A stretch of 46,358 bases of DNA, taken from Candidatus Omnitrophota bacterium (lineage in GTDB: Bacteria; Omnitrophota; Gorgyraeia; Zapsychrales; JANLHA01). The position numbers and the translations under genes are program-made. The notes under the pieces were generated by a model. That model was not told the DNA's origin, did no database searches, and saw only the letters and a list, made by a program, of their open reading frames with translations. Below are positions 1-46,358 of this stretch, piece by piece; position 1 is the stretch's first letter, and each line of letters opens with the position of its first letter. The DNA is taken from the NCBI GenBank assembly GCA_022711395.1, contig JAKLFA010000004.1, positions 268,996 through 315,353 of the forward strand, in the 5' to 3' direction.

Positions 1-313
1 GGAGGAAAATATCGTTATCGCGCCTTTAGCTTATATCCGCGGACGCAGTTTGGTGGATATTTATTTCATCGTGGACGAAGCGCAGAACTTAACGCCGCAT
101 GAGGTCAAGACGATCATCACCAGGGCGGGTGAAAACACAAAAATGGTCTTTACCGGAGACATCTTCCAGATCGACCACCCATACCTCGACACCTATTCCA
201 ACGGCCTGAGCTATCTCATCAACAAAATGCAGGGCCAAAAGATCTACACCCACATCAACCTTGAAAAAGGCGAGCGGTCCCAGCTCGCTGAACTGGCCAG
301 CAACATCTTATGA
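1..313 (+). CDS. PhoH-family ATPase, PIN-PhoH type, 3' end only
   Basis: The frame is open from base 2 to a TGA at 311-313, giving about 103 C-terminal residues; the start lies left of the window. It shows the PhoH signature [11 protein letters not shown], a Walker B-like segment FIVDEAQN, and [16 protein letters not shown] followed by SNGL. The QIDHPYLD...SNGL wording is typical of the long form in which a PIN nuclease domain precedes the PhoH ATPase (YlaK-like), not of the short PhoL/YbeZ form. The family is an ATP-dependent RNA helicase/RNase; the PIN half is not visible here. The gene converges with the minus-strand genes that follow. Confidence 0.85.
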
Positions 314-475
314 TCATCCCCGGAACACGCTTGAAAAAATCTGCCACGCCGACGGAATTAGCACAAAGGTTAGGATAGCAGCTCCCCCTTCCGGCAGAAG
401 CCGGATTCACCATACAACAGGATCTCCCGTTTCTTTTCAAAATTAGGCGAAATGGTGTTCCTTCAAGTCCATCAA

Positions 476-589
476 CTATGAGCAGCAGCAGCCCGATGAA
501 GACTTACCGGACTGGCATGAGCCTTTCGCCTTTTTAGCGGCTTTCGGCTTTTTTGCTTCTTTATTGCTCTTGAAACCCTTGTCTGCCAT
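476..589 (-). CDS. 37-residue Lys-rich peptide with Cys-rich tail
   Basis: A 38-codon frame begins at ATG 587-589 with GGAGGT five bases upstream and ends at TAG 476-478. The peptide has a basic half (KEAKKPKAAKKAKGSC) and a tail ending SGCCCS, with four cysteines in the last 13 residues. I do not recognise a family. The upstream gene on the same strand stops 36 bases earlier, so the two are probably cotranscribed. The strong SD and the sharp split between Lys/Ala and Ser/Cys composition argue that it is translated. A Cys-tail peptide could bind metal or carry a thiol modification, but that is inference. Confidence 0.6.
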   Translation of the reverse strand: MADKGFKSNKEAKKPKAAKKAKGSCQSGKSSSGCCCS

Positions 590-625
590 GTGACACCTCC
601 TTCCTCATTGCTAAAAGGTTCTTCT

Positions 626-994
626 TTATTCCACCCAAATCATCTGCGCGATCTTTTCTCCGGAATCATTTTCCAGGTATTCGATCGAAACCTTATCTTC
701 AGCCGCCAGGTCTGCCAGCTTAACAAAGGCCCCTTCTTTCTGGATCATGGTAGAGACCGGGACCGTGAACCTCTCCGGGCTCTTCTGCGCCCCTTCGTCC
801 GAAGAGATCTTCACCACAATAACGGAACGATCAAGGTCAACGGAGATCACCGTGCCGAGAACGGACTCGATCTCTTCAAAATCATCTATGGCCGCCTCTT
901 CCAACCCCGCCTCTTCTTGAGCAAAAACATATGAAAAATTGACGCTGCTCAAGCCAAGAAGACCGATTAAAAAAATATTCAAAAGAACCCGCAT
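626..994 (-). CDS. small secreted protein of unknown function
   Basis: This 122-residue protein starts at ATG 992-994, chosen because GGAGGGGAGAGGGC lies directly upstream. A longer frame to 1060 would run through a terminator-like hairpin and is rejected. The N-terminus (about residues 1-25) is a signal peptide ending FSYVFAQ. After an acidic linker rich in Glu comes a compact beta-rich domain (VLGTVISVDLDRSVIVVKI and EKIAQMIWVE), which resembles small periplasmic OB-like or DUF5666-like folds. That comparison is by pattern only. There are no cysteines in the mature part. It has its own promoter at 1129-1156, and the Cys-tail peptide lies just downstream. Confidence 0.75.
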   Translation of the reverse strand: MRVLLNIFLIGLLGLSSVNFSYVFAQEEAGLEEAAIDDFEEIESVLGTVISVDLDRSVIVVKISSDEGAQKSPERFTVPVSTMIQKEGAFVKLADLAAEDKVSIEYLENDSGEKIAQMIWVE

Positions 995-1038
995 GCCCTC
1001 TCCCCTCCTTTTTCTTTTAACCTTTGAGATCAGCCGAT

Positions 1039-1072
1039 AAAAAAAGAGAATGCTCTTCACATTCCCTCTCTT
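1039..1072 (-). terminator. hairpin plus T7 tract upstream of the secreted-protein gene
   Basis: On the minus strand AGAGGGAATG, a six-base loop and CATTCTCT form a bulged stem followed by seven T. It lies after marC and after the promoter at 1129-1156, but before the ATG at 994. It may end the marC operon, attenuate the next gene, or both. Confidence 0.6.
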
Positions 1073-1128
1073 TCGACTATGTCATTTTCCCTCACAAGGC
1101 CCCCTGCCGTCCTTATAAAGTTATCATT

Positions 1129-1156
1129 ATTCTATCCGAAAAGATATCACTGTCAA
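1129..1156 (-). promoter_or_regulatory. sigma70-type promoter for the secreted-protein gene
   Basis: On the minus strand there is a perfect TTGACA (1151-1156), a 16-base spacer and TAGAAT (1129-1134). Transcription would start near 1122, leaving a leader of about 128 bases that contains the hairpin at 1039-1072. Confidence 0.6.
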
Positions 1157-1188
1157 TACTGCCCCCAACCTTACCCGGGCTGAAATTG

Positions 1189-1776
1189 TCAGAACGCGAC
1201 CCCGATGATCTGAAGGATCCCCTTGCGGACCATCATCACCGCGATCGCCCCCAAAAGCAGCGCCATGATCTTGGAAAGGGCCCGCGCGCCGGAGTGACCC
1301 AAAAGACGAAGAAGAATATCCGAAAAATAGAACGCGACCCCTACGATCACCAGATTAAAAACGATCGCAAGGACCGTGACCCTGATCCCATACTGGTCGA
1401 TGAGCATCAAAGAGGTGGTCAACACTGCAGGCCCCGCGATCAATGGCGTTCCGATCGGGACCGCGCCCAGATCCTCACCGGGAACCCGTCTTTGTTTCTG
1501 GGACGTTAGAATATCCAAGACCGCGATACAAAAAAGGATCGATCCTCCGGCGATCATGAAATCGCTGATCGTGATCCCCAGCATCTTGAAGACCGCTTTG
1601 CCCAAAAAAATAAAACCCAGTGAAACACAGAGCGCCGTAAGCAAAGACTGCACGATGATCCTTTGCTTCTGCACTTTTTTCAAATGCTGAGTGATCCCAA
1701 CAAAGATCGGCATGATCCCGATCACATCCACAGCGACGAACAACGGGATAAAGGCCAGCACAAGGTCCTGTGACAT
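1189..1776 (-). CDS. marC: MarC family inner-membrane protein
   Basis: The 195-residue protein starts at ATG 1774-1776 with GGAGGTGGAAC upstream. It is almost wholly hydrophobic, with about six membrane segments. The conserved family elements include an N-terminal half reading PLFVAVDVIGIMPIF and a central VPIGTPLIAGPAVLTT loop, both typical of MarC/UPF0056 proteins of about 200 residues. The family's substrate is not known; the original link to multiple antibiotic resistance was withdrawn. It is the last gene of the run that starts with the coiled-coil protein at 5342, and it is 39 bases from the antiporter gene. Confidence 0.85.
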   Translation of the reverse strand: MSQDLVLAFIPLFVAVDVIGIMPIFVGITQHLKKVQKQRIIVQSLLTALCVSLGFIFLGKAVFKMLGITISDFMIAGGSILFCIAVLDILTSQKQRRVPGEDLGAVPIGTPLIAGPAVLTTSLMLIDQYGIRVTVLAIVFNLVIVGVAFYFSDILLRLLGHSGARALSKIMALLLGAIAVMMVRKGILQIIGVAF

Positions 1777-1815
1777 GTTCCACCTCCAGATAAAATTGCC
1801 AGTTTTAATCCCCTC

Positions 1816-2772
1816 CTACCCCCGATAGACCAGCGCCGCAACATATGCGATATAACAGATCACAAAGACAACGCCTTCCCAGCGGTCCAGCATCTTACGC
1901 CCACCCGTGAACATGAATACAAACAATAACGCTCCTGAAGCGACCAAGACCGCAAGGTCGCTGATCAACTGCCCCTGAAAAGGCAAAGGCCTCAAAAAAG
2001 CGCTCAACCCGAGGATAAAAAAAACATTGAAAATATTCGACCCCACGACATTTCCGACCGCAATGTCGGCGTTTTTCTTACAGGCTGCCACAACGGACGT
2101 GGCCAGCTCCGGAAGGGACGTCCCGACAGCCACGATCGTTAGCCCAATGAACGAATCGCTCACTCCCATCTTCTGCGCGATCACGATCGCGTTCTTAACG
2201 ACAATATGCGCACCCAGGACCAAAGACGCTAACCCGATCAGGACCCAAATAATAGACTTTTGAAAACTCAAATTCGAACAGACGGAATTCCCCTCATTTT
2301 GATCGTCCCTTTTGGCAATGTCGGTCACATAATACATAAAGATCACAAAGAAGGCCAACAAAACGATCCCGTCCACCCTTGATAGAACATTGCTGGCCGC
2401 GCCATCGATCAAAGCGTCCTGGCTCAGAACAAAAACCATCACTGCAGCCAAAACACTTAACGGGATCTCTTTCCAGACCGTGTTCTGCGTGACTTTAAGG
2501 GGAAATATCCAGGCTGATATCCCCAAGATCAACAGAACATTGACAATATTGCTTCCGACGATATTGCCGATCGCGATATCCGGATTGGCCTTGACCACGG
2601 CAAAAATATTAACGAACAGTTCCGGGGCCGATGTCCCGAAGGCCACAACAGTCAGCCCGATCATCAGATCTGAAACGTTCAGCCTTTTCGCCAAGGACGC
2701 CGAACCATCTACAAGCCAATCTGCGCCTTTAATGAGAATCAAAAACCCCAGTGCTAAAAACAAAACGCTCAT
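1816..2772 (-). CDS. CaCA-family sodium/calcium antiporter (YrbG-like)
   Basis: This 318-residue inner-membrane protein starts at ATG 2770-2772 behind AAAGGAGGCAGT. It has the two inverted alpha repeats of the CaCA superfamily: GLTVVAFGTSAPELFVN near residue 40 and GLTIVAVGTSLPELATS near residue 207, each followed by an IGN/VGN-VVGSN segment. The GTSxPE acidic residues bind the cation. About ten membrane segments are evident. The length and absence of large cytoplasmic loops match bacterial YrbG/CaxA-like exchangers. It would expel Ca2+ in exchange for Na+ or H+; ion choice cannot be read from the sequence. It follows rsmE with a 10-base gap. Confidence 0.88.
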   Translation of the reverse strand: MSVLFLALGFLILIKGADWLVDGSASLAKRLNVSDLMIGLTVVAFGTSAPELFVNIFAVVKANPDIAIGNIVGSNIVNVLLILGISAWIFPLKVTQNTVWKEIPLSVLAAVMVFVLSQDALIDGAASNVLSRVDGIVLLAFFVIFMYYVTDIAKRDDQNEGNSVCSNLSFQKSIIWVLIGLASLVLGAHIVVKNAIVIAQKMGVSDSFIGLTIVAVGTSLPELATSVVAACKKNADIAVGNVVGSNIFNVFFILGLSAFLRPLPFQGQLISDLAVLVASGALLFVFMFTGGRKMLDRWEGVVFVICYIAYVAALVYRG

Positions 2773-2782
2773 ACTGCCTCCT

Positions 2783-3496
2783 TTAAAAATCCATCATTCT
2801 TCCCAAAAGCATGTGGAGGGCCGGTTCAACCCTCAACGGGCGGCACCCCAAAGAAACCATTTTGAACCCTTTCGTCTTCAACATCTCAATTTCCGAAGGG
2901 ACAAAGCCCCCTTCCGGGCCCACTGCTAAAATAAAAGGTCTTTTAATGCCACAAGGGCTGCTTTGTTCCGTTCCCGGATGAGCGACAAACGCCAAACGGC
3001 CCTTCATCAGCAAAGGAAGCTCATCTTCCACGAACGGCTTCAACCGTTTACGCAGCCACAGCTCCGGCAAGACCGTATCCCCGGCCTGTTCCAGTCCCAA
3101 AAGCATTTGCTCTTTTACAGCCGTTGCTTCCAGGGCAGGGCTCTGCCAATAGCTTTTCTCAACACGGCTGGTTTGAAGGACAACCACATGTCGGACCCCA
3201 ACGGCCGTCAAGGATGAAAGGACGCGCTTAAAGACCGGCGGCCGCGGCAGCGCCAGGGCCACGATCACGTCCTGTTTTTGGGGCGGTGGCTGTTTCAAAT
3301 CAACGCTCAACCGGACCTGCCGAGCGGTCACCTCCAAAACCTTAGCCTCCCCTAATTTTCCGTTCAAAAGACCGGCCCGCAGAACATCGCCCTTGGCCGC
3401 TTTCAAAATCCCGGCGACATGCTGATAACGGCGGCCGGTCACAACAGCCTCCGTGTCACCGATAAAATCATCCCCCTCCAAAAGAATCAGGTTCAT
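2783..3496 (-). CDS. rsmE: 16S rRNA m3U1498 methyltransferase RsmE
   Basis: The 237-residue protein matches RsmE, a SPOUT methyltransferase that uses SAM to methylate N3 of U1498 in 16S rRNA. The N-terminal PUA-like part holds RRYQHVAGILKAAKGD. The C-terminal knot shows LAVGPEGGFVPSE and SLGCRPLRVEPALHMLLGR. In the usual motif the last part reads LRxETA; here it is LRVEPAL, a variant I associate with a divergent clade. The start ATG (3494-3496) overlaps the TGA of the upstream aminotransferase by four bases (ATGA), so translation is probably coupled. Confidence 0.88.
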   Translation of the reverse strand: MNLILLEGDDFIGDTEAVVTGRRYQHVAGILKAAKGDVLRAGLLNGKLGEAKVLEVTARQVRLSVDLKQPPPQKQDVIVALALPRPPVFKRVLSSLTAVGVRHVVVLQTSRVEKSYWQSPALEATAVKEQMLLGLEQAGDTVLPELWLRKRLKPFVEDELPLLMKGRLAFVAHPGTEQSSPCGIKRPFILAVGPEGGFVPSEIEMLKTKGFKMVSLGCRPLRVEPALHMLLGRMMDF

Positions 3497-4665
3497 CCCA
3501 CACGCTCCACGTGCCGGCCGATCGCTTCAATCCCCGATCGAAAAGCGTTTTCAGGCGGAAGCAGGCTTACGACCAGAAACGGTTCCGATTCAAAATCAAA
3601 AAAATATCCCGGATGTGTATAGACCTTTTCTTCCTTCAAAAGACTCAACGAAAATTCCTCTTCGCAGATCCCCGGAGGAAGCTCCAGGACCGCGTACCAT
3701 CCGCCCTGAGCCCGCAGGCGGGCGATCCCGCAAGGATCCAACGAAGTCAAAACAGAATAATTCTTCCGCAGCCGTCCCAGGATCTCCTGCCGCAACCCTT
3801 CGCTTTCCCGCAGCCAGAAAGAAAGAGCGTTCTGCGCCGGGGTATTGACGGACAGATACGTATCACAGATCATTTCCATTCGCCGATTCGCTTCTTCGAC
3901 TTTCGAAGCTGGTCCGCTAACCACGATCCAGGATAATTTCATCTGAGGCAGGCCGACCGCCTTGGAAAGCCCCCCCAAAACAAAGGTCAGACACCCTGAT
4001 CCCGCGGCCAGCGACCTGATCGAACTGCCGGGATCCAGCGGATAATCCAGAAAGACCTCATCGCAGATGATCGCCCGGTCTTCAACAGCGCACAGGCTTT
4101 CAATAAAAGAAACCTCTTCCTGGTCAAGACAAGATCCCGTCGGGTTGTTGGGATTAACAATGATCACGGCCTTGCAGGAAGGCCTTAAGACCTCCCGAAA
4201 ACGCTGCCGGTCAAGTTTCCAGGCTCCGTCATAGGCCAAAGGATAGGTCTTCCATTCAATATCGTTAAGCCCCGCCAAAAACTCGAACAACGGATAGCTG
4301 GGTTTAGGAAAAACCACTTCCTCCCCGATATCAACCAAAAGACGAAAAAGCAACGAATACGCCTCTGATGTGCTGGCTGTTAAAAAGATGTTTTGCGGTG
4401 ACACCTGAACACCTCGCTCGGCGTAATACCTGCACACTGCTTCACGGGCGCGCAACATTCCGCGAGCATCCGGCTGATATGATAAATTTTGCTCGTTCTG
4501 AAAGGCTTGGAGGACCGCCATAACAGGATAGGAAAATCCGCACTGCGTGGGATTCGAACACGTCAGATCAATGATGGGCGTTCCCTGTTCCTGGAAAAGT
4601 CGAAGCTGCTGTGAAATAGGGTTTGAAGAAAACGGCCAATCTGTGCGGGAAGAAAAAAGGCTCAC
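3493..4665 (-). CDS. PLP-dependent class I/II aminotransferase
   Basis: This 390-residue enzyme is a fold-type I aminotransferase of the AspAT superfamily. Visible motifs are IVNPNNPTGS (carboxylate and PLP contact), CDEVFLDYPL with the PLP-binding Asp, the Schiff-base lysine in LGGLSKAVGLPQMKLSW, and the C-terminal FLVVSLLPPEN in place of the more usual R-containing stretch. The start is a GTG at 4663-4665 whose last bases overlap the TGA of the upstream gene (GTGA). The amino acid substrate cannot be assigned. It sits between a coiled-coil protein and rsmE, so context gives no pathway. Confidence 0.85.
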   Translation of the reverse strand: MSLFSSRTDWPFSSNPISQQLRLFQEQGTPIIDLTCSNPTQCGFSYPVMAVLQAFQNEQNLSYQPDARGMLRAREAVCRYYAERGVQVSPQNIFLTASTSEAYSLLFRLLVDIGEEVVFPKPSYPLFEFLAGLNDIEWKTYPLAYDGAWKLDRQRFREVLRPSCKAVIIVNPNNPTGSCLDQEEVSFIESLCAVEDRAIICDEVFLDYPLDPGSSIRSLAAGSGCLTFVLGGLSKAVGLPQMKLSWIVVSGPASKVEEANRRMEMICDTYLSVNTPAQNALSFWLRESEGLRQEILGRLRKNYSVLTSLDPCGIARLRAQGGWYAVLELPPGICEEEFSLSLLKEEKVYTHPGYFFDFESEPFLVVSLLPPENAFRSGIEAIGRHVERVG

Positions 4666-5342
4666 ATCCCCTTCTCCCTTTTAACGCGATCAAGTTCTTT
4701 CTCTTTGACCCGGAGCTCTTCCTTGATCTTCAGATATTCCGTTTTCGCGATCCATGATGTGTCATCATGCTTTTTTGATAGACGCGCATTATCAGAACGC
4801 AGATCCAGCATCTCCTTGCGGTATGCCTCAGCCTGGGCACGCGCCTGGGAAAGTTCGAACTCAAGCGACTGCGCCTTCTGCTTCAAACCGGCGATCTCAT
4901 CCAGCAGTTCCTTTTCCTGCCGCTGGATGCGCAACAGTTCACTGTGCTCGCTCGCCAAGCGTTCTTCGGCGGTTTTCAAAGTTACCGTGATCTTTTGCAG
5001 CTCAAGCCCTTTTTTATCCAGTTCAGAAGCGCCCTTCTGCTGCCAACCGCGTTCCTGATTCAATTTTGTTTGAAGAACGCTCTCTTTTTCTTTGCTGATC
5101 TCAAGTTCCCGTGAAAGCAGCTTTTCTTTTTTCTGAAGTTCAAAAATATCCTGCTTCAATTCCCGGATATGGCGCTCCATCCGCAAGGAGACCGTCTTCC
5201 AATCTTTTTGCTCCTGTTCACTGACCGGTTTCGACCTCTTCTTTTTCACCCGTTGAGAGGGATTCGGGAACAGTGTCAGGATCGCCACCACAAAAACACC
5301 AAAAATAACACCCACAACGATCAATAAATATCGGTCCGGCAT
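4662..5342 (-). CDS. membrane-anchored coiled-coil protein
   Basis: The 226-residue protein starts at ATG 5340-5342 with GGGAGGCGTGAC upstream. Residues 4-25 form one membrane segment (LLIVVGVIFGVFVVAILTLF), and almost all the rest, about residues 40-226, is a highly charged coiled coil rich in Glu, Lys and Leu. No catalytic motif is seen. It begins a run of overlapping genes (aminotransferase, rsmE). A terminator sits just upstream at 5360-5398, and I see no clear promoter between that terminator and the gene. The function is not recognised; a structural or scaffolding role is inference. Confidence 0.75.
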   Translation of the reverse strand: MPDRYLLIVVGVIFGVFVVAILTLFPNPSQRVKKKRSKPVSEQEQKDWKTVSLRMERHIRELKQDIFELQKKEKLLSRELEISKEKESVLQTKLNQERGWQQKGASELDKKGLELQKITVTLKTAEERLASEHSELLRIQRQEKELLDEIAGLKQKAQSLEFELSQARAQAEAYRKEMLDLRSDNARLSKKHDDTSWIAKTEYLKIKEELRVKEKELDRVKREKGM

Positions 5343-5359
5343 GTCACGCCTCCCTAAGC

Positions 5360-5398
5360 TCTAAAGACAAAAGACCGATCGTTTGCGATCGGCCTCTT
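5360..5398 (-). terminator. rho-independent terminator after the AsmA-like gene
   Basis: On the minus strand CCGATCG-CAAA-CGATCGG is followed by TCTTTTGTCTTT. It is the apparent end of the long run beginning near 13.8 kb. The next gene (5342) starts 18 bases further on, so some read-through may feed it. Confidence 0.8.
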
Positions 5399-5416
5399 GA
5401 TGGATCTCAAGATGTT

Positions 5417-6412
5417 TTAATACTCCCGCAACAGGAACCGAACGATCCCTTCCGGGATCATGAACGGGATCTTTCCTTTTAAAGTCATGTTATCTGATTT
5501 ACTATAGACACGAAACACCAGATACATTTCCTGGTCGCGGCCATTCTGAAAATACAAACGCCCCTGATCAAAAATGAACTTGCCGCCACGCTGCATCAGC
5601 GCGTTGACCAAGGCCACATCCTGTTCGGTGAGCTCTTTTTCTTTCGGCAAAAACAACGACGGGTCCATCGTGCCCCCGCCATTGGCGTCAAGGCTGATGG
5701 CAAGGATATCCGGTTGTTGGGCACCAACGAGACGCACGGACCCGCTTAAGACAGCATCCACTTTGGAAAAGAACGTATTGCTGATCCGCGTCAACTGGGA
5801 AGAGACGATATCTTTGAACTCAAACCAGAAAATATAATTAAAATCCGGACCGAACTCATAGGAGATCTGCGCGGTAACGGCCCCGCCGTAAGCGACCGCC
5901 TTAATGTCGTTAAGTTCTGCCTTTTTCGAGTCGATCTGAAGCTTCAGGTCCACATCCTGAAACTCATAGACCCAAAGTCTCGCCTGTTTGGCGAATAAGA
6001 TCCCCTTCGCCGCGTCAACGGTCTTTTCCCCAAGGGCGAGGTCAAGGTTGGCCTTGATCCCCTGGAATTCGATCTTCCCTGAAACAAACCGCGCGCCATG
6101 AATCGAAACCTTGATATTTTTTCGTTCCCTGACCGCCTGGATAAAATCATGAACATTGATGCGCTCCGCGTGGATCTCATAACGCTTCCCGTCTTTTACA
6201 ACAACCATGTCGACATCTTTGAGACTCACATACTCCGGATAGCTCGCTGTCTGACGACGGCACACAAAAGATTCCAACTTAAAGTTCTGGAACTGCTCAG
6301 CCGCGAATTGCGGGACGAACCAATTAACAAAAAAGGGGGTGTTGAGAAGAACCCAGGCACACCCGAAAACGATCACGACAAACACAATCAGTGGAATCAC
6401 ATATCGTATCAT
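5417..6412 (-). CDS. AsmA-like membrane-anchored periplasmic protein
   Basis: This 331-residue protein starts at ATG 6410-6412 behind a GAGGGGGCAT sequence. Residues 1-25 are a membrane anchor, and the rest is beta-rich with alternating hydrophobic residues (for example VSLKDVDMVVVKDGKRYEI and GARFVSGKIEFQGIKANL). That pattern matches the AsmA/DUF748 superfamily of periplasmic lipid-handling or envelope assembly proteins. No known AsmA subfamily can be named. It is the last gene of the 13.8-5.4 kb run, follows the HPt protein by 21 bases, and precedes a strong terminator. Confidence 0.65.
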   Translation of the reverse strand: MIRYVIPLIVFVVIVFGCAWVLLNTPFFVNWFVPQFAAEQFQNFKLESFVCRRQTASYPEYVSLKDVDMVVVKDGKRYEIHAERINVHDFIQAVRERKNIKVSIHGARFVSGKIEFQGIKANLDLALGEKTVDAAKGILFAKQARLWVYEFQDVDLKLQIDSKKAELNDIKAVAYGGAVTAQISYEFGPDFNYIFWFEFKDIVSSQLTRISNTFFSKVDAVLSGSVRLVGAQQPDILAISLDANGGGTMDPSLFLPKEKELTEQDVALVNALMQRGGKFIFDQGRLYFQNGRDQEMYLVFRVYSKSDNMTLKGKIPFMIPEGIVRFLLREY

Positions 6413-6433
6413 ATGCCCCCCTCTTTCCTTGGA

Positions 6434-6790
6434 TCAGCGGTTCTGGCTCCGAAAAACGTCCGCCGCCTCAATAAAACGCTTAAATTGCTGATCAAGCCCC
6501 GTTAATAACGGCATCAGGCCGTTCATATCGCCCTCGGCCCCTTTTTTTTCGATCGCCAGACATGTCTGCTGGATCTCCCGAGCAGAGATGTTTCCGGCAG
6601 CGCCTTTGACCGAATGGGCAAGGTTACGGATCTCTTCCGCATTAGCCGTCTGACAGGCCTTTTTAAGCTGCGGCAGCTTTACCTGAAAATCCTCCTGAAA
6701 TATATCAAAAAGCTCCAAAAGTAATTCAATATCATCCTGGACCCTATCCAAAGCATCCTCGATGTCCAGCACATTCTTATCGATGTCCAT
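6434..6790 (-). CDS. HPt (histidine phosphotransfer) protein
   Basis: The protein has 118 residues from the ATG at 6788-6790. The upstream ATG two codons earlier directly abuts AAAGG, so the second ATG has the better SD spacing. It is a single four-helix Hpt domain with the phospho-accepting histidine in LAHSVKGAAGNIS. It would take a phosphate from the receiver domain of the hybrid kinase, whose gene ends 14 bases upstream, and pass it to another receiver. No such final regulator with a DNA-binding domain is found in this window. Confidence 0.85.
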   Translation of the reverse strand: MDIDKNVLDIEDALDRVQDDIELLLELFDIFQEDFQVKLPQLKKACQTANAEEIRNLAHSVKGAAGNISAREIQQTCLAIEKKGAEGDMNGLMPLLTGLDQQFKRFIEAADVFRSQNR

Positions 6791-6803
6791 ATACATCCTT
6801 TCT

Positions 6804-8762
6804 TTATTTAAACAATGCTTCTATGGTTTCATACATCTGCGCCCGGTCGATCGGCTTTGAAATATATCCATCCATCCCGCTTTCCAGGAATTCTTCCCGG
6901 TCTCCGGACATCACGCGGGCCGTCAGGGCAACGATCGGAATATGCCCGCCTGACGCCTTTTCTTTTTCACGGATACATCGTGTTGCCTCAATCCCTCCCA
7001 TCATGGGCATTTGCACGTCCATCAAAATCAGATCGAACTTTTCTTTTTCCAAAGCGTTAAGGACTTCCTGGCCGTCACCGACCGCCACAACGGTCCACCC
7101 TTTTTTCTCGAGCATCCGGGCCGCGATCTTCTGGTTAACGAGATTGTCCTCAGCCAAAAGGATACGCAGGGATTGCTTTGAGCCAGATGACGTTTCAAAT
7201 TTCTTGCCCGGTAACTGTGCCATCAATTGATCGACAAGACTTTCTTCCTGCAACGCTTCAGGGATGTCCTCTTTTTTAACAACCTCAAACGGAACGGAGA
7301 AATAAAATGTGCTTCCAACGCCGACCTTGCTCTGGATCCAGATATTTCCATGCATGAGCTCAACCAGCCTTTTGCAAATGGAAAGCCCCAACCCCGTTCC
7401 CCCGAACTTTCTGGTCGTGGAAACGTCCGCTTGCGTGAAGACCTCAAAAACGGTCTGTAATTTATCCTCCGGGATCCCGACACCGTCGTCCTTCACCGAG
7501 AATTCAAGTTCACAATGGCCGTTCTTTTCAGACAAGCTCCTGACGTGGACCTCGATCCCTCCCTGCAAAGTGAACTTGATCGCGTTGTTCACCAAATTCA
7601 CCAGGATCTGGCGAACCCGCACCGGATCACCTTTGACGAGCGGTGGAACTTTTGGGTCCACCGACCATTTAAAACCGATATTCTTGTTTTTCGCCAGGAC
7701 GTTCATCGTCTTGCAAACGCTCTCGACGATCTTCTCAATGCTGATCTCAATATACTCGATCTGGATCTTTCCGGCTTCCACGCGGGACAGGTCCAGAATA
7801 TCATTCAATAAGCTTAAAAGGATATCGGCGGCGTTCTTGACGGTCTTAAGATTGTCCAGTTGTTCCTCGGTCAATTGGGTGTCCAAGGTCAGGTCGATCA
7901 TCCCCATAATGGTGTTCATGGGCGTTCTCACCTCATGGGACATGTTCGCCAAAAACATGGTCTTTGCTTTGCTGGCCTCTTCAGCCGCCTTTTTCGCCTC
8001 TAAAAGCATTTTATGGGACCGCTTTTGATCTGAAACATCATGCATGATCCCGATCGCGCCCAGAATCTCGCCCTGGATATCTCTAATGACCGATAATGAG
8101 ATCCCGGCGTCAAACCTGGTCCCGTTCTTGCGAATGATCTCAGCCTCCATGTCCGGAAGGAATCCTTTGCGAAAAACCCGGTCGATCTTTAATTGTTTCC
8201 AATCTTTTGATGAAAACAGCTTCTTCAGCTCAAGATTAAAAAGATCCTGCCTGTCCCTGCCGAGCATCTGCTCAGCAAAAGGGTTCCAGGCGATGATCTG
8301 CATGTCCTTGTCCGAAACGATGATCCCGACAGGAGAATTATTAAAGACAGTCTTAAAAAGTTCCTTGGAATCAGCCAGATCGCGGACCAGCTGGTATTGG
8401 CTGGAGGCGTTCTCGACCATCCCCTCGATCATACGGATCTCTCCGCGACTGTTGCGGACGCCCACGAAAGAGACCCGGCAGACAAATTTCTCTCCATCCT
8501 TTGTTTTCAGTACGATCTCATGGTCCTTAATGATCGCCGATTCCTTAAGGAGCCTGTCCATCAAGCTTTCCCACACCCGTTTAGAACTGAAGATCTTCTG
8601 CGGGTCAAGCGCAAGCATTTCATCAATGGTGTATCCCAGCATGGCCGCCAGGGATTCATTCACGAAATCAAACCGGCTCTTTTGAGCCAAATTGATCCTG
8701 AAAGCCCCCTGCGGCAAAATATTCAGAAGAGTTGAAAATGCGAATCCATCATTCATGAACAT
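6804..8762 (-). CDS. hybrid histidine kinase (PAS-PAS-HisKA-HATPase-REC)
   Basis: This 652-residue protein has no membrane segment, so it senses a cytoplasmic cue. Two PAS domains (about 10-120 and 130-245) precede HisKA with the phospho-accepting H276 in FLANMSHEVRTP. The HATPase domain follows, with NLVNNAIKFT, DDGVGIPEDK and GTGLGLSICKR. A receiver then runs from about 530 to 652, with phospho-acceptor D582 in LILMDVQMP and the conserved K in YISKPID. The ATG at 8760-8762 has ACGAGG six bases upstream. With the adjacent HPt gene it makes a phosphorelay: H276, D582, HPt, unknown partner. Confidence 0.92.
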   Translation of the reverse strand: MFMNDGFAFSTLLNILPQGAFRINLAQKSRFDFVNESLAAMLGYTIDEMLALDPQKIFSSKRVWESLMDRLLKESAIIKDHEIVLKTKDGEKFVCRVSFVGVRNSRGEIRMIEGMVENASSQYQLVRDLADSKELFKTVFNNSPVGIIVSDKDMQIIAWNPFAEQMLGRDRQDLFNLELKKLFSSKDWKQLKIDRVFRKGFLPDMEAEIIRKNGTRFDAGISLSVIRDIQGEILGAIGIMHDVSDQKRSHKMLLEAKKAAEEASKAKTMFLANMSHEVRTPMNTIMGMIDLTLDTQLTEEQLDNLKTVKNAADILLSLLNDILDLSRVEAGKIQIEYIEISIEKIVESVCKTMNVLAKNKNIGFKWSVDPKVPPLVKGDPVRVRQILVNLVNNAIKFTLQGGIEVHVRSLSEKNGHCELEFSVKDDGVGIPEDKLQTVFEVFTQADVSTTRKFGGTGLGLSICKRLVELMHGNIWIQSKVGVGSTFYFSVPFEVVKKEDIPEALQEESLVDQLMAQLPGKKFETSSGSKQSLRILLAEDNLVNQKIAARMLEKKGWTVVAVGDGQEVLNALEKEKFDLILMDVQMPMMGGIEATRCIREKEKASGGHIPIVALTARVMSGDREEFLESGMDGYISKPIDRAQMYETIEALFK

Positions 8763-8789
8763 AAAAAACCTCGTTGAACTTCCTGAACA

Positions 8790-9083
8790 TTAATTCTTTC
8801 TGAACTTCATATTCACCACTAAAGACATCAAGGCGAACCCCGTGACCATCACCGTTAAAGCCACCATGCACAACGACATCACACCCCACCAATCCTGGCC
8901 GAGGCCGTGCGGCGAGGCCCCATTAGCGATATAACCGATCACAAGAAGCGCCAACATCGTCGGGATGCCAGCCAAAAGAAAAAGGATCAACGCGCAGGTC
9001 AGGGTGATCGCCATGACCACGGCGTTATAAAAAAGCAGGTCTCCCTTAGCGATCCTGCTGGCCACGATCCCGATCCGTTTCAT
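8790..9083 (-). CDS. small two-segment membrane protein
   Basis: This 97-residue protein starts at ATG 9081-9083 behind AAGGAAGGTGTT. A basic N-terminus is followed by two membrane stretches near residues 18-52 and 64-90, joined by a loop reading NGASPHGLGQDWWGV. No known family is recognised. It sits 10 bases from the HD-domain gene and 27 bases before the hybrid kinase. Coupling to the kinase as a membrane input is possible but is inference from position only. Confidence 0.65.
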   Translation of the reverse strand: MKRIGIVASRIAKGDLLFYNAVVMAITLTCALILFLLAGIPTMLALLVIGYIANGASPHGLGQDWWGVMSLCMVALTVMVTGFALMSLVVNMKFRKN

Positions 9084-9093
9084 AACACCTTCC

Positions 9094-9699
9094 TTATCGC
9101 TCGAATTTTACGACGGCCTGCCACCAGCGGCTGCTGTCCCAGGACTGAAGGTCCCGCCAAAGGTCCTTTGCCGTCCTGCTTTGCAAATAGTCCGGCGCCC
9201 GTTCAAAAAAATGTTCCGCTTCGCAAAACCCCATGTCCAGATATTCCCTCGCCTGCACCAGACATTCTAAAATATCAGCGTCCCTGGCTACAAGACTTTC
9301 TTGGGTTTTCTGCGTGTCATACTCTTTACGCACTGCACTTAACGCCTTTTTCACCCTGTTGTCCAACAACGCGACCTGGTCCTCAAAAACCTTTTTTTCA
9401 GCCTGTTTGAAATCGATATAATGATGGCCCATCTTATGCAGATCATTGATCCGCGCTTCATGAATATCATTAAAAAGGCACATCGTCACGACTTTGTAGG
9501 GATCGACCCCTTCCACTAAGGCCATGTAATAGCCTATGACCGCCGTGCGGAAACAATGGTCCGCCACGCTTTCCGGGTCCTTGATCCCGGCGACCCACCA
9601 ACCGCTGCGCTTCACGCGCTTTAAAAGGCCGGCTTCAGCGAAAAAATCCAATGCGCTCTGCGCTGCCGGTGCTGTTTTTTTCTGTGGCTTTTTTTTCAT
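9094..9699 (-). CDS. HD-domain phosphohydrolase, YfbR/HDDC2-like
   Basis: The 201-residue protein has the layout of YfbR/HDDC2-type 5'-nucleotidases: RVKRSGWW near residue 30, ESVADH with H48, a central metal motif, and a late Asp in ARDADILE. The central motif reads CLFNDIHEAR, so Asn77 stands where the His of the HD pair usually lies; D78 is kept. The family removes phosphate from deoxynucleoside monophosphates. Whether this variant is active is uncertain. The basic N-terminus (KKKPQKK) is an extra. The gene starts six bases after the RlmB-like gene stops. Confidence 0.78.
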   Translation of the reverse strand: MKKKPQKKTAPAAQSALDFFAEAGLLKRVKRSGWWVAGIKDPESVADHCFRTAVIGYYMALVEGVDPYKVVTMCLFNDIHEARINDLHKMGHHYIDFKQAEKKVFEDQVALLDNRVKKALSAVRKEYDTQKTQESLVARDADILECLVQAREYLDMGFCEAEHFFERAPDYLQSRTAKDLWRDLQSWDSSRWWQAVVKFER

Positions 9700-9705
9700 G
9701 ACGTT

Positions 9706-10431
9706 CTATTTCTTTCCGTTTTTTTGAAGCATGATCTCATAACAGAACACACTCGCCGCATGCGCTGCGTTTAACGACATGCGCGGCTGTGCCATCGGCA
9801 GGGTCAGCGCCTGATCGATCAGCTTCCGGATAACAGCGCGAATGCCTTTTTGTTCCGAACCGATCACGACCCCTAAAGGAAACTGCAGTTTCGTGTCGCA
9901 GATATTCTCTCCGTCCGCCACGACAGTCCCGGCGATCCAAAAACCCTTGTCTTTGGCCTCTTCCAACGCCCTTCCCAAATTGGCGACCTTGGCGATAGGA
10001 ACATAGTTTTCCCCACCGCAGGCTACACGCAGAACGGTTTCCGTCACATCCACCGAATCATGGGTCGGCAGAACGACCGCGAACCCTCCAAAGCACGCGC
10101 AGCTTCGAAGGATCCCGCCAAAATTCTGCGGATCGTTCAGCCCGTCCAGAAAGACCGGGACCAAATTCTTTTTAAGCGCCTGCTCAAGCAGATCATCATA
10201 CTCCACATAAGGAAAATCCCCGACCTCTGCCAGGATCCCCTGGGTGTTGAGATTGCGCGCCAGCTTCTGGATCTTGCTCCTGGGGACAGAGCACACGGCG
10301 ATCCCCGCCTTCTTGGCCTTCTTATAAACATAACCGGCATCCGCATGCCCGGTCTCTATATAGATCCTTTGAATGCTGCGCGGATCGAATTTCAAACGCT
10401 CGATCACGGGATTCTTTCCATAAAGCCTCAT
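9706..10431 (-). CDS. rlmB: TrmH/RlmB-family rRNA 2'-O-methyltransferase
   Basis: From the ATG at 10429-10431 the protein has 241 residues; AGGGAGA lies eight bases upstream, and the frame further upstream only overlaps the lipoprotein gene. It begins MRLYGKNPVIERLK, the start of the substrate-binding domain, and continues into a SPOUT fold. The motifs are LDGLNDPQNFGGILRSC, VVIGSEQKGI and LTLPMAQPRMSLNAAHAAS. RlmB methylates the ribose of G2251 in 23S rRNA using SAM. The last motif is less conserved than usual (MSLNAAHAA, not SLNVSVA), so the exact target nucleotide is uncertain. Confidence 0.85.
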   Translation of the reverse strand: MRLYGKNPVIERLKFDPRSIQRIYIETGHADAGYVYKKAKKAGIAVCSVPRSKIQKLARNLNTQGILAEVGDFPYVEYDDLLEQALKKNLVPVFLDGLNDPQNFGGILRSCACFGGFAVVLPTHDSVDVTETVLRVACGGENYVPIAKVANLGRALEEAKDKGFWIAGTVVADGENICDTKLQFPLGVVIGSEQKGIRAVIRKLIDQALTLPMAQPRMSLNAAHAASVFCYEIMLQKNGKK

Positions 10432-10435
10432 AAGA

Positions 10436-10705
10436 CTATTCTCCCTGAATAATGGCATCCCTGTGGCGGACCTGCCGGTCATAACCCTCCTGGATCTCTT
10501 TCTGCTCTGCCACATATTCAGCATAAGAGATCTCGCCTGCCAGATGCCGGCTTTCAAGAGCCTCCATCTGCTCCTGATATTCCGTGAACGCCGGGTCACG
10601 CAAAACTTTAGGTGGATTTTCGATAAAGGACTGCACCGGCCTTTGCTCAAAACTGCAACCCGCCACCAGCGCGACGCACATCAAAAACAAAATATTGCAT
10701 TTCAT
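10436..10705 (-). CDS. small lipoprotein
   Basis: This 89-residue protein starts at ATG 10703-10705, placed there by AAGGAGGACGTT just upstream. The signal sequence ends in a lipobox LVAGC with Cys at about residue 17. The mature part is short, charged and largely helical (residues from about 45 on are rich in Glu, Gln and Arg). Its family is not recognised. It ends four bases before the rlmB start, whose SD lies within its last codons, so the two are translationally linked. Confidence 0.72.
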   Translation of the reverse strand: MKCNILFLMCVALVAGCSFEQRPVQSFIENPPKVLRDPAFTEYQEQMEALESRHLAGEISYAEYVAEQKEIQEGYDRQVRHRDAIIQGE

Positions 10706-10724
10706 AACGTCCTCCTTTTCGCCC

Positions 10725-11474
10725 TTAATCACCTTGAAGGGCCGAGACGAATTTTACCACAGCCGGAAGGCTCATCCATATAATAACCAACGTCCACAAA
10801 CCGATCGAGAACCAAATGCATGTGATGTCCAGAATTCCCGAAAAATATTCCTTTCTCGCGCACAGGTCCCAATACGCGCTGCGGTATCCGGCCGCTTTTT
10901 TCATTTTTCCCAGGCGCCTGAACTCCTTTTCACTGTAAAGGATATTGCCGCTTAAGATCTCATCGATCACGCGCTGATATTCCCTATTGTACGCGCATTC
11001 ACGGTGATTATGGTCCTCATGCCTGGAGCGCTCGAACTTGTAAAATTTCCAGCCGCATTGGGGACAATACTTGCGGTAGGAAAGACGGCAATAGATCGTA
11101 TCAAAAATATTGACGATCATCCACGGCAATATCAGCAAGGACGTCCAATCGATCGGCTGAATGAACGGCCGCCGGAACACCTTGCCCTTTAAAAAATCCT
11201 TCCGGCTGAACAGGTGCATAAAATGGAACGTGCGCGTTCGAAAATAACTGGCGACAATAAACTGCAGGCGCGTGTGCGTCGTGATCCCGCGTTCCTCAAC
11301 GACCTGCTGAATGACCGGATTATACACCCCATTGAAAAATTCCAGGTTGTGCTGTTCACGCAGGTTCGTGTCTTCCTCTTCGGTCGCCATCAAAAGCGTA
11401 TCACAATACAAACACCTCGTGCGCTCCTCCTCAACAAAAGTCACGGCACAACTTGGGCATCTTTTCATGCTCAC
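10725..11474 (-). CDS. zinc-ribbon membrane protein
   Basis: The 249-residue protein starts at GTG 11472-11474, with AGGAG nine bases upstream; the ATG two codons later is the alternative. The N-terminus is a CxxC...CxxC ribbon (RCPSC, RCLYC; residues about 6-24). A membrane stretch near 110-125 is followed by a second probable metal site, CPQCGW plus RHEDHNHREC. A last membrane pair lies near 215-245. The domain order is soluble ribbon, membrane, second ribbon, membrane. No named family is recognised. It lies 12 bases after the glycosyltransferase and 19 bases before the lipoprotein. Confidence 0.7.
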   Translation of the reverse strand: MSMKRCPSCAVTFVEEERTRCLYCDTLLMATEEEDTNLREQHNLEFFNGVYNPVIQQVVEERGITTHTRLQFIVASYFRTRTFHFMHLFSRKDFLKGKVFRRPFIQPIDWTSLLILPWMIVNIFDTIYCRLSYRKYCPQCGWKFYKFERSRHEDHNHRECAYNREYQRVIDEILSGNILYSEKEFRRLGKMKKAAGYRSAYWDLCARKEYFSGILDITCIWFSIGLWTLVIIWMSLPAVVKFVSALQGD

Positions 11475-11486
11475 GTCTCTAAACTC

Positions 11487-12224
11487 CTATCGACGGATCC
11501 TCAGCCCCAACAAGACCAGCGGCCGCAAGATGCTCCACCATCCGCTGATCGGTTTCATTTTTGTGTAACCCAATTCCCGCGGAGGATAGATCTTGGTAAC
11601 TGGCACTTCCTTGAAACGATGTCCCAAAATAATGGCTTTATACAAAATATACGGCTCCAATTCATAGGCATCCAGCCAGTTTTGATCGATGTTGATCCGC
11701 GGATCGTCAAACATTGATAGCCGCATCGCCCGAAAACCATTGGTGCTGTCCGTCACCTTCGTCCCGGTCAAAAGGCTCATCAAAAACGGATGGAACCGGG
11801 TCGCCCATTTGCGGTAAAGAGGCATATCTCCGCCGATACGCGCCCCTCCGAGGTACCGTGACCCCTGAACGACCTCATATCCTTCCTCCAAAGGCGCCAA
11901 CACAAGAGGGATCTCCTGAGGATCATCCTTGTCATTGCCGGCCATGATCACGATCGTCCGGTAACCCGCCTTCTTTGCAAAATGGATCGCTGTGCGGATC
12001 GCCGCTCCTACTCCCCGGCGGGTGTCATGACGCACGGCTGAGATCCCTTCCTGCTTAAACGAATTGATCATGGAGGTCGTCCCATCCGTTGAGCCATCAT
12101 CAATGACCACATAATCCACCGCGTGACGGACCGGAGAATTCAAAAAACGCTGGATCGCGCTTTCGAGTTTTGTGAGTTCATTATAGGCGATCGGACAGAC
12201 CACAACGTCATGTTTCGGCGTCAT
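11487..12224 (-). CDS. GT2 family glycosyltransferase (DPM1/polyprenyl-phosphate type)
   Basis: This 245-residue enzyme has a GT-A fold. VVVCPIAYNELTKLESAI and VVIDDGSTDGT bind the nucleotide sugar, and GNDKDDP replaces the common MDADLQH metal motif. The late QNWLDAYELEPYILYKAI segment is typical of this subgroup. There is no C-terminal membrane domain. Relatives transfer sugars from nucleotide donors to polyprenyl phosphate. With the two upstream genes (dehydrogenase and acetyltransferase) it suggests synthesis of an N-acetylated sugar for an envelope polymer. GGGAG eleven bases upstream sets the ATG at 12222-12224. Confidence 0.85.
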   Translation of the reverse strand: MTPKHDVVVCPIAYNELTKLESAIQRFLNSPVRHAVDYVVIDDGSTDGTTSMINSFKQEGISAVRHDTRRGVGAAIRTAIHFAKKAGYRTIVIMAGNDKDDPQEIPLVLAPLEEGYEVVQGSRYLGGARIGGDMPLYRKWATRFHPFLMSLLTGTKVTDSTNGFRAMRLSMFDDPRINIDQNWLDAYELEPYILYKAIILGHRFKEVPVTKIYPPRELGYTKMKPISGWWSILRPLVLLGLRIRR

Positions 12225-12231
12225 AAACCGT

Positions 12232-12792
12232 TTACTCCCTTAAGGCCAGGCCGTCGCCCAAGCGTTGATATGCCAGGCCACAAGCGCACTTCAATTCTTC
12301 CGGTAATTTCTGCCCGCAGCGGCAGGCAAAACCTTGAAACTTGGCGGGATTGCCCCAAACGATCATATACGGCGCCACGTCCCGCGTCACAACGCTTCCC
12401 GCCCCGATAAAGGCGTATTCGCCGACCGTCAGGCCGCAGAGCAGCGTGCAACCGCTTCCGATCGTCGCGCCCTTCTTGACACGTGTCGGCTCAAGAACCC
12501 ACGGATCCTTACGATGACTGCGCGGAAAACGGTCATTAATGAATGATGTGTGCGCTCCGCAAAAGACATCATCTTCAATGGTCACGCCCTTAAACACGTA
12601 GACCCCGTTTTTCAGCGTCACATGATCCCCGACCACTGCTCCGGTTTCGACAAAACACCCATCGCAGATATTGCATCCCTCGCCGATCACGGCATCTTCC
12701 TGAATATTGGTGAACGCCCAGACCCGTGTGCCGCGGCCGATACGGGCCTTCGGATGGACCAGGGCCTTTTCATGTTGAAAAAAATCTGCCAT
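12232..12792 (-). CDS. left-handed beta-helix acetyltransferase, WbpD-like
   Basis: From ATG 12790-12792 the protein has 186 residues; the longer frame overlaps the dehydrogenase. Hexapeptide repeats run from about residue 10 to 150 (ARIGRGTRVW, GVTIEDDVFCGAHTSF, ATIGSGCTLLCG, AFIGAGSVVTRDV, MIVWGNPAK). WbpD and relatives acetylate the 3-amino group of UDP-2-acetamido-3-amino-glucuronate. The C-terminus adds a four-cysteine element, CRCGQKLPEELKCACG, which looks like a small zinc ribbon. The upstream dehydrogenase resembles WbpB, which supports the assignment. A WbpE-type aminotransferase is not seen nearby. Confidence 0.83.
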   Translation of the reverse strand: MADFFQHEKALVHPKARIGRGTRVWAFTNIQEDAVIGEGCNICDGCFVETGAVVGDHVTLKNGVYVFKGVTIEDDVFCGAHTSFINDRFPRSHRKDPWVLEPTRVKKGATIGSGCTLLCGLTVGEYAFIGAGSVVTRDVAPYMIVWGNPAKFQGFACRCGQKLPEELKCACGLAYQRLGDGLALRE

Positions 12793-12797
12793 ACCTT

Positions 12798-13817
12798 TTA
12801 TCCTTTGATCGTGACCGGAGACCCGCCCCGCCCGATCGATTCCTGAACAGCACACAAAGCACGCACGACATCAAAACCCTTTTTCGCGTCCGCGCAGTCA
12901 GGATGACGTTTTTGTTCTACGCACTCGACAAAATACTGCGCCTGCGTCTTTAAAGGCTCGCTGAAACCCACCTGCGGGATCGTGATGTCCCCTTCTTTAG
13001 AAAGCAACTGAAATTCCCCATAAGATTCATAAAAACGGGACGTGCGCTCCACGTGTTTATCATACAACTTGATCGGCCCCAGATTATCCAGGTCATCCCA
13101 GGCGATCATTTTTTTATCCCCGACGATAGTGATCTGACGGACCTTTTTCGGGTCCAGCCAGCTAACATGGATGTTGGCGATGACTTTGTTAGGATATTCC
13201 AGCGTGGCAAAAGCGACATCTTCCAAGGTCGATCCGAGATACTTCTGGCCGCAGCCGGAAACACTCAGCGGGCAGGCATTAAACAAAAAGTTAAAAATGG
13301 AAATATCATGGGGCGCCAAATCCCAAAGCGCATTGACATCATAGCGAAACGGCCCCAAATTGGTACGGATGGCATGGGCGTACTGAACGGTCCCCAGCTC
13401 TCCCGAATCGATATATTCCTTAAGCTTCAGGATCCCCTGATTAAAGACAAAAACATGCCCGACCATCAGGATCAGGCCGGCCTTTTCGGACAAATCCTTA
13501 AGCTCCAGGCATTCTTCCGGTCTCATGGCCAAAGGTTTTTCACAAAAGACGTGTTTGCCTGCCTGAAGCGCCTCTTTGGAGATCTGAAAATGCGTGTTTG
13601 TCGGAGACGCAACGCAAACCGCCTGAACATCAGGGTCTTTCAGGATATCTTTATAATTGGCCGTTGTTTTTATCTGCGGAAAGAGGCTGCGGATCTTTCC
13701 AAGCCGGTCCTGATCAAGGTCCGCGCACATTATTGCTTGAGAATTCTGCAGCTGATTGAAAATACGGATATGATTCGGCCCCCAGTGGCCACAACCAATA
13801 ATACCTATTGAAACCAC
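12798..13817 (-). CDS. Gfo/Idh/MocA oxidoreductase, WbpB-like
   Basis: The likely start is GTG 13815-13817 (339 residues), because AGAAGGGAG sits just before it, inside the longer frame that begins at 13841. The N-terminal Rossmann motif is IGIIGCGHWGPNH. The motif CEKPLAM holds the catalytic-region lysine, and a second domain includes DLAPHDISIFNF. WbpB oxidises the 3-position of UDP-N-acetylglucosaminuronate using NAD. The pairing with a WbpD-like acetyltransferase and a GT2 transferase supports this role. It is the first gene of the long minus-strand run and is divergent from the gene at 13993. Confidence 0.85.
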   Translation of the reverse strand: MVSIGIIGCGHWGPNHIRIFNQLQNSQAIMCADLDQDRLGKIRSLFPQIKTTANYKDILKDPDVQAVCVASPTNTHFQISKEALQAGKHVFCEKPLAMRPEECLELKDLSEKAGLILMVGHVFVFNQGILKLKEYIDSGELGTVQYAHAIRTNLGPFRYDVNALWDLAPHDISIFNFLFNACPLSVSGCGQKYLGSTLEDVAFATLEYPNKVIANIHVSWLDPKKVRQITIVGDKKMIAWDDLDNLGPIKLYDKHVERTSRFYESYGEFQLLSKEGDITIPQVGFSEPLKTQAQYFVECVEQKRHPDCADAKKGFDVVRALCAVQESIGRGGSPVTIKG

Positions 13818-13858
13818 GCTTTCTCCCTTCTTAAAAGACAAGCGGATTATCTATTTTA

Positions 13859-13877
13859 AAGTATAATCATTATACTT
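13859..13877. promoter_or_regulatory. perfect 19-bp palindrome between divergent genes
   Basis: AAGTATAAT-C-ATTATACTT has two perfect nine-base arms around a single C. It lies in the AT-rich gap between the WbpB-like gene (minus) and the anchored protein gene (plus), and it contains a TATAAT on the minus strand. Its size and symmetry fit a dimeric repressor or activator site. Confidence 0.5.
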
Positions 13878-13935
13878 ATTTATATATTAAAACAAAAGTC
13901 TTTTATTGGGATTTTGGAAAAAAGCAGAGTCTTCG

Positions 13936-13964
13936 CTGACAGAAAATCAATCTTGTGTTACAAT
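13936..13964 (+). promoter_or_regulatory. sigma70-type promoter for the anchored protein/GT-C pair
   Basis: CTGACA (13936-13941), a 17-base spacer and TACAAT (13959-13964) match the consensus at five and five of six positions. The downstream ATG at 13993 would have a leader of about 20 bases. Confidence 0.6.
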
Positions 13965-13992
13965 AAAAAAAATTCAGAAAGAAAAAAGCTGC

Positions 13993-14409
13993 ATGTTCAA
14001 AAAAATAATTAAAATCTCACTTTTCCTGTGTTTTTTTGCCGCGTTAATAGTCAATTTGATCAAAAGCCATCAGGAAATTTCAACTCTTTATAAAAAATAT
14101 GGCAGCGGTGCCAGCCAATTTCTGGGGCATAAATTCTCCGGTCTGACCCCATTTCTTGAAAACTCTCAAAGGATCGGATACCTCACAGACCTGAGCCTGG
14201 ATGATCGCATAGCGGCAGCTGAATTCGCTCAGGCCCAGTATGTTCTGGCACCCATAATCCTGGAATTCGGAAACCCCAACCTGAAATTCGTGCTTGTCAA
14301 CGGCTCTTCTTTGAACCGTTCGCTTCAATTGGTCAAAGACCAGCAGCTCCAGGCACTTAAAAAGAATACCTTTAATATCCTGTTAACCCACAACCCCAAA
14401 GTCCCATGA
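13993..14409 (+). CDS. membrane-anchored protein of unknown function
   Basis: The 138-residue frame starts at ATG 13993. The upstream ATG at 13906 would place the promoter inside the coding region, so it is rejected. An N-terminal membrane anchor (residues 5-25, KISLFLCFFAALIVNLI) precedes a domain with RIGYLTDLSLDDRIAAAEF, FAQAQYVLAPIILEF and LKFVLVNGS. I do not recognise a named family. Its stop overlaps the start of the GT-C-like gene (ATGA), so the two proteins are probably made together and may act as a pair at the membrane. AT content is higher than in neighbouring genes only in the anchor region. Confidence 0.72.
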   Translation: MFKKIIKISLFLCFFAALIVNLIKSHQEISTLYKKYGSGASQFLGHKFSGLTPFLENSQRIGYLTDLSLDDRIAAAEFAQAQYVLAPIILEFGNPNLKFVLVNGSSLNRSLQLVKDQQLQALKKNTFNILLTHNPKVP

Positions 14410-15734
14410 TCAAAAATCTTCTCCCCTACATTCTTTCTTTCGCCCTGGGAACACTGATCCTGAACCTTGTTTTAAACGGCACGCGATTCCGGATGTTCAT
14501 CAGGTTCGTTCTTGCGTGGGGACTGGGCCTTGGATTAAGCAGTATGATCGCCTTCAGCAGCTTCTGGATATTCAATATGTATTCCCGAATATACGCTTTG
14601 TTCTTTCATCTTGTCTTGATCTTTCTTTTGGGATTCCATCAGATCGTCATTCAAAACAAACGGCCTTCCCCCATTAAAAGGGCGGAGCTTCCTGAAACAG
14701 GGATTTTCATCCTTCTTCTTTTATCGGTCGGGACTCTGAGCTATATTTATGGCCATTTTTATCCTTTTGGCGGATGGGATGCCTGGCAGGTCTGGAATTT
14801 CAAGGCGAAATTCCTTTTTGAATCGACCGGGCAATGGAGAAACCTCTTCGACCCTGTCCTGTGGCGGTCCAGCCCCCACTATCCTTTGCTGCTTCCTTTG
14901 ATCAATGTCTGGGCGTGGACATTCGCAGAACAGACGGGAGCGGCCGGTCCATTCATGACATCCATTCTTTTTAATCTCCTCACCGCTGCTATTATTTTCG
15001 CGGCCCTTTACGAGTTGACCGGATCAAAATGGGCCGTTGCCGCCGCCATCCTCCCGTTTCTCAATGCACACTACATGATTCTCGCTACCGCTCAATATTG
15101 CGATCACGTACTGGGATTCTTTCTTTGCTGCGCGATCATTTCATTCACCCTTGCCATGAACAACGGGCGTTCCGCTCTTTTCGGTTTGACCGGTGCTTTC
15201 TTGGGATTTTTAAGCTTCACAAAACCGGAAGGGACGATCGCGGCCGGATTAAGTTTGATGCTTTTTCTTGCCATGGTCTTTTTCCAAAAACGCGGCTGGA
15301 AATCTGCCTGCTGGCTTATGGGGGCCACGTTGGTGTTCCTAATCCCGACACTGATCTTCAAGCTGCTCCTCTCTCCCGGAAATCAAACCTTTATCAATGG
15401 CCTTGCCTCGGCGGCAAAGCCCTCCTCTTGGCAACGCCTGCAGATCATCGTCCGCTACTCCGGCATGGAACTCGCGCACGAAAAATGGGCCGGCCTGTGG
15501 CTCGTCCTCCTGGCAGGGTTCTTTGTTGAGATCCGGGCATGTTTTCAGAAACAGTTCATTCCCCTGGCCGCGTTCCTGATATTGTATTTGGGGATCGTCT
15601 TGGCCTACTACTGGATAAATACCTATTTTGAGATCACCTGGTGGTTATCGGTCACATTGGGAAGGATCTTGATATCTCTTCTTCCGGCGTTCCTGATCTG
15701 GATCGCAGCCTCGAACATTCCGCGTAAACAATGA
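14406..15734 (+). CDS. GT-C-like polytopic membrane glycosyltransferase
   Basis: This 442-residue protein has about eleven membrane segments. The first large periplasmic loop reads PFGGWDAWQVWNFKAKFLF; an acidic residue in that loop is the hallmark of GT-C transferases (ArnT/PMT type), which take sugars from polyprenyl phosphate donors. SPHYPLLLPLINV follows, as in many such proteins. The assignment to glycosyltransferase family 39 or 83 is by architecture only. Its ATG overlaps the preceding stop by four bases. The GT2 enzyme at 11487-12224 could supply a polyprenyl-linked donor, which is inference. Its 3' end lies seven bases from the convergent radical SAM gene. Confidence 0.75.
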   Translation: MIKNLLPYILSFALGTLILNLVLNGTRFRMFIRFVLAWGLGLGLSSMIAFSSFWIFNMYSRIYALFFHLVLIFLLGFHQIVIQNKRPSPIKRAELPETGIFILLLLSVGTLSYIYGHFYPFGGWDAWQVWNFKAKFLFESTGQWRNLFDPVLWRSSPHYPLLLPLINVWAWTFAEQTGAAGPFMTSILFNLLTAAIIFAALYELTGSKWAVAAAILPFLNAHYMILATAQYCDHVLGFFLCCAIISFTLAMNNGRSALFGLTGAFLGFLSFTKPEGTIAAGLSLMLFLAMVFFQKRGWKSACWLMGATLVFLIPTLIFKLLLSPGNQTFINGLASAAKPSSWQRLQIIVRYSGMELAHEKWAGLWLVLLAGFFVEIRACFQKQFIPLAAFLILYLGIVLAYYWINTYFEITWWLSVTLGRILISLLPAFLIWIAASNIPRKQ

Positions 15735-15741
15735 ATCCCTC

Positions 15742-17151
15742 TCATCTTTTGCGCAGGACCGCCCTTCGAAAAAACAGCCACGCGTAATAGAACAGATACC
15801 GCTTTTTGATCGCCGGGCTGGTGAACAGCCGTAAGATGCGCGCCGGACGCAGGTAGAAGGCCATAAAAAACTTGCGCTGATAGGACAAAAGTTCTTTGTC
15901 TGAAACATCGCTCACGTTGATCCGCGTGTTATGAAAATCAATGCTGCTGTATTCATCCGGCACCTCTCTGCCCAAAGCCTTCACCATCGAGAAAAGCTCC
16001 GTGTCCGGAAAGACATTGACGATAAAAAAATCAGCCGTGTGCAGTTTTGTGTTTTTGATGAAATCAAGGGTCAGGTCAAGATCTTTCTTGGTCTCCGTCG
16101 GAAAGCCCAGCATAAAAAAACCATGGGCGTGGATCCCGACCTTCACGGCGGCAGCGATCGCCTCTTGAAGCCTGCTGAGATTGGCGTTCTTCTTGATCAG
16201 CTTCTGGATCCGTTCGGAACCTGTCTCCGGCGCGAAACTGATCTCGGTGGTGCCGGCCGCCTTCAATTTCTTTAAGGTCTCCTCATCAAGGATGTCGCCG
16301 CGCAGGCCGTTGGGAAAGCACATATGGACCTTCATGCCGGCGCCCATGATCATGTCACAAAGCTGATGGACCCTTTTTTTGTCCAGATTAAAACAGTCAT
16401 CAATGAACTCGAACTCACAGATCCCGTAATCTTCGTAAAGAACCTTTAATTCTTTAAAAACATTCTCAGCAGAACGTGCCCGGAAACGCTTTCCCATGAT
16501 GTTGTGACAATACACGCAACTGTAGGGGCACCCCCGGGAAGTCATCACCGGCATAAATGGCACTCCGGCGACCGGTGAAAATCTCATGAACCTCGGCAGA
16601 TTAAAATATGTTTTCAGGTCCACCATATCCCAACTGGGGAACAAAAGCCCGTCCAGATCCTCCATGAACGGGCGCGCAGTATTCATAACGGGATGACCCT
16701 CCTTGCGGTAAGCGATGCCCCGGATATGTTGAAGGTCGGCTTTCGTGACAATGGCCTCAACAAGCTCCGGGAATGTTTCCTCCCCTTCGCCCAGCACAAG
16801 ATAATCCAGGTCGGGATTGGTAAGCAGGCGCTCCCGGGCGCTGTTGACATAAGGGCCTCCGACAATGACCGGACAGTCGGCTCGCCACTCCTTGATCTTA
16901 CGGACCGTCTTGTTCAAAATGCTTTCCTCCAACGACAAGCTGCTGATCCCGATGATGTCCGGCCCAAAATCTTTCACGTGCTGCAGGGCTTCTTCCGGCG
17001 ACATCAGAGTTGTCCGCATGTCCAGGATCTTCAACTGATGGGCATTGTTTTTCCGCAAATAGGATGCTAAATATAACAGCCCCAGCGGAGGAGCCCCGTA
17101 AGGATAATCCTGATCCTCCATGCGCGTCCTGATCAAAAGTATTTTTGCCAT
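15742..17151 (-). CDS. B12-binding domain radical SAM protein
   Basis: This 469-residue protein starts at ATG 17149-17151 behind GAGGGTTTT. Residues 1-150 form a cobalamin-binding domain (PPLGLLYLASYLR, GPDIIGISSLSL, VIVGGPYV, LVLGEGEETF). Then comes the radical SAM core with the 4Fe-4S cysteines in TSRGCPYSCVYCH near residue 215, and ISFAPETGSERIQKLIKK. The C-terminal part is basic and hydrophobic. The family (BchE/P-methylase type) performs methylations and ring or chain rearrangements, often on lipids or polyketides; no substrate can be assigned. The HxxGxD cobalamin motif is not clear, so cobalamin may bind base-off without a His ligand. Confidence 0.85.
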   Translation of the reverse strand: MAKILLIRTRMEDQDYPYGAPPLGLLYLASYLRKNNAHQLKILDMRTTLMSPEEALQHVKDFGPDIIGISSLSLEESILNKTVRKIKEWRADCPVIVGGPYVNSARERLLTNPDLDYLVLGEGEETFPELVEAIVTKADLQHIRGIAYRKEGHPVMNTARPFMEDLDGLLFPSWDMVDLKTYFNLPRFMRFSPVAGVPFMPVMTSRGCPYSCVYCHNIMGKRFRARSAENVFKELKVLYEDYGICEFEFIDDCFNLDKKRVHQLCDMIMGAGMKVHMCFPNGLRGDILDEETLKKLKAAGTTEISFAPETGSERIQKLIKKNANLSRLQEAIAAAVKVGIHAHGFFMLGFPTETKKDLDLTLDFIKNTKLHTADFFIVNVFPDTELFSMVKALGREVPDEYSSIDFHNTRINVSDVSDKELLSYQRKFFMAFYLRPARILRLFTSPAIKKRYLFYYAWLFFRRAVLRKR

Positions 17152-17271
17152 AAAACCCTCTTTTATATCTCGAAATTACAGATCCCTCATTTCAGCGATT
17201 AAATGATCCGCCACGCAAGATACTGCTCCCGCCTTCGGACCGCCCTCGTCTTCCGGGAACGATCCTTTTAC

Positions 17272-17315
17272 AAAAAAAACGGCAAGGCCAATATATGTTC
17301 AGCCTCGCCGTTTTA
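17272..17315 (-). terminator. rho-independent terminator after greA
   Basis: On the minus strand ACGGCGAGGC and GCCTTGCCGT form a long stem around an AT-rich loop, followed by eight T. It marks the end of the predicted operon that starts at trxA. Confidence 0.85.
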
Positions 17316-17334
17316 AGAACGCGATCAACAAAAT

Positions 17335-17808
17335 TTACGGACGTTCGATCTTCAGGATTTTATACTTCAATTTTCCGGCGGGGACTTCAAGCTCGACTTC
17401 CTGACCCACAGCCTTTCCCATCAAGCCTTTACCGATCGGAGACAGCATCGAAAGCTTGTTGGCCTCAAAATCCGCCTCTTCGGGCGAGACCAGCATATAC
17501 TGGACTTCTTCGGAAGATTTCACGTCCAGCAGTGTCACCCGCGCGCCGATATAGATCTTATCGGCAGGAATATTCAAGTCCTCGATGATCCTCACGTTGG
17601 ATAATTTTCCCTCGAGCTCGGCGATGCGCGCTTCACAATGCCCCTGAGCCTCCTTAGCGGCGTCATATTCAGCGTTCTCCGAAAGGTCCCCCTGAAGACG
17701 GGCCTCTCCGATCGCCTTTGATATTTCGCGCCGCTTCGTGTTCTTAAGATACTCCAGCTCTTTGCGAAGCTTCTCAAATCCGCCGCGAGTTAAATAGATT
17801 TCAGCCAT
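17335..17808 (-). CDS. greA: transcription elongation factor GreA
   Basis: The 157-residue protein matches GreA in length and sequence. The N-terminal coiled coil starts LTRGGFEKLRKELEYLK and carries ARLQGDLSENAEYDAAKEAQ, whose acidic tip residues (D and E of GDLSENAEYD) enter the RNA polymerase secondary channel to trigger transcript cleavage. The C-terminal domain ends SPIGKGLMGKAVGQEVEL. CGGAGGGCAAGCG gives a strong SD for the ATG at 17806-17808. It is the last gene before a terminator. Confidence 0.97.
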   Translation of the reverse strand: MAEIYLTRGGFEKLRKELEYLKNTKRREISKAIGEARLQGDLSENAEYDAAKEAQGHCEARIAELEGKLSNVRIIEDLNIPADKIYIGARVTLLDVKSSEEVQYMLVSPEEADFEANKLSMLSPIGKGLMGKAVGQEVELEVPAGKLKYKILKIERP

Positions 17809-17833
17809 CGCTTGCCCTCCGCAGGTCCGCTGC

Positions 17834-18067
17834 CTACATCTGATTTAACGCTTCGGACAAAAGCGGGATCACCTGCTCGGCTTCTTCCCGGTTGAGACGG
17901 CCCAATTTCGCAAAGCGCCACTCATCCGCCTGGTTCTTATTCTCACGGGAGATCTGCAGTTTCTTTTCCCCCCCGTTGTATTGAAAAACTCCGACTGTAA
18001 TACGCGTTCCGTCAAATTCTTTGACCTGTTTGAATAACGCCACATCTAATGATGGATCGTAAGGCAT
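17834..18067 (-). CDS. conserved-looking 77-residue protein, PC4/YdbC-like pattern
   Basis: This 77-residue protein starts at ATG 18065-18067 behind AAAGGGAGGAGTTGAC. It has a beta-rich part (RITVGVFQYNGGEKKLQIS) and a helix reading WRFAKLGRLNREEAEQVIPLL. The K-x-x-IS...W-FAKLGR layout recalls small PC4-like single-stranded nucleic acid-binding proteins, but no named family can be claimed. It lies between ybaB and greA, two nucleic acid-related genes, which is compatible with such a role. Confidence 0.7.
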   Translation of the reverse strand: MPYDPSLDVALFKQVKEFDGTRITVGVFQYNGGEKKLQISRENKNQADEWRFAKLGRLNREEAEQVIPLLSEALNQM

Positions 18068-18098
18068 GTCAACTCCTCCCTTTCTTAAAGTGTCCTCA

Positions 18099-18383
18099 CT
18101 AAAACCCCATCGGCATCGAAGATGCCATTTTCTGCGCCGCGACCGTCTGCGCCTTCTTGACAGCTGCGTTCATGCTCCTGAGCAGGTCCTTCTGGAACTG
18201 CTCCTTCCGTTCCGGCTTTAACAGATTTTCATCCAGCGTGATCGATTTAAAGGTCTGAGAACCCGTCATCTGGACCTTGATCCCCGGCACGTCACAGACC
18301 TCAACCGTGATCGCATCCAATTCTTTTTTGATACGGTCAGCCTGCTTTTTCATTTCCATAAGTTGCTTCATTTGACCCAACAT
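18099..18383 (-). CDS. ybaB: YbaB/EbfC nucleoid-associated protein
   Basis: The start is set at ATG 18381-18383 (94 residues): AAGGAG lies six bases upstream, and the TTG two codons earlier directly follows that SD. The sequence shows a helical, Lys/Glu-rich N-terminus (MKQLMEMKKQADRIKKEL), a beta part with VKVxMTG-like IKVQMTGSQTFKSI, and a C-terminal helix ending MPMGF. YbaB/EbfC proteins are small dimeric DNA-binding proteins of about 100 residues, usually encoded beside dnaX and recR; here those genes are absent and it lies in the mla-greA operon. Confidence 0.9.
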   Translation of the reverse strand: MLGQMKQLMEMKKQADRIKKELDAITVEVCDVPGIKVQMTGSQTFKSITLDENLLKPERKEQFQKDLLRSMNAAVKKAQTVAAQKMASSMPMGF

Positions 18384-18428
18384 ATCCAACTCCTTTTACA
18401 CATCCTTGTTCCATATAACTGCTAAGCA

Positions 18429-18457
18429 TATATAACGTAAAATTTTTTGCTTTGCAA
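18429..18457 (-). promoter_or_regulatory. possible internal promoter before ybaB
   Basis: On the minus strand TTGCAA (18452-18457), 17 bases and TATATA (18429-18434) fall in the 82-base gap between yggT and ybaB. It could give extra ybaB-greA transcription within the larger operon. Confidence 0.4.
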
Positions 18458-18465
18458 GCCTTATC

Positions 18466-18765
18466 TCAGAGATGTCTTAACTGGACCGCGAGGTCCAGAA
18501 GGCTCTGCACCACGAATTTTTGCGCAAAAAGAATGACCAGAAACGCGACGATCGGCGAAACGTCCACCGGGCTTAACGGCAGCCGTTGACGGATCGGAAG
18601 CAACACGGGCTCCGTGACCCGATAAAGGAACTGAACGATCGGATTATACGGGTCAGGGTTCACCCAGGACAGGAGAGCCCGCAGCAAGATCAACCACACC
18701 CCGATCTGCAAGACCATATTCAGGACCTCCGCGAAAGCCGAAAGAAAATTAGCCAGGATGAACAT
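18466..18765 (-). CDS. yggT: YggT family membrane protein
   Basis: The 99-residue protein has two membrane halves. The conserved RALLSWVNPDPYNPIVQFLYRVTEP stretch is split as RALLSWVNPDPYN and PIVQFLYRVTEP and marks the YggT/YlmG family, here in the single-domain form of about 90-100 residues. YlmG-like proteins have been linked to cell division or membrane processes, but the biochemical role is not settled. GGGGAAG before ATG 18763-18765 serves as SD. It lies 29 bases after mlaD. Confidence 0.88.
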   Translation of the reverse strand: MFILANFLSAFAEVLNMVLQIGVWLILLRALLSWVNPDPYNPIVQFLYRVTEPVLLPIRQRLPLSPVDVSPIVAFLVILFAQKFVVQSLLDLAVQLRHL

Positions 18766-18794
18766 TTTTCTTCCCCTTTTTTAAAACCCTTCGA

Positions 18795-19388
18795 TCAAAA
18801 CACTTTGAATAAATTTCCGTCTATAACACGCTGCTCGATCCGTTGCAACAAACGGTTCGTTGTGCGCCCAACGTTCTCGACTTCTTCAACCACGGCCTCG
18901 ATCCTTTCAGCGGTATGGGATAACGCGTCGGCCGTGTTGCCGAACGTCTCCGCAAGATCTCCTGCCTCGATCGGGTCCTGTCCGATAAATGGATGGCTCA
19001 GGTCTTCCAGATAAACATCAGGGCTCGTTGTGATCTCCACGATCTTCTGCCCCAGAACACCTTCGGTGTCAACCGCGATATCCACCGTCTTATGGACCTG
19101 CTCTTTGTATTTCGTAAAGATCTGAACCACGACCTTCACGCCGCGCCCGAGGACCTCTTCATCCAGAAATTCGATATCATGGACCGTTCCGACCGTGACC
19201 CCCGATAAGCGCACCGGCGCCCCGACCATCAAGCCTCCGACCTTACGGAACAGAACGTTCATTTTAAACTTTGGCTCCGTGAATCCTTTTTCCAGGCCGA
19301 TCGTAAAAACAACCCCCACGATCAAAGCAATGGAAAAGAACAGAAAAACTCCGGCAATGATCCGCTTAACATGGTCCTTTTGATTCAT
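18795..19388 (-). CDS. mlaD: MlaD-like MCE-domain lipid transport protein
   Basis: This 197-residue protein has one N-terminal membrane anchor (residues 9-31) and an MCE domain at about 38-120. Its motifs are LFRKVGGLMVGAPVRLSGVTVG and VDIAVDTEGVLGQKIVEIT. The C-terminal 60 residues are helical and hydrophobic (DLAETFGNTADALSHTAERI), the part that forms the lipid channel in MlaD hexamers. Together with MlaE and MlaF it makes an ABC-type importer or exporter of phospholipids between the membranes. Its SD is GAGGAGGAAAT. mlaB and mlaC are not present nearby. Confidence 0.92.
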   Translation of the reverse strand: MNQKDHVKRIIAGVFLFFSIALIVGVVFTIGLEKGFTEPKFKMNVLFRKVGGLMVGAPVRLSGVTVGTVHDIEFLDEEVLGRGVKVVVQIFTKYKEQVHKTVDIAVDTEGVLGQKIVEITTSPDVYLEDLSHPFIGQDPIEAGDLAETFGNTADALSHTAERIEAVVEEVENVGRTTNRLLQRIEQRVIDGNLFKVF

Positions 19389-19412
19389 ATTTCCTCCTCA
19401 ACAATCTCATTC

Positions 19413-20141
19413 TCAGGAATACTGATCTGTTAAAAATTCTTGAAGGAACGAATCTTTCGATTCCTTCAAATCACGCGGGCTTCCCTCGATCCGGATCTTT
19501 CCGTTCTTAAGCAATACCAGCCGATCGGCGATCCGAAAGGCGTTCATCATATCATGTGAGGTGATGACCATCGTGCTTTTGAACCGTCTCGAAACCTCTT
19601 TGATCAAATCCGAGATCTCCCGGCTCTTGATCGGGTCCAAACCCGATGTCGGCTCGTCGCAGAGAACGATCTTGGATCCCAGCACGACCGCCCGGGCAAG
19701 CGCGGCACGCTTGCGCATCCCGCCGCTCAATTCCGACGGAAGTTTGGTCTTGGCGCTCGAAAGCCCGACCATTTCCAAAAGCTCATGCACTTTTTGATAC
19801 GCCTCTTTTTCTGAAATTTTTGTATGCTCCAACAATGGAAACGCCACATTTTCCTCAACGCTCATAAAATCATACAAGGCTCCGTCCTGAAAAAGATATC
19901 CGATATCCCTTCGGACCTTCAAAAGCTTTGATTCAGGAAGCACGGTAATATCAACGTCTTTAATAAAGACCTTTCCCTGGTCCGGCACTTCCAATCCGAT
20001 CAAATGCCTTAAAAGAACGCTTTTCCCCGAGCCGCTTTCCCCCAGGATGACCAGGATCTCCCCGTCCTTGACCTGAAGGTCGACTTCATCAAGCACTCGC
20101 TGCTTAGCAAAAGATTTTACAAGCCCTTCAACGCGGATCAT
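19413..20141 (-). CDS. mlaF: MlaF-like ABC transporter ATPase
   Basis: From ATG 20139-20141 the protein has 242 residues. AAGG lies six bases upstream; the longer frame merely overlaps the lipoprotein gene. It shows Walker A GESGSGKS (34-41), a Q-loop in YLFQDGALYDFMS, signature LSGGMRKRAALARA, Walker B IVLCDEPTSGLDP and the switch histidine in ITSHD. The FQxGALFDSM-like sequence and LSGGMRKR are typical of the MlaF/Ttg2A family. It energises MlaE-MlaD lipid transport. Its start overlaps the stop of the lipoprotein gene by 14 bases. Confidence 0.93.
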   Translation of the reverse strand: MIRVEGLVKSFAKQRVLDEVDLQVKDGEILVILGESGSGKSVLLRHLIGLEVPDQGKVFIKDVDITVLPESKLLKVRRDIGYLFQDGALYDFMSVEENVAFPLLEHTKISEKEAYQKVHELLEMVGLSSAKTKLPSELSGGMRKRAALARAVVLGSKIVLCDEPTSGLDPIKSREISDLIKEVSRRFKSTMVITSHDMMNAFRIADRLVLLKNGKIRIEGSPRDLKESKDSFLQEFLTDQYS

Positions 20142-20475
20142 GTTGAACCTTATACATTCTGAATTTATGACGCCCGAATTTTGTGTATAAACGATGGAAC
20201 GGCTTAACATCGGCCTTTGCCGTAAAAAATTGAACCCCTTTATACTCTCCCCTCAGAACAACCTCGGAATCCAGCAGCACATCGACCCCGTCCTGCGGAT
20301 ACCACCACTGACCGTCAAACTCGATCGGCTCGCCCTCCACGATCCAAGCGGCCTCCTCAAGCGCGACCGGATATTTCGCCATATTCCCTTCATTCTGCTG
20401 CACGGATGAACACCCGGCGCCGATCAGGCACAGCAGAAGACATGCCCCCATCAATAGGTGATAGAATTTCAGCAT
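20128..20475 (-). CDS. lipoprotein encoded inside the Mla operon
   Basis: This 115-residue protein starts at ATG 20473-20475 behind AAAGGAGGGCCAGACG. Its signal sequence ends in the lipobox LIGAGC with Cys at about residue 22. The mature part is a compact, aromatic-rich domain (FDGQWWYPQDGVDVLLDSEVV, too long for a tail; split here as FDGQWWYPQDG and VDVLLDSEVVL) ending KVQHDPR. I know no named family for it. Position between mlaE and mlaF, with a 14-base overlap into mlaF, indicates a role with the lipid transporter. MlaC or MlaA are not seen, so it might stand in for one of them; that is inference. Confidence 0.78.
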   Translation of the reverse strand: MLKFYHLLMGACLLLCLIGAGCSSVQQNEGNMAKYPVALEEAAWIVEGEPIEFDGQWWYPQDGVDVLLDSEVVLRGEYKGVQFFTAKADVKPFHRLYTKFGRHKFRMYKVQHDPR

Positions 20476-20489
20476 CGTCTGGCCCTCCT

Positions 20490-21254
20490 TTATCCCCAGA
20501 ACGTTAAAATGATCTTTGTTAAGACCGTATTGGAAATAACCACAATAATATACGAAAGTGCAACCGCCCTCGTCGTAAAACGTCCGACGCCCAGCGATCC
20601 CCCCTTGGTATAGAACCCTTCAAAACAGCAAACCCACGCAATGAATACAGCAAAAAACAATGTCTTGATGAAGCCGCTGAAAAAATCCACGAAGCGGATC
20701 GCCGTTAATGTCTGCTGGATATAAGACGCCCCGGGGACCCCCGCATCGAAGACCCCAATGGTATACCCTCCAAAAATACCGAACAGCTCAGAAAGCACGA
20801 CAAGCCCCGGCAGGACCAAAAAACAGGCGATCATTCTCGGGACCACCAAAAATTCAACGGGATCTACACCCAGTGTCCGGGTCGCCAGGATCTGATCATT
20901 GACATTCATGCTCCCTAATTCAGCGGCCATGCGGGCCCCGGCTTTGCCTGAAAAGATAAAAGACGTGAAGACCGGGGACAGCTCCCGCACTAAAGACAGC
21001 GCCACAAGATGCGCCACGTATTCCCTGGCCCCGAACTGGGTCAGCATCACGTAACCTTGCAGTCCCAAGACCGCGCCCGTGGCGAACGATGTCATGGCCA
21101 CAATGATCGCCGTCTCAACCCCCTGTTCATAGATCTCTTTAAAAACATCCTTCCAGCGGACCCTTCCGGAAAAAATGCACCCCACGCTGCGCAAAAAAAA
21201 TATCACCGACAGCCCGGCGCGCTCAAATATATGAAGAACTGAATTTATGACCAT
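20490..21254 (-). CDS. mlaE: MlaE-like ABC transporter permease
   Basis: The start is ATG 21252-21254 (254 residues), set by GAGAGGGCGAT; a longer frame to 21290 has no SD. It is a hydrophobic permease with about five membrane segments. The family stretch reads LVRELSPVFTSFIFSGKAG and then ARMAAELGSM, followed by QILATRTLGVDPVEFLVVPR. MlaE-type permeases place lipids between the inner membrane and the MCE ring. The next genes are the lipoprotein (14 bases on), mlaF and mlaD. Confidence 0.93.
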   Translation of the reverse strand: MVINSVLHIFERAGLSVIFFLRSVGCIFSGRVRWKDVFKEIYEQGVETAIIVAMTSFATGAVLGLQGYVMLTQFGAREYVAHLVALSLVRELSPVFTSFIFSGKAGARMAAELGSMNVNDQILATRTLGVDPVEFLVVPRMIACFLVLPGLVVLSELFGIFGGYTIGVFDAGVPGASYIQQTLTAIRFVDFFSGFIKTLFFAVFIAWVCCFEGFYTKGGSLGVGRFTTRAVALSYIIVVISNTVLTKIILTFWG

Positions 21255-21268
21255 ATCGCCCTCTCTGC

Positions 21269-21763
21269 TTACGGATTGCCCCCGAACCAATGCCGTTCCA
21301 GCTCCCGATTGATCCTCGCCTCATCCGCCCTCGAAAGATGTTTCAGCTCCGGGCCAGGCGCCCTCCGCCGACCGTCATGCCCCCCTTTTCCCATCTTAAA
21401 AAACTCATCCACGCCCTTCACCTCAGCGCCGAGCTTCCTCACATAGCATTGGATCTCCCGGTCATCACTGACCACGACCAAACTTTTGGGATGCCTGTGA
21501 TCCTCAATCTGACGCTTGATCCATTCATCCGCTGAAATCCCGCTGGTGAAAACGACTCTCGAATGCAATGACGGCTGCTGTATCCCCCAAACATCATCCT
21601 GCCCGTCAAAAACGACCGTCACCTCATTGCGCGCGCTGCCTTGCGGGCAGAAACGGTCGATCATGCTCAACAAAGCTTCGCGTCCCGCCTGAAGCTTCAG
21701 GTCCGCCAGCGCCTCCAAGCGCTTGATCACATTATACCCATCGATAATATAATGACATGCCAT
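21269..21763 (-). CDS. NYN-domain (YacP/Rae1-like) ribonuclease
   Basis: This 164-residue protein starts at ATG 21761-21763. It has the PIN-like NYN fold: HYIIDGYNVIK with the first acidic residue, VTVVFDG, and LVVVSDDREI with further metal-binding Asp. The YacP/Rae1 family cleaves RNA on or near the ribosome; length and motif spacing match. The C-terminal tail is basic and rich in Gly and Arg (GKGGHDGRRRAPGP), a likely RNA contact. The stop of the flippase-like gene lies four bases before its start. Confidence 0.85.
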   Translation of the reverse strand: MACHYIIDGYNVIKRLEALADLKLQAGREALLSMIDRFCPQGSARNEVTVVFDGQDDVWGIQQPSLHSRVVFTSGISADEWIKRQIEDHRHPKSLVVVSDDREIQCYVRKLGAEVKGVDEFFKMGKGGHDGRRRAPGPELKHLSRADEARINRELERHWFGGNP

Positions 21764-21766
21764 AAC

Positions 21767-22708
21767 TCACCGCGACCGGGTCACCAAAAAAATAAAATAC
21801 CCGGCCACTCCCATGATCACCATGAACACAAAATCCAAAAGCCCGATGCTCACGCCGATCCCGCGCGCCACGCCGATCCCGGCCAGCAGATATTCAAGCC
21901 CCGCCTCCCTGAACCCAAGGCCACCAATGGAAGGAAGCGAAGAGGCCACGCAGGTCATCGGCGTAAAAATCAGCAAATAAAAAAACATCACCTCTTGATG
22001 CAGCCCCTTGGCCAAAGACCAGAACACGACCGCCAGCAAAACCTGCGCGACGCAGGACAAGGCGATCGCTTTATAAAGAACATGTTTGCGTTCCTTCAAA
22101 AGAGCGATGTCATAATGCATCTGCATCAGCTTATCACGGAACCCCGGCCAGAACACGAACATGCGGCAGCACACACTGTATAATCCTTCATGAAAAAGGA
22201 TCGCCCCCAGGGTGAACAACCCCGCCGCCATGATCGCGATCGCCGTCAAGACCAAGGGCCCCTCAATAAAATGCGATCCGAGAAGGAATGCCGCCAACGC
22301 CAGGATGACCATCCCGGCAAACCCGCTCAAACGGTCCAAAAGGATCGAAGCTACAACTTTCTGCTTATCATCCCGACGAGCGCATAAGCCCGCCGCCTTA
22401 ATGATGTCCCCTCCGATCGCGCTCGGGAGAAACAAATTCCCGAACAACCCTATGAAAAAGAACCTCACAACATTGACAAGCGGGATCTCAAGGTCCAGCC
22501 CCCGGATAACGACCAGCCACCTGAGGATCAAGACCCCATGGATCGCGATAAACAAAAACAGCGCATAACCGACATACTCCAGCCGCGCCTCTTTTAAAAG
22601 GCGCAGCGTCTCCTCCATATCAATACGGCTGAACAAAAACATCAAAAGCGCGGCACTGACCGCAAACCGCAGACAAAATGATATCAGCCCTTTGGATTTA
22701 TCCGTCAT
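21767..22708 (-). CDS. LPG_synthase_TM/UPF0104 flippase-like membrane protein
   Basis: From ATG 22706-22708 (313 residues) behind AGGTGAG. About eight membrane segments are present. The family elements are FGNLFLPSAIGGDIIKA near residue 90 and SLPSIGGLGFREAGLEYL near 255, as in the MprF transmembrane domain and AglD. The family moves lipids across membranes or acts in lipid-linked sugar synthesis. Its start overlaps the lipA stop by 11 bases. Grouping with mla genes points to envelope lipid handling. Confidence 0.83.
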   Translation of the reverse strand: MTDKSKGLISFCLRFAVSAALLMFLFSRIDMEETLRLLKEARLEYVGYALFLFIAIHGVLILRWLVVIRGLDLEIPLVNVVRFFFIGLFGNLFLPSAIGGDIIKAAGLCARRDDKQKVVASILLDRLSGFAGMVILALAAFLLGSHFIEGPLVLTAIAIMAAGLFTLGAILFHEGLYSVCCRMFVFWPGFRDKLMQMHYDIALLKERKHVLYKAIALSCVAQVLLAVVFWSLAKGLHQEVMFFYLLIFTPMTCVASSLPSIGGLGFREAGLEYLLAGIGVARGIGVSIGLLDFVFMVIMGVAGYFIFLVTRSR

Positions 22709-23639
22709 ACTCACCTGTCGCCTCAGGACCATCCACAACGGACCTGTAGGCATGCTCAGCAATGAATGAACTGCGCACCAACGGCGCACTAAACACATGC
22801 TTAAAACCCAGCCTCAAGGCCTGCCGCCTGTATTCCTCGAACCGGAACGGCGGAACAAATTCCCGGACTGGAACATGGCGTTCGCTCTTGGACGGGGCCA
22901 AATATTGACCGATCGTTAAAAGATCGCATCCCGTTTCCCGGACATCTCTCATCAGCTCAAAAACTTCAGAGTCACTTTCCCCGAACCCGAGCATAAACCC
23001 GGATTTTGTTAAGACCTGCGCATCCTTTTCCTTTATGAACCTCAAGACCTTCAAAGAACGCTGATAATCCGCCTGGGGTCGGATCCTGGCATAAAATGAC
23101 GCCGGCATTTCCATATTATGTCCCAAGACATCCGCACCTGCGTCAATCACCATCTGAAGACAATCTTCGCGGCCGGCGAAATCCGGGATCAGCAATTCAA
23201 TCTTCAAATCCGGTACACGCTGCCTTAACACCTTGACCGTCCTGGCAAACTGTGACGCCCCTTGATCGGACAGATCATCGCGCGTAACAGAGGTGATCAC
23301 CGCATAGCGGAGACCCATTTGTTCTACCGCATCCGCCACTCGCATGGGCTCCGCCTCGTCAACAACTCCTTGAGGATGACCGGAAGAAACAGCACAGAAC
23401 CGGCAGCCCCGCGTGCAAACCTCTCCCAGAATCATGAGCGTTGCCACTCCCTGACCCCAGCACTCTCCCATATTCGGGCAGCGCGCGCTTTCGCAAACCG
23501 TATGAAGGCAGTTGCCGTGGATCAAAGACCGCATGCTGTGAAGCCTGCGGACATCTGGAAGGCGTTGCTTAAACCAAGCCGGCAATCCAGCAGCGGAAGC
23601 AACTCTGTTTGTCAATACAGGCCCTGTTTGATTGACCAT
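22698..23639 (-). CDS. lipA: lipoyl synthase LipA
   Basis: From ATG 23637-23639 the protein has 313 residues, close to the family's usual length. The auxiliary cluster cysteines lie in TVCESARCPNMGECW (C49, C54, C60), and the radical SAM cysteines in CTRGCRFC (C75, C79, C82). Further motifs are ITSVTRDDLSDQGASQF and TKSGFMLGFGE. LipA inserts two sulfur atoms into octanoyl groups on lipoyl domains. The usual partner lipB is not in the window. The upstream SD is weak (GGATC), and the start follows the def stop by ten bases. Confidence 0.95.
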   Translation of the reverse strand: MVNQTGPVLTNRVASAAGLPAWFKQRLPDVRRLHSMRSLIHGNCLHTVCESARCPNMGECWGQGVATLMILGEVCTRGCRFCAVSSGHPQGVVDEAEPMRVADAVEQMGLRYAVITSVTRDDLSDQGASQFARTVKVLRQRVPDLKIELLIPDFAGREDCLQMVIDAGADVLGHNMEMPASFYARIRPQADYQRSLKVLRFIKEKDAQVLTKSGFMLGFGESDSEVFELMRDVRETGCDLLTIGQYLAPSKSERHVPVREFVPPFRFEEYRRQALRLGFKHVFSAPLVRSSFIAEHAYRSVVDGPEATGEYDG

Positions 23640-23649
23640 GAACGATCCA

Positions 23650-24144
23650 TTATTGATCTGGTGATTGCGAAAAATACGCTTTAATTTTTTCCTGAAGTTG
23701 CGGATCAGCATAATCGATGATCAACTTGCCGATCAAATGGTCCCGCTCATGCTGAATGGCCCTTGCCAAAAGGCCAGAACATTCAAGGACCTTCTTTTCA
23801 TTATTTGCATCCAAATATTCGACCGTGATCGTCTCCGGCCTTTCGATCTCAACAACTCCGCCGGGAACGCTTAAACACCCTTCCTCCATGACGGCAGACC
23901 CTTTGGCCTCTATGATCACCGGATTAGCGAGCGCGATCGGATTGTCCCCAGTGTCCACGACGATCAGTTGCTTGTTCACCCCGACCTGGGGCGCAGCCAA
24001 CCCAACCCCTTTTTCAGCATACATGGTCTTGAACATCTCCGCGATCAAGATCCTCTCGGCAACCCCGACCTGCTCGACAGGCTCAGAGACCTTTCGCAAG
24101 CATTCATCACCATACGTCCGTAATTTTAAAACCGTTGCTTTCAT
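23650..24144 (-). CDS. def: peptide deformylase
   Basis: This 164-residue metalloenzyme removes formyl from N-terminal methionine. All three motifs are present: GVGLAAPQ (47-54), EGCLSVP with metal ligand C90, and QHERDHL with H132, E133 and H136. The last motif has R where I/L/T is common. The ATG overlaps the panD stop by four bases (ATGA), so translation is coupled. Confidence 0.96.
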   Translation of the reverse strand: MKATVLKLRTYGDECLRKVSEPVEQVGVAERILIAEMFKTMYAEKGVGLAAPQVGVNKQLIVVDTGDNPIALANPVIIEAKGSAVMEEGCLSVPGGVVEIERPETITVEYLDANNEKKVLECSGLLARAIQHERDHLIGKLIIDYADPQLQEKIKAYFSQSPDQ

Positions 24145-24515
24145 AGGATGTGCCGGCTGGTCGTGTTTTTTTTGATCGCATTATTTTCGTCCAAATGAAC
24201 GATCCGGGTCTGAAAATCTTTCGCTTCCTCAGGCGACATAAGCGCATAACTCAAAATAATGATCCGGTCCCCCACGGCTCCGCTACGGGCCGCCGGCCCG
24301 TTTAAGCACATGACCCCGGAGCCCGCCTTACCGGCGATCGCATAAGTTTCGATACGGGAACCGTTGTTGATGTTCAGAACTTCGACTTTCTCCCCAGGCA
24401 GGATCCCGACCGCGTCCAAAAGCGTCCGATCGATCGTGATGCTCCCTTCGTAAAATAACTCTGCCTGAGTGATACACCCATAAGCAATCTTGGATTTGCA
24501 ATACGTTATGAACAT
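24141..24515 (-). CDS. panD: aspartate 1-decarboxylase PanD
   Basis: The 124-residue proenzyme has the self-cleavage site G24-S25 in YEGSITID, which yields the pyruvoyl cofactor. The rest (LLDAVGILPGEKVEVLNINNGSR, here as LLDAVGILPGEKVEV then NINNGSR; ETYAIAGKAGSGVMCLNGPAAR as ETYAIAGKAGSG and NGPAAR) matches the family. It converts L-aspartate to beta-alanine for pantothenate and CoA. AAAGGTT upstream of ATG 24513-24515 is the SD. It lies 18 bases after trxA. Confidence 0.95.
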   Translation of the reverse strand: MFITYCKSKIAYGCITQAELFYEGSITIDRTLLDAVGILPGEKVEVLNINNGSRIETYAIAGKAGSGVMCLNGPAARSGAVGDRIIILSYALMSPEEAKDFQTRIVHLDENNAIKKNTTSRHIL

Positions 24516-24533
24516 AACCTTTCCGCTCTTTCT

Positions 24534-24854
24534 TTAAAGATACGCATTGATCTTTTCAAGCAATTGGTCTTTCGGCATAACCCCTACCAACTGCTCAACT
24601 ACCGCTCCATCCTTAAAAATCAACAGGTTGGGAATGGACATAATATTGAATTTCGCGGCCAACTCCTGAGCCTGGTCCACATCGATCTTGACGATCTTGG
24701 CTTTCCCCTGAAGTTCATCAGCGATCTGATCCACGATCGGGGAAAGCATTTTGCATGGTCCACACCATTCCGCGTAAAAATCAACCAAGACAGGAACCGC
24801 AGAATGTACGACCTGAGAGTCAAAATCCGAAGATTTTAAATGAATTGCAGGCAT
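24534..24854 (-). CDS. trxA: thioredoxin
   Basis: This 106-residue cytoplasmic thioredoxin has the active site AEWCGPCKM (C31, C34) and the cis-Pro segment MSIPNLLIF. It has no signal peptide. ATAGGAGGTTATT provides the SD for ATG 24852-24854. It is the first gene of the long operon that continues with panD and def, with a good promoter about 85 bases upstream. Confidence 0.96.
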   Translation of the reverse strand: MPAIHLKSSDFDSQVVHSAVPVLVDFYAEWCGPCKMLSPIVDQIADELQGKAKIVKIDVDQAQELAAKFNIMSIPNLLIFKDGAVVEQLVGVMPKDQLLEKINAYL

Positions 24855-24938
24855 AATAACCTCCTATTGAATGTGTTTTAGCGTTTTAATTGTTTATTAA
24901 TAAATAATTTATGAATATATACTTATACTAGGAGGGTT

Positions 24939-24967
24939 ATTATAACGCCAGGTTTATTATCAGGCAA
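24939..24967 (-). promoter_or_regulatory. sigma70-type promoter for the trxA operon
   Basis: On the minus strand TTGCCT (24962-24967), a 17-base spacer and a perfect TATAAT (24939-24944) lie just after the MauE-like gene. The start would fall near 24932, leaving an AT-rich leader of about 78 bases. Confidence 0.65.
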
Positions 24968-24979
24968 GAGAAAGATTCT

Positions 24980-25438
24980 TCAATCTTCAAAAAGCTTATC
25001 AAGGCTTAAAGGCATGGTGTCTTGGGATCGTGTATAGAGGACCCAGCCGCTGGAGATCAAAATAAGGTCTAAAATAAAGGTCACATACAATGGAAAATGC
25101 AGCAATTCTCCAAAACAGCCACAATTCGAAAGCGGGAGCTTACGAAGCAAAGCCTGCCCAACGGCAACCGCGAACATGGCCGACAGCCCCATAACAGCTA
25201 ACGCTGACTGTTTTCTCCATAAACCGAGGACTAAAAAAACCCCTAAAAACAGCTCAAACCAAGGCAAGATCAAAGCCGCCAGCTGTTCCAAGAAAGCATG
25301 ATGAAGGACCTGATAGCTCTGGATCACATAAATGATATTTTCGGTTGAACTAAATAGCTTTTCCAATCCGGATACGATAAATACCACTCCGACCAAAATC
25401 CTTAACACAATGTATTTCTTGGTATTTAATGCCTTCAC
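24980..25438 (-). CDS. MauE/DoxX-like membrane protein
   Basis: The start is GTG 25436-25438 (152 residues), with GGAG ten bases upstream; the longer frame only overlaps the thiol oxidoreductase gene. It has four membrane segments, and a conserved NCGCFG motif sits in the third loop. MauE-type proteins carry this cysteine pair and assist disulfide formation in partner periplasmic proteins. The gene begins one base after the DsbA-like stop, so they form a pair: MauE-like protein as the membrane electron carrier for the periplasmic DsbA-like enzyme. That link is inference. Confidence 0.8.
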   Translation of the reverse strand: MKALNTKKYIVLRILVGVVFIVSGLEKLFSSTENIIYVIQSYQVLHHAFLEQLAALILPWFELFLGVFLVLGLWRKQSALAVMGLSAMFAVAVGQALLRKLPLSNCGCFGELLHFPLYVTFILDLILISSGWVLYTRSQDTMPLSLDKLFED

Positions 25439-25439
25439 G

Positions 25440-26069
25440 TCAACGGGTCTCCATAATCTGATAGATCTTTTTTTCCAGTTCAGCCGTGCCCACCACCACA
25501 CTGCCGTTGATCACATAGGTCGGAGTTGCCTTGACCCCCAAAGCATCTCCTTTGAATTTTGAACGGCTGATCTCCTTTTTGATCGATTCATCTTTCAAAC
25601 ATGCGTCCAACCTGTTTAGATCAAGCCCGATTTCTTGGGCAATGAGCCGAAAAAGGGGCGCTGGGTCAAGCATAGAAACCCATTGATATTGACGTTCAAA
25701 AATCAGACGATGCGCTTCCCAGAATTTTCCTTGCCGCAAGGCGCACTCTGCGAACTGAAAACTGATCGGGCCCGAAGGGCCTTTATGAAGCGGAAAATAC
25801 TCTACTTCCAGGGCGATTTTTTGGGGATGTCTTGCCATAAAATCATCAAGCCATTTGCTTCCCCGGCCGCACGGGCCGCAGTGATAATCGATGAATTCAA
25901 CGATTCTGATAGGAGCAGACTCCGGACCGGCCTTCCGGCTACTGGGGGCGCCATTGAGGGCTGTCTGTTTTTGTTTCAGACGGAACAATTTGACGCCTTG
26001 AACAGTGCCAACACCGATCACAAGGATCAATGCGGTTACAAAATATTTAAAAATTAATTTTTTGTTCAT
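25440..26069 (-). CDS. DsbA/DsbG-like periplasmic thiol oxidoreductase
   Basis: This 209-residue protein has an N-terminal membrane anchor or uncleaved signal (residues 8-28) and a thioredoxin fold with helical insert. The active site is DYHCGPCGRG (C64, C67), so it has the CGPC of thioredoxins, not the CPHC of DsbA. The cis-Pro segment is VKATPTYVINGS. DsbA-like proteins form or reshuffle disulfides in exported proteins. AAGGATAT precedes ATG 26067-26069. It has its own promoter at 26093-26120. Confidence 0.87.
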   Translation of the reverse strand: MNKKLIFKYFVTALILVIGVGTVQGVKLFRLKQKQTALNGAPSSRKAGPESAPIRIVEFIDYHCGPCGRGSKWLDDFMARHPQKIALEVEYFPLHKGPSGPISFQFAECALRQGKFWEAHRLIFERQYQWVSMLDPAPLFRLIAQEIGLDLNRLDACLKDESIKKEISRSKFKGDALGVKATPTYVINGSVVVGTAELEKKIYQIMETR

Positions 26070-26092
26070 ATATCCTTATCCGCTTATAGTCC

Positions 26093-26120
26093 ATCTTACC
26101 CCGTTCAAGGTCTTTGTCAA
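26093..26120 (-). promoter_or_regulatory. promoter for the DsbA-like/MauE-like pair
   Basis: On the minus strand a perfect TTGACA (26115-26120), 16 bases and TAAGAT (26093-26098) stand just before the gene, after the adhesin terminator. Confidence 0.5.
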
Positions 26121-26145
26121 GACTGCAGCTTAAGTTCTTAAATAG

Positions 26146-26182
26146 AAAACGGCCGCCGTTCTCAAGAACGGCAGCCGTTTTT
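26146..26182 (-). terminator. strong terminator after the adhesin gene
   Basis: AAAACGGC-GCCGTTCT and its near-perfect complement form a stem of about 16 pairs with a two-base loop, flanked by A and T runs. It can act on either strand; the genes on both sides are minus strand. Confidence 0.9.
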
Positions 26183-26206
26183 AACGATCTTAGGCCTTCT
26201 GATCAA

Positions 26207-28627
26207 TTACTGAGTTATGTAATACGGACTGATCGTCTTCTTATTCCCGATATTATTATCAATAAACTCATAGGCATCGACATCCAGCCGGATATCATCA
26301 AAAGCGGCCTGATCGATCGGCGTCAATGGATGATACGCGTAAAGACCGATCGTGGTCGCCGGATCAAAGCTCAAAAACTGACTGGGTGAAAGGACTTCAT
26401 AATAAACCCTAAAATCATCGATCAGGCTGTCTGGATAAAGCTCTCCCGCCGGACCAGGACCCGGGCCGGGCCCCGCAATAACGAACGGTCCCAAACTCGA
26501 TTGATCTGATTCGGCAGAAGCCAGCTCATCGACGGTCTTGACATGGAACCACCAATTATTTCCTTCGGCCAGCGCCGGAGACGTTGTCGCAAAAACCCAC
26601 TCGCCTAATTCGTTTAAGAACTGACTATAGGGATCAGCCGCCGTATCGGCAGACGCTGACGCATCATCGATCCAAAGATACGAAAAAGAATGGGGAGAAC
26701 CCACATCGATCTCTTCACCTGTCCCCGCTCCCCCGACAGCGCCATTAGGAGCTGACATCAGGATCCTGTGCGCGACGATATCATAATCTCCCGGAGCCAT
26801 ACCGAGGTCCCCATCCAAAACAGAGCCTGCCTGAGAGAGCACGCTCACAGACCCGGTCCCGGCATCGACCAGGGCCAGTTCAATATCTCCCACAGCGTTC
26901 ATATCAACATCGCCGCCGTTTGTTTCTACCGTTGTTCCAGCGTCCATCACGTATTGACCGCCGGATATCAGCTGAACATGGCCATTCTCCCGGCCTTCGG
27001 CATCACCCACCTGCCAGGTCATATCGATCGTATCATCCTCCGACGCGACGTTGATCTGATGGGACGGGCTGTCAAGATTCACCGGCTGCGGAAGATCAGC
27101 GGCTTCCTCTGCGGCCATGACAAGAATATCCCCGCCAGCGTGCTGCAAAAGATCACCCTCAGTTTCAATAGTAATGTTGCCCTGATCAGAAACAACATCG
27201 GCGTAAATATCAAAATCGCCGTTGACGAAAATATCAACTTCCCCCTCTTCCGCTTCATTAACGACCCCCTCCAAACCAGCGACCCCGGCATTGAGTCCGC
27301 TCAAAGAGCTCAGGTCAGAGGTCGAAACATCCTGATCAACAAAGATCTTCAAGTCGCCGGAATCCCTGTTCTCAGCAGCAAAACTGTCCACCAAAACCTG
27401 AAGGCCTTCATTGGGCCCTGTTCCGTATATTCCCTGGGATGCCGACGCGATCAAATTCTGCGCTTCAACGGCATAAAGATCCGCCAACTGCTCAATAACA
27501 CCCTCGTCCGCCGTCAAAAAAACATTCCGCCCTTTGATCGTGGAACCAGAGCCTTCGCTACCTTCGCTCTCTTCCGTTCCCAAAAAAATGCTCTGACCGG
27601 CAAAGATATCCACATCCCCTCCAGAGTGAATGACCGCGTCATTGGCAATCACATAATCTTCTGCGGCATATCCACGAAAGATATTGTTTCCGGTATTCAC
27701 CGAACTTCCTTCTTCATGGGTCACATGCCCCTCATCAGACTGAACCTCGACTTTGCCGCCGTTGACCTGTCCACCGACTGAAATATCCTTGTTTGCTAAA
27801 AGCGCGATCTGCCCGTCCATGGTCCTTAACGTTTTCGCTTCTATAATACCGGAAGTGTTGATCGCCTGATCAAAAACACCATCCACGATCTCCGCCGTCA
27901 GAACGATCCGGCTTCCGATCGTGCGCCCCCCGCCGGCCTCAAGCGTTCCCGTATTCTCGACCGCCACCTGACTATCTTCCGGGTTAACGCTCGTCTCCTG
28001 ATCAATCGCCACCTGGATCAATCCCTCAGCGTCAAGGCTCAGCGTCACCAGCTCTCCTGATGCCAGCGCGATACTAGCAAGATTGGCCACGATCTGACCT
28101 TCATTTTTAACATAAGCCCCTAACAATACAGCGTAACCGCCCGGTTTGTTGATATTGATCTTTCCGTAATTGATCACTGAACCGCCTGTCCCTGAAAAGA
28201 TCAGGTCTTCATTCAAAAAATCCGTGTTCGAAATATCCAAGGTCGAAGCAATAAGCCCCGCTGTATCGATCCGGGAGTCAGAACCGAATATGATCCCATT
28301 CGGGTTGATCAAAAAGATCCGGCCATTAGCGTTGAGAGAACCCAGGATGCTGGATGGATCCACACCAATGACGCGGTTAAGGGCGACGCTCGAGCTGTTA
28401 GGCTGCTGAAAACGGACCGTCTCCAGCGCACCGATAGAAAAACTGTTATATTCAATGATCGCCCGGTCGGTCGTTTGGTTGATGACCATATTATTTCCAG
28501 AAGTAACGAACGAAGCTCCCCCATGGATAACATCCTCTCCCTGAGGTAATGCCAGGGCCTGTCCTGGAACGCCAAAAACAAGCAAAAAAACGATAAAAAT
28601 TCTCAAAATTTTATTAATAATCGCCAT
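26207..28627 (-). CDS. filamentous hemagglutinin-like (TPS-domain) adhesin
   Basis: This 806-residue secreted protein starts at ATG 28625-28627 behind AAGGAGATGGGAAA. A signal peptide (1-26) leads into a TPS secretion domain (27 to about 270) with the marker NPNGI (108-112) in RIFLINPNGIIFG. Beta-helix-like repeats follow to about 600. A domain near 640-715 (NNWWFHVKTVDELAS) looks FN3/Ig-like. A Gly-Pro linker (719-728) joins a last 78-residue part ending SPYYITQ that I do not recognise. TPS proteins are exported by a TpsB/FhaC barrel, and no such gene is in the window. It is a single-gene unit. Confidence 0.85.
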   Translation of the reverse strand: MAIINKILRIFIVFLLVFGVPGQALALPQGEDVIHGGASFVTSGNNMVINQTTDRAIIEYNSFSIGALETVRFQQPNSSSVALNRVIGVDPSSILGSLNANGRIFLINPNGIIFGSDSRIDTAGLIASTLDISNTDFLNEDLIFSGTGGSVINYGKININKPGGYAVLLGAYVKNEGQIVANLASIALASGELVTLSLDAEGLIQVAIDQETSVNPEDSQVAVENTGTLEAGGGRTIGSRIVLTAEIVDGVFDQAINTSGIIEAKTLRTMDGQIALLANKDISVGGQVNGGKVEVQSDEGHVTHEEGSSVNTGNNIFRGYAAEDYVIANDAVIHSGGDVDIFAGQSIFLGTEESEGSEGSGSTIKGRNVFLTADEGVIEQLADLYAVEAQNLIASASQGIYGTGPNEGLQVLVDSFAAENRDSGDLKIFVDQDVSTSDLSSLSGLNAGVAGLEGVVNEAEEGEVDIFVNGDFDIYADVVSDQGNITIETEGDLLQHAGGDILVMAAEEAADLPQPVNLDSPSHQINVASEDDTIDMTWQVGDAEGRENGHVQLISGGQYVMDAGTTVETNGGDVDMNAVGDIELALVDAGTGSVSVLSQAGSVLDGDLGMAPGDYDIVAHRILMSAPNGAVGGAGTGEEIDVGSPHSFSYLWIDDASASADTAADPYSQFLNELGEWVFATTSPALAEGNNWWFHVKTVDELASAESDQSSLGPFVIAGPGPGPGPAGELYPDSLIDDFRVYYEVLSPSQFLSFDPATTIGLYAYHPLTPIDQAAFDDIRLDVDAYEFIDNNIGNKKTISPYYITQ

Positions 28628-28661
28628 TTTCCCATCTCCTTTGGAATCTTTATATCAAGTC

Positions 28662-28677
28662 AGCAAATAGTATTCCA
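28662..28677 (-). promoter_or_regulatory. possible sigma54-type promoter for the adhesin
   Basis: On the minus strand TGGAATACTATTTGCT has GG and GC ten bases apart, as in -24/-12 promoters. TGG and TTGCT match; the CAC part does not. It lies about 35-50 bases before the adhesin ATG. An 11-bp palindrome ATGCA-A-TGCAT abuts it at 28677-28687. Confidence 0.3.
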
Positions 28678-28737
28678 TGCAATGCATTTTATTATTGAAG
28701 GATCACAAATTATTGAAAACAAGAGTGTTAAACAAAT

Positions 28738-28770
28738 AAAAAACCCTGAAAATCTTGTTCTTTTCAGGGT
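28738..28770 (-). terminator. terminator after the six-PAS kinase
   Basis: On the minus strand CCCTGAAAA, an eight-base loop and TTTTCAGGG are followed by six T. It separates the kinase gene from the adhesin gene. Confidence 0.85.
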
Positions 28771-28838
28771 GAAATCCTTAAATACTATAAAATGTTTAAA
28801 AAGGTCAACACTGAACAAAGGCTTCTCTCATTTATCCA

Positions 28839-31800
28839 TTACGAAACGCTCTCCGGGAAAGTTAAGCGGAATGTCGACCCCTTTCCGACCTCACTATCAA
28901 CCTTGATCGTTCCTTTATATCGTTCCAGAATCATAAAGGCCGTGCTTAAACCCAAACCGGTCCCGACCCCGGGGTCCTTGGTAGTGAAAAAAGGATCAAA
29001 GATCTTTGCAAGGATCTCATCAGAAATGCCCTGGCCGGTATCGGAGATCTCAATGACGATATTGCTTTTAACACCGGTCCTTTTGCGTGCCGTGCGCGTG
29101 ACCACAACACCCTTTGACGCGATCGCATCGACAGCGTTACTGAAAATATTAAAAAAGACCTGCTGAAGCAAAACCTCATTACCCCGGACCATTAACGCGT
29201 CTTTTTCATATTCATGAATGAAATCAATATTTTTTTCCTTGGCCTTGCTCTTGACCAATAGCTCGGCGCCTTCCAGCGTCTTATGAAGATCCACCTCTTC
29301 CTCATCGCCGCTGGAAAGACGGGAAAATTTCAGGAGCTCCAGCACGACCCGGTTAGCACGGTCAGCAGCCTCCTTGATCATCCTGAGTTTGTTCTGAAAA
29401 CGCTGATCCTCAGCGGCGATCTTGTTTAAGGCCAGCCCTTCTGCGGCTAATAAAATGATCGCCAAAGGATTTTTGACCTCATGGGCCACGCCGGCAGCCA
29501 GCTGCCCGATCGCCTGCATCTTTTGATTCTGGCGCAGCTGGCTTTCCATATCCAGACGGTCCGTGATATCTTCAAGGATCCCGAATAAGATGGTCGCTTT
29601 GCCTTCTGCATTATAAATAGGGATCTTGACCGTATAAGCGTGCCGCTCACCGAAGACCGTGCGGATGGTGGCATTGGAACTTTCCCTGATCGCATGGGAT
29701 CCGATGACCTTTTCATCATCCCTCCGATAAAAATCCGCAACGGACTGCTCGAACAGATCATGATCGTTTTTACCGAGGACCTTGTGCCGCTTCAGGCCAA
29801 AAAGCCTCTCCATTTCCTTATTCCACATAATAAAACGGTAATCATCCTGAACATCCTTGGCATAAACGGCCAGGGGCATGTTTTCGATCAAGGTCGTCAA
29901 GAGTTCCTTCTGGTAGCGCAGGGCGTCTTCGCCCTTCTTCATTTCGGTGATATCCTGCAGCGTCCCTGTGCAACGAATCCTTTTTTTCTGCTCATCATAA
30001 ACCGTATGGCATTTGGCTTGAACATAACGCACCTCGCCGCTGGAACGTAAAATGCGGAAGACCGTCTCTTCAGCGGTCCTGTTCTGCATGGAATGCGTCA
30101 GGACAACATCAACCTGCGCCCTGTCGTCAGGATGAACAAACTTCAGAAACTCGTCATACGTCCTCACCGGACGGACTGGATCAGTCCCAAAGATCTCCGC
30201 CACAATATCCGAGCGGAAAAGGGATCTTCGCTCCGGATCGATCTCCCAATGTCCCAACCGGGCGACCTGCTGGGCCTCTTGCAGCTTAGAGGCCTGCTCC
30301 TTCAGCTCATCTTCAAAACGTTTGATCTCAGAAATATCGGACATCGTCGTTCCGATGGCCTCGACTTTCCCATGGTCATCATAAATGGGGATCAGGACCT
30401 GCACCACCGGGATCATCAAACCGTCCTTGCGCACCAACACGGATTCCGCCGACCATGTCCCCGCTTCGATAGCCTTAGGAATGCCGACCGATTCGATCTG
30501 CTCCACAACGCTTTTGGGATGACATTGCCTCCATGTCATGCGGTCCAAAACTTCGCCCGCTCCGCTCATGCCCAGCATGCGGGCTCCGGCATCATTAATA
30601 TAAATGATCTGGCCTTCCATGTTGCTGATCGAAACATAATCGCTTGTATTGTTCATCACAGCCGTCAAGCGGTTCAACGAACGCAACAGACGCTCTTTCT
30701 CCGCTTCCGCATTCTTCCGCACGGTAATATCCTGATGCAGCCCAACCATTCTCAAAGGCTGTCCCGCGGCGTCCCGTTCGATGATCTGTCCGCGGTCAAG
30801 GATCCAGCGCCAGCTTCCGTCCTTGGTCCGGACCCTGTACTCCGAAACATAATACGCTCTGCGCCCCTGCAAATAATCATAAATGGTCTTCTCTGCGGCC
30901 TCTTTGTCTTCCGGATGAAGAAGCGACATCCAAGTTTCAATATCCTCTTTCAACTCGTTCTTGTTAAATCCAAGCATCCTCCACCAGATGTCGTTAAAAA
31001 ACATCTTACCCGAGCGGATGTCCCAATCGAACATTCCCAGATAGGCCCCACGCACCGCCATATCAAGCAACCGGCGGTTCTCCTCGACCTCCTGACGCGC
31101 ACGCTTTTGCTCCGTTTCATCGACCCCCACGCAGAGGATCTCAGAAAGAGCGCCTTTATCATCAAAGATCCCCCGGTTGGACCAGGACATCCATACAAGC
31201 GTTCCGTCTTTTTTGATATTCTCGTTCTCTCTGAAATGAAAGTCGCTCTTCTGGTTGGCGATCTGATTGATAACAAGGACCAGGTTGTCCTCGTTCATCG
31301 CGGAAGGCGATATGATCGTGCCGATCACGCTCTTTCCAAGGATCTCTTTCTCCGTATAGCCAAAAAACTTCTGCGCGAATTCATTGAAAAACGTGATCCT
31401 CCCCTTGGCGTCCATGCGGATGATCGCGCTATTGGCGTTCTGGATCAACTGCCGGTAACGGGACTCCTGCTGCTGGGATGAGATCAGTTCACGCTTGTGC
31501 TCCGTGATATCCCGCACTACCCCGATGCTGTTCCACCGTCCGCCACGGCCGCTGGTACGGTTGAATGCCTGAAGTTCGATCCATCGGTCGTGCCGGTTAG
31601 GCTGCTGGACCCTGAATTCAGTTTTCAGGTCGGCTTTCTGCCGGGAAAAATGTTTTTTCAGGCTCTGAACAAGGCGTTCCCGGTCGTCCGGATGAACAGG
31701 CTTTAAAGAGTTCCCTTTCATCCTCAGGAAATCATGCACGGAGCTGCCGCAGATGCTCTCAAATGACGGGCTGACATAAACCGTTTCTCCGCCGCTGATA

Positions 31801-32126
31801 AACCAGAAGGCCTGGCCGAGCCCCTCGGCAACATTAAAAAAAATATGCTGATGCGCTTTCAGGCTGGATATACGGTAAACGATCAAAAACATCAAGACGA
31901 AAAGAACAAGAACGCACACAGCCGCCACGACCGCAATAGACGGATCGGACAACAGTTCCACAAAGCTATGCGCAAAAACAGGCGGAGCAAAACACGATAC
32001 AACAAAAACAGCGAGAAAAAAACGAGGTAAGATCGTTTGGCAGATCCTTTTTCCCATTCCGCGACGGAGCGGGAGATCCATGACGCAACCGGCATCTTTC
32101 ATTGAACATCCCATGCCTTTTATCAT
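28839..32126 (-). CDS. six-PAS sensor histidine kinase
   Basis: The likely start is ATG 32124-32126 (1095 residues), nine bases after GGAG; later ATGs are possible. A first hydrophobic stretch (about 32-52) ends SCFAPPVFAHS like a signal, and a second (about 64-84) anchors the protein in the membrane. Six PAS domains follow, near 92-207, 222-337, 352-470, 487-602, 617-729 and 742-857. HisKA has H882 in GVAHEVKNPLA; HATPase shows NIFSNAVDAI, DTGQGISDE and GTGLGLSTA. There is no receiver domain. It is encoded about 100 bases after a stand-alone receiver that could be its partner. Confidence 0.9.
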   Translation of the reverse strand: MIKGMGCSMKDAGCVMDLPLRRGMGKRICQTILPRFFLAVFVVSCFAPPVFAHSFVELLSDPSIAVVAAVCVLVLFVLMFLIVYRISSLKAHQHIFFNVAEGLGQAFWFISGGETVYVSPSFESICGSSVHDFLRMKGNSLKPVHPDDRERLVQSLKKHFSRQKADLKTEFRVQQPNRHDRWIELQAFNRTSGRGGRWNSIGVVRDITEHKRELISSQQQESRYRQLIQNANSAIIRMDAKGRITFFNEFAQKFFGYTEKEILGKSVIGTIISPSAMNEDNLVLVINQIANQKSDFHFRENENIKKDGTLVWMSWSNRGIFDDKGALSEILCVGVDETEQKRARQEVEENRRLLDMAVRGAYLGMFDWDIRSGKMFFNDIWWRMLGFNKNELKEDIETWMSLLHPEDKEAAEKTIYDYLQGRRAYYVSEYRVRTKDGSWRWILDRGQIIERDAAGQPLRMVGLHQDITVRKNAEAEKERLLRSLNRLTAVMNNTSDYVSISNMEGQIIYINDAGARMLGMSGAGEVLDRMTWRQCHPKSVVEQIESVGIPKAIEAGTWSAESVLVRKDGLMIPVVQVLIPIYDDHGKVEAIGTTMSDISEIKRFEDELKEQASKLQEAQQVARLGHWEIDPERRSLFRSDIVAEIFGTDPVRPVRTYDEFLKFVHPDDRAQVDVVLTHSMQNRTAEETVFRILRSSGEVRYVQAKCHTVYDEQKKRIRCTGTLQDITEMKKGEDALRYQKELLTTLIENMPLAVYAKDVQDDYRFIMWNKEMERLFGLKRHKVLGKNDHDLFEQSVADFYRRDDEKVIGSHAIRESSNATIRTVFGERHAYTVKIPIYNAEGKATILFGILEDITDRLDMESQLRQNQKMQAIGQLAAGVAHEVKNPLAIILLAAEGLALNKIAAEDQRFQNKLRMIKEAADRANRVVLELLKFSRLSSGDEEEVDLHKTLEGAELLVKSKAKEKNIDFIHEYEKDALMVRGNEVLLQQVFFNIFSNAVDAIASKGVVVTRTARKRTGVKSNIVIEISDTGQGISDEILAKIFDPFFTTKDPGVGTGLGLSTAFMILERYKGTIKVDSEVGKGSTFRLTFPESVS

Positions 32127-32228
32127 AGGAAGGAACTCCGTTGCTTGCAACTTTTTTAACAGCTTTCTCTTCAGAAAAGAACGCCGCTCTATCCAAAACA
32201 GCTGAAATCCATACCCGCCGGCCTTCCC

Positions 32229-32591
32229 TCACACGTTCAGGCACGCTTGGACCCGTGACAAAAAATCGTCCATGTTGATCGGCTTGACGATAAAATCATA
32301 AACATCAAGACCGCGAAAAGCCTTTTCAAGTTGAGCCTTGATCGTCATGATCATGACCGGGATCCGGCGGCCTTGGAGGTCCTGCCGCAAGGCATGAAAA
32401 AAATCAACCCCGTCCATCTTCGGCATGATGACGTCAGAAAGGATCAAATCCGGCTTGAATTGCTGGATCTTTTTCAAAGCCTCCTCCCCATTATGCGCGA
32501 CCTCAACCTCATAACCGCCAGCCCTCAACCGGACAGATAAAATTTCCAAAAAATCAGGCTCATCATCAACCACAAGAATCCTTTTAGCCAT
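32229..32591 (-). CDS. stand-alone receiver (CheY-like) protein
   Basis: From ATG 32589-32591 (120 residues) behind GGTGGAGGTCCGTG. It is a single REC domain: acidic pair in ILVVDDEPDF, phospho-acceptor Asp in LILSDVIMPKMDG, the Thr of MIMTIKAQ and the Lys of FIVKPIN. It has no output domain. The gene overlaps the end of the upstream kinase gene by eight bases, so the kinase at 32584-33759 is the obvious phosphate donor. Confidence 0.9.
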   Translation of the reverse strand: MAKRILVVDDEPDFLEILSVRLRAGGYEVEVAHNGEEALKKIQQFKPDLILSDVIMPKMDGVDFFHALRQDLQGRRIPVMIMTIKAQLEKAFRGLDVYDFIVKPINMDDFLSRVQACLNV

Positions 32592-33759
32592 CACGGACCT
32601 CCACCTTCCGTATCGGGATCTGAACAAAAAATGTTGTCCCCTGCTCCCGGGATGATCGAAAAAACGCTTTTCCTCCCAAATACTGCTCGGTAAATAATTT
32701 TACGCTGTAAAGGCCCAGTCCTCTTCCCCGGCCTTTCGTGCTGAACGCCCGCTCAAAGATCCTTAACTGCACATCATCGGGGATGACGGATGAATTATGG
32801 ACAGAAAACAAATGCCCGGCGGTGGTCTGTTCATATTTAAGGACAATGCCTTCGCCATTCCCTGTTTCCTCATTCGCCTCAAACGCATTCTTGATAAGGT
32901 TCATCAAAACGCGCTCCAATAAGATCTTATCAGAAGCGATCTGATGATTTTGACAAACATAATCCAAAGACAGCTTCTGTTCATAACCCCACGATTGATA
33001 CGCGATCGTCTCGCATAATTCTTTGAGGAAGCTAAAGACATCGAGCAGCTCGACCTTCAAAGGCAGCTCGCCATGCTCAGCGGAGACCAGGATCCGTTGC
33101 ATCTGGATCATATCGATCATGCGCTGGGTCAGGGTTAAGATCTTTTGCGTGGACTTCACGTCCTGCGGCAAGAGCCCATCGCGAAGGTTTTCGGAATACC
33201 CTTTCAGGATCCCGGCGCAATTCAGAACATCATGAAAGAACGTTCTTTCCAAAGAATCCAATCTCTTCTCCGAGGCGATATCCCGGATCGTCACGACTGT
33301 CACCTCTTCCATCCCGACCCGAAATGGAACAGACCAAACCCGAAAGTTCAAAGCGCGCTCTTCACCGTTCTGTCCACGCGCGAATAGCGAGCACTCTTCA
33401 ACGCTGTCATTCCCTCCCTGCGCGACCAAGATCGATCGCGAGGCCCCGCATTGACGGCAAAAACGCGTCGTTCCGCAACCAGAAGAATCTTCTTTATCCA
33501 TGGCGTGGACACAGCCGATCGCCTCGCCAGGGCGTTTGCCGATCAGATCGAGCGGCGAAGATGCTCCTAAAAAACCAACCGCTTTCTTATTGGCGAAAAT
33601 GATCTGACGATTGCGGTCCAGGACCAGGATCACATCAGGAAGGGCATTAAAAGCCTGGACCAAAAACTCCTGCGTTCTGAGATGCTCGCTCAAAAATAAA
33701 AGCTTCTCCTGGGAAGAACGTTCAGCAGAAGCAAAGTGGGTCTTTAATGACTCGTCCAA
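32584..33759 (-). CDS. PAS histidine kinase with cysteine cluster
   Basis: This 391-residue protein starts at TTG 33757-33759; AAGGAG eight bases upstream supports that codon. It has no membrane segment. A PAS domain (about 35-165) holds an insert with cysteines at 83, 95, 101 and 104 (IGCVHAMDKE, SGCGTTRFCRQCGAS), plus C123. HisKA has H176 in FFHDVLNCAGILKGYSE. HATPase shows NLIKNAFEANE and GRGLGLYSVKLF. The cysteine set resembles a metal or Fe-S site, which suggests redox or metal sensing; that is inference. It overlaps the receiver gene and follows an outer-membrane protein gene by 43 bases. Confidence 0.85.
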   Translation of the reverse strand: MDESLKTHFASAERSSQEKLLFLSEHLRTQEFLVQAFNALPDVILVLDRNRQIIFANKKAVGFLGASSPLDLIGKRPGEAIGCVHAMDKEDSSGCGTTRFCRQCGASRSILVAQGGNDSVEECSLFARGQNGEERALNFRVWSVPFRVGMEEVTVVTIRDIASEKRLDSLERTFFHDVLNCAGILKGYSENLRDGLLPQDVKSTQKILTLTQRMIDMIQMQRILVSAEHGELPLKVELLDVFSFLKELCETIAYQSWGYEQKLSLDYVCQNHQIASDKILLERVLMNLIKNAFEANEETGNGEGIVLKYEQTTAGHLFSVHNSSVIPDDVQLRIFERAFSTKGRGRGLGLYSVKLFTEQYLGGKAFFRSSREQGTTFFVQIPIRKVEVRDG

Positions 33760-33802
33760 GATCCGGGCTCCTTACAGATCATAACGCTGAAGATGATCTG
33801 CT

Positions 33803-34690
33803 TTAAAATTTCCATGTCAGCGCATACGAAAGATAAAAACCCCTATCCAAAGCAACCTTCCCGCCATTCTGCAAATATTCATACTGGCCACCCAAGGCCA
33901 GACCGGCACCGGAGCTGAGCTTCCAATCTTCATTGAACTGATACGAAGCCCCCAATCCGACCCGATAATCTGATACTTTGACAATGTCCCCTTTACGCAC
34001 CCCGTCATTGACCTCGAATTCATCCGTGTGAATCGATCCTTCCAAGCGAAGCTCGGTCTTGTCGTTCATTTGATAAGCAAGGCTGGGCTGTGTGGAAAGA
34101 GCCCTGAGCGTCCAACGCTCATTAAAACGGTATTTGATCCCCAAAAACGGCAGGACCGTGTTGTCTTCATAATCCGGGTTATACCCGACCCCCGCGACCA
34201 GGATCAGAGCATCGCTGGGCTTGTAAATGCCGTAGACCCTGTTCTTGCTCCTGAACGACGACGACGGAAACGCGTGGTTTCCAGCCGTCTGAAAATACGC
34301 CCCCGTTGAAAGACCCATGTACCACTGCTCATTTTCCGTAAACGGCATGGGGATCTTGATCCCAGCCGTGACCCCTTTGCTCTGCAGGGATGGCGGAAGA
34401 TCGGCCGCAGTTGTGTCATGAATCATATAATGATCGATATCAATGCCCAGATCCAACGGCATGCCATTATCAAATTTGTATTCTTTATCCAGTTTAAAAG
34501 ATGTGATGCCGACGCTCAGCCCCCCTGACTGCGATCGCGCGTCACGCTCAAAGGCATACGATGTTGACTGATGCAGTTTCCATGATCGGGCTTCATCAGC
34601 CTGCGGACCCTGGGCTTCAGCAGCACAACTTGTCAGGGCAAAAAAACCGCACAGGACCGGGGCCATTACAGACAAGATGATCTTGTTCAC
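33803..34690 (-). CDS. outer-membrane beta-barrel protein
   Basis: The start is GTG 34688-34690 (295 residues), since AAGGAGGGTTTT directly precedes it. A signal peptide (about 1-24) ends ALTSCAAEAQG; the Cys could be a lipobox, but the barrel fold makes ordinary cleavage likelier. The rest is a series of amphipathic strands (LSVGITSFKLDKEYKF, RWTLRALSTQPSLAYQM, ALTWKF) ending in Phe, as barrel proteins do. DUF6268-like is the nearest description. It precedes the cysteine-cluster kinase on the same strand, so envelope state and signalling may be linked; that is inference. Confidence 0.75.
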   Translation of the reverse strand: MNKIILSVMAPVLCGFFALTSCAAEAQGPQADEARSWKLHQSTSYAFERDARSQSGGLSVGITSFKLDKEYKFDNGMPLDLGIDIDHYMIHDTTAADLPPSLQSKGVTAGIKIPMPFTENEQWYMGLSTGAYFQTAGNHAFPSSSFRSKNRVYGIYKPSDALILVAGVGYNPDYEDNTVLPFLGIKYRFNERWTLRALSTQPSLAYQMNDKTELRLEGSIHTDEFEVNDGVRKGDIVKVSDYRVGLGASYQFNEDWKLSSGAGLALGGQYEYLQNGGKVALDRGFYLSYALTWKF

Positions 34691-34727
34691 AAAACCCTCC
34701 TTATTTTTGACGAGCAATGTCGAAAAA

Positions 34728-34756
34728 ATCCTAACATTCCCCGGCAGTAAAGTAAA
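34728..34756 (-). promoter_or_regulatory. possible promoter for the outer-membrane protein gene
   Basis: On the minus strand TTTACT (34751-34756), 17 bases and TAGGAT (34728-34733) match at four of six positions each. Confidence 0.35.
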
Positions 34757-34785
34757 GCAAAAACGGGCATTCCCAGCAGGTTCAC

Positions 34786-34817
34786 AAAAAAGCGCGCCTT
34801 TTAAAAAAGACGCGCCT
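34786..34817 (-). terminator. terminator after the peroxiredoxin gene
   Basis: On the minus strand GGCGCG, an AT-rich loop and CGCGCT are followed by six T. Confidence 0.7.
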
Positions 34818-34847
34818 AAAGAAACCTTTCAAAAAATTTCGCTTGCA

Positions 34848-35435
34848 TTACGCGAATGAGCCGAAGAACTCTTTTAATCCTTCCTGATCAGGTTTCATGC
34901 TTTTTGCCCCCCGGTTCCAATTGGCCGGACAGACCTCCCCGAACTCTTCCGTAAACTGAAGAGCATCGACCATGCGCAAGACTTCATCCACATTGCGCCC
35001 CAAAGGAAGGTTGTTGACGACCTGATGCTGGACCACTCCGTTCTTATCGATCAAAAAAAGACCTCTCAAAGCCACTCCAGCATCGTTCAAAAGAACGCCG
35101 TAATCCCCTGCGATCGTTTTATTGAAATCAGAGACCAGCGGGTATTGGACGCCTTGGATCCCCCCCTGGGCCTTGGGAGTATTCAGCCAGGCCATGTGCG
35201 AAAACCAAGAGTCCGTAGAGACCGCGATCACCTCGACATTGCGCCTTTTGAAATCTTCCAGCTTTTCCTGAAAAGCGTGCAGTTCGGTCGGGCAGACAAA
35301 CGTGAAATCCAAAGGATAAAAGAACAGAATGATGTATTTCCCGCGAAAGTCCGACAATTTAAAATGATCTTCGATCTGACCGTTGACAACGGCCTTGGCG
35401 TTGAAATCCGGAGCCTGTTTACTGACTAAGACCAT
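34848..35435 (-). CDS. 2-Cys peroxiredoxin (AhpC/Prx1 type)
   Basis: The 195-residue protein has the peroxidatic Cys48 in FYPLDFTFVCPTE and the resolving Cys169 in GEVCPANW, so it is a typical 2-Cys peroxiredoxin. It reduces hydrogen and organic peroxides and would be recycled by thioredoxin or AhpF. AGGGGGAGAGT is the SD for ATG 35433-35435. No ahpF neighbour is present; TrxA at 24.5 kb is a possible donor. Its 3' end has a clear terminator. Confidence 0.95.
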   Translation of the reverse strand: MVLVSKQAPDFNAKAVVNGQIEDHFKLSDFRGKYIILFFYPLDFTFVCPTELHAFQEKLEDFKRRNVEVIAVSTDSWFSHMAWLNTPKAQGGIQGVQYPLVSDFNKTIAGDYGVLLNDAGVALRGLFLIDKNGVVQHQVVNNLPLGRNVDEVLRMVDALQFTEEFGEVCPANWNRGAKSMKPDQEGLKEFFGSFA

Positions 35436-35525
35436 ACTCTCCCCCTATTTTAAAGTTGGATTTGATAATGAGTCGTAAAGCCCGTCAGCGGCTTACAAGA
35501 AATTCTTTTTTTGCGTAAAAATATT

Positions 35526-36143
35526 TCATGCGTTGAGCGGCAGGACCACAAAGATCAGGACATCCCAGAGTGCGTGAGAGATCATGACCGGCCAGAGATT
35601 GCGGAACATCAAAAATTGCAAACCCCACCATAAACCGCAAACCCCCGCAGCCAAAAAAAGCGTGAGATTGAACGACCAAATATGCACAATTGCGTAGATA
35701 AAGGCGGCCAGGGCCAACCCTTGCCATTGTCCAAAATGCTTCATGCATCTCTGCTGGATAAAGCCGCGCCAAAAAATTTCTTCCGCGGGTCCTATCCAAA
35801 ATAGAAGTAAAAATACAATAACGCCAATTGGCGCCTCTTGACGGATCGTATAAACATCATTGATCTGTTGACCTGTCAGCGGCAGGAGCCATGTCAAGGC
35901 TTGCCGTCCAATATAAAAAAAACCATAAAGCAATAACGCCGAAAGCGCGCCGGCCAACGCGTGCCAGAACCGGAAACGATAGATGTCAGGTTCTTCCTGC
36001 TGGGCCAAAAATCCCAGGGCGGCCAACGTTCCGGATGCCGCCGCCATCATCGGCCAAAACAGAACCGCGCCAGACGTCCACGGAGAAAAAAGGACATACC
36101 AAAAAAAGCCCGCCAGTGCGGAAAAGGCCCAAGTCAATATCAT
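35526..36143 (-). CDS. CPBP family intramembrane metalloprotease-like protein
   Basis: This 205-residue protein has six or more membrane segments and the three CPBP motifs: EExxxR in GPAEEIFWRGFIQ, a His in FIYAIVHIWSFN, and HALWDV near the end. The glutamates and histidines form the catalytic site of the Rce1/CPBP (Abi) family. Substrates are unknown. Its ATG overlaps the prenyltransferase stop by four bases (ATGA), so the two are translated together. Confidence 0.88.
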   Translation of the reverse strand: MILTWAFSALAGFFWYVLFSPWTSGAVLFWPMMAAASGTLAALGFLAQQEEPDIYRFRFWHALAGALSALLLYGFFYIGRQALTWLLPLTGQQINDVYTIRQEAPIGVIVFLLLFWIGPAEEIFWRGFIQQRCMKHFGQWQGLALAAFIYAIVHIWSFNLTLFLAAGVCGLWWGLQFLMFRNLWPVMISHALWDVLIFVVLPLNA

Positions 36144-37060
36144 AAAAAAGCCCCCTGGATGATCAGCGCTGATATCTGCAGGACCCCAAAGCTCAAATGA
36201 AGTTTCGCGGTTTCCTGATCCAGCTTCGCCAAGTCTTCAGCGCTGCCGCTTCTGCTTTGAAAGACATGGCGGCAGTTCTCAAAGGCCAGTGGAACGCTAA
36301 AAAAAACGATCACAGCATACCAGGAAAGGATCCCAGACAAGATCAAAATAAGGATGGCGGCATACGGAAATATAACATACCCATAATAAATTCTTGAAGC
36401 AAGTTGATGCCCGCAGACTGAGGCCAATGTTTGAATACCCGCATCCTTATCATGCGAAATATCCCGGAGATTATTCGCGTGCAGGATCGCGGCGACGAGG
36501 CTTGAAATCGGCAATGACATCCAAAAAACCTTTGAGCTCAACCATCCCGTCAAGGCAAGAGAAGCGCCGCAGACAAGAAGAACCCCCATTAAAATAAAAA
36601 CAAAAAAATCTCCCAGCGCGTGATATTTATATCCAACAGGATATCCGGCGTATAAATAACCTCCTAGAACGCCGACGATCCCAAGGACCAGGATGGAAAA
36701 CCCTTTCAAAAAGACGAGCGACAACCCCAAAATAGCCGCAACACACAGGCATATGAACCCGCCCATCAGGATCTCATATGTTTTTAAGCTTCCTTCGACC
36801 AAAACCCCGCTTGATCCATAGGTGTAATCCTTGTCCACGCCTTTAATAAAATCAAAATAGTCCCCAAAATAATTGGTCGCCACATGGATCAAGACCGCCG
36901 CGAAGAAAAATAATGGCAACGCACGCCAGTCAACCGGATATCCGAGCGCGGCAGAAGCCGCCGCCCCGATGAAAACAGGTGTCGCCGAAGCCGTAAGCGA
37001 AAAAGGCCTCGCCGCCCTGAACCACACCCAGGCCCTATTCTTAAAATGGTCCCAACACAT
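36140..37060 (-). CDS. UbiA/MenA-family prenyltransferase
   Basis: The start is ATG 37058-37060 (306 residues) with AAAGGAG seven bases upstream. About eight membrane segments carry the two Asp-rich motifs: NYFGDYFDFIKGVD and NNLRDISHDKDAG. The first (NxxxDxxxD) and the overall sequence match MenA-like 1,4-dihydroxy-2-naphthoate prenyltransferases more than UbiA or heme-O synthase. It would join a prenyl chain to an aromatic ring for menaquinone, though no other men genes are in the window. A CPBP gene overlaps its end. Confidence 0.87.
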   Translation of the reverse strand: MCWDHFKNRAWVWFRAARPFSLTASATPVFIGAAASAALGYPVDWRALPLFFFAAVLIHVATNYFGDYFDFIKGVDKDYTYGSSGVLVEGSLKTYEILMGGFICLCVAAILGLSLVFLKGFSILVLGIVGVLGGYLYAGYPVGYKYHALGDFFVFILMGVLLVCGASLALTGWLSSKVFWMSLPISSLVAAILHANNLRDISHDKDAGIQTLASVCGHQLASRIYYGYVIFPYAAILILILSGILSWYAVIVFFSVPLAFENCRHVFQSRSGSAEDLAKLDQETAKLHLSFGVLQISALIIQGAFL

Positions 37061-37089
37061 GGTCTGGCTCCTTTCCAATCTCCCTCCCC

Positions 37090-37117
37090 ATTCTAAATAG
37101 CGGCCCTTCATTGTCAA
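37090..37117 (-). promoter_or_regulatory. promoter for the prenyltransferase-CPBP pair
   Basis: On the minus strand a perfect TTGACA (37112-37117), 16 bases and TAGAAT (37090-37095). It repeats the layout of the promoter at 1129-1156. Confidence 0.65.
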
Positions 37118-37132
37118 ATACTTCCTGCCTGC

Positions 37133-37176
37133 AAAAAAAGCGGCAGCCTTTCTTTTTAGACAAGACTGCCGCTTTT
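37133..37176 (-). terminator. terminator after the FadL-family gene
   Basis: On the minus strand AAAAGCGGCAG and CTGCCGCTTTT form a long stem followed by a T tract. Confidence 0.88.
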
Positions 37177-37195
37177 AACATCGATCTTTTTTCTT

Positions 37196-38398
37196 TTAAA
37201 ACTTCCAGCTCAACCCCACATCCACGGAATACTGGCTCATGGATGACTTAGAGGTGTCGAGGAATTGCCCCGAAGCGTTGGAAGCGATCTTATTCACCGT
37301 TGGAGCATACATAAATCCCACATTAAGTTCCAGGTCCTGATTGATCTGATAGCCGAAACCGGCCGTGAAGTGATGTTCGGCGATCCCCGGAAAGGCGATG
37401 ACCTCAAACGGCTGGGTCGCTTCAGTCGGCTCCTCGCCATAGTTATACCCAGCCCTCAGCTGCCATTTATCATTGAGATCATATTCCGCCCCGAATTTAT
37501 AAACGAACTGATCGCTCCATCTCATGTTATACGGACTGGCTCCGCTATTATTGACTTTATATGACGGCTTATTCACGCCCATGATCTGCTCCCAATCGAT
37601 CCACTGCACATCCGCCGCGAAGCGCAGGCGTTCAGTGGATTTGATGCCCAGGCCCGCCGTCAAGCTCTGAGGCTGATCGAAAGAAAGTTCGTCCCGCCCC
37701 GAAACGGTATCGAATTCAAAATCCTGAAAGACCTGTTTGGTCTCATAAGCAAAACCGAAACTGACCTTTTCTGAGATGTCATACAGGATCCCGAACGTGG
37801 CCCCGATCCCCCAAGCCTTCCCGTCACGGTGGGGAACTTCCGCCGGAGAGCCGGCCTCAAAGTTCATTTCCGCATAATTGATGTTCGGCGCGAAACCAAC
37901 CGCGAGACGTTCATTGACCTTGTAAGAAAACCCCGGAGCAAGCTTCAAAAAGCTGTATTCCGTGAACGTCCGGTTATTATAAAGGTTGCTGGCATAATCC
38001 ACTCCCATTCCGGAAAGCCCGTAACCGCCAAACCCGAACGTCCATTCCTCATTAATAGGAAGGATCACGCCAAGCCCCGGCACCGGGAACGGCTGAGCTT
38101 TGGATTTGATCTTTTTTCCGTTGGTCGTGACCTGCCCGAACGAACTGGTGGCTTCATATTCCACGCTCGGGTCAAATGCCGTAAACGCCACATCTAAGCG
38201 CCGCTCGAGCTTGATCAAACCCGCCGGGTTGGTAATGGCAGCCGTACTGTCTTTCGGCAAACCCACATTCGCCCCTCCCATGGATCTTTGAATAGGACCA
38301 ATACCGATCAACCTCATCCCATTGGTCGCACCGGAGATATTGGTGAACCCAAAAATCAACGTCAATACTTGAAAGATTACCCACAATTGTTTTTTCAT
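37196..38398 (-). CDS. FadL/OmpP1/TodX-family outer-membrane porin
   Basis: The 400-residue protein starts at ATG 38396-38398 behind AAGAGGTC. A signal peptide ends near residue 23 (ISGATNGM). The family's N-terminal hatch region is seen in GANVGLPKDSTAAITNPAGL, and the strands continue to a C-terminal GLSWKF with final Phe. FadL-type barrels import long-chain fatty acids or other hydrophobic compounds. No fatty acid degradation genes are in the window. A promoter whose -35 overlaps an Rrf2-like half-site precedes it. Confidence 0.9.
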   Translation of the reverse strand: MKKQLWVIFQVLTLIFGFTNISGATNGMRLIGIGPIQRSMGGANVGLPKDSTAAITNPAGLIKLERRLDVAFTAFDPSVEYEATSSFGQVTTNGKKIKSKAQPFPVPGLGVILPINEEWTFGFGGYGLSGMGVDYASNLYNNRTFTEYSFLKLAPGFSYKVNERLAVGFAPNINYAEMNFEAGSPAEVPHRDGKAWGIGATFGILYDISEKVSFGFAYETKQVFQDFEFDTVSGRDELSFDQPQSLTAGLGIKSTERLRFAADVQWIDWEQIMGVNKPSYKVNNSGASPYNMRWSDQFVYKFGAEYDLNDKWQLRAGYNYGEEPTEATQPFEVIAFPGIAEHHFTAGFGYQINQDLELNVGFMYAPTVNKIASNASGQFLDTSKSSMSQYSVDVGLSWKF

Positions 38399-38421
38399 GA
38401 CCTCTTTTCCTTTTTATGTTG

Positions 38422-38450
38422 TTTATCAACTAACTAGTGTTTAATGTTAA
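38422..38450 (-). promoter_or_regulatory. promoter for the FadL-family gene with an Rrf2-like half-site
   Basis: On the minus strand TTAACA (38445-38450), 17 bases and GATAAA (38422-38427). The sequence AACATTA at the -35 matches one arm of the inverted repeat in the rrf2 promoter. Confidence 0.5.
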
Positions 38451-38477
38451 AAATAAACGCCTGCTCATAGCAGACGC
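38449..38477 (-). terminator. terminator after the rrf2-family gene
   Basis: On the minus strand CGTCTGCT-ATG-AGCAGGCG forms an eight-pair stem (one G-T) followed by TTTATTTTT. Confidence 0.65.
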
Positions 38478-38488
38478 ATTTTCCAAGT

Positions 38489-38920
38489 CTAAATATGGTA
38501 TATTAATGACTTATGATTGAGTTTCGACACGATCTTATCAAAGGTCACCTCCTTTAAAGCGTCCTCCACCTTTATGCTCATATCTGTCCAAATTCCGTAA
38601 AGTATTGTTGTTAAAGGGCTTTCGTATCTTTTACGGGCGCTGGATACTTGAAAAAAAACGCTCTCATCTACAGCTTTGATCACATCAGCCAGACTCAAAT
38701 GGTCTGGCGATTTAACTAAAGAATAGCCTCCGGCGATCCCTCTGGAACTGCGCACGATCCCATGATTCTTTAATTGGATAAGAATCTGGATCAAAAATTT
38801 TTTCGGGATCTTTTGGGCCTCAGCGATTTCACTCACCTGCACCGGATCTGATCCCCCATAGCGCAAAGAAAGCTCTGCCAAAGCTTTAAACGCGTAAATT
38901 GTTTTTGCTGATAAATTCAT
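38489..38920 (-). CDS. Rrf2-family transcriptional regulator without cysteines
   Basis: This 143-residue protein starts at ATG 38918-38920 behind GCGGAGTTGAA. The winged helix-turn-helix is clear: YAFKALAELSLRY, QVSEIAEAQKIPKKFLIQIL, and the wing in SSRGIAGGYSL. IscR and NsrR hold Fe-S clusters with three cysteines in the C-terminal half; this protein has none, which is more like CymR or other cluster-free members. It is preceded by a strong promoter with an inverted repeat that it probably binds. Confidence 0.92.
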   Translation of the reverse strand: MNLSAKTIYAFKALAELSLRYGGSDPVQVSEIAEAQKIPKKFLIQILIQLKNHGIVRSSRGIAGGYSLVKSPDHLSLADVIKAVDESVFFQVSSARKRYESPLTTILYGIWTDMSIKVEDALKEVTFDKIVSKLNHKSLIYHI

Positions 38921-38934
38921 TTCAACTCCGCACT

Positions 38935-38959
38935 AAACATTACCAACTTGATAATGTTT
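38935..38959. promoter_or_regulatory. inverted repeat operator at the rrf2 promoter
   Basis: AAACATTA, nine bases and TAATGTTT form two perfect eight-base arms. They lie between the -10 and the start codon, the place for an autorepressor. Confidence 0.6.
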
Positions 38960-38963
38960 ATTA

Positions 38964-38991
38964 AGTATACACGTTCTGTTTTTTTTGTCAA
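38964..38991 (-). promoter_or_regulatory. sigma70-type promoter for the rrf2-family gene
   Basis: On the minus strand a perfect TTGACA (38986-38991), 16 bases and TATACT (38964-38969). The -35 lies at the stop codon of the HELGH gene. Confidence 0.7.
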
Positions 38992-39569
38992 GTTTTTTTA
39001 AATGAAGCCGGCTCATCTCCCAAAGTCAACATCAACCACAAGATCCACCCTCCTAAAAACAGCCCCGCGATCATCGCCGTTCCAGCCGCTAAGCGTATCA
39101 AAAATGCCAGCAACTGATCATGCTCTAAAATTCCCCAATGTGTCAGCAAATAATTCCAGTCATGGATAATATCTTCTCCAAAACTAAACGGGCTCACCAA
39201 CGGCAGCGCCCTGGCGCGGGCGTCAGACACATAGCGCGCGACTTCAAAAAGGATCGTGGAAAGCCAGGAAAAACATAAGGAGATGGCGAAATAATCCTTC
39301 TGCCTTAAAAAATTCAGCATCGCCAAAAACGGGGCCAAAACCTCGACAAGCGTCCCTCCGGCGATATGCATCAGCTGGCCGAACGGCATACAGAGAAGGT
39401 GTCCTAATTCATGAATACCAAGATTGAGCGGAGAAAGGATGCTCCCGTAGTCAGGATTAATCAGGTAATGGTATAAAATATAAAAAGAGCCTGCCCACAA
39501 AGGAAAGCGGACGATCGCCCACTTCCCCCGGCACCACTGCCGCACATCCTGATACAAGACGTTAAACAT
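38988..39569 (-). CDS. membrane protein with HELGH zinc-protease motif
   Basis: This 193-residue protein has about four membrane segments. LGIHELGHLLCMPFG near residue 50 carries HExxH, the zinc-binding motif of membrane metalloproteases such as the M50 family. The second M50 motif (NPDG-like) is not found; NPDYGSIL precedes HELGH. So it is either a divergent protease or an inactive relative. No good SD lies before ATG 39567-39569. The His-rich membrane gene ends 20 bases upstream, so the two are probably cotranscribed and then followed by rrf2. Confidence 0.7.
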   Translation of the reverse strand: MFNVLYQDVRQWCRGKWAIVRFPLWAGSFYILYHYLINPDYGSILSPLNLGIHELGHLLCMPFGQLMHIAGGTLVEVLAPFLAMLNFLRQKDYFAISLCFSWLSTILFEVARYVSDARARALPLVSPFSFGEDIIHDWNYLLTHWGILEHDQLLAFLIRLAAGTAMIAGLFLGGWILWLMLTLGDEPASFKKT

Positions 39570-39588
39570 AGTTGGTTTAAATCATCTT

Positions 39589-40236
39589 TTAGTGTCCCGA
39601 GCACAAACAGTGACTTTCGGGAATGTCCTTGGGATCACGCACAAATAATAGAGGAAAGACAATATCACTAAAACAGCACGGAAGCCATACCGCCAAAAAT
39701 AGAAAGATGAACACGCCAAAATACGGGATCGCGTGAACATGATCGTTGGCCATCAGCATATGGAACAAAGACGCCCACGTGCTTAACAAGACATGCAAGG
39801 CGTGCGGAAATTTTGAGAAAGGCTTTAGATAAGCCAGCACTACCCCGAAAAGAGCCAACGGATTGACCAGCCACCACATTTCGATAAAACCAATATGAGC
39901 TTCCGCATGTTCCATATCCATCAAACGCTCGCCCCACCAGGGGATCAGCGAATCGCTCAAGGTCCCGATACCGACCGAACCAATATACCCGACAAGCAGG
40001 ACTTTCCAGAATTTTCGGGACGGAATATTTTTCGCCTTAGGCTTGTATTGACAGTAAATGGCTGTTGTGACCATGGCGCTTAAAAAAATATGCATCGGAT
40101 GAAGCACATAAAAAACCGCGTGGGCCGTGTCATGCGGCATCCGCCGAAAGACCATCATCAAAACGATCCCAGTCAAAGAACCAAACAAAGTAAACGGAGA
40201 ATGCCTTCTCAGTTCATGAACAATATGTTTAAGCAC
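39589..40236 (-). CDS. His-rich polytopic membrane protein
   Basis: The likely start is the second of two GTG codons, 40234-40236 (215 residues), because AAGGAG is two bases from the first. About six membrane segments are present. Histidines are frequent near membrane ends (MPHDTAHAVFYVLHPMHIF, split as MPHDTAHAVF and VLHPMHIF; MEHAEAHIG; MANDHVHAIPYF), and the C-terminus is SHCLCSGH, a likely metal-binding tail. No named family is recognised. Placement between a MscS channel and a HELGH protein, before an Rrf2 regulator, suggests metal handling or membrane stress; that is inference. Confidence 0.7.
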   Translation of the reverse strand: MLKHIVHELRRHSPFTLFGSLTGIVLMMVFRRMPHDTAHAVFYVLHPMHIFLSAMVTTAIYCQYKPKAKNIPSRKFWKVLLVGYIGSVGIGTLSDSLIPWWGERLMDMEHAEAHIGFIEMWWLVNPLALFGVVLAYLKPFSKFPHALHVLLSTWASLFHMLMANDHVHAIPYFGVFIFLFLAVWLPCCFSDIVFPLLFVRDPKDIPESHCLCSGH

Positions 40237-40267
40237 CACAACTCCTTTTTTTGAGTATGGGAGGCGG

Positions 40268-41176
40268 CTATGCGCCCTCTTTCTCCTTTAGGACCCTTAA
40301 AGGCGCTGAGCCCCCACCCTTGTCGCGTCCCATGTAAAGCGTAACATGCGGGAACGGGATCTCAATGTTCCGTTCATCAAATATTTTCTTTAAACGCCGG
40401 TTGAACTCCCGGCCCACCGCCCATTGACGGATCGGCTTTGTTTTGGTGCGGGCTTTGACGATCACGGCCGACGTGTCAAACTTGTCCAACCCCAAGATCT
40501 CGATCGGATCCAAAATATCCTTCTGGAATTCCGGATCTTGTCGCATGCCTTCATCAACCTCTTTCAGAATTTCGATCACTTCATCCACGTTCTCACGATA
40601 CGCCACCCCGACATCAAAAAGATAGAACGAATATTCTTTCGTCATATTAGTGACAACACCGACCAGACCGTTGCGGACATAATGGACATTTCCGCTCAGG
40701 TCCCGCAGGATCACCATGCGAAGAGTGATCCTCTCGACCAGCCCTCCCTTATCAGCGATCTGAACCACGTCTCCCACGCGGATCTGGTCCTCAAGTAAAA
40801 TAAAAAACCCGCTGATGACATCCTCGACCAGCTTTTGAGCTCCAAAGCCGATCGCCAGACCGGCGATCCCGGCCGTAGCCATGATCGGACCGATCTCGAC
40901 ACCGAGCTCCTTTAAGATCATCATGCTGGCCATGATAAAAATAAAAACATGCAGCCCGTAACGGATGATCGAACTGAGCGTATCCGCGCGCTTTTTCATT
41001 TCAATATCATCTTCCCGGCTTTGAGTGATAAAACGGACCAACTTGGCAGCTAAAAGGGTGGCGACCTTAAGACCAACCACCATCAAAACCAGGATCAGCA
41101 AAATCTGCAGACCGCTCGTGATCAGCCACGATCCCGCCTTTTCGACCATCGGCTGAATCTCCCCAACTGGATCCAT
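40268..41176 (-). CDS. MscS-family mechanosensitive channel
   Basis: This 302-residue protein starts at ATG 41174-41176 behind GGAAAGGGAAAAGC. Three membrane segments lie within residues 15-130. The pore-lining helix and its edge read ATAGIAGLAIGFGAQKLVEDV, shortened here to GIAGLAIGFGAQKLVEDV, followed by ISGFFILLEDQIRVGDVV. A cytoplasmic vestibule with beta domain ends at PFPHVTLY. It opens under hypo-osmotic stress to release solutes. The layout matches the short MscS class. It lies 53 bases after the SYLF gene. Confidence 0.93.
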   Translation of the reverse strand: MDPVGEIQPMVEKAGSWLITSGLQILLILVLMVVGLKVATLLAAKLVRFITQSREDDIEMKKRADTLSSIIRYGLHVFIFIMASMMILKELGVEIGPIMATAGIAGLAIGFGAQKLVEDVISGFFILLEDQIRVGDVVQIADKGGLVERITLRMVILRDLSGNVHYVRNGLVGVVTNMTKEYSFYLFDVGVAYRENVDEVIEILKEVDEGMRQDPEFQKDILDPIEILGLDKFDTSAVIVKARTKTKPIRQWAVGREFNRRLKKIFDERNIEIPFPHVTLYMGRDKGGGSAPLRVLKEKEGA

Positions 41177-41229
41177 GCTTTTCCCTTTCCGCTAAAAACG
41201 CCCTTCTCCATCAAAAACCCTAAAGCAGC

Positions 41230-41811
41230 TTACGGGTTAACATAACCGTCTTTCCAATATTTCGTTCCGCTGATCCCCACATCCAGGGCCAAACCGTTCT
41301 CGGTCAGCTGATAGACCCGTAAACCCGGAGCGACACGGATCGCCCCGCTTGCCGCAGCCCCGGCATCAGCGCCTTTGACAGCCGCGTCAACTTCTCCGCC
41401 GAATGACCACCCGCTGTTAACAAAGTTCTCCAGGACCTTTCGATCGTGAAACACAAAAACCGCCCTGAAGTCCTTGATCCCAAGACCAAATCCGACATTG
41501 GCCTGGGCCATCCTCATGTAAACATCATCCCCGGTCTTATTATCATGAACGATCCCGCGGCCGGCCGCGCCACCGACAAAAAGGACCTTCAACCCGAAAT
41601 TCGTGAAAACAGCGTAGCCTTCAGCGCGTTTAAGCTCCTGCTTCGCCTCGGGGCGAAGATCATAAAGCTCATCCAAAACCTGTGTGCGCCTGAACTCCAA
41701 ATATTGTTGCCACTGCTGGGGGGTCTGCGGGCTCAAGTTAACAGGCTCCCTCGCGAAACCCAAAGACGACAAGCTCATCATCATAAACATCAAACCTGCG
41801 ATCCGTTTCAT
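41230..41811 (-). CDS. SYLF/Ysc84-domain periplasmic protein
   Basis: The start is ATG 41809-41811 (193 residues), seven bases after GGAGG; the ATG one codon earlier, overlapping the upstream stop as TAATG, is the alternative. A signal peptide (to about residue 20, SSLGFA) precedes a SYLF domain. Its marks are AEGYAVFTNFGLKVLFVGG, GVGFGLGIKDFRAVFVF and GWSFGGEVDAAVKG. SYLF domains in eukaryotes bind phospholipids; the bacterial exported ones are not well characterised. It follows the acidic periplasmic gene with overlap. Confidence 0.83.
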   Translation of the reverse strand: MKRIAGLMFMMMSLSSLGFAREPVNLSPQTPQQWQQYLEFRRTQVLDELYDLRPEAKQELKRAEGYAVFTNFGLKVLFVGGAAGRGIVHDNKTGDDVYMRMAQANVGFGLGIKDFRAVFVFHDRKVLENFVNSGWSFGGEVDAAVKGADAGAAASGAIRVAPGLRVYQLTENGLALDVGISGTKYWKDGYVNP

Positions 41812-41813
41812 CA

Positions 41814-42854
41814 TTATTCCTCCGTTTCTTCCGGCCATTCGATCTCCGGAACAGGCGCCGGTTCCACCGGGGGCTCCAGTTCAAGAAGCTCTTCAGCAGG
41901 CAAAAGGTCATCATTCTCAGAAATTTCTTCGATCTCGGCAACAGCCTCTTCGCCTTCTTCCTCACCCATCACAATATCCTCCCCAGGATCTGCGACCGGC
42001 GCAATTCCTGCCCCCGCCGTTCCCGTCGCTTCACCGACCTCAACCGTTTCATGGAGCGTCTGTTGCTCCGCTTCACCTTCAGCAGCCTCCTTCTCCGCAT
42101 TCATTTCCTTCTCGGCCGCCGCCTCATCAGAAGGCATTTTTGTTCCCATCTCTTCGATCATCTCGACCATTCCAAGTTCTTCCTCCACCTCGTCGGCGAT
42201 CATCTCATCGATATTCACATCTTCCGGAGCGATCGAGCGGGCCAGGATAACGCAAGAATCCGATATCTTATCAAGCTCCAGATACAACATCCTTGCATGA
42301 TCTTCGATCTCAGCAATGGAACCGGATGCCAACTGTGAACTACCACCAGGATCGTTCTTAATCGCAGCCTCCACATTCCTAAGCCCCGAGACCACCGGCT
42401 CAAAATGTTGAACCGCGCTTTCCATATCCTTCTGCAAACGTTTAACTCCGTGATCGAACGTCCCGCCTGAAGCAGAACTCTCATCCTCCATCTCGCCAGC
42501 CTCAATCTCAACAGCCCCCCGCCCACCATTTAATGCGGCTGAATATTCGCTGCCTATGGTTGTTAATTGCTTTGAATGATCGGACAAAAGAAGGGAATTT
42601 TTTGTAAGGTTCTCCAGCTCAAAAGAAAGGGCGGCCAGGTCTCCATCGGGATCTGTGGCCCCCCCCTTCAGCCCTTTTAGAACCGTTAAAGTCGAATATA
42701 CCTGGATCTTCATGCTGATCACGCTATTGGCCAGATCCGCTATGGATGTCACTGTTTTATAAGCTTGTTCGTGGCTGAGCTCTGCTCCGGCCCAACCTGC
42801 CATCCATCCCAAAAAAACCACTGCAGCCCCTACAAAAAATCGTTTCATCCTCAT
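41814..42854 (-). CDS. acidic periplasmic protein with coiled-coil part
   Basis: The start is ATG 42852-42854 (346 residues), five bases after AAGGAG. A signal peptide ends near residue 24 (WAGAELS). The middle (about 30-230) is helical with heptad-like spacing. The C-terminal 110 residues are Glu-rich with Ala, Pro and Val (DEAAAEKEMNAEKEAAEGE, ENDDLLPAEELLELEPP), likely disordered. No named family is recognised. It is the first gene of the run to SYLF, MscS and the membrane pair. A good promoter lies about 60-85 bases upstream. Confidence 0.72.
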   Translation of the reverse strand: MRMKRFFVGAAVVFLGWMAGWAGAELSHEQAYKTVTSIADLANSVISMKIQVYSTLTVLKGLKGGATDPDGDLAALSFELENLTKNSLLLSDHSKQLTTIGSEYSAALNGGRGAVEIEAGEMEDESSASGGTFDHGVKRLQKDMESAVQHFEPVVSGLRNVEAAIKNDPGGSSQLASGSIAEIEDHARMLYLELDKISDSCVILARSIAPEDVNIDEMIADEVEEELGMVEMIEEMGTKMPSDEAAAEKEMNAEKEAAEGEAEQQTLHETVEVGEATGTAGAGIAPVADPGEDIVMGEEEGEEAVAEIEEISENDDLLPAEELLELEPPVEPAPVPEIEWPEETEE

Positions 42855-42914
42855 GAGATCTCCTTTCAAAGCGGTCCGCTCTGGTTGGCTGCCTGTAAAA
42901 CAACAACGTGTCTT

Positions 42915-42942
42915 ATTATAAAAAGTATGGGTCTTTATTCAA
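42915..42942 (-). promoter_or_regulatory. promoter for the acidic periplasmic gene
   Basis: On the minus strand TTGAAT (42937-42942), 16 bases and a perfect TATAAT (42915-42920). Confidence 0.6.
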
Positions 42943-42943
42943 G

Positions 42944-42968
42944 AAAAAAAACAACGCCGAAGCCTGTT
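42944..42968 (-). terminator. terminator-like element after the pilin gene
   Basis: On the minus strand AACA-G-GC-TTCG-GC-G-TTGTT forms a short stem with a UUCG loop and is followed by eight T. Confidence 0.45.
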
Positions 42969-43010
42969 AAAATCCCAACTGACATGGATGCGGTCTGAAA
43001 CTGCAGAAGC

Positions 43011-43541
43011 TCAGAATATCGGTGAAAAGCATAAATTCCCGCTGCAGGTAGGATTGCCAACGGAAATTGGAAGGTCCGTGCGGACCTTTATTTGAAAATA
43101 ATTCGGCCAAGAAGCGCTCGCCGGCCATTTGGCCGTGCAAAATGATTCATAAGCGATATTCCAATAATGGCATTCATAGGAGATCTCACCCGGAATAATA
43201 TTAATATCCAACACGTCATTGATCATATCCACCCCGTACATACTGCAACCGCCCACACAGCCCACGATCGGGCACGCCGGCCCGCCGCAATAATACGGGA
43301 ATTTCGCCATCCCGGACTGGGCCATGAATAGCTGGGCCGCATCATAAATAGCCCGCAGCGCATCGCTGGATTGCTTGAAATGGGTCTTAGCTATCATCTT
43401 GTTATAACTGGGGATCGCGAAAGCCGCCACAATGCCGATGATCACGACCACGATCATGATCTCGATCAGCGTGAAGGCGAAAAACCGCTTTATAGACGGC
43501 TCACCAGCCCTAAAAAGATGTTTTTTCCATGAATGGAACAT
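43011..43541 (-). CDS. type IV pilin-like protein with an unusual cleavage site
   Basis: This 176-residue protein starts at ATG 43539-43541 with no clear SD. The prepilin motif is FFA/FTLIEIMIVVVIIGIVAAF: cleavage falls after Ala22, not the usual Gly, and Glu27 is the E5 of the mature pilin. The globular part has eight cysteines (YYCGGPACPIVGCVGGC, YECHYW, SFCTAKW, NPTCSGNLC). It is an orphan gene with no pilus assembly genes in the window. The DsbA-like enzyme at 25.4 kb could form its disulfides, which is inference. Confidence 0.85.
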   Translation of the reverse strand: MFHSWKKHLFRAGEPSIKRFFAFTLIEIMIVVVIIGIVAAFAIPSYNKMIAKTHFKQSSDALRAIYDAAQLFMAQSGMAKFPYYCGGPACPIVGCVGGCSMYGVDMINDVLDINIIPGEISYECHYWNIAYESFCTAKWPASASWPNYFQIKVRTDLPISVGNPTCSGNLCFSPIF

Positions 43542-43589
43542 GTTATTGTCTAATTTTGCAGAACTTTATTTTATTGTCTTGATATAACA

Positions 43590-43598
43590 AGTATAACA
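43590..43598 (-). promoter_or_regulatory. extended -10 promoter for the pilin-like gene
   Basis: On the minus strand TGTTATACT matches the extended -10 form (TG-N-TATAAT) about 50 bases before the pilin ATG. No good -35 is seen, as is common for this class. Confidence 0.4.
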
Positions 43599-43690
43599 TG
43601 GTAAAAAAAATAAAAAATAGTTTTCCGGATTTCCTTCGACAGAATATCGGCCCCGACTTAAAAAATTTAAACGGCCAAGGACAGACTTGC

Positions 43691-44971
43691 ATGAATTCAG
43701 CGCCTAAAAAATATTTCATTTCCATCATAATCATTATAAGCGGACTTCTGTTGCTTTTGGCCAGCGTTCTCTTTTTAGGGCTTACGACTACGGGGAGTTC
43801 CTATATCACCAACCGATTCCTTTCCGGCCTGGTCCAGGACCGCCAAGTCGACTGGAAAAAAAATGAAGGGAACCTTGTCAGCGGGATCACATATGAAAAT
43901 GTGGAAGTTCATGACCTGGACTGGTTCCCGATCCCCAATATCCTGAGAGCTCAAAAGATCACCATCAGCCTCAGCGGTTTCTCCTGGAAAGAAGCATTTA
44001 TAGATATCGACCATGCCCGGCTGATCCTGCCCAATGCCGATCCGATCATCGTTTCAGGCCAGATGCAGTCCGGGATCCTTAATTTCAATCTGTATTCAAA
44101 AACCTTTTCCCTGGACCAGATCAGACCGTTGATCACGAGCGCGCGTTTCAGCAACATCAGCGGCGAACTTTCTGAGATCGATCTTGTGGTCACGGGAAGC
44201 ATCTATGAACCCCAGGCATCGGGGGCTTTTCGCATTGAAAAAGCTTCCAAAGATGGATTTTCGATCGCAAAGACAAATTGCACTCTTGACCTCGCGATCA
44301 AAACAACACCCATCGGGCGCGGCTTGTTCGGTTCGGTCCTGTTATCGGAAGGAACAGCCAGCGGCCAAAAAACAGCCAAGATCACTCTGCAAAAAGGGCG
44401 CGTGATCTTTGATGGCAATCCGTTGAAGCCGTCCTTCAACATCAAGGCCTCTTCCCGTGTTGAACGGACCAAAATGGAGATCACTCTCACCGGCACGCTG
44501 GAACAACCCAACCTACAGATCATATCCGATCCGCCGCTCTCCAAGGAGCGGGCACTGGTGGCGCTGGCAACAAACAAAACCTGGAAAGCCAGCAATCAGC
44601 TTTTTGAGACCGGCACCGTCACCCCGGAGATGACCCGTGAATTTTTGGATTATTTTTTCTTTCCAAATACAGGCAGCACGTTCGCGCAGCGCTTCGGTTT
44701 AACGGAACTGTCCGTCACGTTTACCGAAGGCACCAAAGGACTATCAGCGGGCAAAGCGATCCTGCCCCGCCTGCAGGGAACATACGAGGTCCAATCCCAA
44801 CAAAAACAAAACAGCCCTCCCAATATCACCCAAAAGATCGGCGGAGAATTCCTGGTCACCGACAGCCTGTCTGTCGAGGCAAAAAAAGAAATCAAACGCC
44901 AGGACCCGCTTCCAAACCCTTTGGAACGCCCGGAAGACGAGATCTTCTTGAAGTATAAAAAAACATTTTAA
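43691..44971 (+). CDS. short TamB-like protein
   Basis: The start is ATG 43691 (426 residues) with AAGGA nine bases upstream; an upstream ATG at 43598 has no SD and overlaps the divergent promoter. A membrane anchor (residues 8-32) is followed by NLVSGITYENVEVHDLDW, strands typical of AsmA/TamB. The C-terminal part holds the TamB motif SDPPLSKERALVALAT and a last section reading LSVTFTEGTKGLSAGKAI. TamB proteins usually exceed 1000 residues; this one keeps only the ends. TamB-like proteins move lipids or assemble outer-membrane proteins. No tamA/bamA partner is in view. Confidence 0.78.
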   Translation: MNSAPKKYFISIIIIISGLLLLLASVLFLGLTTTGSSYITNRFLSGLVQDRQVDWKKNEGNLVSGITYENVEVHDLDWFPIPNILRAQKITISLSGFSWKEAFIDIDHARLILPNADPIIVSGQMQSGILNFNLYSKTFSLDQIRPLITSARFSNISGELSEIDLVVTGSIYEPQASGAFRIEKASKDGFSIAKTNCTLDLAIKTTPIGRGLFGSVLLSEGTASGQKTAKITLQKGRVIFDGNPLKPSFNIKASSRVERTKMEITLTGTLEQPNLQIISDPPLSKERALVALATNKTWKASNQLFETGTVTPEMTREFLDYFFFPNTGSTFAQRFGLTELSVTFTEGTKGLSAGKAILPRLQGTYEVQSQQKQNSPPNITQKIGGEFLVTDSLSVEAKKEIKRQDPLPNPLERPEDEIFLKYKKTF

Positions 44972-45010
44972 ATGGCGCAGGACACAGGACACGCGAAATA
45001 CATAAAATGC

Positions 45011-45043
45011 AATGGAAACACAATCGAGATACAATAGAAATAA
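45011..45043 (+). repeat. three 11-base imperfect tandem repeats
   Basis: AATGGAAACAC, AATCGAGATAC and AATAGAAATAA follow each other with a strict 11-base period. They sit in a 202-base gap (44972-45173) that otherwise holds only the terminator at 45075-45103. Confidence 0.5.
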
Positions 45044-45074
45044 CGAAACATAAATTCAAACCAATAATTTAAAT

Positions 45075-45103
45075 AAAAAACCCCGAAATCTTCGGGGTTT
45101 TTT
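45075..45103. terminator. bidirectional terminator
   Basis: CCCCGAA-ATC-TTCGGGG is flanked by six A before and six T after. It serves the plus-strand TamB-like gene and the minus-strand repeat protein gene that converge here. Confidence 0.9.
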
Positions 45104-45173
45104 ATTTGATTAACTTTGATTTAAAATTTAATTTTTCTTTTTGTAGCCTTTGCTTCTCCCTGCGTCTTGTGTC

Positions 45174-46358
45174 TTATTTAAGCGCTGACAACTTCAAGAT
45201 CCCCTCTTGGCCCGCGTCCATTTCTCCCAAGATCATAGAAGGCGTCACCGGCGCAACATTGATAATGACCGGATAGAACCCTTCAATGTTCATGTTCTCG
45301 ATCGGCTGCTGAGGAAGCGGCAACGGAACACCACTGCCGTCACGCTTGATCTGCAGGTCCAGCAAGCTGGGATTAAGATCGATACCACCGACGTTCTGTG
45401 ACGGTTCCTGCGTCGCGGTAAACGGAAGGCTGGTAGATTGATTTCGCTGCCAGCTTAAATATTGATTCACGGCAGATGTGACATTATCACCCGGGTTCAT
45501 GATAATTGGAACCCCTCTATAGTTGCCGAGGACCGAGGCCCCTTGATTCCTTTGGCCCAGCTCCCGCATCTGATTAGCATACTCAGCGATCTCCACGCCC
45601 TCTGCCGCAACAGGCATCGGCACCGCCGGTCCGCTCAAAACCGCGGCATTCGTCGCTGAAGGCGTCGTTGCCACATAGCTGATCGGATTACCGTCCTGCC
45701 CCTGATTGACCATATAATATTGGCCATTGCTTTCATCAAGCACCAAGAACCCATCCTGCCCCGCGGGCTTCGTCTGCTCCCCCCACGGCGACTGGATCGG
45801 AACCTGATCCTCGACCTTATACCCCACCTCCGACATCCTCACCATCTGCACCGGCACCGTCTTTAACGCCCCAACCACATTCGGGTCCGTCTCCAGCAAC
45901 CCCTGGATCCCAGGCACCGTCTGCAGTCTGCCCATCAACTTCGCGTTCTTTGTCCCGACCTCGGCCGCTCCCACGGTCCTGTATTTCTTATCAAACGTAT
46001 CTTTACCAACAACATAAAAATCCGCCTGATTCCCATTCATCTGTAACGCAATGATACTCCCGATATTGGCTGCCAAGTATTCCTCAGTATACTTGGTCTG
46101 ATCCACTTCCCCGATACGATCCCGGATCGCCGCCGGCAGATCCTCAAACTTCGAACTCGTGATCCTATACCCTAAGATCGGCGCGTCCTTGATAAACCCA
46201 TGAAGCGTCGGGCTCACCTTTCCGATCGCCGACCGGATGTCATCCTGGCTCTGTAAACTCACCACCGCGGCATTCGTAGCCGGTGTGGGCGTGCTGGGAA
46301 CATAACTGATCGGATTACCGTCCTGTCCCTGATTGACCATGTAATACTGGTCTTTGCT
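45174..46358 (-). CDS. large repeat protein, 3' part, open at the right edge
   Basis: The frame is open from the window edge to TAA 45174-45176, at least 394 residues; no true start is visible, and an internal ATG at 46340 is only part of the repeat. The sequence QYYMVNQGQDGNPISYV occurs twice with a period of 209 residues (627 bases), each time followed by TPxxATNAAV. Between the copies is a domain with IGSIIALQMNGNQADFYVV. The last 180 residues are Pro/Gly/Asn-rich and end GILKLSALK. No named family is recognised. A long tandem-module surface protein is likely, by inference from the repeat and composition. Confidence 0.75.
   Translation of the reverse strand, partial: SKDQYYMVNQGQDGNPISYVPSTPTPATNAAVVSLQSQDDIRSAIGKVSPTLHGFIKDAPILGYRITSSKFEDLPAAIRDRIGEVDQTKYTEEYLAANIGSIIALQMNGNQADFYVVGKDTFDKKYRTVGAAEVGTKNAKLMGRLQTVPGIQGLLETDPNVVGALKTVPVQMVRMSEVGYKVEDQVPIQSPWGEQTKPAGQDGFLVLDESNGQYYMVNQGQDGNPISYVATTPSATNAAVLSGPAVPMPVAAEGVEIAEYANQMRELGQRNQGASVLGNYRGVPIIMNPGDNVTSAVNQYLSWQRNQSTSLPFTATQEPSQNVGGIDLNPSLLDLQIKRDGSGVPLPLPQQPIENMNIEGFYPVIINVAPVTPSMILGEMDAGQEGILKLSALK

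Follow-up and report, generated by a model that had tools for sequence, protein, structure and literature searches.

Two adjacent genes for membrane proteins without recognised domains raise the question of whether they act together, and with the genes around them, or lie side by side as unrelated neighbours. Both are found in the window, by which we mean the whole analysed stretch of 46,358 nucleotides, which belongs to an Omnitrophota assembly of 2.08 Mb that is 96% complete. A sequence-only reading had proposed that the two proteins, one with a HELGH motif and one rich in histidines, could form an envelope-stress or metal-handling system together with a SYLF protein and an acidic protein, flanked by an MscS channel and an Rrf2 regulator. 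The features of the locus are as follows.

38489-38920, minus strand: Rrf2-family regulator (PF02082, 3e-28), without Cys
38934-38960, no strand: near-perfect 27-bp palindrome TAAACATTACCAA-C-TTGATAATGTTTA, probable Rrf2 operator
38964-38991, minus strand: promoter-like TTGACA-16-TATACT preceding the Rrf2 gene
38988-39569, minus strand: HELGH membrane protein (P0001), putative membrane zincin, independent of P0002
39589-40236, minus strand: His-rich six-TM membrane protein (P0002), proposed transition-metal transporter from a large unnamed family
40268-41176, minus strand: MscS-type channel (PF00924, 1e-13; PF21082), 28 bp upstream of P0002

Both reading frames and all the motifs described earlier were present on the minus strand, and the MscS and Rrf2 flanks were matched by their Pfam models. 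In the flanks, Pfam and NCBIfam also identified a FadL-type porin and, as a weak match slightly below the Ysc84 cut-off, a SYLF protein. The HELGH protein has 193 aa with HELGH at residues 53-57. The His-rich ORF spans 39589-40236 or 39589-40239, giving 215-216 aa with the tail SHCLCSGH. Its start is most likely the second GTG (40236), where it had been placed before, because this codon lies 5 nt after GGAG and agrees with the N-termini of the homologues. The two proteins were rightly called unrecognised, as neither had a Pfam or NCBIfam match at E<=1. A PDB sequence search with the alignments of both families gave nothing useful, no relatives were found in the viral contigs searched, and no paper on either family was found in the literature. 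The ORFs are not a product of chance, since relatives of both occur at 40-68% identity in other genomes. They are separated by 19 bp, which together with the MscS gene 28 bp upstream makes their co-transcription plausible. The MscS gene is probably on the same transcript as P0002.

The tight spacing on one strand is also what speaks for a single envelope-stress or metal module that would join the two proteins to MscS, Rrf2, SYLF and the acidic protein. The gene pair was searched for in 285 Omnitrophota genomes. HELGH relatives were present in 26 of these and His-rich relatives in 93, and both families occurred in 10, against 8.5 expected if they were independent. Among these 10 genomes the two genes were adjacent only in the present one; in the other nine they were on different contigs or, in one case (G176), 149 kb apart. 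In profile searches, about 110 His-rich loci gave no HELGH homologue, and the HELGH loci in turn gave no His-rich one. In His-rich-carrying genomes of many phyla, a HELGH homologue was present in 3 of 50 and never nearby. Six further genomes from the family of the present one were sampled and all lacked the HELGH gene, whose neighbours vary between genomes. Relatives of the SYLF and acidic proteins were absent from all fetched loci of either family, so that including these two in the system found no support. Besides this locus, an MscS gene lay beside the His-rich gene in L032/L062 only; these come from two related genomes and are the one further point in favour of a module. The sequence-only reading had itself named the absence of the pair from other genomes as the finding that would speak against it, and this is what was found. 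Taken together, the searches make the single module highly improbable. The two proteins come from unrelated families, and it is by chance that their genes lie next to each other. MscS, SYLF and the acidic protein do not belong to a module either, and MscS is not a general partner. As the best explanation, to which we give an even chance, the genes are unrelated neighbours, the His-rich protein being a putative transition-metal transporter and the HELGH protein an independent membrane zincin-like protein.

The Rrf2 gene, which had also been counted as a part of the module, has a promoter-like site of its own that carries 11 of 12 consensus bases. Between this site and the ORF lies the palindrome at 38934-38960, with 12 of 13 arm pairs. 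No comparable match appeared in 100 shuffles, and the palindrome is the sole exact site in the genome. A weaker stretch resembling it was noted near 38423-38448, before the FadL-type gene. Both stretches are likely Rrf2 operator sites. The Rrf2 gene is probably a separate transcription unit and most simply a self-regulating gene, separate from both membrane proteins. Regulators of the IscR/NsrR type carry three conserved Cys residues, and none was found in the Rrf2 protein of the window.

Of more weight than the gene pair is the unnamed family to which the His-rich protein belongs. A scan of GTDB genomes confirmed at least 568 relatives, and P0002 is a member of a large family for which neither Pfam nor NCBIfam has a model. 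The phyla among the matches listed include Omnitrophota, Elusimicrobia, KSB1, Planctomycetes, Deltaproteobacteria, Atribacteria, Aminicenantes, WOR-3, Woesearchaeota and others. The listed relatives thus cover bacteria and archaea, mostly as metagenome-assembled genomes, and the nearest named ones among them are Omnitrophota. We take the host groups to be mostly anaerobic. A second, more distant subfamily with about 30-42% identity is present in some of the same genomes. The plasmid search returned one truncated homologue. This broken copy lies at L058:5917-6276 on an 809-kb megaplasmid of Peptoclostridium acidaminophilum, and the gene is unlisted in the PLSDB table.

Conservation was analyzed in an alignment of 84 homologues, 65 close and 19 distant, some of them about 30% identical. 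The histidines highlighted before were kept: E9, H13, H47, H50, D96, H146, H149, C188 and D192 were invariant and H115 and E120 near-invariant, while H160 and E104 were restricted to the close subfamily. The family motifs are HPxH, SDxxxP, HxxH and PCCxSD. For the SHCLCSGH tail the picture was mixed. It is present here and Cys/His tails recur in both subfamilies, but the sequence itself is not conserved and many homologues lack it. Hydropathy and charge gave six TM helices with both termini inside, by a positive-inside count of 13 K+R on the N-terminal side versus 3 on the other. This topology would place one cluster, of H47, H50, D96, H115 and E120, towards the outside and another, of E9, H13, H146, H149, C188/C189 and D192, towards the inside. 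Invariant metal-ligand residues in TM helices, as expected of a transporter, were found, with full or near-full conservation at ten E/H/D/C positions.

An AlphaFold (AF2) model built from 65 sequences was a confident six-helix structure (pLDDT 87, pTM 0.85). Foldseek with this model against solved structures gave no match at E<=0.001, the best having E=0.33 and a TM score of about 0.2. The matches to ZIP folds (TM 0.2-0.28, E>1) were discarded as meaningless. At the level of Pfam, the protein did not match ZIP, CDF, NiCoT, Nramp or FeoB at E<=1. ZIP (Zrt/Irt-like) proteins are similarly small helical membrane proteins that have His-rich segments and whose helices carry conserved His/Asp/Glu. 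The His-rich protein differs from them in its six TM helices and its HPxH, SDxxxP, HxxH and PCCxSD motifs, in addition to the missing Pfam match and a fold search that stayed at TM<0.3. MerT-type mercuric transporters have a vicinal Cys pair inside a helix, which resembles the PCC in TM6 of the His-rich protein; the two differ in length, in the number of helices and in the remaining invariant residues, and there was no Pfam match.

We then analyzed the gene neighbourhoods of the family. Some loci from the database scan duplicate loci from the phylum search, and counts are given per unique locus where stated. A Fur-family gene was adjacent and on the same strand in at least nine different loci (L032, L062, L057/L123, L107, L127, L130, L135, L136 and L147), which come from Omnitrophota, Elusimicrobia and Deltaproteobacteria. 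Other recurring neighbours were CDF, CsoR, ArsR-type, HypA, FeoA, thioredoxin, MBL-fold, DUF89, MrpORP/MinD and NifX genes, with CDF genes among the neighbours in four unique loci. The Pfam/NCBIfam tally over 137 operon-like neighbours gave Lactamase_B 11, Radical_SAM 9, Trx 7, FUR 6 and MrpORP 5. In L032:114-2576 and L062:7543-10005, genes for Fur, the His-rich protein, MscS and a ferritin-like/rubrerythrin protein stand in a row, and over this stretch the two related genomes share 86% DNA identity. Beside distant homologues in L145, L152 and L153, apparent heme-synthesis genes (hemC/hemB/hemL-like) were noted by eye.

As controls, HELGH/M50 loci with 289 genes and a genome-wide Fur count were used. 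Fur and the other neighbour query families had no match among the 289 control-locus genes. Fur-family proteins gave 61 matches in 58 Omnitrophota genomes, about one per genome. A Fur gene lay within 6 kb of the His-rich gene in four (G002, G014, G017 and G026) of the 17 Omnitrophota genomes that hold both, against an estimate of about 0.2 expected. Genes six or more positions away in the His-rich loci were also rich in iron-sulfur functions. Part of the neighbour signal is therefore that of a general anaerobe gene cluster, and the family often lies within long iron-sulfur gene clusters, for example with MrpORP. MrpORP/orange-protein gene clusters of anaerobes have been described as iron-sulfur gene clusters (PMC6345978). 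The parts of that work on ORP genes mention no membrane protein of the His-rich kind. The His-rich family is often found in such neighbourhoods, whereas the window has no such genes adjacent.

Together, the invariant residues and the neighbours support a metal role for the His-rich family; the earlier idea of a metal function thus holds in part, for one of the two proteins. The protein may be an inner-membrane transporter of a transition metal, most likely Fe2+ and possibly another divalent metal; iron is favoured because of the Fur and iron-sulfur neighbours. Metal would be bound first at the outer cluster, by H47/H50 of the HPxH motif, D96, H115 and E120. It would then pass between the helices and be handed to the inner cluster of E9, H13, the HxxH pair H146/H149, C188/C189 and D192. 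The Cys/His cytoplasmic tail of many members, including this one, could bind or sense the metal. In this way the protein would serve metal balance beside iron-sulfur, heme or thiol-redox genes. The wider proposal can only be made tentatively, and we consider it possible. It holds that the family is a new and widespread class of iron or other transition-metal transporters in anaerobes, both bacterial and archaeal. The fold would be unrepresented in the PDB, and the transporters, spread over hundreds of species, would be linked to control by Fur and to the assembly of iron-sulfur clusters. If true, hundreds of uncultured anaerobes would share an unrecognised membrane metal carrier near iron-sulfur and redox genes, and this would close a gap in the understanding of iron or related-metal transport in anaerobes. 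The ten named residues provide testable positions.

Several observations stand against this proposal. The neighbours are diverse, and many of them (MBL fold, radical SAM, YggS, NUDIX, deformylase) are not metal transporters. For the iron link at this locus, no Fur-family gene was found in the genome itself (G000), although 44 of the 58 Omnitrophota genomes sampled have one, so control of the His-rich gene must differ here; the local Rrf2 has no Cys for an Fe-S cluster. The metal-sensor genes and the Cys/His cytoplasmic tail are reminiscent of CDF or of CsoR- or Fur-linked efflux, which likewise come with Fur, CsoR or ArsR-type regulators nearby. The His-rich protein differs in lacking a CDF domain, and its sequence and motifs are unrelated.

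The many hydrolases among the neighbours, and the invariant S54, S95, S153 and S191 beside His/Asp, would suit a membrane metalloenzyme acting on a lipid or cofactor. This could be a zinc hydrolase resembling alkaline ceramidase/PAQR, or else an enzyme with some other His/Asp metal site. We consider this unlikely: the model gave no fold match to a solved structure at a meaningful E, the regulators beside the genes are metal sensors, and two separated residue clusters with Cys/His tails suit transport or sensing better. A b-type heme or other redox membrane protein has also to be weighed, in which HPxH and HxxH would bind heme and the thioredoxin and iron-sulfur genes would be linked to the quinone pool. 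Thioredoxin and thioredoxin reductase genes are indeed common neighbours, and several distant members (L145, L152, L153) lie by heme-synthesis genes. However, most members have no heme-gene neighbours, a bis-His heme has no need of invariant E9, D96, D192 and C188, and no cytochrome b fold was matched, which renders a heme protein quite improbable. A di-iron oxygenase was rejected because the His spacing is wrong for it and the hosts are largely anaerobic.

The HELGH family is sparser than the His-rich family and was found in Omnitrophota and Planctomycetota, including 13 of 149 genomes of the phylum of G295 (Sedimentisphaerales; Planctomycetota). No homologue was found on plasmids. In 39 homologues H53, E54, G56, H57, G64, G72, P80, W102, Y113, D116, D137 and W138 were invariant, so that the motif was conserved as the sequence-only reading had asked. 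As expected for an M50/site-2 protease, in which the HExxH zinc motif lies in a transmembrane segment, HExxH is near a hydrophobic stretch of P0001. The second M50 motif (NPDG/DG) is indeed missing, as had been noted, but the invariant D116 and D137W138 offer alternative candidates for the third zinc ligand. We regard the protein as a putative membrane zincin, consistent with HExxH and the invariant D116 and D137. The probable zinc ligands are H53, H57 and either D137 or D116, E54 would act as the base, and the protein may have an enzyme role.

The protein could be a genuine, though divergent, M50/site-2 protease with a substrate in the membrane. Like M50 (PF02163) and M50B-like (PF13398) proteins, it combines an invariant HExGH in a multi-TM protein with a conserved Gly pair, a Pro and an Asp downstream. 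It differs from them in having the invariant D116 and HDW (D137) in place of an NPDG-type motif. P0001 did not match PF02163 or PF13398 at E<=1, nor did any of 25 members of the family. When the family profile was compared with those of RseP-type and M50B families from the same phylum, only the HExxH region aligned, with 35% and 4% probability; this comparison has little power, as M50B against RseP itself scores only 24%. A single-sequence AlphaFold model was poor (pLDDT 52). We consider a true M50 protease doubtful and keep to the putative membrane zincin.

Two further proteins of the window were noted. The short protein at 43011-43541 has a prepilin-type N-terminus (FTLIEIMIVVVIIG), and the protein at 45174-46340 contains internal repeats (YYMVNQGQDGNPISYV...PSATNAAV).
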